Positions 1 to 50,264 of a stretch of DNA of 50,264 bases are shown here, in pieces. The DNA is taken from NCBI RefSeq assembly GCF_944385615.1, contig NZ_CALWXV010000014.1:1-50264 (forward strand). The letters are read 5' to 3'. The position numbers and the translations under genes are program-made. The notes under the pieces are model-generated. The model was not told the DNA's origin. It made no database searches and saw only the letters and a program-made list of their open reading frames with translations. Each line of letters opens with the position of its first letter. The stretch's first letter is position 1. Origin of the DNA: an uncultured Flavonifractor sp. (GTDB taxonomy: Bacteria > Bacillota > Clostridia > Oscillospirales > Oscillospiraceae).

Positions 1-4
1 AAGG

Positions 5-48
5 CAGGCAAGGCAACCCTTTTCGGGCTGCCCTGCCTGTCTTTTTTT
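5..48 (+). terminator. Rho-independent terminator of an upstream gene
   Basis: An 11-bp stem with one mismatch (positions 5-15 with 29-39) encloses a 13-nt loop and is followed by a seven-T run at 42-48. It closes a transcription unit lying to the left of the window and separates it from spoIIIAA. Confidence 0.8.
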
Positions 49-81
49 CTTTGGCCTATTTTGCAACAGGCCCTTTTATAG

Positions 82-110
82 GCATAAAAAAGGATGGGGC
101 CTCATAGGGA
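82..110 (+). promoter_or_regulatory. Possible sigma-E promoter of the spoIIIA operon
   Basis: GCATAAA at 82-88 fits the sigma-E -35 consensus and lies 14 bp before CATAGGGA at 103-110. Only the CATA half of the -10 fits. In Bacillus the spoIIIA operon is sigma-E dependent, so the position is right, but the -10 is weak. Confidence 0.35.
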
Positions 111-141
111 TAGGGCAGACACCAAAGAAGGATGTGACGAT

Positions 142-1053
142 ATGACTGAGCGAAAGGGTGGAGAAGGGTATTTGCAGGCAGCGGCTCTGCTGCCGCCCCA
201 TCTGCGGCGGCAGGCCCAACAGGTGGACAAGGCCAGTCAAGCCCGGGCAGAGGAGCTGCGCCTGCGGGCGGGTCGGCCCATGGCGGTGGTGTACCCGGAG
301 GGAGAGCAGTTTGTTTCGGGAGAGGCGCCGGTTTGTCCAAGGGATTTGGAACTGGTGTTGGAGATCGCCACCCAGGCCTCCGCACATACCGCCCTAGAGC
401 GGATGCGCAGCGGCTTTTTCACTATACGGGGCGGCCACCGTGTCGGTATCTGTGGCAGCGCGGTGATGAAGGATGGAGAGGTATACAATCTGCGGCAGCT
501 GTCCTCTCTGGCCATCCGTATCGCCCGGCAGGTGCTGGGAGCGGCCGCTCCGGTGGTGGACAGGCTGTGGGCAGGACGGAGATTTCAGAGCACACTCATT
601 CTATCCCCGCCGGGAGGAGGAAAGACCACCTTGCTGCGGGATCTGATCCGGCGGCTAGCGGATGGGGAGGGCCATCCGCCCCTGCGGGTAGGGGTGGCGG
701 ATGAACGGGGGGAATTGGCGGCTATGTGGAACGGCGAACCCCAGCTGGATGTGGGCCGGCAGACCGATGTAATGGATGGCTGTCCGAAGGGAACAGGGCT
801 TCTGATGCTGTTGAGAGGCATGAACCCGCAGGTGTTGGCCGCTGATGAGATTACCGCCCCAGAGGACTGTGCCGCACTGTTAATGGCAGCCAACTGTGGG
901 GTAAGTCTGGTGTGTACTGCCCACGCCGCCAATCTGGACGACCTCCAAACCCGGCCTTTGTACAAGCCTCTGTTGGAAAATCGGTGTTTTCAGAAGTTGG
1001 TGGTGCTTGCCCGACAGGGAGACCAGCGGGTCTGCCAGGTAAGTGAGCTGTGA
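142..1053 (+). CDS. spoIIIAA: SpoIIIAA, stage III sporulation ATPase
   Basis: 303-residue cytoplasmic secretion-type ATPase of the SpoIIIA-SpoIIQ channel joining mother cell and forespore. A Walker A loop GGGKTT is seen near residues 158-163, followed by the DERGELA segment typical of SpoIIIAA. The family resembles type II/IV secretion ATPases. I chose the ATG at 142 because GAAGGA lies about 9 bases before it; a longer in-frame opening from 94 has no ribosome binding site and adds a non-conserved leader. It is the first of eight contiguous spoIIIA genes, and the stop overlaps the GTG start of spoIIIAB by 4 bases, suggesting translational coupling. Confidence 0.95.
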   Translation: MTERKGGEGYLQAAALLPPHLRRQAQQVDKASQARAEELRLRAGRPMAVVYPEGEQFVSGEAPVCPRDLELVLEIATQASAHTALERMRSGFFTIRGGHRVGICGSAVMKDGEVYNLRQLSSLAIRIARQVLGAAAPVVDRLWAGRRFQSTLILSPPGGGKTTLLRDLIRRLADGEGHPPLRVGVADERGELAAMWNGEPQLDVGRQTDVMDGCPKGTGLLMLLRGMNPQVLAADEITAPEDCAALLMAANCGVSLVCTAHAANLDDLQTRPLYKPLLENRCFQKLVVLARQGDQRVCQVSEL

Positions 1054-1562
1054 TCCGTCTGATGGGGGCTCTGCTGACGGCGGGGGGTGGAGCCTTTTTG
1101 GGATTTGCTGCCGCGGGACGGCTGACCCGCCGGGCCAGGGTGCTGAGGCAGCTGGCGGGCGCTTTGGAGCAAATGGACCGGGAGATCTCCTTCCGGCTCA
1201 CTCCAATGCCTCAGGTAATGGAGCGGCTTGGCGTGGAGTATCCTCCGCCGGTGGGAGTGCTTTTTTCCCACTGTTGCCTGGGCTTTGACGAGCTGGGGGG
1301 GCGGTCCCTGGCGGAGATCTGGAGGACCGCCCTGACAGAGAGCGATTTGGACCTGGAGGACCGGGAAATCGCGGTTTTGGACGAGCTGGGGGAGGTGCTG
1401 GGCCGGTTCGAGGAGTCTGGCCTTCGGACCGCTCTGGCCCGGGCGGCGGAAGAACTGAGCCAGGCGGCGGAGCTGGCCCGGATGGAGGCTGAAAAACGGG
1501 GCAGGATGTACCGGGTGCTGGGACTAGCCGTAGGCGGGCTGCTGGTCATTCTGCTGCTGTGA
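1050..1562 (+). CDS. spoIIIAB: SpoIIIAB, stage III sporulation protein
   Basis: 170 residues, the usual family length. It has a hydrophobic N-terminal segment (about residues 5-25), a soluble, largely helical acidic/basic middle, and a C-terminal membrane segment ending in VGGLLVILLL. That layout matches SpoIIIAB, which has a fold like type II secretion GspF domains. The start is GTG at 1050, overlapping the spoIIIAA stop as GTGA. It acts in the mother-cell membrane as part of the feeding-tube channel required for sigma-G activity. spoIIIAC follows after 13 bases. Confidence 0.93.
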   Translation: MIRLMGALLTAGGGAFLGFAAAGRLTRRARVLRQLAGALEQMDREISFRLTPMPQVMERLGVEYPPPVGVLFSHCCLGFDELGGRSLAEIWRTALTESDLDLEDREIAVLDELGEVLGRFEESGLRTALARAAEELSQAAELARMEAEKRGRMYRVLGLAVGGLLVILLL

Positions 1563-1575
1563 AGGAGCGAAGAAT

Positions 1576-1770
1576 ATGGATGTAGATCTGATCTTCAAAA
1601 TCGCCGCCATCGGAATTCTGGTGTCGGTGCTCAATCAGGTGCTCTCCCGGTCCGGCCGGGACGAGCAGGCCACCATGACCACCCTGGCGGGGCTGGTGGT
1701 GGTACTCATGATGGTGGTCCAACAGATCAGCAGCTTGTTTACGCTGGTCAAGGACCTCTTCGGGCTGTAG
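1576..1770 (+). CDS. spoIIIAC: SpoIIIAC, small membrane protein
   Basis: 64 residues with two hydrophobic segments (about 6-22 and 36-58), starting MDVDLIFKIAAIGI as is typical of SpoIIIAC. AAGGAG at 1562-1567 sits 8 bases before the ATG. The spoIIIAD start lies 2 bases after the stop. Family role: an integral component of the SpoIIIA channel in the outer forespore membrane. Confidence 0.95.
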   Translation: MDVDLIFKIAAIGILVSVLNQVLSRSGRDEQATMTTLAGLVVVLMMVVQQISSLFTLVKDLFGL

Positions 1771-1772
1771 CC

Positions 1773-2159
1773 ATGGAAACCATGCTGAAGGTGGGAGCGG
1801 TGGCGGTGATCGCTGCCCTGTGCGCCGTGATGATCAAGGGCACCGCCCGGCAGCTGGCTCTGGTACTGTCTCTTACTGCTGCCGCCATGATTTTGACGCT
1901 GGCCTTTGGGTCAGTAGAGGATGTGGTGGCCATGGCGGAGGACCTGAGAGATATGGCGGGCCTGTCCCCGGCAGTAGTGGCTCCCGTCATCAAAACAGTG
2001 GGTATCGCCATCCTTACGCACATTGCCGCCCAGGTATGTAAGGACGCGGGGGAGGGAGGGATTGCCGCTGTCACGGAAACTGCCGGCTCCGCTCTGGCCT
2101 TGTGTACCGCCCTGCCCCTGCTGAGGGCGGTACTGGATACAGTGGCGGCCCTGCTGTGA
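1773..2159 (+). CDS. spoIIIAD: SpoIIIAD, membrane protein
   Basis: 128 residues, the standard family length, with about four hydrophobic segments. The N-terminal part resembles SpoIIIAC, as known for this pair. The APVIKTVGIAILTHIAAQVCKDAGE stretch (described, not full) around residues 70-95 is characteristic. It is a channel component and is probably translated by ribosomes continuing from spoIIIAC, since only 2 bases separate them. A 45-base gap with a fresh Shine-Dalgarno precedes spoIIIAE. Confidence 0.94.
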   Translation: METMLKVGAVAVIAALCAVMIKGTARQLALVLSLTAAAMILTLAFGSVEDVVAMAEDLRDMAGLSPAVVAPVIKTVGIAILTHIAAQVCKDAGEGGIAAVTETAGSALALCTALPLLRAVLDTVAALL

Positions 2160-2204
2160 GCCTGTGTTGCTTGGAAATCTGCCACAAAAGAGGAGGGAAG
2201 GACC

Positions 2205-3299
2205 ATGATGCGGCGGCTGGCTATGTTGGCAGTGCTGTTAGTGGTACTGACGGGTACAGCCTGGGCCAGCGAAAGCGTGCTGGATGCCCAGTCAGAGGCT
2301 TTGGGACTGGAGGCGCTGGAGGATGCCGGGGCAGAGTGGATGCCAGATGTGGACCTGAATGCCGGGTTGGACCTGGATCAGAGCATCGGCCAGCTCTTGG
2401 ACACCGGTAATGCACAGCTGGGCGGCGTGCTTCGTAAAGCCCTGCGCAGCGGCGCCCTGCTGCTGGCGGTGGTGCTCTTCTGCTCTTTGACTGAGGGAAT
2501 GGGAGCGGGGCAGGGGCCGGTAAACGCGGTGGCCCTGGTAGGAGCACTGGCAGTAACGGCGGTGGCGGCGGCTGACGCCAATTCTCTCATCGGTATGGGG
2601 CGGGAGGCCATCGACCACATGGAGAGCTTCTCCAAGCTACTGCTTCCGGCGGTGACAGCGGCGGCCTCCGCTGCTGGAACCCCCGGCGGGGCAGTGGCCC
2701 GGCAGCTGGCCACCATGCTCTTCTCAGATCTGCTCATTACCCTCATTAACCGGGTGTTGCTGCCTCTGGTATATACCTATATCGCTGCCTGTGTGGCTTG
2801 GGCAGCGGTGGGCAACGAAGGGCTTAAGCGAATGGCCGCCACATTGAAATGGGCGGTGACCACCGTGCTCACTGCAGTGCTCATTCTCTTTGTGACATAC
2901 CTCACCATCAGTGGGGTCATCGCGGGCACCACCGACGCCCTTACCGTCAAAGCCGCCAAGTTTACCATGTCCAGTATGGTGCCTGTGGTGGGAGGTATCC
3001 TGTCTGATGCGGCGGAAACAGTGCTGGCGGGGGCTGGCATTTTGAAGAACACAGTGGGGATCTTTGGGATGCTGGTGGTGATTGGCATCTGTCTGGTTCC
3101 CTTTCTCCAGCTGGGGTTCCACTATCTGACCTATAAGGTGGCCTCCGCGCTCAGCGCTACCCTGTCGGGCAGCCGGGTAGCAGCCCTCATCGACCAAATC
3201 AGCGGAGCCTTTGGTCTGGTGCTGGGGATGACCGGGGCCTGTGCGCTTTTGCTGCTCATCTCCATGGTAGCCGCTGTGTCGGCGGCAGGGGGAGGCTGA
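2205..3299 (+). CDS. spoIIIAE: SpoIIIAE, polytopic membrane protein
   Basis: 364 residues with a cleavable-looking signal peptide (basic start, hydrophobic to about residue 20, then TAWASE), an acidic linker, and six or more membrane segments ending near the C-terminus. This matches the SpoIIIAE family, the largest membrane subunit of the SpoIIIA complex. AGGAGG at 2191-2196 gives good spacing to the ATG at 2205; a second ATG follows directly at 2208. Only 2 bases separate its stop from spoIIIAF. Confidence 0.95.
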   Translation: MMRRLAMLAVLLVVLTGTAWASESVLDAQSEALGLEALEDAGAEWMPDVDLNAGLDLDQSIGQLLDTGNAQLGGVLRKALRSGALLLAVVLFCSLTEGMGAGQGPVNAVALVGALAVTAVAAADANSLIGMGREAIDHMESFSKLLLPAVTAAASAAGTPGGAVARQLATMLFSDLLITLINRVLLPLVYTYIAACVAWAAVGNEGLKRMAATLKWAVTTVLTAVLILFVTYLTISGVIAGTTDALTVKAAKFTMSSMVPVVGGILSDAAETVLAGAGILKNTVGIFGMLVVIGICLVPFLQLGFHYLTYKVASALSATLSGSRVAALIDQISGAFGLVLGMTGACALLLLISMVAAVSAAGGG

Positions 3300-3301
3300 A
3301 T

Positions 3302-3793
3302 ATGGTTGAATTTCTGGGAAAGTGGCTTATGGGGGTGACCTGCGCGGCGCTGATTTTGGCATTGGCGGAAGGACTTTCCCCGGAGGGGGGACCTAAGCGG
3401 GCGGCACGGCTGGCGGGAGGGCTGCTTCTGCTGTTGGCGGTGGTCAAGCCTCTGTTGGAGTTGGATGGCAGCGCCCTCACCCAGGCCATGACGGAATACC
3501 GCCTGGACGCAGAGATCTCTGCCCAGGCGCTGGAAGGGGAGAACAAAACCCTGATGAAGGACATCATAGAAACCCAGTCTGCCGCATATATTCAGGACAA
3601 GGCGGCAGCGCTGGGCATCTCCTGCCAGGTGCGGGTGGAGGCTGACGAGGCGGTGGATTATCCAGTTCCAAAGGTGGTCACCGTCACAGGATCGCTCTCC
3701 CGTGAACAACGGCGGAAGCTGACGGAACAGATTGAAGCTGACTTTGCCATTCCGGCAGATCGGCAGTATTACGAAAGCGGGGGAGTGGAATGA
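3302..3793 (+). CDS. spoIIIAF: SpoIIIAF, stage III sporulation protein
   Basis: 163 residues with two N-terminal hydrophobic segments (about 4-22 and 33-50) and a soluble C-terminal domain facing the intermembrane space. In the family this domain has a ring-building fold also found in SpoIIIAG and SpoIIIAH. The start at 3302 follows a GGGGGAGG sequence. The stop overlaps the spoIIIAG start as ATGA, so translation is likely coupled. Confidence 0.92.
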   Translation: MVEFLGKWLMGVTCAALILALAEGLSPEGGPKRAARLAGGLLLLLAVVKPLLELDGSALTQAMTEYRLDAEISAQALEGENKTLMKDIIETQSAAYIQDKAAALGISCQVRVEADEAVDYPVPKVVTVTGSLSREQRRKLTEQIEADFAIPADRQYYESGGVE

Positions 3794-4335
3794 GCGCTGG
3801 GAAACCGGAAAAGGGCAGTCCCCTGGCCCTGTGGAAAGAACGGCTGACCGAGCTGTTCCACCGGTATCAATATGCGCTGCTGGTGGTAGCGGCAGGGGTG
3901 GTTCTGATGGTCCTGCCCGCCTTGGGCGGAGAGTCCAAGGCGGAGGAGCCCCAGCAGGAAAGCGTCCAGGAGGTGGAATTTGGAACGGAGGAGCTGGAGG
4001 GACGGCTGGAGGAGGCCCTGTCCCAGATGGATGGGGTGGGTGAGGCAAAGGTGGTGCTCACGCTGCGCAGCGGCCCCAGCCAGGTGCTGGCGCAGGACAT
4101 CCAGCGGTCGATTGGGGAGGATCAGAGCCAGTCCACTCAGTCCACGGTGGTGATCTCCCAGGGGTCGGGCAGCGAGGAGGCGGTGGTCCTTCAACAGCTT
4201 TCGCCCCAATATCAAGGCGCACTTGTGGTATGCTCCGGCGGAGATGACCCCGCAGTGCGCCTGCGGGTGGTAGAGGCGGTAGCCGCCCTCACCGGGTTGG
4301 GGGCCGACAAGATCTCAGTATCAAAAGGAAAGTGA
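3790..4335 (+). CDS. spoIIIAG: SpoIIIAG, ring-forming channel protein
   Basis: 181 residues: a basic cytoplasmic N-terminus, one membrane segment (about residues 28-45), then a Gln/Glu-rich linker and the C-terminal ring-building domain (about 60-181). In Bacillus SpoIIIAG forms a large ring between the two membranes during engulfment. The coding region overlaps the spoIIIAF stop by 4 bases and precedes spoIIIAH by 12 bases. Confidence 0.93.
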   Translation: MSAGKPEKGSPLALWKERLTELFHRYQYALLVVAAGVVLMVLPALGGESKAEEPQQESVQEVEFGTEELEGRLEEALSQMDGVGEAKVVLTLRSGPSQVLAQDIQRSIGEDQSQSTQSTVVISQGSGSEEAVVLQQLSPQYQGALVVCSGGDDPAVRLRVVEAVAALTGLGADKISVSKGK

Positions 4336-4347
4336 GGCTGTAACAGT

Positions 4348-4932
4348 ATGAACGTTTGGAAACGCAACGCGGTAGTGGCGGCAGTGGTGCTCTTCGTGTG
4401 CGGGGCGGTGTATCTCAACTGGTCCTATCAGAAGGAGCAGACGGAGGATGTGGGCAAGACCTTGGGAGAGGCGGAGCTTGTGTCCATGCAGACAGCGGAT
4501 CCATTGCTCTCAGCCAGCCCTAACCCATCTGCCACTCCGGCGGCTTCCCCTGACCCGAGTACCAATGCCCAGTCCAGCGGATACTTTGACGCCGCCCGGC
4601 TCAACCGTCAGGAAGCGCGGGACAGTGCGCTGTCCATTTTACAGGATGCGGCGGCCGACGAAAGCGCAACCGAAACCATAAAGGCGGAAACCAGCGCGGC
4701 CATCCAAACCCTTGCTGACTATACCGTATCGGAGGCCCAGATCGAAAATCTGGTCACTGCCAAGGGGTATGCCGACTGTGTGGCTTTTATCAGTGACGGC
4801 AGCGTCAGCGTGGTGGTTTCAGCCTCTGCCGATGGCCTCACCGACGCAGACGTCGCCCGTATCACTGAGATCGTCACAGGCGAAACCGGAATAGAGGCCA
4901 GTAATATCAAGATCATTGAGGCGCAGCCCTGA
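4348..4932 (+). CDS. spoIIIAH: SpoIIIAH, SpoIIQ-binding channel protein
   Basis: 194 residues with a single N-terminal membrane segment (about 7-22), a Ser/Pro/Thr-rich linker (about 50-80), and a C-terminal ring-building domain containing SVVVSASADGLTDADVARI. SpoIIIAH interacts across the intermembrane space with SpoIIQ (or its clostridial LytM substitutes). It is the last gene of the spoIIIA operon. No hairpin terminator follows, so some readthrough into the next gene is possible. Confidence 0.93.
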   Translation: MNVWKRNAVVAAVVLFVCGAVYLNWSYQKEQTEDVGKTLGEAELVSMQTADPLLSASPNPSATPAASPDPSTNAQSSGYFDAARLNRQEARDSALSILQDAAADESATETIKAETSAAIQTLADYTVSEAQIENLVTAKGYADCVAFISDGSVSVVVSASADGLTDADVARITEIVTGETGIEASNIKIIEAQP

Positions 4933-4962
4933 CGATTTGCTCCGGCTCCTGGAAAAAATCAG

Positions 4963-4990
4963 TTGTAATTTCCCGCATTTGTGATACAAT
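4963..4990 (+). promoter_or_regulatory. Probable sigma-A promoter of the Asp23 gene
   Basis: TTGTAA (4963-4968), a 16-bp spacer, then TACAAT (4985-4990). The predicted leader of about 125 bases contains two short inverted repeats, one at about 5001-5016 and CCATACC/GGTATGG at 5073-5087. Confidence 0.55.
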
Positions 4991-5126
4991 ATCAGCATAC
5001 CCCCGCCATAGGCGGGAAAAGCGGAAGGTATTTTCGCGTTTTGCGTACAAAGCGCGCACTGCTGATGTTGCGCCATACCCGGTATGGGGCGGCGGCGGTA
5101 CAGTACACAAAAGGAGCGTGACCGGA

Positions 5127-5507
5127 ATGGGCGATGGAAAGGAATATATCTCCCGGCCTGACGAGCTGGGCAATATCCACATCTCAGAGGATGTTCTGGC
5201 TGTGATCGCGGCGGCGGCTGCCACGGAAGTGGAGGGCGTGGGCAGCCTGTCCACGAACCTGAGCAGCGACATTGCGGAGCTGCTGGGCGGAAAAAAGAAT
5301 CTGTCCAAGGGCATCCGCATTACTATGGTGGAGGAGAGCGTCCGGGTAGATGTCTCCCTGCTCATCAAATACGGCTATACCATCATTGATGTGGCCAAAG
5401 AGGTACAAAACGCTGTGTACCACGCCATTGAGAATACCAGCGGCCTATCTGTGGAGCATGTCAACGTCCATGTGGCCGGTATTCTGTTTGACAAGGAGCA
5501 CAAGTAA
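5127..5507 (+). CDS. Asp23/Gls24 family envelope stress protein
   Basis: 126 residues of the Asp23/Gls24 (DUF322, YqhY-like) family: HISEDVLAVIAAAAATEVEGV near the N-terminus and VRVDVSLLIKYGYTI in the middle are family hallmarks. The Bacillus homologue yqhY sits at the same place, before nusB, and is linked to membrane lipid homeostasis. The ATG at 5127 is preferred over the in-frame GTG at 5118, since AAGGAG (5111-5116) is 10 bases from the former and only 1 from the latter. The accBC genes found here in Bacillus are absent. Confidence 0.92.
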   Translation: MGDGKEYISRPDELGNIHISEDVLAVIAAAAATEVEGVGSLSTNLSSDIAELLGGKKNLSKGIRITMVEESVRVDVSLLIKYGYTIIDVAKEVQNAVYHAIENTSGLSVEHVNVHVAGILFDKEHK

Positions 5508-5518
5508 GTGCAGAATAG

Positions 5519-5550
5519 GACCCGGGGCAGAAGCACCTGCCCCGGGTCTT
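5519..5550 (+). terminator. Rho-independent terminator after the Asp23 gene
   Basis: A 12-bp perfect stem (5519-5530 with 5537-5548) around a 6-nt loop, followed by TTTT and later a second T run. Confidence 0.85.
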
Positions 5551-5618
5551 TTGCGCTTTTTGGCAGGACAGTTCAGAAGAAAAAGCTGGAATCTGAAGTC
5601 TAATTTTCAAATAGCTCT

Positions 5619-5647
5619 TTCCTTTCTGCATACATTTGATGTATAAT
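5619..5647 (+). promoter_or_regulatory. Probable sigma-A promoter of the nusB operon
   Basis: A perfect -10 TATAAT (5642-5647) lies 17 bp after a weak -35 TTCCTT (5619-5624). It sits between the Asp23 terminator and nusB and could drive the compact block from nusB onward. Confidence 0.5.
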
Positions 5648-5699
5648 CATAGCAACAATGAATATCACCGGCCAAGAACGCCGGAATGGAGGAACCATC

Positions 5700-6191
5700 A
5701 TGACCAGAACTGCCGCCCGAGAGATCGCTGTCCACCTGACCTTTGAGCTGGGTTTCACCGGACAGACCGCCCGAGAGCTGCTGGACGAGGCCCTCAACCG
5801 CAAGACCTTTGCCCTCATTGGGCAGGAGGAGCCCCTGTACGCCGAATTTCCCAACGAGACCCAACGGACCTATATTACCCGTCTGGTAGAAGGGGTGTAT
5901 GAGCACACCCCTGAGCTGGACGAGTATATCTCCAAATATGCCATTGGCTGGAAGTTCTCCCGGCTGAACCGGGTGGCGGTGGCCATTATGCGGGTGGCCA
6001 TGTATGAGATTTTGTATATGCAGGATATCCCCAACGCTGCTGCCATCAACGAGGCCCTGGAACTGGTAAAGCACTATGAGGAGCCTGAGGTGGTCTCTTT
6101 TGTCAACGGCATCCTGGGGGCCTTTGTCCGTGGAGAGCACATCCCCGACCCAGTTGGTCTGAAGGAGCAGCAGCCGGAGGACCAGGCATAA
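5700..6191 (+). CDS. nusB: Transcription antitermination factor NusB
   Basis: 163 residues, all-helical NusB. The KYAIGWKFSRLNRVAVAIMRVAMYEIL segment (residues about 80-107) and the PNAAAINEALELVKHY helix are diagnostic. NusB binds boxA RNA with NusE and prevents premature termination in rRNA operons. The ATG at 5700 has GGAGG 7 bases upstream; an in-frame ATG at 5658 lacks one. The stop overlaps the next start by one base (TAATG). The nusB-xseA-xseB-ispA order matches Bacillus, except that folD is missing and a TsaD paralogue is present. Confidence 0.95.
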   Translation: MTRTAAREIAVHLTFELGFTGQTARELLDEALNRKTFALIGQEEPLYAEFPNETQRTYITRLVEGVYEHTPELDEYISKYAIGWKFSRLNRVAVAIMRVAMYEILYMQDIPNAAAINEALELVKHYEEPEVVSFVNGILGAFVRGEHIPDPVGLKEQQPEDQA

Positions 6192-7123
6192 TGCGCACGC
6201 TTGGCATCGACACCAGCAACTATACCACCTCTGTAGCTGTCTTTGACGGGGAGGTGGGCGAAAACGCCGGCCGTCTTCTGGAGGTGCGCCCTGGTGAGCT
6301 GGGCCTGCGGCAGAGCGATGCCCTGTTCCAGCATGTAAAAGCCCTGCCCAGCCGCTTTGCCCAGCTGAAGGAGGGAGGCTGGCTGGAGGGGCTATGTGCT
6401 GTGGGAGCCTCTACCCGTCCCAGGGCGGTAGAGGGTTCCTATATGCCCTGTTTTCTGGCGGGGGAAAGCCAGGGCCGCACCTTGGCTTCCGCTCTGGGCA
6501 TCCCCTTTTTTGCCTGCTCTCACCAACAGGGCCATATCGCCGCCGCCGCTTGGTCGGCGGGCCGTCTGGATCTGTTGGACAGGCCTATGCTGGCTTGGCA
6601 TCTGTCCGGCGGTACCACCGAGCTGCTCTATGTGGAGCCGGATGGGGTCAACGTGAAGGCTACTCTGCTGGGTGGTACCAGCGATATCTCCGCCGGCCAG
6701 CTGATTGACCGAACCGGTGTGCTGCTTGGACTGGAGTTCCCGGCAGGCCGGGCGGTGGACCATCTCGCCCGGGAGGGAAACGACAGCAAGTTTTCTGTAA
6801 AGCTAGATAACTTTACCTTTTCGCTCTCCGGGATGGAAAACAAAGTCAAAACTATGGCGGAGCAGGGGGTAGAAAAAGCCGACATTGCCCGCTTTGCCCT
6901 GTTGACGGTGGCTGATGTGGTAAAACGCACCACACTAGCGGCGCTGGAGCAATATCCAGGCCTGCCGGTGCTGTGCTCCGGCGGCGTGGCCTCCAACACC
7001 CTGCTGCGTCAGGTGATGGAACCGCTGGGGGCAGTATTTGCTCAGCCACGGTTCTCCACCGACAACGCCATGGGGACCGCCATTCTCACCTGGAGAGCTG
7101 TAAAGGCGGGTGACCTTACATGA
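6191..7123 (+). CDS. TsaD/Kae1-family paralogue (peptidase M22-like)
   Basis: 310 residues of the ASKHA-fold Gcp/Kae1 family, starting MRTLGIDTSNYTTSVAVF. It shows SHQQGHIAAA near residue 115, the position of the metal-binding HxxxH of TsaD, and SGGVASN near the C-terminus. It is shorter than bona fide TsaD (about 335-340) and lies in a nusB-xse operon rather than with tsaB/tsaE, so it is probably the clostridial paralogue and not the t6A synthase subunit. The stop overlaps xseA as ATGA. The actual substrate is unknown. Confidence 0.8.
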   Translation: MRTLGIDTSNYTTSVAVFDGEVGENAGRLLEVRPGELGLRQSDALFQHVKALPSRFAQLKEGGWLEGLCAVGASTRPRAVEGSYMPCFLAGESQGRTLASALGIPFFACSHQQGHIAAAAWSAGRLDLLDRPMLAWHLSGGTTELLYVEPDGVNVKATLLGGTSDISAGQLIDRTGVLLGLEFPAGRAVDHLAREGNDSKFSVKLDNFTFSLSGMENKVKTMAEQGVEKADIARFALLTVADVVKRTTLAALEQYPGLPVLCSGGVASNTLLRQVMEPLGAVFAQPRFSTDNAMGTAILTWRAVKAGDLT

Positions 7124-8307
7124 GTGATGTTTACACGGTTTCTCAGGTCAATCAATATATCAAGACCCTCTTGGACCGAGACCAAGTACTGACTGCCCTG
7201 TATGTGCGGGGTGAGATCTCCAACTACAAAGCCTATCCCTCAGGTCACCACTATTTTTCTTTGAAGGACGGGGAGGGGGCCATTCGCTGTGTCATGTTCA
7301 AGCGGGAGGCAATCAGCCTCCGGTTCCGGCCGGAGAACGGCATGAAGGTCATTGCCTTTGGCCGGGTGGCGGTGTTTCCGCGGGATGGACAGTATCAGCT
7401 GTACTGTTCCACCTTGACCCCGGAAGGGGTGGGAGATCTGCATCTGGCCTTTGAGCAGCTCAAGCAGAAGCTGTACGCTGAGGGCCTCTTTGATCCGGCC
7501 CACAAAAAGCCCATTCCACAATACCCCAGGCGCATCGCCCTTATCACTTCGTCCGCTGGGGCGGCAGTGCGGGACATGGTGCGCATCCTGGGGGCACGGT
7601 GGCCCATGGCTGAGGTTTTTGTGCTGCCGGTGCGGGTCCAGGGGACGGAAGCCCCTGGCGAATTGTGTGCCGCCCTGGCCTGGGCCAACCGGCATTGGGT
7701 GGCTGACCTCATTATCACCGGCCGGGGTGGCGGGTCCATGGAGGACTTGTGGGCCTTCAATGACGAAAACGTAGCTCGTACTATCTATCATTCAGACATT
7801 CCAGTGATCTCGGCAGTGGGACACGAGCCCGATGTGACTATCGCTGACTTTGTGGCAGACCTGCGGGCGGCTACCCCTTCTAATGCTGCCGAACTGGCGG
7901 TACCAGACCAGAACGATGTGGCGGTGCAGCTGCGGCAGATATCCGGACGGATGGCCCAGGCCATGGGTCGGCGGCTGGAGGCAGCCAGACGAGAGCTGGA
8001 CCGCGCGTCCCAATGCCGGGCGCTTCAAAACCCTATGAACTATGTGGACGACAAGCGGATGCTGTTAGACTATCAACGGGAGAAGCTGGCGGCGGGCCTG
8101 ACCGCCTCCCTGAGCCGGGAGCGGGAACGGTTTGCCGCTCTGGCCTCAAAGCTGGATGCACTCAGCCCGTTGAAGGTACTGGGGCGGGGCTACGCCATTC
8201 CTCAAAAGGAGGATGGCGGTGTAGTCCGTTCCACTACTGATGTGATTCCCGGCGATGCCCTGCGTTTGCGGGTAGCGGATGGCGAAATATCCTGTCAAGT
8301 GGTCTAG
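7120..8307 (+). CDS. xseA: Exodeoxyribonuclease VII large subunit
   Basis: 395 residues: N-terminal OB fold (TVSQVNQYIKTLLDRD..LYVRGEISNYK), a catalytic domain with SSAGAAVRDM and GRGGGSMEDLWAFNDE, then a coiled-coil stretch and a C-terminal segment ending GRGYAIPQ. With XseB it degrades single-stranded DNA to oligonucleotides. The ATG overlaps the preceding stop. The 3' end sits 31 bases before the chosen xseB start. Confidence 0.96.
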   Translation: MSDVYTVSQVNQYIKTLLDRDQVLTALYVRGEISNYKAYPSGHHYFSLKDGEGAIRCVMFKREAISLRFRPENGMKVIAFGRVAVFPRDGQYQLYCSTLTPEGVGDLHLAFEQLKQKLYAEGLFDPAHKKPIPQYPRRIALITSSAGAAVRDMVRILGARWPMAEVFVLPVRVQGTEAPGELCAALAWANRHWVADLIITGRGGGSMEDLWAFNDENVARTIYHSDIPVISAVGHEPDVTIADFVADLRAATPSNAAELAVPDQNDVAVQLRQISGRMAQAMGRRLEAARRELDRASQCRALQNPMNYVDDKRMLLDYQREKLAAGLTASLSRERERFAALASKLDALSPLKVLGRGYAIPQKEDGGVVRSTTDVIPGDALRLRVADGEISCQVV

Positions 8308-8338
8308 CTTGACGGCATTTGGAAAGGATTTATGGAGC

Positions 8339-8575
8339 ATGGCAGAAGAAAAAAAGACCTTTGAGCAGGCCATGAGCCGGCTGGAGGAGATTGTAAAACG
8401 ACTGGAGCAAGGAGACGCTCCTCTGGAGGAGGCCCTGACTCTTTTTGAAGAGGGGACGGGACTACTGGGCCGCTGTTCGGCCCAGCTGGATAGTGCTGAG
8501 CAGAAGGTACGCAAGCTGCTGGCCGGACCGGATGGCCAGCCGGTAGAGGAGCAGTTTGAGGAGGGGCAGGCATGA
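8339..8575 (+). CDS. xseB: Exodeoxyribonuclease VII small subunit
   Basis: 78 residues, standard for XseB: TFEQAMSRLEEIVKRLE and the acidic PLEEALTLFEEG helix. I chose the ATG at 8339, which has GGAAAGGA at 8321-8328 and yields the family N-terminus; an earlier in-frame ATG at 8279 lies inside xseA and adds 20 unrelated residues. The stop overlaps ispA as ATGA. Confidence 0.94.
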   Translation: MAEEKKTFEQAMSRLEEIVKRLEQGDAPLEEALTLFEEGTGLLGRCSAQLDSAEQKVRKLLAGPDGQPVEEQFEEGQA

Positions 8576-9453
8576 CGGAGCAGGAGCGACTAGACAGCCA
8601 CAGAGCTAAGGCGGAGGCCTGGCTGCGGACATGTTTTCAGGATCGGGCGCCCAGAGGGGACCTCTACGATGCTATGAACTACAGTTTGCTGGCCGGAGGT
8701 AAACGGATCCGGCCTGTGCTGCTGCTGGAGGCCTGCCGTCTGTGCGGCGGGGATCTAGAACAGGCGCTGCCCTTTGCCGGAGCCATTGAGATGATCCATA
8801 CCTATTCTTTGATCCATGATGATCTGCCCTGTATGGACGACGACGACCTACGCCGGGGCCGGCCCACCAACCATAAGGTATATGGAGAGGCAACTGCGGT
8901 GCTGGCGGGCGACGGCCTGCTGACGGCGGCCTTTGAATGGATGCTAGACCCGTCGGTGACGCTGCCCCCCCAGCGGGTGCTGGAGGCGGCGGGGGTGTTG
9001 GCCCGGGCGGCCGGTGCCCAGGGCATGGTGGGCGGACAGGTGTTGGATATGGCAGGGGAGGGCCACGCAATGGGCCTGACCGAGGTGGAGGAACTCCAAC
9101 GCCTTAAGACCGGCGCCCTTATCCGCGCCGCGGCCGAAATGGGTTGTGTGCTGGCTGGGGGCACTCAGGAGCAGCGGCAGGCGGTATGCCGCTATGCCGA
9201 GCGCATTGGCCTTGCCTTCCAGATCCAGGACGATATCCTGGACGTGGTGGGGGACGAGGCCACCCTGGGTAAGCCGGTGGGCTCTGATGCCAAAAGTGAG
9301 AAAAATACCTTTGTCACCCTGAAAGGGCTGGAGGAGTGCCGCCAGCTGGTTGAGAAATTGACCGAAGAGGCGGTAGCGGCTCTTTCAATCTTCGGAGCAG
9401 AGGGAAACAGCCTGTGTTGGCTGGCACGTTCCCTGGCCAGCCGCGAAAAGTGA
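8572..9453 (+). CDS. ispA: Geranyl/farnesyl diphosphate synthase
   Basis: 293 residues of the trans-polyprenyl synthase family. The first Asp-rich motif DDLPCMDDDDLRRGRPTNH (about residues 83-101) and the second, QIQDDILDVVGD (about 216-227), bind the Mg-diphosphate. GGKRIRP is the isopentenyl-diphosphate site. The CMDDDD spacing (two residues between the first and second Asp groups) is the bacterial FPP synthase type. It supplies farnesyl diphosphate for undecaprenyl phosphate and quinones and shares the block with dxs. Confidence 0.95.
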   Translation: MTEQERLDSHRAKAEAWLRTCFQDRAPRGDLYDAMNYSLLAGGKRIRPVLLLEACRLCGGDLEQALPFAGAIEMIHTYSLIHDDLPCMDDDDLRRGRPTNHKVYGEATAVLAGDGLLTAAFEWMLDPSVTLPPQRVLEAAGVLARAAGAQGMVGGQVLDMAGEGHAMGLTEVEELQRLKTGALIRAAAEMGCVLAGGTQEQRQAVCRYAERIGLAFQIQDDILDVVGDEATLGKPVGSDAKSEKNTFVTLKGLEECRQLVEKLTEEAVAALSIFGAEGNSLCWLARSLASREK

Positions 9454-9460
9454 GGCGAAT

Positions 9461-9922
9461 ATGAGAAACGTAGTAGACTTTCTCACCGGTAATTTGATTT
9501 TAAATCTGGCAATTCTAGCCTGGGCGCTGGCTCAGTGCATCAAAATGCTGCTGACCCTTTTCACCAAGAAAAAGTTGGACTGGCACTACATCATGTCCAG
9601 CGGCGGAATGCCCAGCTCCCACTCTGCTTTTGTGTGTGCCTGCGCATCCTCAGTGGGGTTTATGTATGGCTGGAGCTCTCCGCTGTTCAGTATTGCGGCG
9701 GTGGTGGCCATCGTGGTTATGTATGACGCTGCCAACGTCCGCAAAGCGGCAGGAGAGCAGGCCAAGATCCTCAATTATATCATGGACCACTGGACCGAGA
9801 TGAAGCCCGCCATCTTCGGCAAGGAGCTGAAAGAGCTGCTGGGCCACACTCCATTCCAGGTCCTGATGGGCGGACTTTTGGGTGTAGCAATCGGCATTGT
9901 GGGCGCCTGGCTGTGGAGCTGA
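9461..9922 (+). CDS. Divergent PAP2 family protein (YuiD-like, DUF212)
   Basis: 153-residue integral membrane protein with about four hydrophobic segments. It contains SSGGMPSSHSAF (about residues 46-57) and a C-terminal GHTPFQVLMGG, both hallmarks of the divergent acid-phosphatase/PAP2 family. The SGGMPSSHS motif corresponds to the phosphatase motif of lipid phosphate phosphatases. Lying between ispA and dxs, it may act on an isoprenoid phosphate, but that is inferred from context only. It starts 7 bases after the ispA stop. Confidence 0.85.
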   Translation: MRNVVDFLTGNLILNLAILAWALAQCIKMLLTLFTKKKLDWHYIMSSGGMPSSHSAFVCACASSVGFMYGWSSPLFSIAAVVAIVVMYDAANVRKAAGEQAKILNYIMDHWTEMKPAIFGKELKELLGHTPFQVLMGGLLGVAIGIVGAWLWS

Positions 9923-9945
9923 GTCCCACCTATCTATCCTTCTCT

Positions 9946-9961
9946 GGGAGGTGTTACCATT
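9946..9961 (+). promoter_or_regulatory. Shine-Dalgarno and ATT initiation codon of dxs
   Basis: GGGAGG at 9946-9951, 7-base spacer, then ATT at 9959-9961. No ATG, GTG or TTG lies in frame between this point and 10016. ATT initiation is known for infC in enterobacteria; its use here is inferred from the reading frame and spacing. Confidence 0.65.
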
Positions 9962-11812
9962 CTTAGTCTGGAGCAATGTTCCAACGATCTCAGTGCCCTG
10001 ACCGATAGCGAGGCTGTGACCCTCTGCGGTTTGCTGCGGGCCCGTATTTTGGACGTGGTCTCCCATACCGGCGGCCATCTGGCCTCCAGCCTGGGGGCGG
10101 TAGAGCTGATCGTTGCTATCCATCGGGTATTTGATACCGGCCGGGACCGGCTGGTCTTTGACGTGGGCCACCAGTGCTACGCCCATAAGATCCTTACCGG
10201 CCGCAACGAGGCCATGGAGACCTTGAGAAGCCTGGGTGGTCTGGCGGGCTATCCCAAGCCTTCAGAGAGCAGCACCGACGCCTTTATTGCCGGACATGCC
10301 TCCAACTCAGTTTCCGTGGCTCTTGGAATGGCAAGGGCAAGAACTTTACAGCATTTGAATTACAGTGTTTTAGCACTGATCGGAGATGGCGCTCTCACAG
10401 GTGGATTAGCCTACGAGGGACTGTCTGACGCAGGGGACAGTAAGGAGCCGTTGATCGTCATTCTCAACGATAACGGCATGTCCATTACCAAGAGTGTGGG
10501 CGGTGTGGCCGATCATCTGGCCCGCCAGCGGCTCAAGCCGCAATACCTGCATTTCAAGCGGGGCTACCGTAAGGTTATGGGGGTCATCCCCCTGGGCAAG
10601 CACATCTATCGGGTAACCCACAAGGTCAAAACCGCCATCAAGGAAACGCTGCTTCCATGCAGTCTCTTTGAGGATATGGGTTTTACCTATCTGGGCCCAG
10701 TGGATGGACATGACGTGAAACGACTGACCCGGCTGCTGAAGTATGCCCGGGATCTGAAAGCCCCAGTCCTGCTCCACGTGCGAACTGTAAAGGGAAAAGG
10801 CTATACGCCTGCTGAGCGGAATCCTGACCAGTTTCATGGGGTTGGACGGTTTTGCGTGGAGACAGGAGAGGTTATTAAGGGCACCGGCACGAACTTCTCA
10901 GCCATTTTCGGACAGACCATGTGCCGCCTGGCAGAGCAGGACCCCAAGCTGTGTGCCATCACAGCGGCCATGCAGGGGGGAACGGGGCTCAATGGATTTG
11001 CCACCCGTTTCCCGGAGCGTTTTTTTGATGTTGGCATTGCTGAGGGCCATGCAGTGGCTATGGCTGCCGGCATGGCCAAGCAAGGGATGATCCCTGTATT
11101 TGCGGTTTATTCTTCCTTTCTGCAGCGGGCTTATGATATGCTCCTCCATGACGTAGCCCTCCAGGGGCTCCACGTTGTATTCGGTATCGACCGGGCCGGG
11201 CTGGTGGGGGAAGACGGGGAGACTCACCATGGGGTCTTTGATCCTGCCTTTCTGGATACAGTGCCTGGTATGACGGTACTGTGTCCTTCCAGCTATTCTG
11301 AGTTGGAGGCTATGCTTCGCTATGCCATCTATGAGGTAAAAGGCCCGGTAGCTGTCCGCTATCCCCGAGGCAGCCAGGGGGATTATCAGGAGAACTCTGG
11401 CCCGGAAAAGACTGTTATACTGCGTGCTGGCAAGGATATTACCTTGACGGGATATGGTATCACGATCAACAGTTTATTGGAGTGTGCCAATCGGCTGGAG
11501 GGGGATGGTATCCAGGTAGAGGTTGTCAAGCTCAATGCCATTACCCCTCTGGACCTTGCGCTGGTAGCGCAATCGGTACAGAAAACGGGGCGGCTGTTGG
11601 TGGCAGAGGAGGCAGCTCCAGGCAACTGTGTGGGGCAGCGCCTGGCCGCAGGTCTGTTGGAGTGGGGGATTGCCGCCCGGATGGCGCTGGTCAATACTGG
11701 CCCCGGTTTTGTGACCCATGGCTCGGTAAACCAGCTGCGGGCCCTGTGTGGGCTGGACGGAGCATCCTTATACAAAAAGGCGTTGGAGGTCTGTGGGCAT
11801 GGCAATCGTTAA
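9959..11812 (+). CDS. dxs: 1-deoxy-D-xylulose-5-phosphate synthase, probable ATT start
   Basis: 617 residues if read from ATT. DXS makes the first intermediate of the MEP isoprenoid pathway from pyruvate and glyceraldehyde 3-phosphate. The sequence shows HTGGHLASSLGAVEL, the thiamine-diphosphate motif GDGALTGG, and the conserved Glu in DVGIAEGHAVAMA. The first canonical in-frame start (GTG 10016) would remove 19 residues of the N-terminal helix and has no ribosome binding site. ATT at 9959 sits 7 bases after GGGAGG (9946-9951) and yields an N-terminus MLSLEQCSNDLSAL that fits the family. The stop overlaps the tlyA start by 14 bases. Confidence 0.93.
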   Translation: MLSLEQCSNDLSALTDSEAVTLCGLLRARILDVVSHTGGHLASSLGAVELIVAIHRVFDTGRDRLVFDVGHQCYAHKILTGRNEAMETLRSLGGLAGYPKPSESSTDAFIAGHASNSVSVALGMARARTLQHLNYSVLALIGDGALTGGLAYEGLSDAGDSKEPLIVILNDNGMSITKSVGGVADHLARQRLKPQYLHFKRGYRKVMGVIPLGKHIYRVTHKVKTAIKETLLPCSLFEDMGFTYLGPVDGHDVKRLTRLLKYARDLKAPVLLHVRTVKGKGYTPAERNPDQFHGVGRFCVETGEVIKGTGTNFSAIFGQTMCRLAEQDPKLCAITAAMQGGTGLNGFATRFPERFFDVGIAEGHAVAMAAGMAKQGMIPVFAVYSSFLQRAYDMLLHDVALQGLHVVFGIDRAGLVGEDGETHHGVFDPAFLDTVPGMTVLCPSSYSELEAMLRYAIYEVKGPVAVRYPRGSQGDYQENSGPEKTVILRAGKDITLTGYGITINSLLECANRLEGDGIQVEVVKLNAITPLDLALVAQSVQKTGRLLVAEEAAPGNCVGQRLAAGLLEWGIAARMALVNTGPGFVTHGSVNQLRALCGLDGASLYKKALEVCGHGNR

Positions 11813-12620
11813 AAAGAGACTGGACGTGCTGTTGGTGGAGCGTGGGCTGGCGGAAAGCCGTCAGAGAGCCCAGGCAGTCATCATGAGCGGACAGGTCTTT
11901 GTAAAAGAGCAAAAGGTGGACAAGGCGGGATCCCAGATCCCAGAGGACGCCCCCATTGAGGTGCGGGGGCAGACCCTGGCCTATGTGAGCCGGGGCGGTT
12001 TAAAACTGGAGAAGGCCATGAAGACCTTTACAGGCATCCAGCTGTCAGGGGCGGTGTGCGGCGATATCGGCGCCTCTACCGGCGGATTCACAGACTGTAT
12101 GCTGCAAAACGGCGCCTCTAAGGTGTACGCTGTGGATGTGGGTTATGGTCAACTGGCTTGGTCTCTTCGCAGCGATGAACGAGTCGTTTGCCTGGAGCGA
12201 ACCAACGCCCGATACCTGACCCACGAGCAGATTCCCGATGAACTGGACTTCGCCAGTGTGGACGTGTCCTTTATCTCCCTGAAACTTATCCTGCCTGCCC
12301 TGTGTAGCTTGCTGAAAGAGGGAGGGCAAGTAGTTTGCCTTGTCAAGCCGCAGTTTGAAGCGGGGCGGGAAAAGGTGGGGAAGAAGGGTGTGGTACGGGA
12401 CCCCGCTGTCCACCTGGAGGTATTGCAGCAATTTCTGAAAAATGCTGCAGAGGCAGATTTTTCTGTAAAGGATATGACCTTTTCGCCAATCAGAGGACCC
12501 GAGGGCAATATCGAATATCTGGGCCATCTGCTGGCCGGTGGGGGCAAAGCCCTTTGGACCGGAGATCCGGCAGCCCTGGTCGAGGCGTCCCACGCGGCCC
12601 TGGAAGGAGCCGGACAATGA
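11799..12620 (+). CDS. tlyA: TlyA family rRNA 2'-O-methyltransferase
   Basis: 273 residues: an N-terminal S4 RNA-binding domain (RLDVLLVERGLAESRQRA, about 6-65) and an FtsJ/RrmJ-type methyltransferase domain with GDIGASTGGFTDCML (SAM motif) and LVKPQFEAGRE. TlyA homologues methylate ribose in 16S and/or 23S rRNA; the Bacillus homologue yqxC lies in the same operon between dxs and argR. The ATG at 11799 has GGAGG at 11785-11789 and gives the family start. It overlaps the dxs end by 14 bases, and the 3' end overlaps nadK as ATGA. Confidence 0.93.
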   Translation: MAIVKKRLDVLLVERGLAESRQRAQAVIMSGQVFVKEQKVDKAGSQIPEDAPIEVRGQTLAYVSRGGLKLEKAMKTFTGIQLSGAVCGDIGASTGGFTDCMLQNGASKVYAVDVGYGQLAWSLRSDERVVCLERTNARYLTHEQIPDELDFASVDVSFISLKLILPALCSLLKEGGQVVCLVKPQFEAGREKVGKKGVVRDPAVHLEVLQQFLKNAAEADFSVKDMTFSPIRGPEGNIEYLGHLLAGGGKALWTGDPAALVEASHAALEGAGQ

Positions 12621-13480
12621 AGGTAGTATTGAGCCCCAACCCCTATCGGGACCGGGGACTGAAGGCCGCCCAGGCGGCGGAAAAGATCCTGAAGGCCGCA
12701 GGAGTGGAGACAGCCGTCTGTCTGCCATTTGCGGTGGAAGGGGGGAATATGGAGTTTCCCAAGCACATCCAGTTTAAGAAGACAGAAGAGGAGCTGAAAG
12801 ATGCCGATATTCTGGTGTGCTTTGGCGGTGACGGCACCATCCTCCATGCCGCTAAGGATGCCAATCAGTTCCATGTACCTATTTTGGGGGTCAATCTGGG
12901 CAGCGTGGGTTTTATGGCGGAGCTGGAACTGGGGGAGCTGTCCATGCTTTCCCGTCTGCCTGCTGGCAAGTATAACGTGGAGAGCCGGATGATGCTGGAC
13001 GTGACGGTACGCCGGGAGGGCCGGGTGATTTATTCCGATATCGCCCTCAATGATGCAGCCCTCACCAAGGGCGCGGTGGCTCGGGTGGTGGATCTGGAGG
13101 TGCTGGGGGATAAGACCACCATCACTAAAATGTCCGCTGACGGGGTGGTTATTTCTACCCCCACCGGCTCCACCGCCTATTCCATGTCGGCAGGAGGTCC
13201 CATTGTGGAACCTACGGCGGAAAATATCATTGTTACCCCCATCTGCCCCCACGCCCTGTCTGCTCGATCATTTGTTCTAGGGCGGGAGCGGACGGTGTCT
13301 ATCAAGCTGGGCCGAATGGCCCGCAAGACCGCCTTTTTGTCGGTAGACGGAGGAAAAGCTTTTAAACTCAATGGTGGGGATGTAGTGGAGACCAGAGTCT
13401 CCAAATCCAAGACCAAATTGGTCCGGGTTACCGGTCGAACATTCTATGAGATTTTAAATCATAAATTGGGAGGTGCGTAA
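12617..13480 (+). CDS. nadK: NAD kinase
   Basis: 287 residues. It contains the GGDGT motif (CFGGDGTILHA, about residues 72-82), NLGSVGFM, and TPTGSTAYSMSAGGP, which form the NAD-binding site of NAD kinases. It makes NADP from NAD and ATP or polyphosphate in the cytosol. The ATG at 12617 overlaps the tlyA stop and has AAGGAG 7 bases before it. Its position between tlyA and argR is common in clostridia and differs from Bacillus. Confidence 0.95.
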   Translation: MKVVLSPNPYRDRGLKAAQAAEKILKAAGVETAVCLPFAVEGGNMEFPKHIQFKKTEEELKDADILVCFGGDGTILHAAKDANQFHVPILGVNLGSVGFMAELELGELSMLSRLPAGKYNVESRMMLDVTVRREGRVIYSDIALNDAALTKGAVARVVDLEVLGDKTTITKMSADGVVISTPTGSTAYSMSAGGPIVEPTAENIIVTPICPHALSARSFVLGRERTVSIKLGRMARKTAFLSVDGGKAFKLNGGDVVETRVSKSKTKLVRVTGRTFYEILNHKLGGA

Positions 13481-13483
13481 GCT

Positions 13484-13936
13484 ATGAAGGCGAAACGGCA
13501 GCAGGAGATTTTGCGGATCATTGCGGAGCAGGATGTGGATACCCAGGACCAGCTTCTGACAGAGCTGCGGGCCAGAGGGGTACAGTCCACTCAGGCCACC
13601 ATTTCCCGGGATATCAAGGAGCTCCATCTGATCAAGGAATTGACGGGTTATGGGACCTATCGTTACGCCGTTTCGGAGCGGAAGGCCTCTCTGAATATTG
13701 CCGGCCGGCTGCGTACCATTTTTAAGGAGGGAGTCACCTCCTTTGATGTGGCACAGAATATTGTGGTACTCAAAACCATGCCTGGGCTGGCCTCGGCAGC
13801 CTGCGCCGCCATCGACGGCATGGATATCCCCAGTCTGGTGGGCAGCCTGGCGGGAGACGATACTGCCATCCTTATCATGCGCACCAACGAGGATGCGGCG
13901 GAGTTCTGCAACGAGATTCATGCGATGCTCAAATGA
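13484..13936 (+). CDS. argR: Arginine repressor ArgR/AhrC
   Basis: 150 residues, the normal length. The N-terminal winged helix shows TQATISRDIKELHLIK (about residues 27-42); the C-terminal hexamerisation and arginine-binding domain contains AAIDGMDIPSLVGSLAGDDT with the acidic residues that contact arginine. It represses biosynthesis and activates catabolism of arginine in Firmicutes. The start lies 3 bases after the nadK stop, and the argR-recN order matches Bacillus. Confidence 0.95.
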   Translation: MKAKRQQEILRIIAEQDVDTQDQLLTELRARGVQSTQATISRDIKELHLIKELTGYGTYRYAVSERKASLNIAGRLRTIFKEGVTSFDVAQNIVVLKTMPGLASAACAAIDGMDIPSLVGSLAGDDTAILIMRTNEDAAEFCNEIHAMLK

Positions 13937-13965
13937 TTCGGGGGAAGCTGTTATCCTGCTGGATA

Positions 13966-14001
13966 CAAGCCCGCTGTGCCTTTTGAGGGACAGCGGGCTT
14001 G
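13966..14001 (+). repeat. Inverted repeat after argR
   Basis: A perfect 12-bp stem (13966-13977 with 13990-14001) around a 12-nt loop. It is followed by CTCCCCCTT, not a clean T run, so it may be a weak terminator or processing hairpin that still lets transcription reach recN. Confidence 0.6.
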
Positions 14002-14079
14002 CTCCCCCTTAGCAATCACAATATCAGATAGACACTTAATTCGGGCCGAGAGGCGCGAATCTGTAAGGCGGTGGCAATC

Positions 14080-15777
14080 ATGCTCTCTCTGCTCCACATC
14101 GAAAATATTGCGGTGATCCAGACGGCGGACATCCAGTTTGATCGGGGCTTCAACGCCCTTACCGGTGAGACCGGCGCGGGCAAGTCCATCGTGGTGGACG
14201 CCATCGGGGCCATCATCGGCGAGCGTACTAGTCGGGATCTGATCCGCACCGGGGCCAGGTCGGCTCTGGTCAATGCGGTGTTTACCGGCCTTCCAGCCCT
14301 GGATTGGTTTCTGGAAAACGGGGTCGGACCAGACGAGGAGGGAAATCTGCTCATTCAGCGAGAGATCCAGCCAGATGGTAAAAATGTCTGCCGCATCAAT
14401 GGGCGGCTCATCACAGTGTCCCAGCTGCGGCAGCTGGGCCGTCAGCTGCTCAACATCCATGGCCAGCACGATGGTCAGCAACTGCTGGATGAACGGTGCC
14501 ATCTGGACTATCTGGACGGCTTTGGGGCCACAGGCGGGCTGTTGGAGCAGTTTCGGACGGTCTATGGCAGGCTGGCAGCCCTCCGGCGGGAAATTTCCGC
14601 ACTACAAATGGACGAGGCGGAGAAGGCCCGGCGGATCGACAGCCTGGAGTTTCAGATCGGTGAGTTGGAGCGGGCCGGGCTGCGGTCTGGGGAAGAGGAG
14701 GAGCTGACCGGGCGCCGGGATCTGCTGCGCAATGCGGGCAAACTGATGGAGTCGGTAGAGGGGGCCCATTTGGCCCTGACCGGCGACGAGGAACGGGTGG
14801 GAGCCGCTGCTTTGTTGGGAGAAGCGGAGCAGTCTCTTCATGCGGCGGCCCGCATCAGTGCTCAGGCGGCGGAGCTGCTGGATAAGCTCACTGAGGTGCG
14901 CTGTGCCGCTGACGACCTGGCCGAACAGGTCCGGGATCTGCGGGACAGCTTTGACTTTGAGCCGGGGGAGTTGGATGAGATCGAGAGCCGGCTGGACACA
15001 CTCCACCGGCTGAAAAAGAAGTACGGCGGATCGGTAGAGGAAATGCTGGACTACCTGGAACGATGTAAAAAAGAGCTGGATGAGATCCAATTCTCTACCG
15101 ATACCATTGCCCGACTGGAGAAGGAGAAGGCCAAAGCGCTGGAGAGTGCCCAAACAGCGGCCAAAACGCTCAGCGATGCTAGAAAAACGGCTGCCAAGGC
15201 GCTGGAGTGGCGTATTCAAAGCGAATTAGCTCAGCTGGATATGCCAAAGGTCCGCTTTCAGGTAGAATTTGGAGCCAAGCCGGGGGAGTTTGCCATGGAC
15301 GAAACCGGTATGGACGAGGTCCAGTTTCTCATGTCCGCCAATGTGGGGGAGGACCTGAAGCCCATCCAAAAGATTGCCTCCGGAGGTGAGCTGGCCCGTA
15401 TTATGCTGGCTCTGAAAAACGTGTTGGCGGAAAATGACCAGGTGGGTACCATGGTATTTGATGAGGTAGACACCGGAGTGTCCGGTCGGGCCGCCCAGAA
15501 GGTGGCGGAAAAGCTGGCGGATGTGGCCCGCACCAAGCAGGTGCTGTGCGTCACCCATCTGCCCCAGCTGGCCGCCATGGCTGACGTTCACTTCTCGGTG
15601 GAGAAGGGGGAGAGGGGTGGACGTACCTATACCCAGGTGGAGCGGCTTACCCGGGACCGCCGGTGTGAGGAACTGGCCCGGCTTACCTCGGGTGAGCATG
15701 TTACAGATGCTACCCTCAGCGCCGCCGGTGAGCTGTTGGACGGTGCACTGGCCCACAAGAAACTGCACAAAAGCTAA
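14080..15777 (+). CDS. recN: DNA repair protein RecN
   Basis: 565-residue SMC-like ATPase. Walker A GETGAGKS lies near residues 30-37, a long coiled-coil fills about 150-350, and the C-terminal half has ASGGELARIMLALK (ABC signature) and FDEVDTGVSG (Walker B). RecN gathers and tethers broken DNA ends for recombination repair. I prefer ATG 14080 to GTG 14071: AAGGCGG lies correctly upstream and the resulting MLSLLHIENIAVI is the family start. A loxP-like sequence overlaps the stop codon (see findings). Confidence 0.96.
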   Translation: MLSLLHIENIAVIQTADIQFDRGFNALTGETGAGKSIVVDAIGAIIGERTSRDLIRTGARSALVNAVFTGLPALDWFLENGVGPDEEGNLLIQREIQPDGKNVCRINGRLITVSQLRQLGRQLLNIHGQHDGQQLLDERCHLDYLDGFGATGGLLEQFRTVYGRLAALRREISALQMDEAEKARRIDSLEFQIGELERAGLRSGEEEELTGRRDLLRNAGKLMESVEGAHLALTGDEERVGAAALLGEAEQSLHAAARISAQAAELLDKLTEVRCAADDLAEQVRDLRDSFDFEPGELDEIESRLDTLHRLKKKYGGSVEEMLDYLERCKKELDEIQFSTDTIARLEKEKAKALESAQTAAKTLSDARKTAAKALEWRIQSELAQLDMPKVRFQVEFGAKPGEFAMDETGMDEVQFLMSANVGEDLKPIQKIASGGELARIMLALKNVLAENDQVGTMVFDEVDTGVSGRAAQKVAEKLADVARTKQVLCVTHLPQLAAMADVHFSVEKGERGGRTYTQVERLTRDRRCEELARLTSGEHVTDATLSAAGELLDGALAHKKLHKS

Positions 15778-15818
15778 CTTTTGTTGAGTTAATAGAGCAA
15801 CACTGTATGTTGGTATAA

Positions 15819-15847
15819 AAATGGGGGAGGCTATGGCCTCCCCCATT
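15819..15847 (+). terminator. Rho-independent terminator after recN
   Basis: A 12-bp perfect stem AAATGGGGGAGG with its complement around a 5-nt loop; a short T run follows at 15854-15858. It ends the long nusB-recN block. Confidence 0.75.
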
Positions 15848-15922
15848 TGAAATTTTTGGGCTGGAAATTGGACAGGGAAGAAGAGGGAGCAATCGCGTTG
15901 TTTATGCCACAGGAAGTTTTCC

Positions 15923-15951
15923 TTGTGAGAACGCTTTTTTTATAGTATACT
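15923..15951 (+). promoter_or_regulatory. Probable sigma-A promoter of purB
   Basis: TTGTGA (15923-15928), 17-bp spacer, TATACT (15946-15951). It lies 36 bases upstream of the purB ATG. No purine riboswitch is visible in the short leader. Confidence 0.65.
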
Positions 15952-15987
15952 ATGTAGAGTCGATTTTACGAAAAAGAGGTTATTTGC

Positions 15988-17427
15988 ATGGATCACGCCC
16001 GTTATGAAAGTCCCCTTTCTTCCCGGTATGCCAGCGACCAGATGCAGTATATTTTTTCCCCGGACAAGAAATTCTCCACCTGGCGGCGTCTGTGGGTCGC
16101 CCTAGCTCGGGCGGAGATGGAGTTGGGTCTGCCGGTGACCGCTGAGCAAGTGGCTGAGCTGGAGGCCCACCTGACCGACATTGATTATGAGAAGGCCGCC
16201 CAGTATGAAAAGAAGCTGCGCCATGATGTGATGGCCCATGTCCACACCTACGGGGACCTGTGTCCCAAGGCTATGCCCATCATCCACCTGGGGGCCACCA
16301 GCTGCTATGTGGGGGACAACACCGACGTTATCCTGATGCGTGAGGGGCTGTGCCTGATCCGGGATGAGCTGGTGCGTGTATTGGACCGTTTGGCCAGGTT
16401 TGCCCGGCAGTACAAGGCTCTGCCTACCCTGGGCTTCACCCACTTTCAGCCCGCCCAGCTGGTTACCGTGGGAAAGCGGGCCACCTTATGGATGAACGAG
16501 CTGCTGCTGGATCTGGCCGATGTGGAGCATCGCATCAACTCCCTGAAGCTGCTGGGCTGTAAGGGCACCACCGGTACCCAGGCCTCCTTCCTGGAGCTCT
16601 TTGACGGCGACCATGAGAAGTGCCGGGAGCTGGACCGGAAGATTGCCGCCGAGATGGGTTTTGCTGCTACTGCTCCGGTGTCCGGCCAGACCTATTCCCG
16701 GAAGGTAGACTATCAGGTGCTCTCCACGCTGTCCGGCATTGCCCAGTCGGCCAGCAAGTTTGCCACCGACATGCGCCTGCTGTGCCACCTGAAGGAGGTA
16801 GAGGAGCCCTTCGAGAAGAACCAGATCGGCTCTTCCGCCATGCCCTACAAGCGCAACCCCATGCGTTGTGAGCGCATCTGTGCGCTGGCCCGGTATGTGA
16901 TGGCCGACGCAGTCAACCCCGCCATCACTGCCGCCAGCCAGTGGTTTGAGCGCACCCTGGACGATTCAGCCAACAAACGTCTCAGTGTGCCCGAGGCCTT
17001 TTTGGCGGTGGATGCCATTCTCAACATCTATGCCAATGTGGCGGATGGACTGGTCGTACATGAGAAGGTCATCCAGAAGCACGTGCTGGAGGAGCTGCCC
17101 TTTATGGCCAGCGAGAATATCATGATGGACGCAGTCAAGAAGGGGGGCAACCGTCAGGATCTCCATGAGCGCATCCGGGTGCTCAGTCAGCAGGCGGGTG
17201 CCAATGTAAAGGACCTGGGTTTGTCCAACAACCTCATCGACCTGATCGCCGCCGATCCGGCCTTCTCCATGCTCAGCCGGGAAGAGCTGACCGCCCATCT
17301 GGAGCCTGCCCGCTATGTGGGCCGTTGTCCCGAACAGGTGGAAGAGTTTCTGACAGAAGAGGTGGAGCCTGTCTTGGCCCGGTATCCCCAGGCCTTGGCC
17401 GGCCAGACCGCGGAGTTAAAGGTATAA
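15988..17427 (+). CDS. purB: Adenylosuccinate lyase
   Basis: 479 residues of the fumarase/aspartase superfamily with the signature GSSAMPYKRNP near residue 283 and the HVHTYGD and GATS segments that form the active site. It catalyses two steps: SAICAR to AICAR and adenylosuccinate to AMP, each releasing fumarate. Third-position G/C bias is strong, as in highly expressed genes here. An AAAGAGG sequence precedes the start. No other purine genes are adjacent; pfkA follows after 36 bases and may be read through. Confidence 0.96.
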   Translation: MDHARYESPLSSRYASDQMQYIFSPDKKFSTWRRLWVALARAEMELGLPVTAEQVAELEAHLTDIDYEKAAQYEKKLRHDVMAHVHTYGDLCPKAMPIIHLGATSCYVGDNTDVILMREGLCLIRDELVRVLDRLARFARQYKALPTLGFTHFQPAQLVTVGKRATLWMNELLLDLADVEHRINSLKLLGCKGTTGTQASFLELFDGDHEKCRELDRKIAAEMGFAATAPVSGQTYSRKVDYQVLSTLSGIAQSASKFATDMRLLCHLKEVEEPFEKNQIGSSAMPYKRNPMRCERICALARYVMADAVNPAITAASQWFERTLDDSANKRLSVPEAFLAVDAILNIYANVADGLVVHEKVIQKHVLEELPFMASENIMMDAVKKGGNRQDLHERIRVLSQQAGANVKDLGLSNNLIDLIAADPAFSMLSREELTAHLEPARYVGRCPEQVEEFLTEEVEPVLARYPQALAGQTAELKV

Positions 17428-17463
17428 ATGGGATTTGAACGGGAAAACAAGGAGGAAATCACG

Positions 17464-18447
17464 ATGGAAAAGGCAGTACGGCGCATTGGTGTATTTACCA
17501 GCGGAGGAGATGCCCCTGGCATGAACGCGGCCATTCGTTCGGTGGTGCGTACCGCAATCCACATGGGTATTGAATGTGTTGGTATCCGGCGCGGCTATCA
17601 CGGACTCATCAACGGCGACTTTGTTACCCTGAACTTTGACAGCGTCAGCGGCCTGTCCCGTCGGGGCGGTACGATGCTTTATTCTGCCCGCAGTGAGGAT
17701 TTCAAGTCTGAAGTAGGCAGAGAGCGTGCTGTGGCCACCTGTAAGCTGCTGGGGCTGGATGCCCTGGTGGGCATTGGCGGCGACGGTACCTTCCGGGGCC
17801 TGCTTACCCTTGCCGACAAGGGTCTGAGTGTAATCGGCATTCCTGGAACCATTGACAACGATATTGCCTGTTCTACTTATACGATTGGCTATGATACCGC
17901 TTGCAATACCGCTGTTGAGTCTATTGATAAGCTGCGGGACACCATGCAGTCCCACGAGAGATGTTCGGTGGTGGAGGTCATGGGCCGTCACGCCGGCCAT
18001 GTGGCCCTCAATGTAGGTGTGGCCTGCGGTGCCACTGCTGTACTGGTTCCTGAACAGGTGGTCAATTATGAGACGGATCTGGTAGAGCCCATCCGCCGGG
18101 CCCGTCTGTCGGGACGCACCCATTTCATGATCATTGTGGCAGAGGGTGTTCAGGGCGGCGCCTATGAGGTGGCCAAGCAGATTCACGAGGCTACCGCGCT
18201 GGATACGCGCGTTACCATTCTGGGACATGTTCAGCGTGGCGGCGCGCCCACCGTCCGTGACCGAGTAGCTGCTACTTATATGGGGTATGAGGCAGTCCGG
18301 CTGTTGGCTGAGGGCAAGACCTGTCGGGTGGTAGCTATGGACGGCGAGTCCTATGTAGATTACGATATCCACGAGGCTTTGGCCATGAAGAAGGGTTTGG
18401 ATCAGCAGACCTATACCGTTATGCGGGCCCTCACCGGCGTGCAGTAA
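17464..18447 (+). CDS. pfkA: ATP-dependent 6-phosphofructokinase
   Basis: 327 residues, close to the 319 of E. coli PfkA. TSGGDAPGMNAAIRS opens the protein, GGDGT lies at 105-109, PGTIDND at 127-133 and MGRHAGHVAL near 173. The Gly in GGDGT and Gly in PGTIDND are the residues known to mark ATP rather than pyrophosphate use. ATG 17464 follows AAGGAGG at 17449-17455; an in-frame ATG at 17428 directly after purB has no ribosome binding site. The gene converges on a second phosphofructokinase of the PPi type. Confidence 0.95.
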   Translation: MEKAVRRIGVFTSGGDAPGMNAAIRSVVRTAIHMGIECVGIRRGYHGLINGDFVTLNFDSVSGLSRRGGTMLYSARSEDFKSEVGRERAVATCKLLGLDALVGIGGDGTFRGLLTLADKGLSVIGIPGTIDNDIACSTYTIGYDTACNTAVESIDKLRDTMQSHERCSVVEVMGRHAGHVALNVGVACGATAVLVPEQVVNYETDLVEPIRRARLSGRTHFMIIVAEGVQGGAYEVAKQIHEATALDTRVTILGHVQRGGAPTVRDRVAATYMGYEAVRLLAEGKTCRVVAMDGESYVDYDIHEALAMKKGLDQQTYTVMRALTGVQ

Positions 18448-18454
18448 CCAGCAA

Positions 18455-18482
18455 AAAGGGCGGCCATCTGGCCGTCCTTTTC
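18455..18482 (+). terminator. Terminator after pfkA
   Basis: AAAGGGCGGCCA pairs imperfectly (one G-U type position) with TGGCCGTCCTTT around a 2-nt centre, followed by TTTTCTC. Confidence 0.7.
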
Positions 18483-18495
18483 TCTAACATTATAG

Positions 18496-18535
18496 CAAAA
18501 AATAGGAGCCGTTCCCATGAGTGGGAACGGCTCCT
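18496..18535 (-). terminator. Terminator after the PPi-phosphofructokinase gene
   Basis: A 14-bp perfect stem (18504-18517 with 18522-18535) with loop TGAG. Read on the minus strand it is followed by a six-T run, so it serves the minus-strand gene. Confidence 0.85.
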
Positions 18536-18548
18536 TGTATGTTTGAGA

Positions 18549-19790
18549 TTACATCTCGGTGGTGAGGACCTTCTTCAGGCGGGCAAAGCGGGGGAGAGCG
18601 TTCTCCTTGGGACCATTGGCCTCACCCTGGATGAGGGGGAGGACATAGTCGATGAAGGGCTGCTCCACACCGTTTCCAGCGGCGTTGATCCACTCACGGG
18701 GCACCTTCTTCTCGAAGTTGGCCACGATGTCCAGGGGCTGGAGGACGGTCTCGCACTTGTAACCGCCGTCGCGGGTGCACTGGAAGGCAACCATCTTGTC
18801 GGTGGTACCGGCCACAGCGGCCTCCACAGCGGCCTTACCGGCGGCAAAGGCCTCGTCGATGTCGGTCTTGGAGCCCACATGGGAGCCGCAGCGCTGGAGC
18901 AGGGAGAGCTCGATGCCGCGCACCTTGGCGCCGGTCTTGTTCTTGATGATGTCAGCCAGCTTGACAGCCAGACCACCCAGCTGGGCGTGGCCAAAGCCAT
19001 CGGTGGCGGAGGTCTCAGCCTCAGACACGAAACGGCCGTCGGCATAGTGGATGCCCTCGGACACGGCCACCATGCACTTGCCGGTCTTGTTGTAGATGTC
19101 GGTCACATCCTTGACAAACTGGTCCATATCAAAATCCACCTCGGGCAGGTAGACCAGGTCGGGACCACAGCCGGTCAGGTTGGCCAAAGCGGCGGAGCCA
19201 GCCAGCCAGCCGGCGTGACGGCCCATGATCTCAATAACGGTGACCATGCCGGTATCATAGACGTGGGCGTCCTGCCACACCTCAGCGCAGGAGGTGGCAA
19301 TATACTTGGCGGCAGAAGCGAAGCCGGGGCAGTGGTCGGTGCCGTTGAGGTCGTTGTCGATGGTCTTGGGCACGCCCATGATGCGGCACTCATAGCCCAC
19401 CTTCTGCATATACTTGGAGATCTTATTGCAGGTGTCCATGGAGTCGTTGCCGCCGTTGTAGAAGAAGTAGCGCACGTCATACTTCTGGAAGATCTCCAGA
19501 ATGCGCTTGTAGTCGGTGTCGTCCTTGTCGGGGTCGGCCAGCTTATAGCGGCAGGAGCCCAGAGCAGAGGAGGGGGTGTACTTCAGCAGATCCAGCTCCG
19601 CCGCGTCCTCCTGGCCCATATCGTACAGCTTGTCGTCCAGTACGCCCTTGATGCCGTGGGCCGCGCCCAGAACCCGGGTGATACAGTCGGTGTCCAGGGC
19701 GGTGCGGATCACACCCAAAGCACTGGCGTTGATGACGGCGGTAGGACCGCCGGACTGGCCGATGATGCAAGCGCCTCTCAGTTCACTCAT
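18549..19790 (-). CDS. pfp: Pyrophosphate-fructose 6-phosphate 1-phosphotransferase
   Basis: 413 residues. IIGQSGGPTAVINAS opens the protein, GGNDS lies at 113-117, PKTIDND at 141-147 and MGRHAGWLAG near 190. The Asp in GGNDS (residue 116) and the Lys in PKTIDND are the family markers of pyrophosphate use, in contrast to pfkA next door. The enzyme reversibly phosphorylates fructose 6-phosphate with PPi and saves ATP in anaerobes. It is oriented against pfkA and divergently from fba. Codon use is strongly biased to G/C, suggesting high expression. Confidence 0.92.
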   Translation of the reverse strand: MSELRGACIIGQSGGPTAVINASALGVIRTALDTDCITRVLGAAHGIKGVLDDKLYDMGQEDAAELDLLKYTPSSALGSCRYKLADPDKDDTDYKRILEIFQKYDVRYFFYNGGNDSMDTCNKISKYMQKVGYECRIMGVPKTIDNDLNGTDHCPGFASAAKYIATSCAEVWQDAHVYDTGMVTVIEIMGRHAGWLAGSAALANLTGCGPDLVYLPEVDFDMDQFVKDVTDIYNKTGKCMVAVSEGIHYADGRFVSEAETSATDGFGHAQLGGLAVKLADIIKNKTGAKVRGIELSLLQRCGSHVGSKTDIDEAFAAGKAAVEAAVAGTTDKMVAFQCTRDGGYKCETVLQPLDIVANFEKKVPREWINAAGNGVEQPFIDYVLPLIQGEANGPKENALPRFARLKKVLTTEM

Positions 19791-19862
19791 GAAAGTTGCC
19801 TCCTGTTAGTTGAAAGTTTTTTTACAAATTTTTATTTTGCGGGAATATCATATCACGTCCTC

Positions 19863-19891
19863 TTGAAATTATCAATGAAAACTGTTAAAAT
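19863..19891 (+). promoter_or_regulatory. Probable sigma-A promoter of fba
   Basis: TTGAAA (19863-19868), 17-bp spacer, TAAAAT (19886-19891), 33 bases before the fba start. It lies in the 133-bp divergent region with pfp. Confidence 0.6.
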
Positions 19892-19923
19892 CTATTTTGC
19901 ATTAAGAAAAGGAGATGACTGCT

Positions 19924-20889
19924 ATGCCTCTTGTAACCACAAAGGAAATGTTCCAGAAGGCCTATAACGGCGGATATGCTATTGGCGCTTTCAACGTGAA
20001 CAACATGGAAATTGTTCAGGGAATCACAGAAGCCGCCAAGGAAGTCAACGCCCCCCTGATTCTTCAGGTGTCCAAGGGTGCCCGGGCTTACGCCAATCAT
20101 ACCTATCTGGTGAAGCTGGTGGAGGCCGCCATCATCGAGACCGGTCTGCCCATCTGCCTGCATCTGGATCACGGCGACAGCTTTGAGACCTGTAAGAGCT
20201 GCATCGACGGCGGCTTTACCTCCGTCATGATTGACGCCTCTTCCAAGCCCTTCGCTGAGAACATTGAGATCACCAAGAAGGTGGTGGAGTACGCCCACGA
20301 CCACGGAGTGGTGGTAGAGGCCGAGCTGGGCGCTCTGGCCGGCGTAGAGGACGAGGTCAATGTTTCCGCCGCTGACTCCCATTATACCCGCCCCGAAGAG
20401 GTGGAGGAGTTTGTGACCAAGACCAACTGTGACTCCCTGGCCATTGCCATCGGCACCAGCCACGGCGCTTATAAATTCACCGCCGCCCAGTGCACCCGCA
20501 ACGAGAAGGGCGAGCTGGTTCCCCCGCCCCTGCGCTTTGACATCCTGGACGAGGTAGTCAAGCGTCTGCCCGGCTTCCCCATTGTGCTCCACGGTTCCTC
20601 TTCCGTGCCTCAGGAGTATGTGAAGATGATCAACGAGAACGGCGGCAAGATGCCCGACGCCGTTGGCATCCCGGAGGAGCAGCTGCGTCAGGCCGCCCGG
20701 GGCGCTGTGTGTAAGATCAACATTGACTCCGATCTGCGCCTGGCCATGACCGGTACCATCCGTCAGTTCTTCACCCAGCATCCCGACAAGTTTGACCCCC
20801 GCGAGTATCTGAAGCCTGCTCGGGCCAACATCAAGGAGCTGGTCAAGCACAAGCTCATCAACGTGCTGGGCTGCGACGGCAAGGCCTGA
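19924..20889 (+). CDS. fba: Class II fructose-bisphosphate aldolase
   Basis: 321 residues. Zinc ligands and active-site elements are visible: LHLDHGDSFE, VVEAELGALAG, GTSHGAYK and VLHGSSS. The enzyme cleaves fructose 1,6-bisphosphate to dihydroxyacetone phosphate and glyceraldehyde 3-phosphate. ATG 19924 is chosen because GGAG (19911-19914) is 9 bases away; an in-frame ATG at 19915 abuts that sequence directly. Highly biased codons. With pfkA and pfp it forms a small glycolysis cluster. Confidence 0.95.
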   Translation: MPLVTTKEMFQKAYNGGYAIGAFNVNNMEIVQGITEAAKEVNAPLILQVSKGARAYANHTYLVKLVEAAIIETGLPICLHLDHGDSFETCKSCIDGGFTSVMIDASSKPFAENIEITKKVVEYAHDHGVVVEAELGALAGVEDEVNVSAADSHYTRPEEVEEFVTKTNCDSLAIAIGTSHGAYKFTAAQCTRNEKGELVPPPLRFDILDEVVKRLPGFPIVLHGSSSVPQEYVKMINENGGKMPDAVGIPEEQLRQAARGAVCKINIDSDLRLAMTGTIRQFFTQHPDKFDPREYLKPARANIKELVKHKLINVLGCDGKA

Positions 20890-20904
20890 TTTTCATACCG
20901 CACG

Positions 20905-20935
20905 AAAAAAGGAGAGGGGAGACCCTCTCCTTTTT
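20905..20935 (+). terminator. Terminator after fba
   Basis: A-rich flank, a 9-bp stem GGAGAGGG/CCCTCTCC type with loop GAGA, and a five-T run. Confidence 0.85.
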
Positions 20936-20973
20936 GTGTCTATTTTTCCAAGGTTCCTCTTGTCCCTATCCGG

Positions 20974-20982
20974 CATAGAATA
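20974..20982 (+). promoter_or_regulatory. Possible sporulation-sigma -10 element before the amidase gene
   Basis: CATAGAATA fits the sigma-K -10 pattern CATANNNTA fully and the sigma-E -10 with one mismatch. I see no convincing -35 at the expected distance, so this is a weak call. Confidence 0.3.
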
Positions 20983-21003
20983 GCGGGAAAGGGGAGAAGG
21001 ATT

Positions 21004-21516
21004 ATGTGGCAGCCTGTTCCATACAATCGCAGGTCAGCGGTGAGTTATGCACACCGCTGGGCCTTTGGCCGTAACCCGGCCTATTATGACTACGAAGAGG
21101 TGGGGGGCGACTGCACCAGTTTTGCTTCCCAGTGCCTGTATGCCGGTATTGGGGTCATGGATTACACCCCGGAGTACGGCTGGTATTACCTGGACGCCAA
21201 TAATAAGGCTCCGGCCTGGTCTGGGGTGGAATTTTTTTACCGTTACCTTACCAATGGTCAGCTTCGCCCTGGACCCTATGCTGTAGAGACTGGGCTGGAC
21301 CTGCTGCTGCCGGGGGATTTTGTTCAATTCAGTCCCCAGGGCGGCGCCTTTACCCATACCGCAATCGTGGTTCAGGTGGGGAACCGGCCTACTTTGCGCA
21401 ATACCCTGGTGGCTGCCCACTCCTATGATGTGGACCGAAAGCCCTTGAGCAATTACATGTTCCAGGCCATTCGGTATCTTCATATTTTAGGGGGTTGGCG
21501 GGAACGAGAAAAATAG
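21004..21516 (+). CDS. Amidase-domain (Amidase_6) protein
   Basis: 170 residues matching the putative amidase domain family (PF12671-like): YNRRSAVSYAHRWAFGRNP at the N-terminus, GGDCTSFASQCLYAGI with the probable catalytic Cys (about residue 38), THTAIVVQ with the probable His (about 119), and AAHSYD near 140. No signal peptide is visible, so the protein acts in the cytosol or, if spore-specific, inside the mother cell or coat. Several clostridial paralogues carry this domain C-terminally in cell-wall proteins; here it stands alone. The substrate is not known. It has its own terminator. Confidence 0.8.
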   Translation: MWQPVPYNRRSAVSYAHRWAFGRNPAYYDYEEVGGDCTSFASQCLYAGIGVMDYTPEYGWYYLDANNKAPAWSGVEFFYRYLTNGQLRPGPYAVETGLDLLLPGDFVQFSPQGGAFTHTAIVVQVGNRPTLRNTLVAAHSYDVDRKPLSNYMFQAIRYLHILGGWREREK

Positions 21517-21522
21517 TATGTA

Positions 21523-21550
21523 AAAAGGCCGCCCATAAAGGCGGCCTTTT
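21523..21550 (+). terminator. Terminator after the amidase gene
   Basis: AAAAGGCCGCC and GGCGGCCTTTT form an 11-bp perfect stem with a 6-nt loop; T run at the end. Confidence 0.85.
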
Positions 21551-21696
21551 CTCAGTCTATCAGTCTATGAGTTGGCTGTCAACCAAAAGCTATGTATGGG
21601 CAGAATGGCTGGGCTATCTTGATCTTTGATGTGCCAGTTGATCTAAAAGCAGTCACAAAATTGCTTTTCCGGCTATATGGCAGACCGGATGATGGA

Positions 21697-21725
21697 TTGA
21701 CAAAGGCTTGTAGGAATGGTATGGT
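21697..21725 (+). promoter_or_regulatory. Candidate sigma-A promoter upstream of the recombinase
   Basis: Consensus -35 TTGACA (21697-21702), 17-bp spacer, TATGGT (21720-21725). It would give a leader of about 225 bases containing both arms of the inverted repeats described below. The rest of the gene-free stretch 21551-21696 shows nothing I can assign. Confidence 0.45.
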
Positions 21726-21814
21726 GTTTCCGAAGATTGTGCGTTGAATTGGCATGGCTAGAGCCAGCCGGTTGCTGTATTACGTACTGCCGCAAAAACA
21801 AAATCAACAACCAC

Positions 21815-21928
21815 AAATTTTTATTTTGTTGTAGAGCCCGTTGGGCCTGGGCTGGGATTTTTCTGGGTGTCAGGCCCGGTGGGGGACCCGTTTCAGCCTT
21901 AACTCTTAACTCAACAAAATAAAAATTT
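21815..21928. repeat. 17-bp inverted repeats flanking an 80-bp segment
   Basis: AAATTTTTATTTTGTTG at 21815-21831 is the exact reverse complement of 21912-21928. The 80 bases between them are GC-rich, unlike the arms. The right arm is shared with the 34-bp palindrome at 21906-21939, so the two pairings exclude each other. Confidence 0.85.
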
Positions 21929-21939
21929 TGTTGAGTTAA
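21906..21939. repeat. 34-bp palindrome with loxP-like 13-8-13 layout
   Basis: Arms TTAACTCAACAAA (21906-21918) and TTTGTTGAGTTAA (21927-21939) are perfect inverted repeats around an asymmetric core ATAAAAAT. It ends 1 base before the AGGAGG of the tyrosine recombinase gene. It could be a recombinase or repressor binding site, or an RNA hairpin. Confidence 0.85.
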
Positions 21940-21958
21940 GAGGAGGTAAAACCATCCT

Positions 21959-22990
21959 ATGGACCACAATGACTATAAACTGACCGCTCCAGAGCTGCTG
22001 CGCAACTTCCTGGTCTATCATGAGACCATCCAGGGCCACTCCAAGAAAACTGTGGATGAATACTATCTGGACCTGCGCAATTTCTTCCGCTACATCAAGA
22101 TCGAAAAAGGCCGGGTACCCCGCACCGCCGAGCTGGACCAGATCGATATCGACGATCTGGATTTGGATCTGGCCAAGTCCGTTACCCTCAGCGATGTGTA
22201 CAGCTACATGAGTTACCTTAGCCGGGATCGAGTCAAGCACGCCAACAGCCCCACCTCCGGCTACGGCCTGGAGCCCACCGCCCGTGCCCGGAAAATCGCC
22301 GCAATCCGTTCTTTTTATAAGTATCTGTCCAGCAAAGCGAAGCTCATCAGCGAAAATCCTATGCAGGATCTGGATTCTCCCCGACTGAAAAAGTCTTTGC
22401 CACGGTATCTGTCCCTGGATGAGTCCATCCAGCTGCTGGAGGCCGTGGACGAGCCCAACCGGGCCAGGGATTACTGTATTTTGAGCCTGTTCCTCAACTG
22501 CGGGTTGCGGATTTCTGAGTTAGTTGGACTTAACTTAACGGATGTCCGGGAGGAACAGTTGAGGGTGCTGGGTAAGGGCAATAAGGAACGGATGATCTTC
22601 CTCAATGAGGCCTGCCGGGATGCTCTGGACGACTGGCTGACTGAACGGAACAACCAGGCGGCGGCAGATAAAAACGCCCTTTTTCTCACCCGTTCCCATA
22701 CCAGAATGACCACGGCGGCGGTCCACTATATGGTCAAGCAGCGGCTTTTAAAGGCGGGACTGGACCCAGCTCTCTACTCAAGCCACAAGCTGCGCCACAC
22801 CGCTGCTACCCTGATGCTGCAAAACGGCGTGGATGTACGTACTCTTCAGGAGGTGCTTGGCCACGAGAACCTGAACACCACCCAAATTTACACCCACGTG
22901 GATAATGAAAATCTCCGGGCGGCAGCCCGGGCCAATCCTTTGGGTAAGGTGCGGAAAAAGAGCAAAAAATCCAATGATGAAGATGTGTAA
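21959..22990 (+). CDS. Tyrosine recombinase (XerC/XerD-like integrase)
   Basis: 343 residues. An N-terminal SAM-like core-binding domain (about 10-115) precedes the catalytic domain with GLRISELVGL (first Arg), HKLRHTAATLM (HxxR), LGHENLNTTQIYTHV (His and nucleophile Tyr). It is longer than the canonical XerD encoded at 29733-30611, with extra residues in the N-terminal domain (about 55-75). AGGAGG lies at 21941-21946. No integrated element is visible beside it, so it is either the organism's second chromosome-dimer recombinase (XerC/CodV role) or a recombinase acting on the repeats in its own leader. Confidence 0.9.
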   Translation: MDHNDYKLTAPELLRNFLVYHETIQGHSKKTVDEYYLDLRNFFRYIKIEKGRVPRTAELDQIDIDDLDLDLAKSVTLSDVYSYMSYLSRDRVKHANSPTSGYGLEPTARARKIAAIRSFYKYLSSKAKLISENPMQDLDSPRLKKSLPRYLSLDESIQLLEAVDEPNRARDYCILSLFLNCGLRISELVGLNLTDVREEQLRVLGKGNKERMIFLNEACRDALDDWLTERNNQAAADKNALFLTRSHTRMTTAAVHYMVKQRLLKAGLDPALYSSHKLRHTAATLMLQNGVDVRTLQEVLGHENLNTTQIYTHVDNENLRAAARANPLGKVRKKSKKSNDEDV

Positions 22991-23005
22991 TGATCTGTAG
23001 ACGCA

Positions 23006-23033
23006 AAAATGGCCGCCTTTTGGCGGCCATTTT
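23006..23033. terminator. Bidirectional terminator between the recombinase gene and gatD
   Basis: AAAATGGCCGCC and its complement form a 12-bp stem with loop TTTT; T runs occur on both strands. It lies between two converging genes. Confidence 0.88.
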
Positions 23034-23041
23034 GTGTTTCT

Positions 23042-23782
23042 TTACTTATTTGCCAGGGCAGACAGCTCGTTCAGTGTCACCTGATAGGCCCGCCGGGCGT
23101 GGGTGAGCCATTGAGGCTCCTCGGTGGGAATTGGCAGCGCCTCCCCCCTGTTATTCAGGATGGTTTCTGCTATCCAAGCCAGGAAGGCGGGGTTCTTTAC
23201 CAACACCGGCCCAGTGATGTGGGTGCCGATCACATGATTGAGGTAAAATCCTTCGGCCCCTCTCTCCTGCTCATTTCCCATACCCATGGTCATGGCTGAG
23301 CAAAGAGGGTTGTCCACTCCGGCGGTACAGGAGCACTTGTTCATAAAGCCCACCACCGGCTGGGAAAACAGGGGTGTTTGGGCGATGATATCGTGGGGCA
23401 CCCTCTTGTCGGTCTCCACGGTAGTAAACTGCCCAAAGCCCAAGCCCTCATGCACTGTCCCCTTCTGATCGGTGATAGATTCCCCCAGCAGTTCCATGGC
23501 ATTGCCGGTGAAAAATACCAGCCCACCCTTATCGGCGGCCTTTTTCAGGGCTTCTTTGCAGGGAGACAGCCAGGATAGAGCTGCCTTTTGGATACGTTCT
23601 GCGCCTGCCCCCATATAGATGAGGTCTGCCCCGGTAAAATCGGGGGTATCGTCACAGCCAACGGCCCGAATTTCCACCTCCGCCCCACGCCAGGTCAGAT
23701 AACGGGAGAGTAAGGTGAGATTGGCGTATTCCCCATAGAGGCTCATTGCCTCCGGGTAGAGATGCAGCAACGTGATTTTCAT
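23042..23782 (-). CDS. gatD: GatD-like glutamine amidotransferase lacking the usual Cys motif
   Basis: 246 residues of the CobB/CobQ-like class I amidotransferase family that pairs with MurT: LLHLYPEAMSLYGEYAN start, GFGQFTTVETDKRV in the middle, GTHITGPVLVKNP holding the likely catalytic His188. With MurT, GatD amidates the glutamate of lipid II to isoglutamine. Where GatD normally has a CGG motif, this protein reads FFTGNAMELLG (residues 90-100) with no Cys. Cysteines occur instead at 150, 152 and 161. Either the nucleophile has moved, or the protein no longer hydrolyses glutamine. It lies 12 bases after murT in one operon. Confidence 0.82.
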   Translation of the reverse strand: MKITLLHLYPEAMSLYGEYANLTLLSRYLTWRGAEVEIRAVGCDDTPDFTGADLIYMGAGAERIQKAALSWLSPCKEALKKAADKGGLVFFTGNAMELLGESITDQKGTVHEGLGFGQFTTVETDKRVPHDIIAQTPLFSQPVVGFMNKCSCTAGVDNPLCSAMTMGMGNEQERGAEGFYLNHVIGTHITGPVLVKNPAFLAWIAETILNNRGEALPIPTEEPQWLTHARRAYQVTLNELSALANK

Positions 23783-23794
23783 GGCGGCCCCTCC

Positions 23795-25123
23795 TTATTC
23801 CGTCCGCTGGACTTTACTCAGCAGCTTGTCCCGGTCTGAGAAACAGGTGACCACATACAGGTCCTCTTCCCCGTTCCCCGCCAGCAGTTCCACTGCCTGA
23901 GCCACAGTGTCCAGACAAGTGATCTTCTCCTGGGGTACCGCCGAGCAGTCAAAGCGCAGGGCCAGGTCGTTGACATACTTGCCACACAGTATCACACGCT
24001 GGACATGAGGGGCGCTGAGCTGGTCAAAGTCAATGTCCCACAGCCAGCTGGTTTCGCCAGTGAAGTATTTGCGGCTGATGGCATCCACGATAACCAGTAC
24101 CGAGCAGGGTTTTCCTGTGTCCTTGATGTACCGCAGATTGGTGTCATAGGCCACCGAGTTCTCATGCTTGCTGGTAAGCAGAGTGCCATGGTGTTTCCCC
24201 AGAGTGAAGGTGACCATCCGGCCGTTTTTCAGGATGTAGCTGCCCAGTACCTGTGCAATGGTCCCCTTGTCCACCCCGCACAGCCGGCACAGAGACCAGG
24301 CTGCCAGGATGTTGTATACGTTGTAGATACTGCGGAAGCTGAGGGCAAGTTCGGTATCCCCGTCCAGTACCAGCCGTCCATCCTTTAGATCCAGACCTGT
24401 TGCGGCAAAATCGGGGGTGTGCCGGTGGTGGCCGCAGACAGTACAGCGGTAGTGTCCAATGTGGTTATAGTGATACAGGGTATATTCCATCTTCCCCTTA
24501 CACACCGGGCATCGGGCGCCGTCATCATAGATCCCATGGTGCTCTTTTGTGGCCCCATCCCAAGCCTCCAGGCCAAACCACTTTACTTTGTCGTGGCCCT
24601 GAGCAAAGCAGGACACCAGAGGGTCGTCAGCGTTAAGCACCAGGGTGGTATCCGGGTGGATGGCGGGCAGAATGGCGTCATACACCCACTCCGGGTGGCC
24701 GTTGCGGGTGAGTTGGTCCCGGTAGAGGTTGGTGATGACGAAATGGGTGGGGTGAAACCGCTGGAAGCTGTAGCGGGCATACCGCTCGTCGCTCTCCAGC
24801 AGCAATACGTCCCCCTTCATCTTTCCTCCCAGAGTGCAGTGGGTGAGGATGAGGGTGGTGACTCCCTCGATCTGGTTGGAGCCCTCGGCGTTGTACACCA
24901 CATCTTTCCCAGCGGCCTGAAGAACGGAGGCAATCATTTCCACGGTGGAGGTCTTGCCGTTGGAGCCAGTAACAGCGATGACATAGCTGGGTAGCTTTAC
25001 CCGGCCCAGCACGTCGGGACAGAGTTTCAGGGCAAACTGGCCGGGAAGACTGCTTCCCTTACCCAGAAGCTTGCCCGCGAAGCGCAGCAGCTTACACAAA
25101 ACAATGGCCAGAGCCATTCGCAT
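23795..25123 (-). CDS. murT: MurT-like Mur ligase (lipid II isoglutaminyl synthase subunit)
   Basis: 442 residues. Mur ligase central domain with ATP loop VTGSNGKTSTVEM (about residues 51-63), a zinc ribbon inserted at CPVC...CTVCG (about 203-229), and the C-terminal DUF1727 region with HENSVAYDTNLRYI and VDAISRKYFTGETSWLWDI. MurT-GatD amidates D-Glu in the stem peptide of lipid II, affecting crosslinking and lysozyme resistance. The ATG at 25123 has AAGGAG 10 bases upstream. It is transcribed before gatD. Confidence 0.93.
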   Translation of the reverse strand: MRMALAIVLCKLLRFAGKLLGKGSSLPGQFALKLCPDVLGRVKLPSYVIAVTGSNGKTSTVEMIASVLQAAGKDVVYNAEGSNQIEGVTTLILTHCTLGGKMKGDVLLLESDERYARYSFQRFHPTHFVITNLYRDQLTRNGHPEWVYDAILPAIHPDTTLVLNADDPLVSCFAQGHDKVKWFGLEAWDGATKEHHGIYDDGARCPVCKGKMEYTLYHYNHIGHYRCTVCGHHRHTPDFAATGLDLKDGRLVLDGDTELALSFRSIYNVYNILAAWSLCRLCGVDKGTIAQVLGSYILKNGRMVTFTLGKHHGTLLTSKHENSVAYDTNLRYIKDTGKPCSVLVIVDAISRKYFTGETSWLWDIDFDQLSAPHVQRVILCGKYVNDLALRFDCSAVPQEKITCLDTVAQAVELLAGNGEEDLYVVTCFSDRDKLLSKVQRTE

Positions 25124-25164
25124 GTAATATCCACTCCTTCCAGATTCTTAACATGCATATTTTA

Positions 25165-25194
25165 ATTATACCCACCCTTCTGTCTGGAAGTCAA
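25165..25194 (-). promoter_or_regulatory. Probable sigma-A promoter of murT-gatD
   Basis: On the minus strand TTGACT (25194-25189), 18-bp spacer, TATAAT (25170-25165), about 40 bases before the murT start. Confidence 0.65.
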
Positions 25195-25245
25195 CGGGCG
25201 GGAGGAGCGCAAAGTATATTTTATCGAGAAACGCGATATGCTGTT

Positions 25246-26031
25246 TTAATTTAGTTCCAGTGCAAACAGCGCAGCACCCAGAGCGCCGTTGAGCTGGGCC
25301 TGGTCGGACACGAGCAGTTCTACCCCCAGCTCCCGCTGGATAGCCTCCACCACACCACGGTTCTTGGACACTCCACCCGTCATCATATAGTTGGGCTCAC
25401 CTCCCAACCGGCGGCACAGGGCGGCGGTGCGGGCGGCAACCGACTGATTCAGGCCGTGGATGATATCCCCCCGGCTCTTGTTCTGAGCAATAAGGGATAC
25501 CACCTCCGACTCGGCAAAGACGGTACACATGGAGGAGATGACGATCTCCTCCTTCCACTCCAAGCCGATCTGGCTCATCTCCTCCATGGACAGCTCCAAG
25601 GTACGGGCCATCAGCTCCAGAAACCGACCGGTACCGGCGGCACATTTGTCATTCATCAGGAAGTTGACCACATTCCCCTCCCCATCCAGCCGGATGACCT
25701 TGCTGTCCTGGCCGCCAATGTCGATAATGGTACGCACGCTGGGGTCCAGAAAGTAGGCCCCTTTGGCGTGGCAGGTGATTTCAGTGATGGACTTGTCCCC
25801 CTGCTGGATAGCGGTGCGGCCATAGCCGGTGGTGACAGTAGCGGCAATGTCCTCCCGGCGCAGTCCTGCCTGAGTCAGGGCCTGTTCCAGAGCCCGCTCC
25901 GCACCCGCCGAGGCCCCCGCCCCGGTGGGCAGGATCACTCCGGCCACCAGGTTTTTGTCCCGATCCAAAATGGCCACATCTGTACTGGTGGAGCCGCTGT
26001 CAATGCCCACATAATACCGTCCGCTGCTCAT
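25246..26031 (-). CDS. Internal in-frame start giving a stand-alone activator (alternative product)
   Basis: From the ATG at 26031-26029 the frame encodes 261 residues starting MSSGRYYVGIDSGSTS, almost exactly the length of free HgdC (260). AAGGAG at 26045-26040 is 8 bases before it. I infer that ribosomes may make both the 550-residue fusion and this shorter protein. Confidence 0.55.
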   Translation of the reverse strand: MSSGRYYVGIDSGSTSTDVAILDRDKNLVAGVILPTGAGASAGAERALEQALTQAGLRREDIAATVTTGYGRTAIQQGDKSITEITCHAKGAYFLDPSVRTIIDIGGQDSKVIRLDGEGNVVNFLMNDKCAAGTGRFLELMARTLELSMEEMSQIGLEWKEEIVISSMCTVFAESEVVSLIAQNKSRGDIIHGLNQSVAARTAALCRRLGGEPNYMMTGGVSKNRGVVEAIQRELGVELLVSDQAQLNGALGAALFALELN

Positions 26032-26898
26032 GTTCCTCTCTCCTTTTCTCTGGCTGGGCTGTGCCGGAGCCATAGTCTCGGCAAAGGCCTCCAGCCTGGT
26101 TGACAGCTGGCCGCTGCTCCCCGCTGTGTAATCCGACTCAAGCTTGAGCATGGGCACACTTAGCTCGTGCCGCAGCTTGGAGTACTCAAAACCGTAGTAA
26201 TCGCAGAATTTTACCGTGTGGTATACCACCCCCTTCAGATGAGGGTCGTTGACCAGCTGCCGCCGCCCAGCGGCATCAGTCATACGCATACAGGGGGTCT
26301 GTTCCAGCAGAGCTCCAGCATACCAGTCCATCAGGGCGTCAAAATCACCCTTCTCCGGCGGCTGGGCCACGCTGCGGTTGTGGACACAGGTGTCATTACG
26401 CACCGGCAGGGGCAGGGACTCGGCCATTGTCTGAAAGAGCTTGTCTCCCACCCGGCCACCCAGTACGCTGAGGTAGGGCTGGCTGGGCTGCTCCATGGGA
26501 ACAAAGGCAGACCGGAAGACTTGTGGATCAAAGGCGGCTCCTTTGTAGGCCCCGTAGGCCTCCGCCAGTCGAAGCAGTTCCCCCTTCATCCGTTGCCGGG
26601 CGCACTGGTCCCCACAGTGGAGCAGGTCCATAAGAAAGAGAAAGTCCAGTTTTCCGTGTTCTTCCAGAATATCGTACACACTGCGGATTACATCGCAGCA
26701 GTTGACCAGCACCAGCTCCTTCACCTGCCCTGACAGGCAAGCCTCCAGCACCGCCTTGCCAAAGCCGCACAGGTTGGGATGTCCCAGCTGGTCGCTGAGA
26801 GGAAAGCCGTCAGGCATCTGGTCCAGTACGGCGCAGTTCCCTCCCAGAGCGGCCAGCAGCTCTACCGGCGTGTATTTGCAGATATAATGAGTGGTCAT
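25246..26898 (-). CDS. Fused 2-hydroxyacyl-CoA dehydratase subunit and activator ATPase
   Basis: 550 residues. Residues 1-289 match the C-terminal part of HgdB/BcrB-type dehydratase subunits (LVLVNCCDVIRSVYD, YHTVKFCDYYGFEYSKL, ESDYTAGSSGQLSTRLEAF). Residues 290-550 match the HgdC/BadF-type activator: GIDSGSTSTDVAILD, IIDIGGQDSK, and NDKCAAGTG and SSMCTVF with cysteines 39 apart, the spacing of the two [4Fe-4S] ligands in HgdC. The activator reduces the dehydratase in an ATP-driven one-electron step. At the join the RNA reads AAAAGGAGAGAGG-AAC-ATG, a full Shine-Dalgarno with in-frame start. The 5' end overlaps the preceding gene as ATGA. Confidence 0.88.
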   Translation of the reverse strand: MTTHYICKYTPVELLAALGGNCAVLDQMPDGFPLSDQLGHPNLCGFGKAVLEACLSGQVKELVLVNCCDVIRSVYDILEEHGKLDFLFLMDLLHCGDQCARQRMKGELLRLAEAYGAYKGAAFDPQVFRSAFVPMEQPSQPYLSVLGGRVGDKLFQTMAESLPLPVRNDTCVHNRSVAQPPEKGDFDALMDWYAGALLEQTPCMRMTDAAGRRQLVNDPHLKGVVYHTVKFCDYYGFEYSKLRHELSVPMLKLESDYTAGSSGQLSTRLEAFAETMAPAQPSQRKGERNMSSGRYYVGIDSGSTSTDVAILDRDKNLVAGVILPTGAGASAGAERALEQALTQAGLRREDIAATVTTGYGRTAIQQGDKSITEITCHAKGAYFLDPSVRTIIDIGGQDSKVIRLDGEGNVVNFLMNDKCAAGTGRFLELMARTLELSMEEMSQIGLEWKEEIVISSMCTVFAESEVVSLIAQNKSRGDIIHGLNQSVAARTAALCRRLGGEPNYMMTGGVSKNRGVVEAIQRELGVELLVSDQAQLNGALGAALFALELN

Positions 26899-28178
26899 AG
26901 GGCCTTTTCCCCCTTCTCCTGTTTCAGCATCTCCACAAAGGCCTCCATTCGGGTGGCCAGCTGGCCCTCGCCGCCATGGCTGCGGTCACACCCATCCCCG
27001 TCCAGTACCAGACAGGGAATCTCAGACGCCTCAAAGCGTTCTTTGGCCAGCTGTGCACCTCCCAAGGTGTGTTTGCACCCCCAGTGACAGAACCACACCG
27101 CGCCGTCGGCTTTCACCTGCCGGGCAGCCTGGATACCCTTGTCGATGCGGCGGGACACTGGACCATTGAAGGCGGAGTACACCACACGCTGGGCCATAGC
27201 CTGGAATGGGTCCTCTGAAAAGGTGGGCTGGATACCCTCAAAGCACATATCACACCCAACCAGCTGTACCGCCCGGTTAAAATCGGTGACCTGCCGCAGG
27301 GGGGCTACCCAGAATGGGGTGGTGTGATGCCACAGTAGCCGCACCCCCTCCGCTGTCGGGGCCTGCTGGGCGTCCTTCAGGCATTGGAGGGTGAAGGCCT
27401 CTGTCTCCGGGGTACCCAGCAGGATATGGAGGGCAAAGGCGGCGAACATCTCCCCTGTCATCTCCCCAATGAGCAGCTTGTCTGCCCGCTGGGTCAGAAA
27501 GCGGTCGTAGTTGGCAAGACTGCGATTGCTCCGGGCCACCGTCTCCTCCAGTGCAGACAGGCTCAGTTTCTGGCCGGTCTGCTTCTCCAGAAAAGCCGTC
27601 ATGTCCTTGAGCTGGCCAGCTACATAGTCTACAGCCCCCTGGTCGGTGCGGTAGGGCACGTCGATCATGAAGTGGGGCACATCAAAATACTCCGCCAACC
27701 GACGGAAAGTAAGCATATTGGCATCACATGCCAGAGTGGTGCTGAGGATAAACCGTGGCTTGGGCATCAGCTTCTTTTCCGCCGCCCCAATAAAAATTTT
27801 GTGGTAGGAGCAGAAAGTCTCAGGCAGACCCTCGCTCTCGGCATAACGGAGGAAGGTCCCCTCTGCCTGGGTACCGGAGAGGAAGCAGCCAAACCCCTCA
27901 CAGGAATAAGGGAATAACCCAAGTACCTGTAGCGGCTCGCAGGGCAAAAACAGACTGACCATGGCGGCCTTATCCGGGTGGGCCAGAGGGGCAATCATAG
28001 AGTCCATGGTCTGGACCGCAGCCATCTGGGCCGAGCGGGTCATCCCCCTGCCAGGGGCGAAGCGCAACTGCATTTTTTTGGCCCGGTAGCCGGTGGTGAG
28101 CCACTGTCGGGCCTTTTCCGGGTCCTTGTCACAAAGTGTCTGAATCCACGCACCAAAGGATGTTACAATGTCTTTCAT
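26895..28178 (-). CDS. 2-hydroxyacyl-CoA dehydratase family subunit
   Basis: 427 residues of the HgdA/HgdB D-component family (PF06050-like). It contains SLFLPCEPLQVLGLFPYSCEGFG (described in part) near the N-terminus, STTLACDAN in the middle, and a C-terminal FCHWGCKHTLGGAQ and DGDGCD..GGEGQLATRMEAF typical of these FeS proteins. Such enzymes remove water from 2-hydroxyacyl-CoA through a ketyl radical. ATG 28178 is chosen because GTGAGG lies just before it; the in-frame GTG at 28190 overlaps that sequence. No CoA transferase or dehydrogenase is adjacent, so the substrate cannot be assigned. Confidence 0.87.
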   Translation of the reverse strand: MKDIVTSFGAWIQTLCDKDPEKARQWLTTGYRAKKMQLRFAPGRGMTRSAQMAAVQTMDSMIAPLAHPDKAAMVSLFLPCEPLQVLGLFPYSCEGFGCFLSGTQAEGTFLRYAESEGLPETFCSYHKIFIGAAEKKLMPKPRFILSTTLACDANMLTFRRLAEYFDVPHFMIDVPYRTDQGAVDYVAGQLKDMTAFLEKQTGQKLSLSALEETVARSNRSLANYDRFLTQRADKLLIGEMTGEMFAAFALHILLGTPETEAFTLQCLKDAQQAPTAEGVRLLWHHTTPFWVAPLRQVTDFNRAVQLVGCDMCFEGIQPTFSEDPFQAMAQRVVYSAFNGPVSRRIDKGIQAARQVKADGAVWFCHWGCKHTLGGAQLAKERFEASEIPCLVLDGDGCDRSHGGEGQLATRMEAFVEMLKQEKGEKAL

Positions 28179-28197
28179 GGGAAACCTCACTTTTTAC

Positions 28198-28238
28198 AGC
28201 GTGAAGCGTGGAGATAACCTATCCCCACGCTTCACGCT
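28198..28238 (-). repeat. Long intercistronic hairpin
   Basis: A 14-bp perfect stem (28198-28211 with 28225-28238), a G-U pair on the minus-strand RNA, 4 more base pairs and a 3-nt loop: 19 pairs in 41 bases. No T run follows on the minus strand, so it is not a standard terminator. Confidence 0.8.
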
Positions 28239-28246
28239 CCATACTA

Positions 28247-29155
28247 TCAGGGTTTACAGATTCCGCAGGGGGCATACCCCTGGTCGATCAAATCCTGCCG
28301 GGATCCGGTATAGTCCTGGCGGTTGGCTTCATTCATACTCTCCACCCCGGAGCAATCAGGCAGATGAAACTTTTTGGAGTTGGTATTGAGTACGTAGCTG
28401 CCTGTCTGATCCTGGCTGTTGTCCTCCCCGCTGCCGGCAGCGGTCTGGGCAGGAGCGGAGACCTGGGGAAGCGCTTCCCCACTCTTGGCGCTGGCGCCGG
28501 TGGCGTAGTCGATGGTGACACCCGGTTGGACGTTGTAGGCATAGACACAGAAGGTGACCCCTTCCCCGTCGTCCTCTACACTGTAGGCCTCCATCAGCAC
28601 CCCGGAAGCCACCAGATTATCCCCGTCAAACACCGGGGTTACCCGGTAGAGCACATGGTTGTCTGTCTCCTTGACGTAGTCGGCCACCATATTTTCAAAG
28701 GGGAGCATCCCGTCCACGTTCATGTACCGAGTGCCGGTAATGAGATTTTCCTCGTTGGCGTTCTCGCCGGTAAGCTGGAAGCCGATGAGGTGGCATCGGT
28801 TATACAGGTATTGGCCGTCGTACTGGACGTTGATCCAGCCGCTGGGGGTCACCGAGCTGATGCTCTCCCGGTCCTCGGTAGGCATCAGATCCTGTCCCAC
28901 GCAGGCATAGGCCGACCCGCACCGCCCCAGAGAATCCAGGGGACTATACGTTTCAAAGGAATTGGTGGTATAGTCTTCCTCAGTAAAGAAGGGCTGGTTG
29001 TCATTAATGGTCACATAGGGTTCCCCGGCATAGGTAGGCAAGTCGGACAGGCCGTAGGAGACGGCGGTCTGGGCGGCGGGGAGCATATCGCAGCCCCCCA
29101 GTAACAGCGCGAACGCCATAGCCAGAACCAACACAGCGGAAGAAATACGTTTCAT
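28247..29155 (-). CDS. DNA/RNA non-specific endonuclease lipoprotein
   Basis: 302 residues with a lipoprotein signal: basic start, hydrophobic core and lipobox LLGGC (Cys22), so probably anchored outside the cell membrane. The middle (about 60-215) is a DNA/RNA non-specific nuclease domain with YNRCHLIGFQLTGENANEENL holding the catalytic His region and an Asn for Mg binding, as in EndA/DNA-entry nucleases. A Ser/Gln/Asp-rich linker leads to a C-terminal module (about 253-302) FHLPDCSGVESM...YAPCGICKP with three Cys, also seen attached to other secreted nucleases. It could serve in nutrient scavenging. It overlaps the preceding gene as ATGA. Confidence 0.87.
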   Translation of the reverse strand: MKRISSAVLVLAMAFALLLGGCDMLPAAQTAVSYGLSDLPTYAGEPYVTINDNQPFFTEEDYTTNSFETYSPLDSLGRCGSAYACVGQDLMPTEDRESISSVTPSGWINVQYDGQYLYNRCHLIGFQLTGENANEENLITGTRYMNVDGMLPFENMVADYVKETDNHVLYRVTPVFDGDNLVASGVLMEAYSVEDDGEGVTFCVYAYNVQPGVTIDYATGASAKSGEALPQVSAPAQTAAGSGEDNSQDQTGSYVLNTNSKKFHLPDCSGVESMNEANRQDYTGSRQDLIDQGYAPCGICKP

Positions 29156-29559
29156 CTGGTATAGACCTCTTTCGTTAAAATTTTGTGGGAGGAGCCGGGA
29201 AATTCCACCATGGAATCCAGGTTAAACCGGGCCGTTGGATCGAAATCCAGGCGGGCGTCGGCAGGATAGACCCGGTTCCATCGGTAGACCACCAGGCGTT
29301 CCACCCTGTCCAGCCAGGGGGTCAGGGGCGGAAACTCAGCAAAGCAGTATTCCCCCGCCCCAGCCTGGTCCAAAAAGTCCTCTGCTGGGTGTAGGTTGAC
29401 AGGGACTGGATCAAATTGCTTGGCGGAATAGGGGGTCATCCAGATAGGGGCTTCTCTCACCATTGCCAGCACATCTGCCCGCAGCAGGCGGTCCATACTT
29501 TGCCGCCGGCCATGGAAGGCCATGCCGCCCTTGTCGTCCACACATAGGATCAGCTTCAT
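29152..29559 (-). CDS. Conserved hypothetical protein, partner of the nuclease gene
   Basis: 135 residues starting MKLILCVDDKGGMAFHGRRQS. I do not recognise a characterised family with certainty. The opening superficially resembles a dihydrofolate-reductase-like start, but the rest does not follow that fold; similar clostridial proteins are often given doubtful names. No signal peptide or membrane segment. ATG 29559 has GGGAGG about 8 bases upstream; an in-frame start at 29592 lacks one. The stop overlaps the nuclease lipoprotein start by 4 bases, so the two are translationally coupled. Confidence 0.7.
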   Translation of the reverse strand: MKLILCVDDKGGMAFHGRRQSMDRLLRADVLAMVREAPIWMTPYSAKQFDPVPVNLHPAEDFLDQAGAGEYCFAEFPPLTPWLDRVERLVVYRWNRVYPADARLDFDPTARFNLDSMVEFPGSSHKILTKEVYTR

Positions 29560-29600
29560 GTCCCATCCCTCCCTGGTATTTTTTTCGGACATAGATTTTT

Positions 29601-29629
29601 ATTATAGCATCATCCGCAAAGAGAGGCAA
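29601..29629 (-). promoter_or_regulatory. Probable sigma-A promoter of the hypothetical-nuclease genes
   Basis: Minus strand TTGCCT (29629-29624), 17-bp spacer, TATAAT (29606-29601). Confidence 0.6.
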
Positions 29630-29693
29630 GAGAAGGCAACCTCTCCCGTCGGGATACAGAATGAGCCGTCCAGTAGAACTAACGAGAGGACAT

Positions 29694-29727
29694 AGAAAAG
29701 GCCGGCTGCGGAAACTCCGCAGCCGGC
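29694..29727 (-). terminator. Terminator after xerD
   Basis: GCCGGCTGCGGA and complement (12-bp stem, loop AAC) at 29701-29727, followed on the minus strand by CTTTTCTA. Confidence 0.8.
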
Positions 29728-29732
29728 TGTCA

Positions 29733-30611
29733 TTACGCTCTTGGGTGAGCCTTGTTGTATACGTCCTTTAGTTTTTGACTGACCAACTGGGTATAGATCT
29801 GGGTGGAGGAAATGTCGGCATGGCCCAACATTTCCTGGATGGAGTGGAGATCGGCACCGTTTTCCAACAGATGGGTGGCAAAGGAGTGGCGCAGGGTGTG
29901 AGGAGTGATATCCTTTTGAATCCCCGCTTTCTCCTGATAGTGTTTGATGATCTTCCAGAAGCCCTGGCGGCTCATACGCTCCCCGCTCATGTTGACAAAC
30001 AGCGCTTTTTCATCGGGATGTTCCACCATCTGAGGACGCACCCGCTCCACATAGTACTGCAATACCCGTACAGCGGTCTGGTATAAAGGTATGACCCGCT
30101 CTTTCCCGCGGCTGACACAGCGGACAAAGCCAGTGGAAAGATTTAAATTGTCCAGGTTCAGCCCAATCAATTCACTGACCCGGATGCCTGTGGCATAGAG
30201 CAGCTCCAACATGGCTTTATCCCGAGAGCCTTTGCTATCAGAGGGGTCGGGCTGCTCCAAGAAGAGTTCTACTTCCCGGGAGGTGAGAATGTGGGGCAAC
30301 TTACGTTCCACTTTAGTTTGGGGGAGTCCACGGGCCGGGTTTTCCCGCACTTGGCCGATCTCCATGAGCCAGGTATAAAAGGATTTGAGAGAGGCTTGGC
30401 TCCGTGTAACGGTGGCGGCCGATTTTCCGTGAGCCATCATATTGCTGGTGTAGGCCTCCACATCGGCGTGGGAGGCCTGTACCGGCGAAAGGCCCGCCTC
30501 TCCCAGCCAGCCCAAATACTGACGCACATCCCGCAGATAGGAACTGAGTGTGTTGGGAGATGCCCGCTTTTCTTCCATTAAAAATCGTTCATAGCCATTC
30601 AGATACTCCAT
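29733..30611 (-). CDS. xerD: Tyrosine recombinase XerD
   Basis: 292 residues, the canonical XerD length. The N-terminal domain opens MEYLNGYERFLMEEKRAS; the catalytic domain shows ATGIRVSELIGL (first Arg), TPHTLRHSFATHLLENGADL (HxxR) and LGHADISSTQIYTQL (His and Tyr). XerD and its partner resolve chromosome dimers at dif. It lies 29 bases after spoIIM on the same strand, as in the Bacillus spoIIM-fur-ripX region, here without fur. Confidence 0.94.
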   Translation of the reverse strand: MEYLNGYERFLMEEKRASPNTLSSYLRDVRQYLGWLGEAGLSPVQASHADVEAYTSNMMAHGKSAATVTRSQASLKSFYTWLMEIGQVRENPARGLPQTKVERKLPHILTSREVELFLEQPDPSDSKGSRDKAMLELLYATGIRVSELIGLNLDNLNLSTGFVRCVSRGKERVIPLYQTAVRVLQYYVERVRPQMVEHPDEKALFVNMSGERMSRQGFWKIIKHYQEKAGIQKDITPHTLRHSFATHLLENGADLHSIQEMLGHADISSTQIYTQLVSQKLKDVYNKAHPRA

Positions 30612-30640
30612 CTGTCCAACACCTTCTTATTTTCTCTCTG

Positions 30641-31270
30641 TCAACTTACAAGAATAGCTGCCGCATTGGATAGCAGAGCGGGTACCGCAGTCTGCTCCAG
30701 CAGGATACACACACAAAGAATGCCGCCGCACATAGCACAGCGGACAAGGCAGTCCCGACCCCAGAGGACTCTCCCCTTTTCCTCGCCCCGCACTCGGGCG
30801 GCCAGAGCACGGGCAGACAGGAAACTCTGCACTCCTAATATAAAAAGGACAGGCAGGGACAAGATTTCCCCAATGCCGAACACCAAACAGGCTAACAGCC
30901 AGCCAGAGCCGCCAAATGCCCGTACAAAGGATGCGATGGAAAAGGCTAATAAAAAGCCACGGACTCCGAAGAGAATGGGAAGCCCTAAGACGCCCAAGGC
31001 GGTAAGACCAAGCAGAAGGGCCAGTAAAGGCCAACGCAAGGTGTCCCACACCTGAGACCACAGTGTTGGGGCGTCCACAGCCCCAGATTGGGCAGCCTGT
31101 AAAAAAGCCTGCAAATAGGCGTTCAGACTGGTCTCTCCTGCCCCCCCTACCTGAGCGGCCACCAAACATCCGGTTAGACCACCGGCAAGAAAGCAAATGG
31201 AGAGTATGATTAAGGTAGGGATGATTCCTTCCGTTGGTATATTCCAGGCAGCTACAATGGTCCTGCGCAC
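30641..31270 (-). CDS. spoIIM: Stage II sporulation protein M
   Basis: 209 residues with five or so hydrophobic segments: a basic N-terminus followed by a segment at about 15-37, then after a soluble loop three segments in about 75-160 and one at the C-terminus. This matches SpoIIM, part of the DMP (SpoIID-SpoIIM-SpoIIP) machine that thins peptidoglycan during engulfment. The GTG at 31270 is preferred: GGGAGG (31284-31279) is 8 bases away, while the in-frame GTG at 31279 overlaps that sequence. It is next to xerD as in Bacillus. Confidence 0.88.
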   Translation of the reverse strand: MRRTIVAAWNIPTEGIIPTLIILSICFLAGGLTGCLVAAQVGGAGETSLNAYLQAFLQAAQSGAVDAPTLWSQVWDTLRWPLLALLLGLTALGVLGLPILFGVRGFLLAFSIASFVRAFGGSGWLLACLVFGIGEILSLPVLFILGVQSFLSARALAARVRGEEKGRVLWGRDCLVRCAMCGGILCVCILLEQTAVPALLSNAAAILVS

Positions 31271-31305
31271 ACGCTTCACCTCCCACGGAAAAGCCTATGC
31301 GTCAT

Positions 31306-31334
31306 AGAGTATCAGTAGACCTGCCTGTTTATCT
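31306..31334 (-). promoter_or_regulatory. Candidate sigma-E promoter of spoIIM
   Basis: Minus strand AGATAAA (31334-31328), 14-bp spacer, GATACTCT (31313-31306), 6/8 to the sigma-E -10 CATACACT. spoIIM is sigma-E dependent in Bacillus. Confidence 0.45.
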
Positions 31335-31404
31335 GTTGTCTTTACTATAGCCTAACCAGAGACACGGTGCAAGGTAAGGCGAAGAAAAAAGTCATTTTTG
31401 TATA

Positions 31405-31440
31405 TTATGTCAAATATTTATGTAAAATAAATTATGTAAA
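31405..31440. repeat. Three iteron-like 9-mers
   Basis: TTATGTCAA at 31405, TTATGTAAA at 31418 and TTATGTAAA at 31432: three direct copies at 13-14-base steps inside the AT-rich island. Confidence 0.6.
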
Positions 31441-31476
31441 CTAAAAATAGCGTGCAGGACATTGGAATTTGCTAAT

Positions 31477-31695
31477 ATGACAAAAATACTTTTGCAAAAA
31501 GAAGAATATGGAAAAAATCATCAGCAAAAACCGGTATCTTCCCTTCTGTTTACTCCTGTAAGTGAGCTTCATAAATGGGATCTGTCTTTATTTTCATTTT
31601 TAAATCAGACTGAGAACATGGAAAAGCTGCCTCCGCACATTAAATTTGCAAGAAATCAAAATCGATCATGCGGTCCGTTTTTGAAAAATGATTGA
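31477..31695 (+). CDS. Doubtful small ORF in the AT-rich island
   Basis: 72 residues if started at ATG 31477 (an in-frame TTG at 31462 adds five). Lys/Asn/Gln-rich, no recognised domain, no signal or membrane segment. Base composition is far lower in GC than all neighbours, which suggests foreign or decayed DNA. Only a weak AGGAC precedes it. The gene-free stretch 31335-32002 otherwise holds the iteron-like repeats and the terminator of the SCIFF maturase. I am unsure it is translated. Confidence 0.2.
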   Translation: MTKILLQKEEYGKNHQQKPVSSLLFTPVSELHKWDLSLFSFLNQTENMEKLPPHIKFARNQNRSCGPFLKND

Positions 31696-31885
31696 TTTTG
31701 ATTGGAATAACTACATAGAGAATATGAGCGATTTTGATTATTTTGAAACCGGACAAGCGGTGATTGATTTTGAATGTTTTAAATGTATGAAGGATCGCAA
31801 GCAAAGAGCTTTTAAGTGCTTAGACCAGCTATCCCCTCCCCTCTCAAAAAACGATTCATCTCGTAAAATGCAAGAAATATTTCAT

Positions 31886-31948
31886 GCAAAAAAAAGAACA
31901 AGCCCTACTTCTCAAAGAAGTTGTTCTTTTGAGTAGCGGAGCTTGTTC
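31886..31948 (-). terminator. Terminator after the SCIFF maturase gene
   Basis: On the minus strand GAACAAGC (31948-31941) pairs with GCTTGTTC (31903-31896), enclosing a second small hairpin (ACTTC/GAAGT), and is followed by a nine-T run. Confidence 0.75.
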
Positions 31949-32002
31949 GAGTGCTAGTTGGTGATGCCAATTTGTAATATCACAAATTGTATATCTTGCT
32001 GT

Positions 32003-33382
32003 TTAATCTGCCATACCGGCGTCAATGGCCTTAAGAGCAATGGCACATTCAAGCCGCTTGCGTTCCAATTCACAGCCTACCTTATGAGGATGCTTGATAT
32101 CGCCGCCTACGAGCAAATTGGAGGCCGAGCAGCCGCCGGAGCAATAGAAACGGGCCCAGCAGTGGGCACACTCTTCCCTGGTATATACATTGAGACCGGC
32201 AAACTGGCTGGACAGGTTGCTGTCGAAGCTGTTGTCTTTTACGCTGCCCAGCTTGTAAGCCTCATTGCCCACAAACTGGTGGCAGGGATAAATATCGCCA
32301 TCAGGTGTGACTGCCACATATTCACAACCAGCGCCGCATCCCCGCAGCCGCTTAATGACGCAGGGACCTTGGGACAGGTCCACATTAAAGTGGAAGAAGT
32401 TTGTTTCCCGGTGGTCCTTCAGATACTCCGCCAGGCGCTCGTATTCCGCTTTCAGCTCAGGCAGGTCGGCTTCCTGGAGAGCATAGGGATCGTCCTCCTT
32501 CCCTACCACCGGCTCCACCGACACATTTTTGCCGATAGAAGCCAGCTCCTTTACATCTTCAGCGAAATCCTTGTGGAACCGGGTAAAGGTGCCGCGCAGA
32601 TAGTAGTCCTTGGTGCCACGGCCAGCGATGAGCTTTTGAAACTTGGGCACAATCACATCATAGGAGCCCTTGCCGTTGATGGTAGGCCGCAAATCGTCAT
32701 TGACTTCCTTCCGACCATCCAGAGAGAGTACCGCATTGGACATCTCACGATTGATGTACTCAATATTCTCATCATCCAGCAGCACGCCGTTGGTGGTGAT
32801 GGTAAAGCGGAAACACTTGTTATGCTCCTTTTCGATGGAACGGGCGTATTCCACGGTGGCCTTCACAGTGTCCATGGCCATCAAGGGCTCACCCCCAAAG
32901 AAGTCCACCTCAATGTTGCGGCGGTTGCCAGACTTGGCGATGACAAAGTCAATGGCCTGCTTGGCGGTTTCAATGTCCATGGTCATCCGCTTACCGGTGC
33001 CAAAGTCGCCGGTGGAGGCAAAGCAGTATTTACACCGCAGATTGCAGTCATGGGATACATGGAGGCAAAGGGCTTTTACCAGGGCCTGCTGCTGCATGGA
33101 AGCAGCTTTGTCCCGGTCAATATAGTCGTCCTGTTCAAAAAGCAGGCCTTCTTTTTTCAGTTCCCGCAGTTCTTCCCAGATCTCGGCCAAAGCGGCTGGG
33201 TCATACTGGGGCAGCGCGGCAATCAGCTCCTCCGGTAACTCGCCCTGAAGGCTCTCCCCATCTTCTTCCCTCTTTGCCAAGGCGGTGAGTAGGTCATAGG
33301 TCAGCTCGTCCAGCACATGAACAGCGCCGCTGTTGACATCCACGGCGATGCGCACGCCGAGACACTGAAAGGTATGTACCAT
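32003..33382 (-). CDS. scfB: Thioether cross-link-forming SCIFF peptide maturase (radical SAM/SPASM)
   Basis: 459 residues. An N-terminal region resembling a RiPP recognition domain (about 1-90) precedes the radical SAM motif CNLRCKYC (Cys113, 117, 120) and FFGGEPL, then a SPASM domain rich in Cys (CVIKRLRGCGAGCEY, YPCHQFVG, CAHCWARFYCSGGC) binding auxiliary FeS clusters. The family installs Cys-to-Thr thioether links in the SCIFF peptide, encoded directly upstream here. The precursor, maturase and yajC neighbourhood is the known conserved arrangement in clostridia. A terminator-like hairpin separates peptide and maturase genes. Confidence 0.95.
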   Translation of the reverse strand: MVHTFQCLGVRIAVDVNSGAVHVLDELTYDLLTALAKREEDGESLQGELPEELIAALPQYDPAALAEIWEELRELKKEGLLFEQDDYIDRDKAASMQQQALVKALCLHVSHDCNLRCKYCFASTGDFGTGKRMTMDIETAKQAIDFVIAKSGNRRNIEVDFFGGEPLMAMDTVKATVEYARSIEKEHNKCFRFTITTNGVLLDDENIEYINREMSNAVLSLDGRKEVNDDLRPTINGKGSYDVIVPKFQKLIAGRGTKDYYLRGTFTRFHKDFAEDVKELASIGKNVSVEPVVGKEDDPYALQEADLPELKAEYERLAEYLKDHRETNFFHFNVDLSQGPCVIKRLRGCGAGCEYVAVTPDGDIYPCHQFVGNEAYKLGSVKDNSFDSNLSSQFAGLNVYTREECAHCWARFYCSGGCSASNLLVGGDIKHPHKVGCELERKRLECAIALKAIDAGMAD

Positions 33383-33413
33383 AAATTTCGATTCCTTCCT
33401 CAGAGCATGGAAA

Positions 33414-33435
33414 AGGGTGGGTTTGCACCCACCCT
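33414..33435 (-). terminator. Hairpin between SCIFF peptide and maturase genes
   Basis: AGGGTGGGT and ACCCACCCT (9-bp stem, 4-nt loop), followed on the minus strand by TTTTCC. It probably attenuates transcription so that the peptide is made in excess over the enzyme. Confidence 0.7.
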
Positions 33436-33449
33436 TGCCCTGTTGTTTG

Positions 33450-33590
33450 TTAGCGGTTCTCGCACTTCTGATTGGCCACAGTGCAAGAGGTCTTACAGGC
33501 GGACTGGCAGGAGGTCTGGCACTCGCCGCAACCGCCGTGGGCGGCGCTCTTCTTCAAAGTCGCGCCGTTGAGCGTCTTAATATGCTTCAT
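33450..33590 (-). CDS. scfA: SCIFF peptide (six cysteines in forty-five), RiPP precursor
   Basis: 46 residues, starting MKHIKTLNGATLKKS and carrying six Cys in the core: CGECQTSCQSACKTSC, then VANQKC. This is the near-invariant SCIFF precursor of clostridia. The maturase links Cys and Thr side chains; the function of the mature peptide is not established. A GGGAGGG Shine-Dalgarno lies 10 bases upstream. Compared with what I recall as typical, GAT replaces residues 9-11 and AAH residues 16-18, while the Cys-rich core is unchanged. Confidence 0.97.
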   Translation of the reverse strand: MKHIKTLNGATLKKSAAHGGCGECQTSCQSACKTSCTVANQKCENR

Positions 33591-33649
33591 TCTGATTTTC
33601 CCTCCCAAATAGAAACTTTAAGACATTATACCATAGCGTCCGGTTAATT

Positions 33650-34075
33650 TCAACGCTTTCTGTGTTTTTTCCGTTTGGTTCCGCCGGAGCCGCTGCCGAT
33701 CAGCCCGGCGGCTGCCCCGCCGCAGAGGGAGCCGCAGAGCAGACCGATGCCCCCAGCCTCCAAAGATACATCCCGGAAGCACAGAGCACCCAAGGTGAGC
33801 ACCAGCAGAAAGAGCACTACCCCGGTAAGCAATCCCGCGGCCAGTCCCCCGCCGCAGCGACGCACTGTCAGCAGTCCACCGCAGAAGCCTCCCAGTACAC
33901 AGCCCACAATGGTGATCTGATAGGTAAGCTCCATGCTCAGCAGTCCGCCAGAGATAGCCGCCGATGCGCCCAGCAGGAACAGCAGGCATACACCCAGGGC
34001 CAGCAGTCCTCCCAGCAGGATGCCCAGTGCACAGCGGAGCAGCTTCGCCCCCTGGTCTTCCTCCTTTTTTCGCAT
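33650..34075 (-). CDS. TIGR04086 family membrane protein
   Basis: 141 residues with four hydrophobic segments (about 12-38, 47-67, 74-98, 104-126) and a strongly basic tail KRKKHRKR. It matches the TIGR04086 membrane protein family, which is found next to yajC and the SCIFF gene across clostridia. The function is unknown; membership in the cluster suggests a link to SCIFF export or Sec translocation, an inference. ATG 34075 has GGGAGGG 7 bases before it, and that sequence can be hidden in a hairpin. Confidence 0.85.
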   Translation of the reverse strand: MRKKEEDQGAKLLRCALGILLGGLLALGVCLLFLLGASAAISGGLLSMELTYQITIVGCVLGGFCGGLLTVRRCGGGLAAGLLTGVVLFLLVLTLGALCFRDVSLEAGGIGLLCGSLCGGAAAGLIGSGSGGTKRKKHRKR

Positions 34076-34082
34076 AAAAATA

Positions 34083-34126
34083 CCCTCCCTTGCCACAGGT
34101 TCCTGATGAAACCTATGCCGGGAGGG
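34083..34126 (-). promoter_or_regulatory. Hairpin masking the Shine-Dalgarno of the TIGR04086 gene
   Basis: On the minus strand CCCTCCC (34126-34120) is complementary to the GGGAGGG ribosome binding site (34089-34083), with an inner stem AGGTT/AACCT. It doubles as a terminator-like structure after yajC because TATTTTT follows. Confidence 0.6.
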
Positions 34127-34135
34127 CATTTTATA

Positions 34136-34504
34136 TTACTTCTTGTCCTTAGCGTCCTTGGTCTCGCCGGGGCCTTCCTCTGTGGTCTGGGTGCCGCGGG
34201 TGGACACAGCCCACTTGGTGAACTCCATGCGCACACGGTCGGAGCTGGTCTCGATCACGATGGTGTTCTCCTTCACTGCGCAGATGGTACCTACAATACC
34301 GCCGATGGTGGTGATCTGATCGCCTACGGCCAATTCAGAACGCATCTTGGCAGCGGCTTTCTTTTTCTTGTTCTCCGGCCGGATCAGCAGGAAATAAAAC
34401 ACCGCCACAAGAAGCACGATCGGAATAAGCATTCCCATAAGACTACTTGTCGTGTCGACACTGGTGGTGCTGGACAACATCGCGTTGGCAACCTGTGCTG
34501 TCAA
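34136..34504 (-). CDS. yajC: Preprotein translocase subunit YajC
   Basis: 122 residues: a hydrophobic segment SLMGMLIPIVLLVAVFYFLLIRPENKKK (about 21-47), then a compact beta domain with VGDQITTIGGIVGTI, typical of YajC, and a charged tail. It is an accessory of SecDF in the membrane. The start is TTG at 34504, with GGAGG 8 bases upstream and no better in-frame codon near. secD/secF, which often follow, are absent. Confidence 0.93.
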   Translation of the reverse strand: MTAQVANAMLSSTTSVDTTSSLMGMLIPIVLLVAVFYFLLIRPENKKKKAAAKMRSELAVGDQITTIGGIVGTICAVKENTIVIETSSDRVRMEFTKWAVSTRGTQTTEEGPGETKDAKDKK

Positions 34505-34551
34505 TACAATCCCCTCCGATTTTAGCTTTGACGATTCGTCATCAGTGGAAC

Positions 34552-34580
34552 ATTATAAAACGAAATGCAGGTTTTGACAA
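34552..34580 (-). promoter_or_regulatory. Probable sigma-A promoter of yajC-scfB
   Basis: Minus strand TTGTCA (34580-34575), 17-bp spacer, TATAAT (34557-34552), about 50 bases before the TTG start. It allows the SCIFF cluster to be read independently of tgt. Confidence 0.65.
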
Positions 34581-34609
34581 GTCTTTTTCGCTATTTTTCA
34601 CAGATTGTT

Positions 34610-35740
34610 TCAAATCCTGCCAGCCAGTTTTTCTGAGTATTCCGCCCGGAACGCGGCAAACTGCCCTTTGTCCAAGGCATCTCGGATACACTGGGCCAGC
34701 TTATTGTAAAAATAGAGGTTGTGCATGACTGCCAGGCGCATGGCCAGCATCTCCTCGGCCACAAACAGATGGCGCAGATAGGCCCGGGAAAAGTTCCGGC
34801 ACACCGGACAGTCGCACTGGGGGTCAATGGGCCGCTCATCTGTCTTATACTTCTCATTGCGGATGTTCATGGCTCCCGACCAGGTGAACAGCTTGGCGTG
34901 GCGGGCGTTGCGGGCGGGCATAACACAGTCGAAGAAATCCACCCCACGGGCTACCCCCTCGATGATGTTGGAGGGAGTGCCCACTCCCATGAGATACCGT
35001 GGCTTATCTTGTGGCATATATGGCTCCACCGCGTCGATGATGTCATACATCACTTGGGTGGGCTCCCCTACCGCCAGACCACCAATGGCATAGCCCTCAC
35101 AGTCGATTTTAGACGTCTCCTTCATGTGCCAGATCCGCAGATCGGGAAAAGTAGCGCCCTGGTTGATGCCAAAGAGCATCTGATGGGGATTCACTGTGTC
35201 GGGCAGGCTGTTGAGCCGGTCGTGCTCCACCTTGCATCGCTGAAGCCACCGCAGGGTGCGCTCGCAAGAAGCCTTGGCGTATTCATAGGTGGCGGGGTTT
35301 TCTACACATTCATCAAAAGCCATGGCGATGTCGCTGCCCAGATTGGACTGGATCTGCATAGACTCCTCAGGCCCCATGAAAATCCGCCTGCCGTCGATGT
35401 GAGAGGCAAAGGTGACCCCCTCCTCCTTGATCTTCCGCAGACCGGACAGTGAAAACACCTGAAACCCGCCGGAATCGGTGAGAATGGGCCCGTCCCACCG
35501 CATAAATTTGTGGAGTCCACCCATCTGGCGCACCACTTGGTCGCCGGGGCGGAGATGGAGGTGGTAGGTGTTGGACAGTTCCACCTGGCATCCAATATCC
35601 TTCAGATCAAAGGCGGACAGGGCTCCCTTGATGGCACCCTGGGTACCTACATTCATAAAAACCGGCGTCTGTACGGTGCCATGGGCGCAGGTAAAGACGC
35701 CCCGGCGGGCCTTGCCCTCGGTCTTGATTACTTCAAACAC
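34610..35740 (-). CDS. tgt: Queuine/preQ1 tRNA-guanine transglycosylase
   Basis: 376 residues, canonical Tgt. GPILTDSGGFQVFSL holds the general Asp, GVDFFDCVMPARNARH the nucleophilic Asp, and CDCPVC with a later His binds zinc. It exchanges G34 of GUN-anticodon tRNAs for preQ1, which QueA (also in this window) converts to epoxyqueuosine. In many bacteria queA-tgt-yajC are contiguous; here queA is 5 kb away beside spoIID. Confidence 0.96.
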   Translation of the reverse strand: MFEVIKTEGKARRGVFTCAHGTVQTPVFMNVGTQGAIKGALSAFDLKDIGCQVELSNTYHLHLRPGDQVVRQMGGLHKFMRWDGPILTDSGGFQVFSLSGLRKIKEEGVTFASHIDGRRIFMGPEESMQIQSNLGSDIAMAFDECVENPATYEYAKASCERTLRWLQRCKVEHDRLNSLPDTVNPHQMLFGINQGATFPDLRIWHMKETSKIDCEGYAIGGLAVGEPTQVMYDIIDAVEPYMPQDKPRYLMGVGTPSNIIEGVARGVDFFDCVMPARNARHAKLFTWSGAMNIRNEKYKTDERPIDPQCDCPVCRNFSRAYLRHLFVAEEMLAMRLAVMHNLYFYNKLAQCIRDALDKGQFAAFRAEYSEKLAGRI

Positions 35741-35772
35741 AGTAAAACTCCTTTATCTTGCAAGTGTCTTTT

Positions 35773-35801
35773 ATCATACCAGAACTGCGGACAAAGCACA
35801 A
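35773..35801 (-). promoter_or_regulatory. Candidate sigma-A promoter of tgt
   Basis: Minus strand TTGTGC (35801-35796), 17-bp spacer, TATGAT (35778-35773). The tgt ATG has AAGGAG upstream. Confidence 0.5.
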
Positions 35802-35821
35802 GGGACAGCCGCCTGCTCCGC

Positions 35822-35857
35822 GAAAAAACGGACCGTCTCACTGAGACGATCCGTTTT
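35822..35857 (-). terminator. Terminator after the ccdA/tlpA fusion gene
   Basis: AAAACGGA/TCCGTTTT plus an inner CGTCT/AGACG stem, followed on the minus strand by a T run. It lies 3 bases beyond the stop codon. Confidence 0.8.
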
Positions 35858-35859
35858 GG

Positions 35860-37146
35860 TTATGATACACTGTCCATCGTTTGTTTGACCACTGACTCCA
35901 TGATATCCCCCGTCATAGCTCCCGGTACATAGCCATACACGTTGCCATTGGCGTCGATCATAAAGGTGGTGGGGAAAGCGGAAATGCCGTAGTAGGCAAA
36001 TACCTCGCCTGTGGTATCCATCACCACGGGGAAGGTATAGCCATGGTCTGAAAGAAATTGCTCTACCTCTTCCTGGGATATATCCTGGTTCATAGGGTTA
36101 GTGTCGGTTTTGGGGTTGGCAACCCCAAGTACCACCAGATCCTCCCCATTTTCTCCATAGGCCTCATACAGTTTTTGAATGTCGGGCATTTCGCTCTGAC
36201 AGGGGCCGCACCAAGTGGCCCAGAAGTTGAGAAATACTGTCTTGCCCTTGTAGTCGGACAGGGTATGGGTATTGCCATACTGGTCGGTGAGGGTAAAGTC
36301 AGGGGCTTCCACCGTTGGGTTCTGGCTGGGAGAGGGCTGGGCGCTTTCCGTGACATCAGGGGTTGGGGATGCTGTTTGTGTACTTTGGTCTGGAGTCTCC
36401 GTGGCGGCTCCCCCTCCTACCACGGATAGGTAGCTGGTAATGCCGTTCATAAAGCCAGTGAGCGTCATGATACCCATGAGCACCAGCAGAGCTGCCCCCA
36501 CTTTGCCGGTGTACCGGACCACCTTCTGGTGTTTCTTGAAGAAGTTCAGCACCGTGCCGGTAAAGATGCCCACCGCCAGAAAGGGAATGACAAATCCAGC
36601 GGTATAGACGGCGATGAGCAGAAAGCCCTTGCCTGCGCTGGCGGCGGAAGAGGCCATCAGCAGTACGCTGCCAAGGGTGGGTCCTACACAGGGGGTCCAG
36701 GCAAAGCTGAAGGTGAAGCCAAGAACCAGGGCCACCAAGGGGTTCATGGCCCATTTGTCCAGCCGAAAGGGCAGCCGGTGCTCCTGCTCCAAAACTGACG
36801 CCTTCCCTAAAAATCCGAACTGATATATGCCGAAGAGGATCATGATGATACCGCTGATCCGGGCAAACCAGGTCTGATTGCCGCTGAAGAAGCGGCCGGC
36901 AGCTGTAAAGCCTAATCCCAGTATAAAGAAGGCAAAGCTGATTCCCACCACAAAGAACAGCGTGTTGATCAGCACCTTGCCTCGGGGGTAGCGGATGGCA
37001 CCGTTCTCGTCCACTACCCGGGCGCCCCCAGCCAGATAGCCTACATACAGAGGTACCAGGGGGAGCACACAGGGAGAGAAAAAGCTGAGCAGACCTTGGA
37101 TAAAGACGGTGAGTACCGGCACGCCGGTCTCCAGCTGCAGATTCAT
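35860..37146 (-). CDS. CcdA/DsbD-like transmembrane protein fused to a TlpA-type thioredoxin
   Basis: 428 residues. Residues 1-240 form a six-helix CcdA domain with the paired redox cysteines in SPCVLP (Cys26) and TPCVGP (Cys153). A Thr/Ser/Pro-rich linker (about 245-280) leads to an extracytoplasmic TlpA/ResA-like domain with FWATWCGPC (Cys313, Cys316). Electrons pass from cytosolic thioredoxin through CcdA to the outer thioredoxin, which reduces exported disulfides. Its operon supplies thioredoxin and thioredoxin reductase, which fits this flow. It overlaps rrf2 as ATGA. Confidence 0.92.
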   Translation of the reverse strand: MNLQLETGVPVLTVFIQGLLSFFSPCVLPLVPLYVGYLAGGARVVDENGAIRYPRGKVLINTLFFVVGISFAFFILGLGFTAAGRFFSGNQTWFARISGIIMILFGIYQFGFLGKASVLEQEHRLPFRLDKWAMNPLVALVLGFTFSFAWTPCVGPTLGSVLLMASSAASAGKGFLLIAVYTAGFVIPFLAVGIFTGTVLNFFKKHQKVVRYTGKVGAALLVLMGIMTLTGFMNGITSYLSVVGGGAATETPDQSTQTASPTPDVTESAQPSPSQNPTVEAPDFTLTDQYGNTHTLSDYKGKTVFLNFWATWCGPCQSEMPDIQKLYEAYGENGEDLVVLGVANPKTDTNPMNQDISQEEVEQFLSDHGYTFPVVMDTTGEVFAYYGISAFPTTFMIDANGNVYGYVPGAMTGDIMESVVKQTMDSVS

Positions 37147-37577
37147 AGGGACTCTCCTTTTTGTGTGGATTTCAGCTGGCGTTCCAGGTCAATAAGCCGG
37201 ACCTGAGCCAGCTTGGCCCGGCAGCCTTGGTCCAGATCGTCAAAAAGGTGATCCATCACACCGGCCATACCAGAGGCCACCATACAGCCGCAGTCTACCC
37301 CACCGCCACTGTGCCAGGCGGGCTCCACAAATCGTACCGCCAGCGCATCAGCCACTACATCCAAAGTCAGTTCCGCAGGGTCAACAGTGATCTGATAGCC
37401 TCCCTCGGTCCCGGTCCGGGTGGTTACCAGCCCCGCCTTTTTCAGCTTGGCCATTACCTTGCGGACCCGGGCCGGGTTGGTGCAGATGTTGGAAGCGAGC
37501 TCCTCGCTGGATAGCATACACCCCCGTTTGTCCAGATAGATCAGGGCGTGGACCGCCACACAGAACAGGCCATTCAT
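37143..37577 (-). CDS. Rrf2 family transcriptional regulator
   Basis: 144 residues: winged helix with ICTNPARVRKVMAKLKKAGLV (described in part, about 31-51) and TRTGTEGGYQI wing, then a dimerisation helix. Cysteines at 96, 98 and 119 lie where Rrf2 proteins such as IscR and NsrR bind an FeS cluster, but the spacing differs from IscR. It sits inside the thiol-redox operon between trxB and ccdA/tlpA, so it probably regulates that operon and itself. Confidence 0.88.
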   Translation of the reverse strand: MNGLFCVAVHALIYLDKRGCMLSSEELASNICTNPARVRKVMAKLKKAGLVTTRTGTEGGYQITVDPAELTLDVVADALAVRFVEPAWHSGGGVDCGCMVASGMAGVMDHLFDDLDQGCRAKLAQVRLIDLERQLKSTQKGESL

Positions 37578-37593
37578 GAAAGGTGATTCTCCT

Positions 37594-38511
37594 TTACACT
37601 TGTTTCAGCAGGTACTCTTCCGCCCAGTGGGCAGCGTTTGCTCCGTCAGCGGCGGCGGTGATGACCTGCCGCAGAGCCTTGGTACGCACATCCCCGGCAG
37701 CAAAGACTCCGGGTACGTTGGTACGACAGCTCTCATCAGCTATCAAGTATCCAGCCTTGTCGGTTGTGACCTGCCCAGTGAAGAGTGCGGTATCTGGCAC
37801 ACGACCCACCGCCACAAAGAGGCCATCACAGGCCAGCTCTGTTTTTGCTCCGGTCACCACATTCTCCAGTTCTATTCCTGTCAGGCGCTTCTCCTTGCGT
37901 AATGCTGTAACACGGCTGTTCCAGAGGATCTCCACCCCAGCCTCCTCTAAAGCCTTGTGATATACCGCCGATGCCCGCAGACTGTCCCGCCGGTGGATCA
38001 GGTATACCTTTTTGCAGAGTTTGGACAGGTAGAGGGCATCCTCCACAGCGGTGTTGCCGCCGCCGTTGACCGCCACCACCTTGCCCCGATAACCCATGCC
38101 GTCACAGGCGGCGCAGTAGGCGACACCTCTCCCCCGCAGTTCACTCTCTCCGGGGAGGCCCAGCTCCCGGGGGTAGGCCCCGGTGGCCAGAATCACCACG
38201 TCGGCGGTGAGATCGCCCTCGCTGGTGTGGAGCACCTTGGGAACGGCGGTCAAGTTTGCGCCAGTCACCTCAGCATAGATGGTCTCTGCCCCGTACTTCC
38301 TGGACTGTTGCTCCATCTTCTCCCCCAGCTCAAAGCCATCCACTCCATCGGGAAATCCGGGGTAGTTGTCGATGGTGGAGGTGGTGGCCATCTGCCCACC
38401 GGGAGACAGCTTTTCCACCACCGCTGTTTTCCGGCCGCTGCGGGCGGCATAGAGGGCGGCCGTATATCCGGCGGGACCGCCGCCCACGATCAAGATCTCA
38501 TACTGTGCCAT
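37594..38511 (-). CDS. trxB: Thioredoxin reductase
   Basis: 305 residues, a low-molecular-weight NADPH-type reductase: FAD motif GGGPAGYTAALYAAR at 10-24, redox pair CAAC (Cys133, Cys136), NADPH motif GGGNTAVEDA near 150, and a C-terminal GDVRTKALRQV FAD motif. It keeps thioredoxin reduced. It follows trx by 21 bases and precedes rrf2 by 16 bases in one operon. Confidence 0.95.
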   Translation of the reverse strand: MAQYEILIVGGGPAGYTAALYAARSGRKTAVVEKLSPGGQMATTSTIDNYPGFPDGVDGFELGEKMEQQSRKYGAETIYAEVTGANLTAVPKVLHTSEGDLTADVVILATGAYPRELGLPGESELRGRGVAYCAACDGMGYRGKVVAVNGGGNTAVEDALYLSKLCKKVYLIHRRDSLRASAVYHKALEEAGVEILWNSRVTALRKEKRLTGIELENVVTGAKTELACDGLFVAVGRVPDTALFTGQVTTDKAGYLIADESCRTNVPGVFAAGDVRTKALRQVITAAADGANAAHWAEEYLLKQV

Positions 38512-38532
38512 GCCGGTTACCTCCTCTTTCTA

Positions 38533-38847
38533 TTAGAGCCCCATCCAGTCAATGATCTGGGCCTTGGAACCGGGGTTTACAATGGGCTCCCCAGCCACCC
38601 CATTCCGGAAGAAAAACAGGGTGGGGATTACCTCTACCCCAAACTGCTCCTCCAGACCGGGCTCCTCGTCAATGTTGATCTTGCCAACTACCACCTGGCC
38701 GTCAAACTGCTGGGCAATTTGATCCAGCACCGGAGCGATCCGGCGGCAGTAACCGCACCAGGGAGCCCAGAAGTCCACCAGCACCGGTTTGTCGGAATGG
38801 AGTACCAGTTCTTCAAAGTTTTCTTTTGTAATGGTAATGGGAGTCAT
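38533..38847 (-). CDS. Thioredoxin with WCGYC active site
   Basis: 104 residues, thioredoxin fold: TITKENFEELVL, VLVDFWAPWCGYC (residues 23-34), cis-Pro in VIPTLFFFRNG. The active site reads WCGYC instead of the common WCGPC; replacing Pro usually makes the disulfide more oxidising. ATG 38847 is chosen because AAAGGA is 8 bases away; the in-frame ATG at 38853 is only 2 bases from it. First gene of the redox operon and the likely substrate of the adjacent TrxB. Confidence 0.93.
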   Translation of the reverse strand: MTPITITKENFEELVLHSDKPVLVDFWAPWCGYCRRIAPVLDQIAQQFDGQVVVGKINIDEEPGLEEQFGVEVIPTLFFFRNGVAGEPIVNPGSKAQIIDWMGL

Positions 38848-38933
38848 ATCCATCGTCCTTTCTTGGTTTGATTCAGGCTGTGGGCCTGTTTTAGCATATC
38901 CTTTAAACTGTAACTTTATTTGTTGCACTTTAT

Positions 38934-38968
38934 ACTGTAACTATATCAGTTACAGTTAGCGTTGTCAA
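38934..38968 (-). promoter_or_regulatory. Promoter and operator-like repeat of the redox operon
   Basis: Minus strand TTGACA (38968-38963), 17-bp spacer, TATAGT (38945-38940). ACTGTAAC (38934-38941) and GTTACAGT (38949-38956), a perfect 8-bp inverted repeat with 7-base spacer, overlaps the -10. A third half-site ACTGTAAC lies at 38907-38914, downstream of the start of transcription. Confidence 0.75.
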
Positions 38969-39004
38969 CCCTTTTTCCTGCTTTTTTGCTGGGGCTGCTG
39001 ATGG

Positions 39005-39034
39005 ACACCTTTCAGATGGGGGCGGCATAGGCTG
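39005..39034 (+). promoter_or_regulatory. Possible sigma-K promoter of the collagen-like gene
   Basis: ACACC (39005-39009), 16-bp spacer, CATAGGCTG (39026-39034), one mismatch to CATANNNTA. Late mother-cell expression would suit a spore-surface protein. A small hairpin GTGGC-AAA-GCCAC follows at 39040-39052. Confidence 0.35.
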
Positions 39035-39078
39035 TCATGTGGCAAAGCCACAAGCTAAGCGGATCAAAGGAGTACAAT

Positions 39079-39849
39079 ATGAACCACTATCTTCCCTCTG
39101 ATCGGGAGTGGAGACGGAAACAGGAGGGCGCGGCCTGCTGCTGTCCGCCGGGCTGTTGCCCGCCGCCTTGTCCCCCTCCCTGCCCTGTGCCCGGACCTAC
39201 TGGTCCCACAGGGGCAACCGGTCCTGCAGGCGCTACTGGTCCTACCGGACCTGCCGGGTCGGGTGGAGCAGGTCCCACCGGTCCTACGGGGGCCACGGGC
39301 CCGACTGGACCTGCCGGTCCGGCCACGCCGGGTCCCACCGGTCCTACCGGAGCTGCGGGAACCACTGGTCCTACCGGACCGACTGGACCTCAGGGTGTCT
39401 CCGGCCCGACTGGCCCAACCGGTGCAGCCGGTGCTACCGGCCCCACCGGTCCTCAGGGTATTCCCGGCCCGGATGGAGCCACTGGCCCAACTGGGCCCCA
39501 GGGCATTCCCGGTCCGGATGGAACTGCGGGTGCTACCGGTCCTACCGGACCCACTGGACCCACTGGCGCTGCTGGGACAGCGGGTGTTGCCGGTCCCACT
39601 GGTCCCACTGGTGCCGCCGGGACAGCGGGTGCTGCCGGTCCCACCGGACCCACTGGTCCTGCCGGCACTGCCGGTACGGCGGGTGCTACCGGTCCTACTG
39701 GACCTACTGGCCCAACCGGCCCTGCCGGGGAGACCAACGCGGCGGCTACGGTAAGCACGTTGGAGTCTAACGCCACACTGGCCCAGACCATCAGTATCGT
39801 TAACCAAATCATTCAGAATCTTCAGGCCGCCGGTCTGATGAATTCCTGA
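39079..39849 (+). CDS. Collagen-like protein, probable exosporium/spore-surface filament (BclA-like)
   Basis: 256 residues in three parts: a charged N-terminus, a Cys/Pro-rich stretch (about 20-38, [11 protein letters not shown] then CPPPCPVP), about 60 Gly-X-Y triplets rich in GPT and GAT (about 39-217) with register slips at GSGGAG and GPATPG, and a 39-residue C-terminal tail ending LQAAGLMNS that may trimerise. Thr at the third position is the usual O-glycosylation site in BclA proteins. No signal peptide, as expected for mother-cell-made coat or exosporium proteins. AAAGGAG lies 7 bases before ATG 39079. A glycosyltransferase gene follows. Confidence 0.88.
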
Positions 39850-39906
39850 CCTGCGGGAGAGGAGGGCATTGGGCTCTCCTCTCCTCATTTGAAGGGGGAA
39901 AACAGC

Positions 39907-40983
39907 ATGAAGATCGTAGTCTATGCCATCAGCAAAAATGAATCCCAATTTGTGGACCGTTGGATGGATTCTATGGGAGAGGCGGACCAGGTGGTGGTGC
40001 TGGACACAGGTTCCACAGATGATACCGTGGAACGGCTGCGGGCTCGGGGCGCTCAGGTCACGGTGGAAGAAATCTCCCCCTGGCGGTTCGATGTGGCCCG
40101 CAACCGCTCTCTGGAGCTGGTGGAGGAGGATGCGGATATCTGCGTGTGTACCGATCTGGACGAGATATTTCACCCTGGTTGGCGGTCGGCTCTGGAGACA
40201 GCCTGGACCCCGGAAGCCGGTCAGGCCAGATACCGGTACACCTGGTCTTTCCGGTCCGATGGCGGCGAGGGGGTAGTGTTCTGGTATGAGAAGATCCACC
40301 GCCGCCACGGCTATCGTTGGGTCCACCCGGTCCATGAGGTACTCCAGTGGGTGGGTCCTGGCCAAGCGGGGCCCATGGTGACGGCAGCAGGGGTACAGAT
40401 GGACCACCACCCGGACCCAAGCAAATCCCGGGGGCAGTATCTTCCTCTGCTGGAGTTGTCGGTACAGGAGGCCCCGGAGGATGACCGCAATGTCCACTAT
40501 CTGGGCCGGGAATACTTTTTCTATGGGCGATGGGAGGACTGTATCGTCACCCTAAGGAGGCACCTGTCTCTGCCCACTGCCACCTGGAAGGATGAACGGG
40601 CGGCCTCTATGCGGTATATTGCCAAAGCGTATTTGCAGAAGGGAGACCCCATCCAGGCCAGAGGCTGGTTTTTCCGGGCTGCCGCTGAGGCTCCACACCT
40701 GCGGGAGCCCTGGATGGACCTGGCCATGCTGTGCTACCAGCAGGAAAATTGGGATGGGGTGCTCTATTTCACTGGGATTGCTCTGGCTATCACTGTACGT
40801 CCGGATACTTACATCTGTGAGGCCGAGCCCTGGGGGCCCCTTCCCTACGATCTGCGCTGTCAGGCCTATTTCCGTACCGGACGAAACAGTCTGGCTTTGG
40901 AAGAGGCTCAAAAAGCCCTGTCTCTCTCCCCCACCGATCCCCGTCTAAGGGGTAATGTGGCTGTGTTGAGCCGAATGCAATGA
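39907..40983 (+). CDS. Family 2-like glycosyltransferase with TPR-like tail
   Basis: 358 residues. The GT-A domain shows IVVYAISKNESQFVDRW, VVLDTGSTDDT and the metal-binding DLDEIF (DXD type, about residue 86). The C-terminal third (about 190-358) is helical with TPR-like pairs, including AEAPHLREPWMDLAML. The start ATG 39907 has GAAGGGGG upstream; an in-frame ATG at 39889 lacks one. It lies 57 bases after the collagen-like gene with no terminator between, so it probably glycosylates that protein, as SgtA does for BclA in Clostridioides difficile. Confidence 0.88.
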   Translation: MKIVVYAISKNESQFVDRWMDSMGEADQVVVLDTGSTDDTVERLRARGAQVTVEEISPWRFDVARNRSLELVEEDADICVCTDLDEIFHPGWRSALETAWTPEAGQARYRYTWSFRSDGGEGVVFWYEKIHRRHGYRWVHPVHEVLQWVGPGQAGPMVTAAGVQMDHHPDPSKSRGQYLPLLELSVQEAPEDDRNVHYLGREYFFYGRWEDCIVTLRRHLSLPTATWKDERAASMRYIAKAYLQKGDPIQARGWFFRAAAEAPHLREPWMDLAMLCYQQENWDGVLYFTGIALAITVRPDTYICEAEPWGPLPYDLRCQAYFRTGRNSLALEEAQKALSLSPTDPRLRGNVAVLSRMQ

Positions 40984-41002
40984 GAAATAAGGGTATGAAA
41001 AG

Positions 41003-41032
41003 GCCGGGGCTGCGTGGCAACCCCGGCTTTTT
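41003..41032. terminator. Terminator between the glycosyltransferase gene and queA
   Basis: GCCGGGG/CCCCGGC with inner TGC/GCA pairs, a T run on the plus strand and TTTT on the minus strand; serves both converging genes. Confidence 0.82.
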
Positions 41033-41041
41033 CAAAAAATC

Positions 41042-42067
41042 TTAGCAAATAAACATGGCGTCTCCAAAGGAGAAAAAGCGGTATTTCTGCTCCACTGCCT
41101 CCTTGTAGGCGGCCAGAATGTGCTCCCGGCCTGCCAGGGCGGACACCAGCATGATGAGGGTGGACTCTGGAAGGTGGAAATTGGTGATAAGACAGTCCAG
41201 TGCCTTAAATTTGTAGCTTGGATAAATAAAGATATTGGTCCACCCAGCGCTTTCCTTCAAGGTACCATCCTCCGCCGCCCAGCTCTCAATAGTGCGGCAG
41301 GAGGTAGTGCCCACACAGATCACCCGTCCCCCTTCCCGCTTGGTACGGTTGATGAGTTCGGCGGTTTCCGCCGGGACCATACAATACTCAGAGTGCATCT
41401 CGTGATCCAGGATGTCCTCCTCTTTTACCGGACGGAAGGTGCCCAAGCCCACGTGGAGGGTCACATAGGCCAGATTTACCCCCATGTCCGCCACCTGCTT
41501 CAGCAGATCCTTGGTAAAGTGGAGCCCGGCAGTGGGGGCCGCGGCGGAGCCTACCTCCCGGGAGTAGACGGTCTGATACCGCTCCGGATCGTTCAGCTCC
41601 GCTTTAATATAAGGCGGCAGGGGCATTTTGCCCAGCTGCTCCAGCTTCTCCAGGAAGATGCCATCATAGTCGAAGCGGACCAGCCGGTTGCCGCCCTCCA
41701 GCACCTCGGTGACCTCCGCGGTAAGCTGTCCCTCTCCAAAAGATACCTTGGTGCCCGGCTTCATTTTGCGGCCCGGCCGTACCAGGCACTCCCAGGTCTT
41801 GTTTCCCCGATCGATGAGCAGCAGCACCTCCACCGCTCCCCCACCGGGCTCCCGATGGCCGATCAGCCGGGCGGGCAGCACCCGGGAGTCGTTGAGTACC
41901 AGGCAGTCTCCCGGCCGCAGCAGCGTGGGCAGGTCGTAGAAATGCATGTGTCGGGTTTCCCCGGTGTGCTTGTCCAGTACCAGCAGCCGGGATGCATCCC
42001 GCTTTTCCAGCGGAGTCTGGGCAATCAGCTCTTCCGGCAGTTCAAAGTCAAAATCTGATGTTTTTAT
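41042..42067 (-). CDS. queA: S-adenosylmethionine:tRNA ribosyltransferase-isomerase, probable ATA start
   Basis: 341 residues from ATA, equal to typical QueA. Visible blocks: [18 protein letters not shown] at the N-terminus, [24 protein letters not shown], and [21 protein letters not shown] (in part). QueA transfers the ribosyl part of SAM to preQ1 in tRNA, making epoxyqueuosine. The conserved N-terminus begins exactly at an ATA (42067-42065) that overlaps the spoIID stop as ATAA, with GAGGTG 8 bases upstream. The nearest in-frame canonical codon, GTG at 42154, is deep inside spoIID and would add 29 unrelated residues. Confidence 0.94.
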
Positions 42068-43764
42068 GGCTTGCGCACCTCGATTCCAGTATAGTAAAAG
42101 GTAAGGATATCCTTGTAAGTATACCCCTGCTGGGCCATGGCGTAAGCACCCCACTGGCTCATGCCTACGTTGTGGCCCCAGCCGGAGCCGTTGATGGTAA
42201 ATACGGTGGAGCCGCTGGTGCTGCTGCCGCCGCCGGACTGGGCCTGGCTGACCTGGCCGCTGCCATCAATGAGATAGGCGTTGTTTCCCAGAGCAGCGGT
42301 GTTGCCGCTGCCGTCAATGGCATAGGCACCATCCAAACTGCTCAAAGTGCCGCTGCCGTTGAACGTGTATCCCCCAGTCCCAGTGGAGCTGCCGCCGCCG
42401 GAGCTGGTAATGGTATAGTGGATGGAACGCAGCCCTAGGAAGGTGCGGCAGTCATCCCGAATCTTACTCCAGCTTTTGCCGGAGGAGTCGATAAAGGTAA
42501 TCTCAATGGCGTTGCCGGTGGGACTGGTCTTGGTAACCTTGAAGTCCACGATGCCCGAGTTGGCATATCCCTTGGAGTTGAGCAGGTCGGTAAGCTCCTG
42601 GGCGGTATAGGTCACAGTCCAATTATAGTTGGAGATCTTGGAGGATACCGATGCCTCATAAGGATCGTACTTCCCTACCAAATACCCCACATCGTTTCCC
42701 CATACATTGACGGCGCTCTCGGTGGCGCCGCCGTCATGGGAGGAATATACCGCCTCAATGAGGGAACCGCCATACCAGGCGTATTCTCCATAAGTCTCGT
42801 CCACTGCCCGGCTGCTGGTGGCGGTCACCTCATCCATTCCATAGTAGACCTGGCAGTCGGTGGAGTTGCACAGATCAAAGCCCTGGCTTTGGTGCTTGCT
42901 TGACACATAGTTGCGATAGGCATAGGTGCGGGCACACACGGCCTGGGCCTTCAGGGCTTCCAAGGGCCAGGAGGCGCTCATCTCCTGGACGATAACTCCC
43001 TGAACATAATCCTCCAGGGGGATGACATTGCTGACAGTCAGGTTGCCGCCGTTCACCCGCTGGTACTGAAAACCGCCATAGTAGGTGCAATTCCTGAAGA
43101 TGGTCTCGGTCTGGATGGAGTTGTCCAGGCCGGGAGCAATGCCCAGGCACAGACTGCTTCCTCCATCAAACTGGAATAAAATCTGGCTGGTACCCGTCTT
43201 GACCACCGATACACCGTAACTGGAGGTGCCTGTCACTTCGATGCCAACCAGGCCCAGGCTGGTCTGGGCGGCCTGGGCTTCCTCCTGGCTGAGATAGGCC
43301 CCCACCCGTGCCTGCCATTCCCCATTGATCCAGGCCGCAAATCCGCCGGGGTAGAGCGAAGCGGCGGCAGAGGCGTCCGCATAAGAGCCATAGGAGCCGG
43401 GCAGCTTCAAATGCCAGCACCCCACCGCGATATTGGAGGTCAGGGTATCGAAATAACCAGACCAGTTTCCGGAGGTGCCATAGTACACATTCTGGGTCTT
43501 GACCACCGAAATAGCGGTTTCCGATGTCTGGGCCAGCTGCACAAAGTTCCGGCTGCTGTCATAATAGCCCAGCCGGTAGCCGCTGCCCACGTCGTTGAGC
43601 AGATTAGCGCCGGGCAAAGCAGTGGAGCCGTAGAACAGCCCAACCTTGATGGTGGGGTTGACGGTCACAGATGCTGCTCCGGCAGGAACTGTTCCCAGCG
43701 GTATTGCAATAGCCAGACCAAGGGCAACAGTCTGCACAAATTTTATCACTATTTTTCTGTTCAT
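42064..43764 (-). CDS. spoIID: SpoIID/LytB domain protein
   Basis: 566 residues. A signal peptide or anchor (about 5-31) ends at PAGAAS; residues about 75-190 contain SPOR-like segments; the SpoIID/LytB domain (about 225-450) shows [35 protein letters not shown] (in part), STDCQVY and [11 protein letters not shown] Gly/Ser-rich linker follows, and the protein ends with [23 protein letters not shown], also typical. SpoIID is the lytic transglycosylase of the engulfment machine with SpoIIM; this is longer than Bacillus SpoIID (343), so a vegetative LytB-like role is possible. ATG 43764 gives the signal peptide; ATG 43827 is in frame upstream but less likely. Confidence 0.87.
42065..42081 (-). 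promoter_or_regulatory. Shine-Dalgarno and ATA initiation codon of queA
   Basis: Minus strand GAGGTG, 8-base spacer, ATA overlapping the spoIID TAA. No ATG, GTG or TTG occurs in frame for 28 codons upstream. An ATA start is very unusual; an undetected base error turning ATG into ATA would give the same picture. Confidence 0.6.
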
Positions 43765-43790
43765 TTGTTGGAAATCCCATCTCGCTTTCG

Positions 43791-43820
43791 TTGACAGTTT
43801 ACCAGAACTTGTGGTACAAT
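43791..43820 (+). promoter_or_regulatory. Probable sigma-A promoter of the lysine riboswitch and asd
   Basis: TTGACA (43791-43796), 18-bp spacer, TACAAT (43815-43820). Transcription would start near 43828, just before the riboswitch. Confidence 0.75.
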
Positions 43821-43849
43821 TTTGCAAACTAACTAGCGAAATTCACACT

Positions 43850-44105
43850 TGCAGAATAGAGGCGCGGCTGTTCAAGAGTACCGCGGGGAGGGCGACCGGG
43901 CCCGGAGAACCGTGAGAAAGGGGAGGCCGCCGAAGGGACGTTCCCCGGCGGGGCGTTTACCTGGTTGCCCGGTGAAGATCCGTGCGACTGTCGCCGCAAA
44001 CGCGGCGGAGTGCTGTCTGCTTTTGTCGGATAATGGCAGGGTCGCGCTGTCCCTGCCATTATAGTACAAAATCAGCAGTTCTGTAAACTGCTGATTTTCT
44101 TTTTT
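43850..44105 (+). promoter_or_regulatory. Lysine riboswitch (L box) with terminator
   Basis: The core AGAGGCGCGGC...AAGAGTA (from about 43857), GTGAGAAAGGGGAGGCCGCCGAAGG (in part), and CCGGTGAAGATCCGTGCGACTGTC (in part, ending about 43992) match the conserved lysine aptamer. Downstream lie a CGCCGC/GCGGCG hairpin, a 12-bp stem at 44030-44063, and a strong terminator stem (44068-44080 with 44086-44098) with T run to 44105. Lysine binding is expected to stop transcription before asd. It fills most of the gene-free stretch between spoIID and asd. Confidence 0.92.
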
Positions 44106-44171
44106 ATCACCAGTTTCCGGTCTGAGACAGGCCGGTGATGGAATAGGATTTGAGCAACGGAGGTATCGGTC

Positions 44172-45257
44172 ATGGAAAAATATAAAGTAGGCGTCATCGG
44201 CGGCACCGGTATGGTGGGCCAGCGTTTTGTTTCCCTGCTGGAGAATCACCCCTGGTTCCAGCTTACTGTCATTGCGGCCAGCAGCCGCTCCGCTGGCAAG
44301 ACCTATGAGGAGGCCATCGGCTCCCGCTGGGCGCTGGAGAACCCCATGCCCGAGGAGGCCAAGGGTATGGTGGTCATGAACGCGGAGGCCGATATTGAGA
44401 CCATTGCCTCCCAGGTAGACTTTGTCTTCTCCGCTGTAGATATGAAAAAGGAAGAGATCCAGGCTCTGGAGGAGGCCTATGCCAAGCACGAGTGCCCTGT
44501 GGTCTCCAACAACTCCGCTCACCGCTGGACGCCCGACGTTCCCATGGTGGTGCCCGAGATTAACCCGGAGCATATCAAAGTCATCGAGGCCCAGCGAAAG
44601 CGACTGGGGGTGGAGCGCGGGTTCATTGCCGTCAAGTCCAACTGCTCCCTCCAGAGCTATGTTCCCGCCCTGCACCCCCTGCGCGGCTTCGGTCTGAATC
44701 AGGTGCTGGTCTGCACCTATCAGGCCATTTCCGGCGCGGGCAAGACCTTTGATACCTGGCCTGAGATGGTGGACAATGTGATCCCCTACATCGGCGGCGA
44801 GGAGGAGAAGAGCGAGCAGGAGCCCCTGAAGCTGTGGGGCAAGGTGGAGAACGGGGTCATCGTCAATGCCCAGTCCCCTTCCATTACCGCCCAGTGCCTG
44901 CGGGTGCCCGCGTCCAACGGCCACATGGCTGCTGTGTTCGCACGGTTTGAGAATAAACCCTCTATGGAGGAGATCAAGGAGATTTGGGCAAATTTCAAGG
45001 GCCGCGCCCAGGAGCTGGCCCTGCCTTCCGCTCCCAAGCAGTTTTTGCACTACTTTGAGGAGCCCGACCGTCCCCAGACCCGGCTGGACCGGATGACTGA
45101 GGGCGGCATGGCGGTCTGTATCGGCCGTCTGCGTCCTGACACGCAGTACGACTATAAGTTCGTCTGCCTGTCTCACAATACCCTTCGCGGCGCCGCAGGC
45201 GGCGCAGTCCTTCTTGCCGAACTTCTGTGCGCGGAGGGTTACATTTCAAGGAGGTAA
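44172..45257 (+). CDS. asd: Aspartate-semialdehyde dehydrogenase
   Basis: 361 residues. NADP-binding GVIGGTGMVGQRFVSLL opens it; the catalytic Cys is in KSNCSLQSYVPALHPL (about residue 158), and CTYQAISGAGK follows. The sequence is of the archaeal/fungal-like branch rather than the classical E. coli type. It reduces aspartyl phosphate to the semialdehyde, the branch point to lysine/diaminopimelate and threonine/methionine. First gene behind the lysine riboswitch; dapA begins 7 bases after the stop. Confidence 0.95.
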   Translation: MEKYKVGVIGGTGMVGQRFVSLLENHPWFQLTVIAASSRSAGKTYEEAIGSRWALENPMPEEAKGMVVMNAEADIETIASQVDFVFSAVDMKKEEIQALEEAYAKHECPVVSNNSAHRWTPDVPMVVPEINPEHIKVIEAQRKRLGVERGFIAVKSNCSLQSYVPALHPLRGFGLNQVLVCTYQAISGAGKTFDTWPEMVDNVIPYIGGEEEKSEQEPLKLWGKVENGVIVNAQSPSITAQCLRVPASNGHMAAVFARFENKPSMEEIKEIWANFKGRAQELALPSAPKQFLHYFEEPDRPQTRLDRMTEGGMAVCIGRLRPDTQYDYKFVCLSHNTLRGAAGGAVLLAELLCAEGYISRR

Positions 45258-45264
45258 CCCTATT

Positions 45265-46158
45265 ATGAGAGAGCCTGTTTTTACCGGAGCCTGTTCCGCC
45301 ATCATCACCCCGTTTGACCACAGCGGCGCCATCAATTATGACCAGTTTGGGAAGCTCATTGACGAGCAGATCGAGCGTGGCCTGGATGCCATCTGTGTCT
45401 GTGGTACCACCGGCGAGTGTTCCACCCTCACCATTCGGGAGCACATTGCTGCCGTGGAATACTGTGTCAAGCGGGTAAATGGCCGGGTCAAGGTCATCGC
45501 TGGCGCGGGGAGCAACGACACCTCCGCTGCCGTCTACCTGTCCCAGCACGCTCAGGACTCCGGCGCCGACGCCCTGCTGCACGTCACCCCCTACTACAAC
45601 AAGGCGTCCCAGACTGGCCTCATCAAGCACTACGAATACATAGCCGACCGGGTACAGCTGCCCATTATCCTCTATAATGTGCCGTCCCGGACCGGTGTTT
45701 CCTTTACCGCTGAAACCTATAAGGTGCTCTCCCAGCACCCCAACATCAATGGCGTCAAGGAGGCCAGCGGCAACTTCTCTCTGCTGGCCCACACCCTAGC
45801 CATCTGCGGCGACGACTTCTACGTCTGGTCGGGCAATGACGACCAGGTGGTGCCCATGATGAGCCTGGGCGCCAAGGGTGTTATCTCGGTGGTGGCCAAT
45901 ATCGCCCCCGAAATCATAATCCAGATGACCCATCTGTGCCTGGAGGGCAATTTTTCTAAGGCTGCCGCCATTCAGCTGGGGTACATGGACTTTATCGATG
46001 CCCTCTTCCTGGAGGTCAACCCCATTCCAATCAAGGCCGCTATGAATCTGGCGGGCTACGACATCGGCTCTCTGCGTCTGCCGCTGTGCGATATGTCCGA
46101 CGGTCCGCTGGAGGTCCTCCGTCAATCCATGATGAAGGCTGGACTGCTCAAAGCATAA
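45265..46158 (+). CDS. dapA: 4-hydroxy-tetrahydrodipicolinate synthase
   Basis: 297 residues, TIM-barrel DapA. CGTTGECSTL binds pyruvate, YNVPSRTG holds the active Tyr, and GVKEASG the Schiff-base Lys. It condenses pyruvate with aspartate semialdehyde. ATG 45265 has AAGGAGG upstream. The product feeds dapB next door; besides lysine and peptidoglycan, the pathway also supplies dipicolinic acid for spores. Confidence 0.96.
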   Translation: MREPVFTGACSAIITPFDHSGAINYDQFGKLIDEQIERGLDAICVCGTTGECSTLTIREHIAAVEYCVKRVNGRVKVIAGAGSNDTSAAVYLSQHAQDSGADALLHVTPYYNKASQTGLIKHYEYIADRVQLPIILYNVPSRTGVSFTAETYKVLSQHPNINGVKEASGNFSLLAHTLAICGDDFYVWSGNDDQVVPMMSLGAKGVISVVANIAPEIIIQMTHLCLEGNFSKAAAIQLGYMDFIDALFLEVNPIPIKAAMNLAGYDIGSLRLPLCDMSDGPLEVLRQSMMKAGLLKA

Positions 46159-46188
46159 GAGGCTTGACCCAGGAAAGGATGTTATAAT

Positions 46189-46956
46189 ATGTTTCGATGG
46201 ATCCTCTCCGGCTGCAACGGCCGGATGGGCCGGGCGGTAGAGCGTCTGTGCGCCGCCCAGCCTGATTTGGAGATCGTGGCCGGATTTGACCTGTTGGGAA
46301 TTGCTGAGGGGGATTTTCCTGTCTTCTCCTCCCCTGCTGAATTCAAGGGGCAGGCCGACGTGGTAATCGACTTTTCCTCCCCTGCTGCCCTGCCTGCCCT
46401 GCTGGATTTCTGCCTGGAACGACGCGTCCCAGTGGTGCTGGCAACCACTGGCTATTCCCAGGAGCAGCTGGTGGCCATTGACCAGGCGGCCCGGACGATC
46501 CCCATTTTCCGCTCTGCCAATATGTCTATAGGGGTCAATGTGCTGCTGGCACTGGTCCGGCAGGCGGCCGCCGCTCTGGGGCAGGACTACGATATTGAAA
46601 TCGTGGAGCGGCACCACAATAAAAAGGTGGATGCTCCCAGCGGTACCGCACTCATGATCGCCGATGCGGCGGCCCAGGCCCTCCCCTATCAGCCGGAGTA
46701 TGTCTATGACCGCCACAGCGTCCGCAAAGCCCGGGAAAAGCGAGAGATCGGCATCTCCGCTGTCCGGGGCGGCAACATTGTGGGAGACCATGAAGTGATC
46801 TTCGCCGGTGAGAATGAGGTCATTGAGCTGCGCCACTCCGCTATGAGCCGGGAGGTCTTTGCCTCCGGCGCCATTCGGGCAGCTCGCTTCTTGGCTGGTG
46901 TGGAGGCTCCTGGGCTTTACTCCATGGCTGATTTGGTGGGAGAAAGACAACAATAA
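46189..46956 (+). CDS. dapB: 4-hydroxy-tetrahydrodipicolinate reductase
   Basis: 255 residues. GCNGRMGRAVERL is the NAD(P) loop, and EIVERHHNKKVDAPSGTA (about residues 141-158) is the DapB signature with the catalytic HH and Lys. It reduces the DapA product to tetrahydrodipicolinate. Last gene of the riboswitch-controlled operon. The stop codon lies inside the stem of the following terminator. Confidence 0.96.
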   Translation: MFRWILSGCNGRMGRAVERLCAAQPDLEIVAGFDLLGIAEGDFPVFSSPAEFKGQADVVIDFSSPAALPALLDFCLERRVPVVLATTGYSQEQLVAIDQAARTIPIFRSANMSIGVNVLLALVRQAAAALGQDYDIEIVERHHNKKVDAPSGTALMIADAAAQALPYQPEYVYDRHSVRKAREKREIGISAVRGGNIVGDHEVIFAGENEVIELRHSAMSREVFASGAIRAARFLAGVEAPGLYSMADLVGERQQ

Positions 46957-46998
46957 AAAGGAACTCCGCGGAATATCACTTCCGCGGAGTTCCTTTTT
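46955..46998. terminator. Bidirectional terminator shared by dapB and the AI-2E family gene
   Basis: A 19-bp perfect stem (46955-46973 with 46980-46998), loop TATCAC, T runs on both strands. The stop codons of both converging genes fall within it. Confidence 0.92.
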
Positions 46999-48187
46999 AT
47001 TGTTCCGGCTGGACCGGCGGGTCCTTCTTCAGCGGTTTTCCGTCACCGTCGATTTTTTTGGCTCTCAGCCGGTTGTTGACCCACTCCCGTACCAGGGCAT
47101 AGAGCACCGCAAAGGTGGGCACGCCCAAAATCATACCGGGAAAGCCAAACAGACCGCCGCAGGTGACGATGGAGACCAGTACCCAGATAGCGGAAAGGCC
47201 GGTGCTGTCCCCCAGGATCTTGGGACCCAGGATGTTGCCGTCAAACTGCTGCAAAGCGATGACCAGGGCGAAGAACCGGAGGGCGGCCCATGGGTCCACA
47301 ATGACCAGAATAAAGAGACAGGGAATGGCGCCGATGATAGGGCCGAAGAAGGGGATGATGTTGGTGACGCCTACTGTAACACTGACCAGCATGGGATAGG
47401 GAATGCGGAAAATGGCGCACAGGAGAAAGCACAGCACACCGATGATGGCCGAGTCAATGATCTTGCCATTGATAAAGCCCACAAAGACATGGTTGGCGTG
47501 GCCGCAAATCTGGAGTAGCCGGTCGGAGCGCCGTTTGGGCAATACCGCATAAAGCAGACGCTTGAGCTGCGGGACCAGCCGCCCCTTCCCTGCCAGCATG
47601 TAGATGGAGGAGATCAGGGCGGTAATGCCGGAGATTACGCCGTTTCCAATGGCAAAACCTACATCCAGCAGCTGAGGCAGGGCCTGGGCCACCTGTGAGC
47701 TGATTTTACTCATCATGCTCTGGAAATCACCCAGGGCGGTGTTGACACCTTCCGGGTCCAGATGGAACTGCACCGTCAAATCCTGTACCAATTGATTCAG
47801 ACTGTCCATGTAACCCTGCATATTTCCCGCAAGGTCTTTGACGCTCTGCACCACCTGAGGAATAATAAGCCCAAGCAGAACGGCAACTACCGCAAAAGCC
47901 AGCACATAGACCAGCAGAATGGATAGCCCACGCTTATATCTGCTGTTGGCAAAGAGCCTCCGTTCAAAGAAGCACATGGGAGTGTTGAGCAGATAGGCAA
48001 TAGCAAAGCCTACGATGAAGGGGGACAAGACCCCCATAAATTTGTCGATACGGATGGTTACCACATCGAGGTTGTTCAGTCCCACATAAAATAAAATGGC
48101 GACCAGCAGAACGATGAGCAGTTGAAGGTGATTTCCGTCCAGGATATACCATTTTTTCTTTTTCTCCTGCTCCTCTTTGTCGGACAT
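46997..48187 (-). CDS. AI-2E family transporter
   Basis: 396 residues with a charged, Lys-rich N-terminus, about eight membrane segments, and the conserved C-terminal block NIIPFFGPIIGAIPC...QQFDGNILGPKILGDSTGLS. The family (PF01594-like) includes the E. coli YdiK/TqsA and Na/H antiporter members; the substrate cannot be deduced. The proposed autoinducer-2 link of the family is weak evidence for function here. Confidence 0.9.
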   Translation of the reverse strand: MSDKEEQEKKKKWYILDGNHLQLLIVLLVAILFYVGLNNLDVVTIRIDKFMGVLSPFIVGFAIAYLLNTPMCFFERRLFANSRYKRGLSILLVYVLAFAVVAVLLGLIIPQVVQSVKDLAGNMQGYMDSLNQLVQDLTVQFHLDPEGVNTALGDFQSMMSKISSQVAQALPQLLDVGFAIGNGVISGITALISSIYMLAGKGRLVPQLKRLLYAVLPKRRSDRLLQICGHANHVFVGFINGKIIDSAIIGVLCFLLCAIFRIPYPMLVSVTVGVTNIIPFFGPIIGAIPCLFILVIVDPWAALRFFALVIALQQFDGNILGPKILGDSTGLSAIWVLVSIVTCGGLFGFPGMILGVPTFAVLYALVREWVNNRLRAKKIDGDGKPLKKDPPVQPEQ

Positions 48188-48244
48188 GGCTGTTTCCTCC
48201 TTTGCAGTTTGCCATACACAACTTACTGGCGTTTAATAAAGTAT

Positions 48245-48273
48245 ATTGTATCATGGCCGCCTCTCCCCCGCAA
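48245..48273 (-). promoter_or_regulatory. Probable sigma-A promoter of the AI-2E family gene
   Basis: Minus strand TTGCGG (48273-48268), 17-bp spacer, TACAAT (48250-48245), about 58 bases before the start; AAGGAGG precedes the ATG. Confidence 0.6.
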
Positions 48274-48296
48274 TGGTACTGTAGAAAAAAGCAGAG

Positions 48297-48330
48297 AAAA
48301 GGGGCTGCCGTAAGCGATACGGCAACCCCT
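48297..48330 (-). terminator. Terminator after tyrS
   Basis: GGGGCTGCCGT and ACGGCAACCCC (one mismatch) with a 7-nt loop, followed on the minus strand by CTTTTC. Confidence 0.78.
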
Positions 48331-48336
48331 GAGAAA

Positions 48337-49566
48337 TCAGCCCTGAAGAGAGGCCCGATGGAAGACCTTTTTGCCCTTCTTAATCATGACACCGTCGCCG
48401 CTAAGTCGGTCAGCGGGCACAGAAGTGTTCACATCGGATACCTTCTCCCCGTCCAGCTCCACGCCGCCCTGCTCGATGAGACGGCGGGCCTCCTTCTTGG
48501 AGGGTACCAGGCTGCACTTCAGCATCAGGTCCAGGATGCCGATGGCCCCGTCGGTAAGGTCGGAGGCCTCCAGCATGGTGGAGGGCACGTTGCTCATGTC
48601 ACCGCCTCCCACAAAGAGCGCCTTGGCGGCCTCCTGCGCCTTCTTGGCCTCATCCGCGCCGTGGACCAGCTGGGTCAGCTCAAAGGCCAGAATCTCCTTG
48701 GCGGTGTTAAGCTGGGCCCCTTCCCATTTGTCCATCTCGTCGATCTGCTCCAGAGGCAGGAAGGTGAGCATCCGCAGGCACTTGAGCACGTCGGCGTCGC
48801 CGATGTTGCGCCAATACTGGTAAAATTCGTAGGGGCTGGTTTTGTTGGGGTCCAGCCACACAGCGCCCTTCTGGGTCTTGCCCATTTTCTTGCCCTCGGA
48901 GTTGAGCAGCAGGGTGATGGTCATGGCGTGGGCGTCCTTGCCCAGCTTGCGGCGGATGAGCTCGGTGCCTCCCAGCATGTTGGACCACTGGTCGTCGCCG
49001 CCGAACTGCATGTTGCAGCCGTAGTGCTGGAACAGGTAGTAGAAATCGTAGGACTGCATGATCATATAGTTGAATTCCAGGAAGGAAAGCCCCTTCTCCA
49101 TTCGCTGCTTGTAGCACTCAGCCCGCAGCATGTTGTTGACGGAGAAGCAGGCGCCCACATCCCGCAGCAGTTCAATATAGTTGAGTTTCATCAGCCAGTC
49201 GGCGTTGTTCACCATCTGGGCCTTGCCCTCGCCAAACTCAATGAACCGCTCCATCTGCTTTTTGAAACAATCGCAGTTGTGCTGGATGGTTTCAGGGGTC
49301 ATCATCGTGCGCATGTCGGTGCGGCCGGAGGGGTCTCCCACCATGCCGGTACCGCCGCCGATGACAGCGATGGGGCGGTTGCCCGCCATCTGGAGCCGCT
49401 TCATCAGGCACAGGGCCATAAAGTGTCCCACATGGAGGGAGTCGGCGGTGGGATCAAAGCCGATGTAAAACACCGCCTTGCCCTCGTTGACCATCTTGGA
49501 GATCTCCTCTTCATTGGTCACCTGGGCAATGAGGCCGCGGGCCTTCAGTTCTTCGTAACAGGTCAT
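48337..49566 (-). CDS. tyrS: Tyrosyl-tRNA synthetase
   Basis: 409 residues, class I. The HIGH-like motif appears as [10 protein letters not shown] (about 44-53), tyrosine-binding residues in [12 protein letters not shown] and GGDDQWSNM, the KMSKS-like motif as [13 protein letters not shown] (about 233), and a C-terminal S4 domain (about 345-409). It charges tRNA-Tyr. Transcription is controlled by a tyrosine-type T-box leader directly upstream. Strong G/C third-position bias. Confidence 0.96.
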
Positions 49567-49615
49567 ATTCTTTCTCCTTTATTGCTGATATTCTTTTTGT
49601 GATGATTCTTCTGCG

Positions 49616-49888
49616 CAAAAACGCCCTCTGTCCGTAAGGACAGAGGGCGTAAAAACGCGGTACCACCTCTGGTTTGCCGTTTTCTCACAAAAACGGCCTC
49701 ATGGAGTGCCAACACACTCCGGCGCAATAACGGGCGCACCCGACACGGCCCTACTGGGGGTCTCCCCTGTTCAGGCGGCTGCTCCAGGGTGTATTTCCCG
49801 GCCTGTCCCCTCCCCCTCACACCAAACCGGGGGCTCTCTGAGCGGAACATAGGGCAGTACTTCTCCCTGTCATTGCAGTTTCATATTG
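49616..49888 (-). promoter_or_regulatory. T-box leader of tyrS
   Basis: The invariant T-box AGGTGGTACCGCG is read on the minus strand at 49668-49656. A strong terminator (stem 49650-49621 with a 15-bp stem) and T run follow. Stem I covers about 49850-49770, with a TAC (Tyr) codon at 49793-49791 in the AAATACACC specifier-loop context. Uncharged tRNA-Tyr is expected to favour the antiterminator and readthrough. Confidence 0.93.
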
Positions 49889-49894
49889 AACTGG

Positions 49895-49923
49895 ATTATA
49901 ATATGTCTCTCCACATTTGTCAA
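49895..49923 (-). promoter_or_regulatory. Consensus sigma-A promoter of the tyrS T-box
   Basis: Minus strand TTGACA (49923-49918), 17-bp spacer, TATAAT (49900-49895): a perfect consensus promoter. Transcription would start near 49888. Confidence 0.9.
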
Positions 49924-49935
49924 GTGGTAGAAGGC

Positions 49936-49960
49936 GGCCCGGAGCGGTGTGCTCCGGGCC
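49936..49960 (-). terminator. Hairpin after RNase P RNA
   Basis: GGCCCGGAGC/GCTCCGGGCC, a 10-bp stem with a 5-nt loop. The following minus-strand sequence CTTCTACC is a poor T run, so it may be a weak terminator. Confidence 0.6.
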
Positions 49961-49974
49961 CGCCATATCTGCAA

Positions 49975-50264
49975 GTAAGCCTGTAAGCCGGGTTCTGTCC
50001 TTTAAGACAGCCATCTATCTCGACGCACCGTTGCCGGTACGCTCAAGCCGCCTCCCTGGGACGGCCGGGCCGGCCTGTTGTCCCTCCACGGCGTTGCTCC
50101 GGATAGAGTTTACAGCGATGGACTGTTCCCAGCCATCGGGTGAGCTCTTACCTCGCCTTTCCACCCTTACTGACGGCTGAGCCGTCAGCGGTATATCTCT
50201 GTTGCACTTTTCCTAGGGTCGCCCCCGGCGGGTGTTACCCGTTATCCTTGCCCTGCGGAGCCCG
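49975..50264 (-). ncRNA. rnpB: RNase P RNA (bacterial class A-like), 5' end outside the window
   Basis: Read on the minus strand it shows CGACCCTAGGAAAAGTGCAAC, then CAGAGATATACCGC, GTAAGGGTGGAAAGGCGAGG (part), GGTAAGAGCTCACC, CTCTATCCGGAGCAA, and the 3' GATAGATGGCTGTC...GACAGAACCCGGCTTA, all conserved RNase P RNA elements. It is the catalytic RNA that cuts the 5' leader of tRNA precursors. About 290 bases are present; the first roughly 20-60 bases lie beyond the window end. The 3' boundary is approximate. Confidence 0.95.

Follow-up and report, generated by a model that had tools for sequence, protein, structure and literature searches.

An HgdC-type activase fused to a probable double-cubane subunit in gut clostridia, with a conserved internal start that probably also yields free activase

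Organization of the fused gene

A single gene of an uncultured Flavonifractor sp. joins in one open frame an HGD-D subunit, predicted to be of the double-cubane type, and an HgdC-type activase, and probably gives rise to two products, the fused protein and a free activase that starts at an internal ATG. At the border of the two domains, a Shine-Dalgarno (SD) sequence and a start codon are both conserved. The gene is situated on the minus strand of a stretch of 50,264 bp (the window) and is identified by its open frame and by Pfam and NCBIfam matches. From position 26898 to 25246 it passes through 550 codons without a stop, such that the transition from an HGD-D subunit into an HgdC-type activator, proposed in an earlier sequence-only reading, is borne out.

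The N-terminal HGD-D subunit comprises residues 1-280 (26059-26898, minus strand) with invariant or near-invariant Cys7, 44, 67, 68, 171, 203 and 232; the PF06050 (HGD-D) match covers residues 153-276 and a second stretch. The linker (residues 279-289; 26032-26064, minus strand) is predicted to be disordered and is strongly variable in the window's clade. The activase part (261 aa; 25246-26031, minus strand) exhibits the cluster-ligand motifs CAAGTGRFLE and CTVFAESEV and was assigned by fold alignment to HgdC and HadI, with the BcrAD_BadFG and TIGR00241 matches contained within residues 296-546. In the AlphaFold2 model (58 aligned sequences; pLDDT 91.9) only residues 279-287 fall below 50. The predicted activase part superimposes on HadI, MbdQ and HgdC with rmsd values of 1.3-1.6 over about 255 columns, and the predicted fold reaches TM-scores of 0.54-0.61, depending on the target, against DCCP and BzdN.

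Concerning the join, the codons on the minus strand read AGA AAA GGA GAG AGG AAC ATG. The final ATG (Met290; 26029-26031, minus strand) is the proposed start of the free activase, and 8 nt ahead of it, in frame, is the SD-like motif AAAAGGAG (26040-26047, minus strand) with a duplex energy of -8.9 kcal/mol. The description of the join as a former intergenic SD plus ATG holds insofar as SD and start are kept inside the fusion; a small correction concerns the codon AAC, which stands between AGG and ATG. From Met290 to the C-terminus there are 261 residues, compared to 259-276 in the HgdC and HadI chains in the PDB, so the part after this Met does have the length of a free HgdC.

Directly upstream, a partner HGD-D subunit of 431 aa, recognised by Pfam (26895-28190, minus strand), ends with a stop that overlaps the ATG of the fused gene (ATGA). 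Immediately upstream of this operon follows, on the same strand, a DNA/RNA non-specific endonuclease (PF13930; 28247-29155), whose N-terminus resembles a signal peptide as judged by eye, and just downstream of the fused gene, also on its strand, a MurT-like ligase and a GATase_3 gene form a pair (23042-25123). Two genes of the phage-integrase family (tyrosine recombinases; 21959-22990 and 29733-30611) flank the stretch. Elsewhere in the window's genome, the only other activase-family protein found is one of 984 residues with two activase domains and DUF2229 (1121-4072 of locus L182).

Affiliation of the encoded enzyme

Both subunits clearly belong to the HGD-D superfamily, with PF06050 scores of 113 bits for the fused gene and 208 bits for the partner (cut-off 28.4), and the fused gene scores 258.8 bits with TIGR00241 (cut-off 125.4). 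In the fold alignment the activase part is 46% identical to HgdC (1hux) and 48% to HadI (4eht). Cys419 and Cys458, the two cysteines per monomer expected to ligate the bridging [4Fe-4S] cluster, are invariant in 58 rows and conserved in comparison with both structures.

In the N-terminal part, Cys7, 44, 68, 171, 203 and 232 each reach a conservation of 98% or more over 123 rows. All six align with the cysteines of DCCP, whereas in BzdN five match exactly and the sixth is a few residues off; the six cysteines of BzdN are described as ligands of an [8Fe-9S] double-cubane cluster (PMC11971306). This pattern is that of double-cubane subunits (BzdN/DCCP), and the earlier designation as a dehydratase subunit is therefore unproven and amounts to the name of the superfamily. 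In the partner, Cys127, 155 and 372 (conservation 0.99-1.00 in 117 rows) are situated opposite Cys95, Cys128 (with a shift of one alignment position) and Cys380 of BzdO, and Asn158 occupies the place of the catalytic His131 of BzdO. The HadC and HadB equivalog models, which are specific to 2-hydroxyisocaproyl-CoA dehydratase, give 23.5 bits for the fused gene (cut-off 700) and 64.4 for the partner (cut-off 750), and the double-cubane equivalog NF040772 gives 63.8 bits (cut-off 350). Among six neighbouring ORFs scanned, no CoA-transferase was found.

Because of the cysteine matches, the Asn in place of His131 and the equivalog scores far below their cut-offs, the pair is predicted to form a BzdNO/DCCP-like heterodimer, with reductase activity more probable than dehydratase activity. 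The fused subunit probably binds a double-cubane cluster, the cluster types being those which we infer from sequence. In dehydratases, the beta subunit is reported to receive the electron of the activase (PMC11574389) and is described as BzdN-like (PMC11971306). By analogy, the subunit to which the activase is fused here is of the kind (BzdN-like) that receives the activase electron in dehydratases.

Distribution and age of the fusion

A set of 182 loci was compiled from a scan of genome contigs (best 80 of 418) and from genome searches. After removal of 38 loci without the N-terminal part in front, of 14 identical duplicates and, by hand, of L182, there remained 129 distinct loci with both parts side by side; the two-domain tree contains 123 rows, six short rows having been excluded. 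The join is open in one frame in 128 of the 129 distinct loci. A sequencing error or a chance loss of a stop codon is ruled out by this number, although two of the 128 loci (L066 and L131) show breaks elsewhere in the gene. Among 57 fully aligned fused relatives, identity to the window's gene ranges from 40 to 88%.

Of the genomes searched at E <= 1e-100, 19 of 20 from the genus, 39 of 400 from the family, 12 of 345 from the order and 35 of 250 from family f52 contained matches; at the level of the class, 10 of 391 genomes did so at E <= 1e-80. Named carriers of the fusion include Flavonifractor, Blautia, Roseburia porci and Peptococcaceae MAGs. With this spread of relatives a recent fusion is ruled out, and the fresh loss of a stop codon, as previously suggested, is not borne out, since the fusion is common to 128 of 129 loci and to aligned relatives of such divergence. 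Judged from these comparisons, the fusion is old and common in many gut clostridia. Upstream, 126 of the 129 loci encode a homologue of the partner on the same strand (the remaining three have less than 700 nt of sequence there), and a TGA overlaps the fused gene's nearest start codon in 97 of the 129.

Two unfused loci illustrate other arrangements. In Lutispora (L108), the activase is read in a frame different from that of the subunit gene before it, whose 3' end is overlapped by the activase ATG and SD; in Paenibacillus (L093) the activase is preceded by an intergenic SD. Both fit a fusion of adjacent genes in which the start region of the activase was carried inside. In the Lutispora locus (827-3774), two HGD-D subunits are apparently fused together, and the activase is a separate, overlapping gene. 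In Desulfacinum (L084, 2840-3915), the C-terminal 72 residues of a partner-like subunit stand at the beginning of the activase frame, owing either to a separate fusion event with the other subunit or to a frameshift in the sequence record.

The comparison of orthologues for a stop ahead of the ATG, recommended in the sequence-only reading, thus finds the frame open across the join in 128 of 129 loci, and in L074 stops lie between the two parts. In this locus (3880-4060; one MAG of the long-linker clade) two stops terminate the subunit frame, and after about 50 nt come an SD and the activase ATG; this could be a natural split or an assembly error.

Conservation of the internal start

Internal starts were picked without regard to the SD, as the nearest ATG, or else GTG, 3-12 codons ahead of the activase domain (GID). 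By this rule, 100 of the 129 loci possess an internal start. The rule misses the TTG with a strong SD in L122 and the ATG at 13 codons in L063, both of which are counted as start-less, and in L169 it selects an ATG at a distance of 10 codons in place of the GTG of the clade's start column. On the tree, 90 of the 123 rows combine a start with an SD <= -5, a state that requires 11 changes, compared to a mean of 29 after shuffling.

The site is kept in three clades, to which we refer by labels of our own: in 42 of 44 loci of Flavo (the window's clade), in 19 of 21 of Blautia, where one further locus has TTG, and in 24 of 26 of Lachno4. Over these clades the start column holds ATG in 78, GTG in 7 and TTG in one of 91 loci, i.e., a start codon in 86, with none in five; because of one-residue length differences, either of two adjacent columns was accepted in two clades, with preference ATG > GTG > TTG. 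The Val residues in this column are always encoded by GTG (7/7), for which the product of the genes' own GTG shares is 0.0026. In Lachno4 the start column has an entropy of 0.89 bits (Met 21, Val 3, Thr 2), compared to 1.8-3.5 bits in the eleven preceding columns. In Flavo the preceding columns reach 1.8-3.3 bits, and the start is split over two columns by a one-residue length difference. The Blautia column is uninformative, because the linker itself is conserved there. The distance from start to domain differs among the clades (4, 7-8 or 9-10 codons), and in all three the profile of SD energies peaks 10-16 nt ahead of the start.

The linker between the motifs FxE and GID measures 18-89 residues (median 23, n=128). 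Among 44 representatives below 70% identity, 19 carry the site and 25 lack it by the rule of the analysis. Start-less fusions of another clade are also found in two species of the window's own genus (G013 and G017). Fusions that lack the start, as in 25 of the 44 representatives, show that the fused protein can be enough by itself.

Shine-Dalgarno strength and local mRNA structure

An SD of -6 or stronger precedes 85% of the 100 blindly picked internal starts, 88% of 121 own starts of the same genes (the own start being the start codon nearest to the N-terminal part) and 17% of 2175 other in-frame ATGs, with medians of -8.6, -9.8 and -3.2, respectively. For the window's SD duplex of -8.9 kcal/mol, a synonymous-codon null gives p = 0.24; amino-acid composition by itself provides a null mean of -6.4. 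Across loci the SD beats the synonymous mean in 91 of 100, with p below 0.05 for single loci in just 12 and above 0.5 in 10. Among the 44 representatives below 70% identity there are 21 with a start, each of which has an SD stronger than the synonymous mean (Fisher p 0.0013); when the codon order of these representatives is shuffled, Fisher p is 1.4e-6, with 7 of 21 individually below 0.05. The window site taken alone is thus only modestly beyond chance, and across relatives the signal is clearly beyond it. The best SD anywhere in the linker has a median of -6.1 in start-less and of -8.5 in start-bearing representatives (p 0.0006), although strong SD-like stretches exist in L024, L072, L122 and L179 despite their start-less call.

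The mRNA around the internal start is also comparatively open. The local folding energy over 60 nt amounts to -8.3 for internal starts, compared to -9.1 for own starts and -14.9 for other ATGs, and the internal start is more open than the controls of its own gene in 93 of 99 loci and likewise in 20 of the 21 representatives; in the window the values are -5.3 and -17.5. In SD strength and in openness of the local mRNA, internal starts resemble real gene starts and not other in-frame ATGs.

Of the remaining Met columns that are widely shared, none has more than 21% of its loci at -6 or stronger, apart from the pair Met505/506 (55% and 36%). The ATG of Met505 in the window has an SD-like sequence of -13.6, stronger than that of Met290, and 55% of the 116 relatives having this ATG also reach -6; this sequence is probably a by-product of a Gly-rich motif.

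Two products and their possible assembly

The best reading of the conserved start with its SD, the open mRNA and the arrangement in Lutispora is that one mRNA yields both a fused and a free activator, as had been surmised from the window itself; we consider this likely with good confidence. Initiation at 26898, within the ATGA overlap, would produce the 550-residue protein, a double-cubane-type, electron-accepting subunit and an ATP-driven activase tethered by a flexible linker of roughly 20 residues. A second initiation at Met290, directed by the SD within the linker, would produce the free activase of 261 residues. As there is no stop between the parts, each copy of the subunit carries an activase, and the internal start can consequently only add activase. 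The split arrangement of L074, in which SD and ATG are kept behind the stops, fits a mechanism with two products, a match that is suggestive only.

Activases of dehydratases are described as homodimers with one bridging cluster (PMC11574389). By analogy, a free protomer may pair with a tethered one to form one activase dimer with one bridging [4Fe-4S] cluster, and one such mixed dimer would serve one heterodimer of partner and subunit, as in the heterotetrameric benzoyl-CoA reductases. A complex of fused protein only would contain one activase dimer for every two catalytic units, and the free protomer would permit a ratio of one to one. We put forward the mixed dimer tentatively. With the same reserve, the internal start might be regarded as a built-in stoichiometry device that provides an asymmetric activase dimer for each double-cubane heterodimer, in a covalently wired, ATP-driven low-potential reductase of two genes that is widespread in gut clostridia; the start-less lineages would then use a 2:2 assembly. 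It had been objected that an activator must dissociate after each electron transfer, which would make a tether unusual. This does not apply generally, since benzoyl-CoA reductases of the BCR and MBR types are reported to be permanent heterotetramers (PMC11971306); for the BZD type, the same source expects the modules to associate just transiently. In classical dehydratases, one activation is reported to last for thousands of turnovers (PMC11574389).

As a variant among the readings with two products, competing with the mixed dimer, the free activase might be the working donor and act catalytically in trans like HgdC, the fused copy being tolerated or serving to recruit it. Classical dehydratases are served by free activators (PMC11574389), and L074 appears split. 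However, start-less fusions likewise show no variation in the two cluster cysteines or in the nucleotide motifs, such that the tethered domain stays under selection, and the fusion is retained across families. We consider a donor in trans rather unlikely.

Alternatively, the fused protein might be the sole product, with SD and ATG persisting from a formerly separate activase gene because the linker, rich in Gly, Lys, Glu and Arg, is purine-rich by coincidence. This is consistent with the 25 representatives fused without the site, with the window site not being significant on its own, and with the mean of -6.4 that amino-acid composition alone provides. It does not account for a start column that is conserved amid a strongly variable linker in two clades and that deviates over three clades almost solely to GTG and TTG, nor for correct SD spacing in clades with differing start positions, for SDs that beat both the synonymous and the codon-order null, or for the open mRNA; a relic would be expected to decay over such divergence. 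It thus appears improbable. That the extra activase is destined for another enzyme of the cell is very improbable: Genomes may hold further activase-dependent proteins, and that of the window encodes the 984-residue DUF2229/BcrAD protein, but the latter has two activase domains of its own and no second HGD-D protein was found there.

In the window's genome (90% complete), neither a separate HgdC-type activase nor another HGD-D protein was found. Complementation, i.e., that start-less genomes keep a separate activase, was rejected as there is no association: 12 of 20 start-less genomes and 9 of 18 with the site have one, counted by eye as open frames of length below 350 among the matches listed.

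In the closest solved systems, ATP-driven electron activators are separate proteins or separate subunits. Here, the activator is joined to the subunit that is expected to accept its electrons, and many lineages keep a start site for a free copy. The stoichiometry of activator and enzyme is testable by the change of a single start codon. Furthermore, annotations of this gene with 550-600 residues may conceal a second product, and the gene flags an uncharacterised, low-potential enzyme, probably of the double-cubane type, in common gut bacteria (Flavonifractor, Blautia).

Comparison with known systems

A literature search, a weak test confined to open-licence papers with mostly off-topic matches, found no report of this fusion or of its internal start. 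The organization is similar to that of class I benzoyl-CoA reductases (BzdNOPQ, BCR/MBR), which likewise consist of two HGD-D subunits and an activase dimer. At the cluster cysteines the N-terminal part corresponds to BzdN and the partner to BzdO. Despite this similarity there are differences: The activase is fused to the BzdN-like subunit here, unlike in BzdNOPQ, the gap between Cys68 and Cys171 is about 60 residues shorter than in BzdN, and His131 of BzdO corresponds to Asn158 in the partner.

DCCP with its reductase DCCP-R (6eno, 7yyl) provides the best sequence match of the N-terminal part, with six aligned cysteines and a related activase. DCCP is, however, described as homodimeric with a separate reductase (PMC11971306), whereas a second, distinct subunit and a fused reductase are found here. 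The 2-hydroxyacyl-CoA dehydratases with HgdC or HadI belong to the same superfamily, and their activases are 46-48% identical to the one studied here. They differ by the additional cysteines of the fused subunit here and by its weak HadC score, and their activator is a separate protein that acts catalytically.

Concerning the internal start, in-frame starts from which a C-terminal product is made that can co-assemble with the full-length form in a set ratio are described for the full-length and short forms of SpaO (PMC13059759) and for two-polypeptide endolysins (PMC9430671); these proteins are unrelated, and the second product is experimentally shown there, whereas it is predicted here. Similarly, an internal methionine within cas8b is reported to give rise to a separate small protein, Cas11b, without which fewer complexes are formed (PMC11899642), in this case in an archaeal CRISPR system of unrelated proteins.
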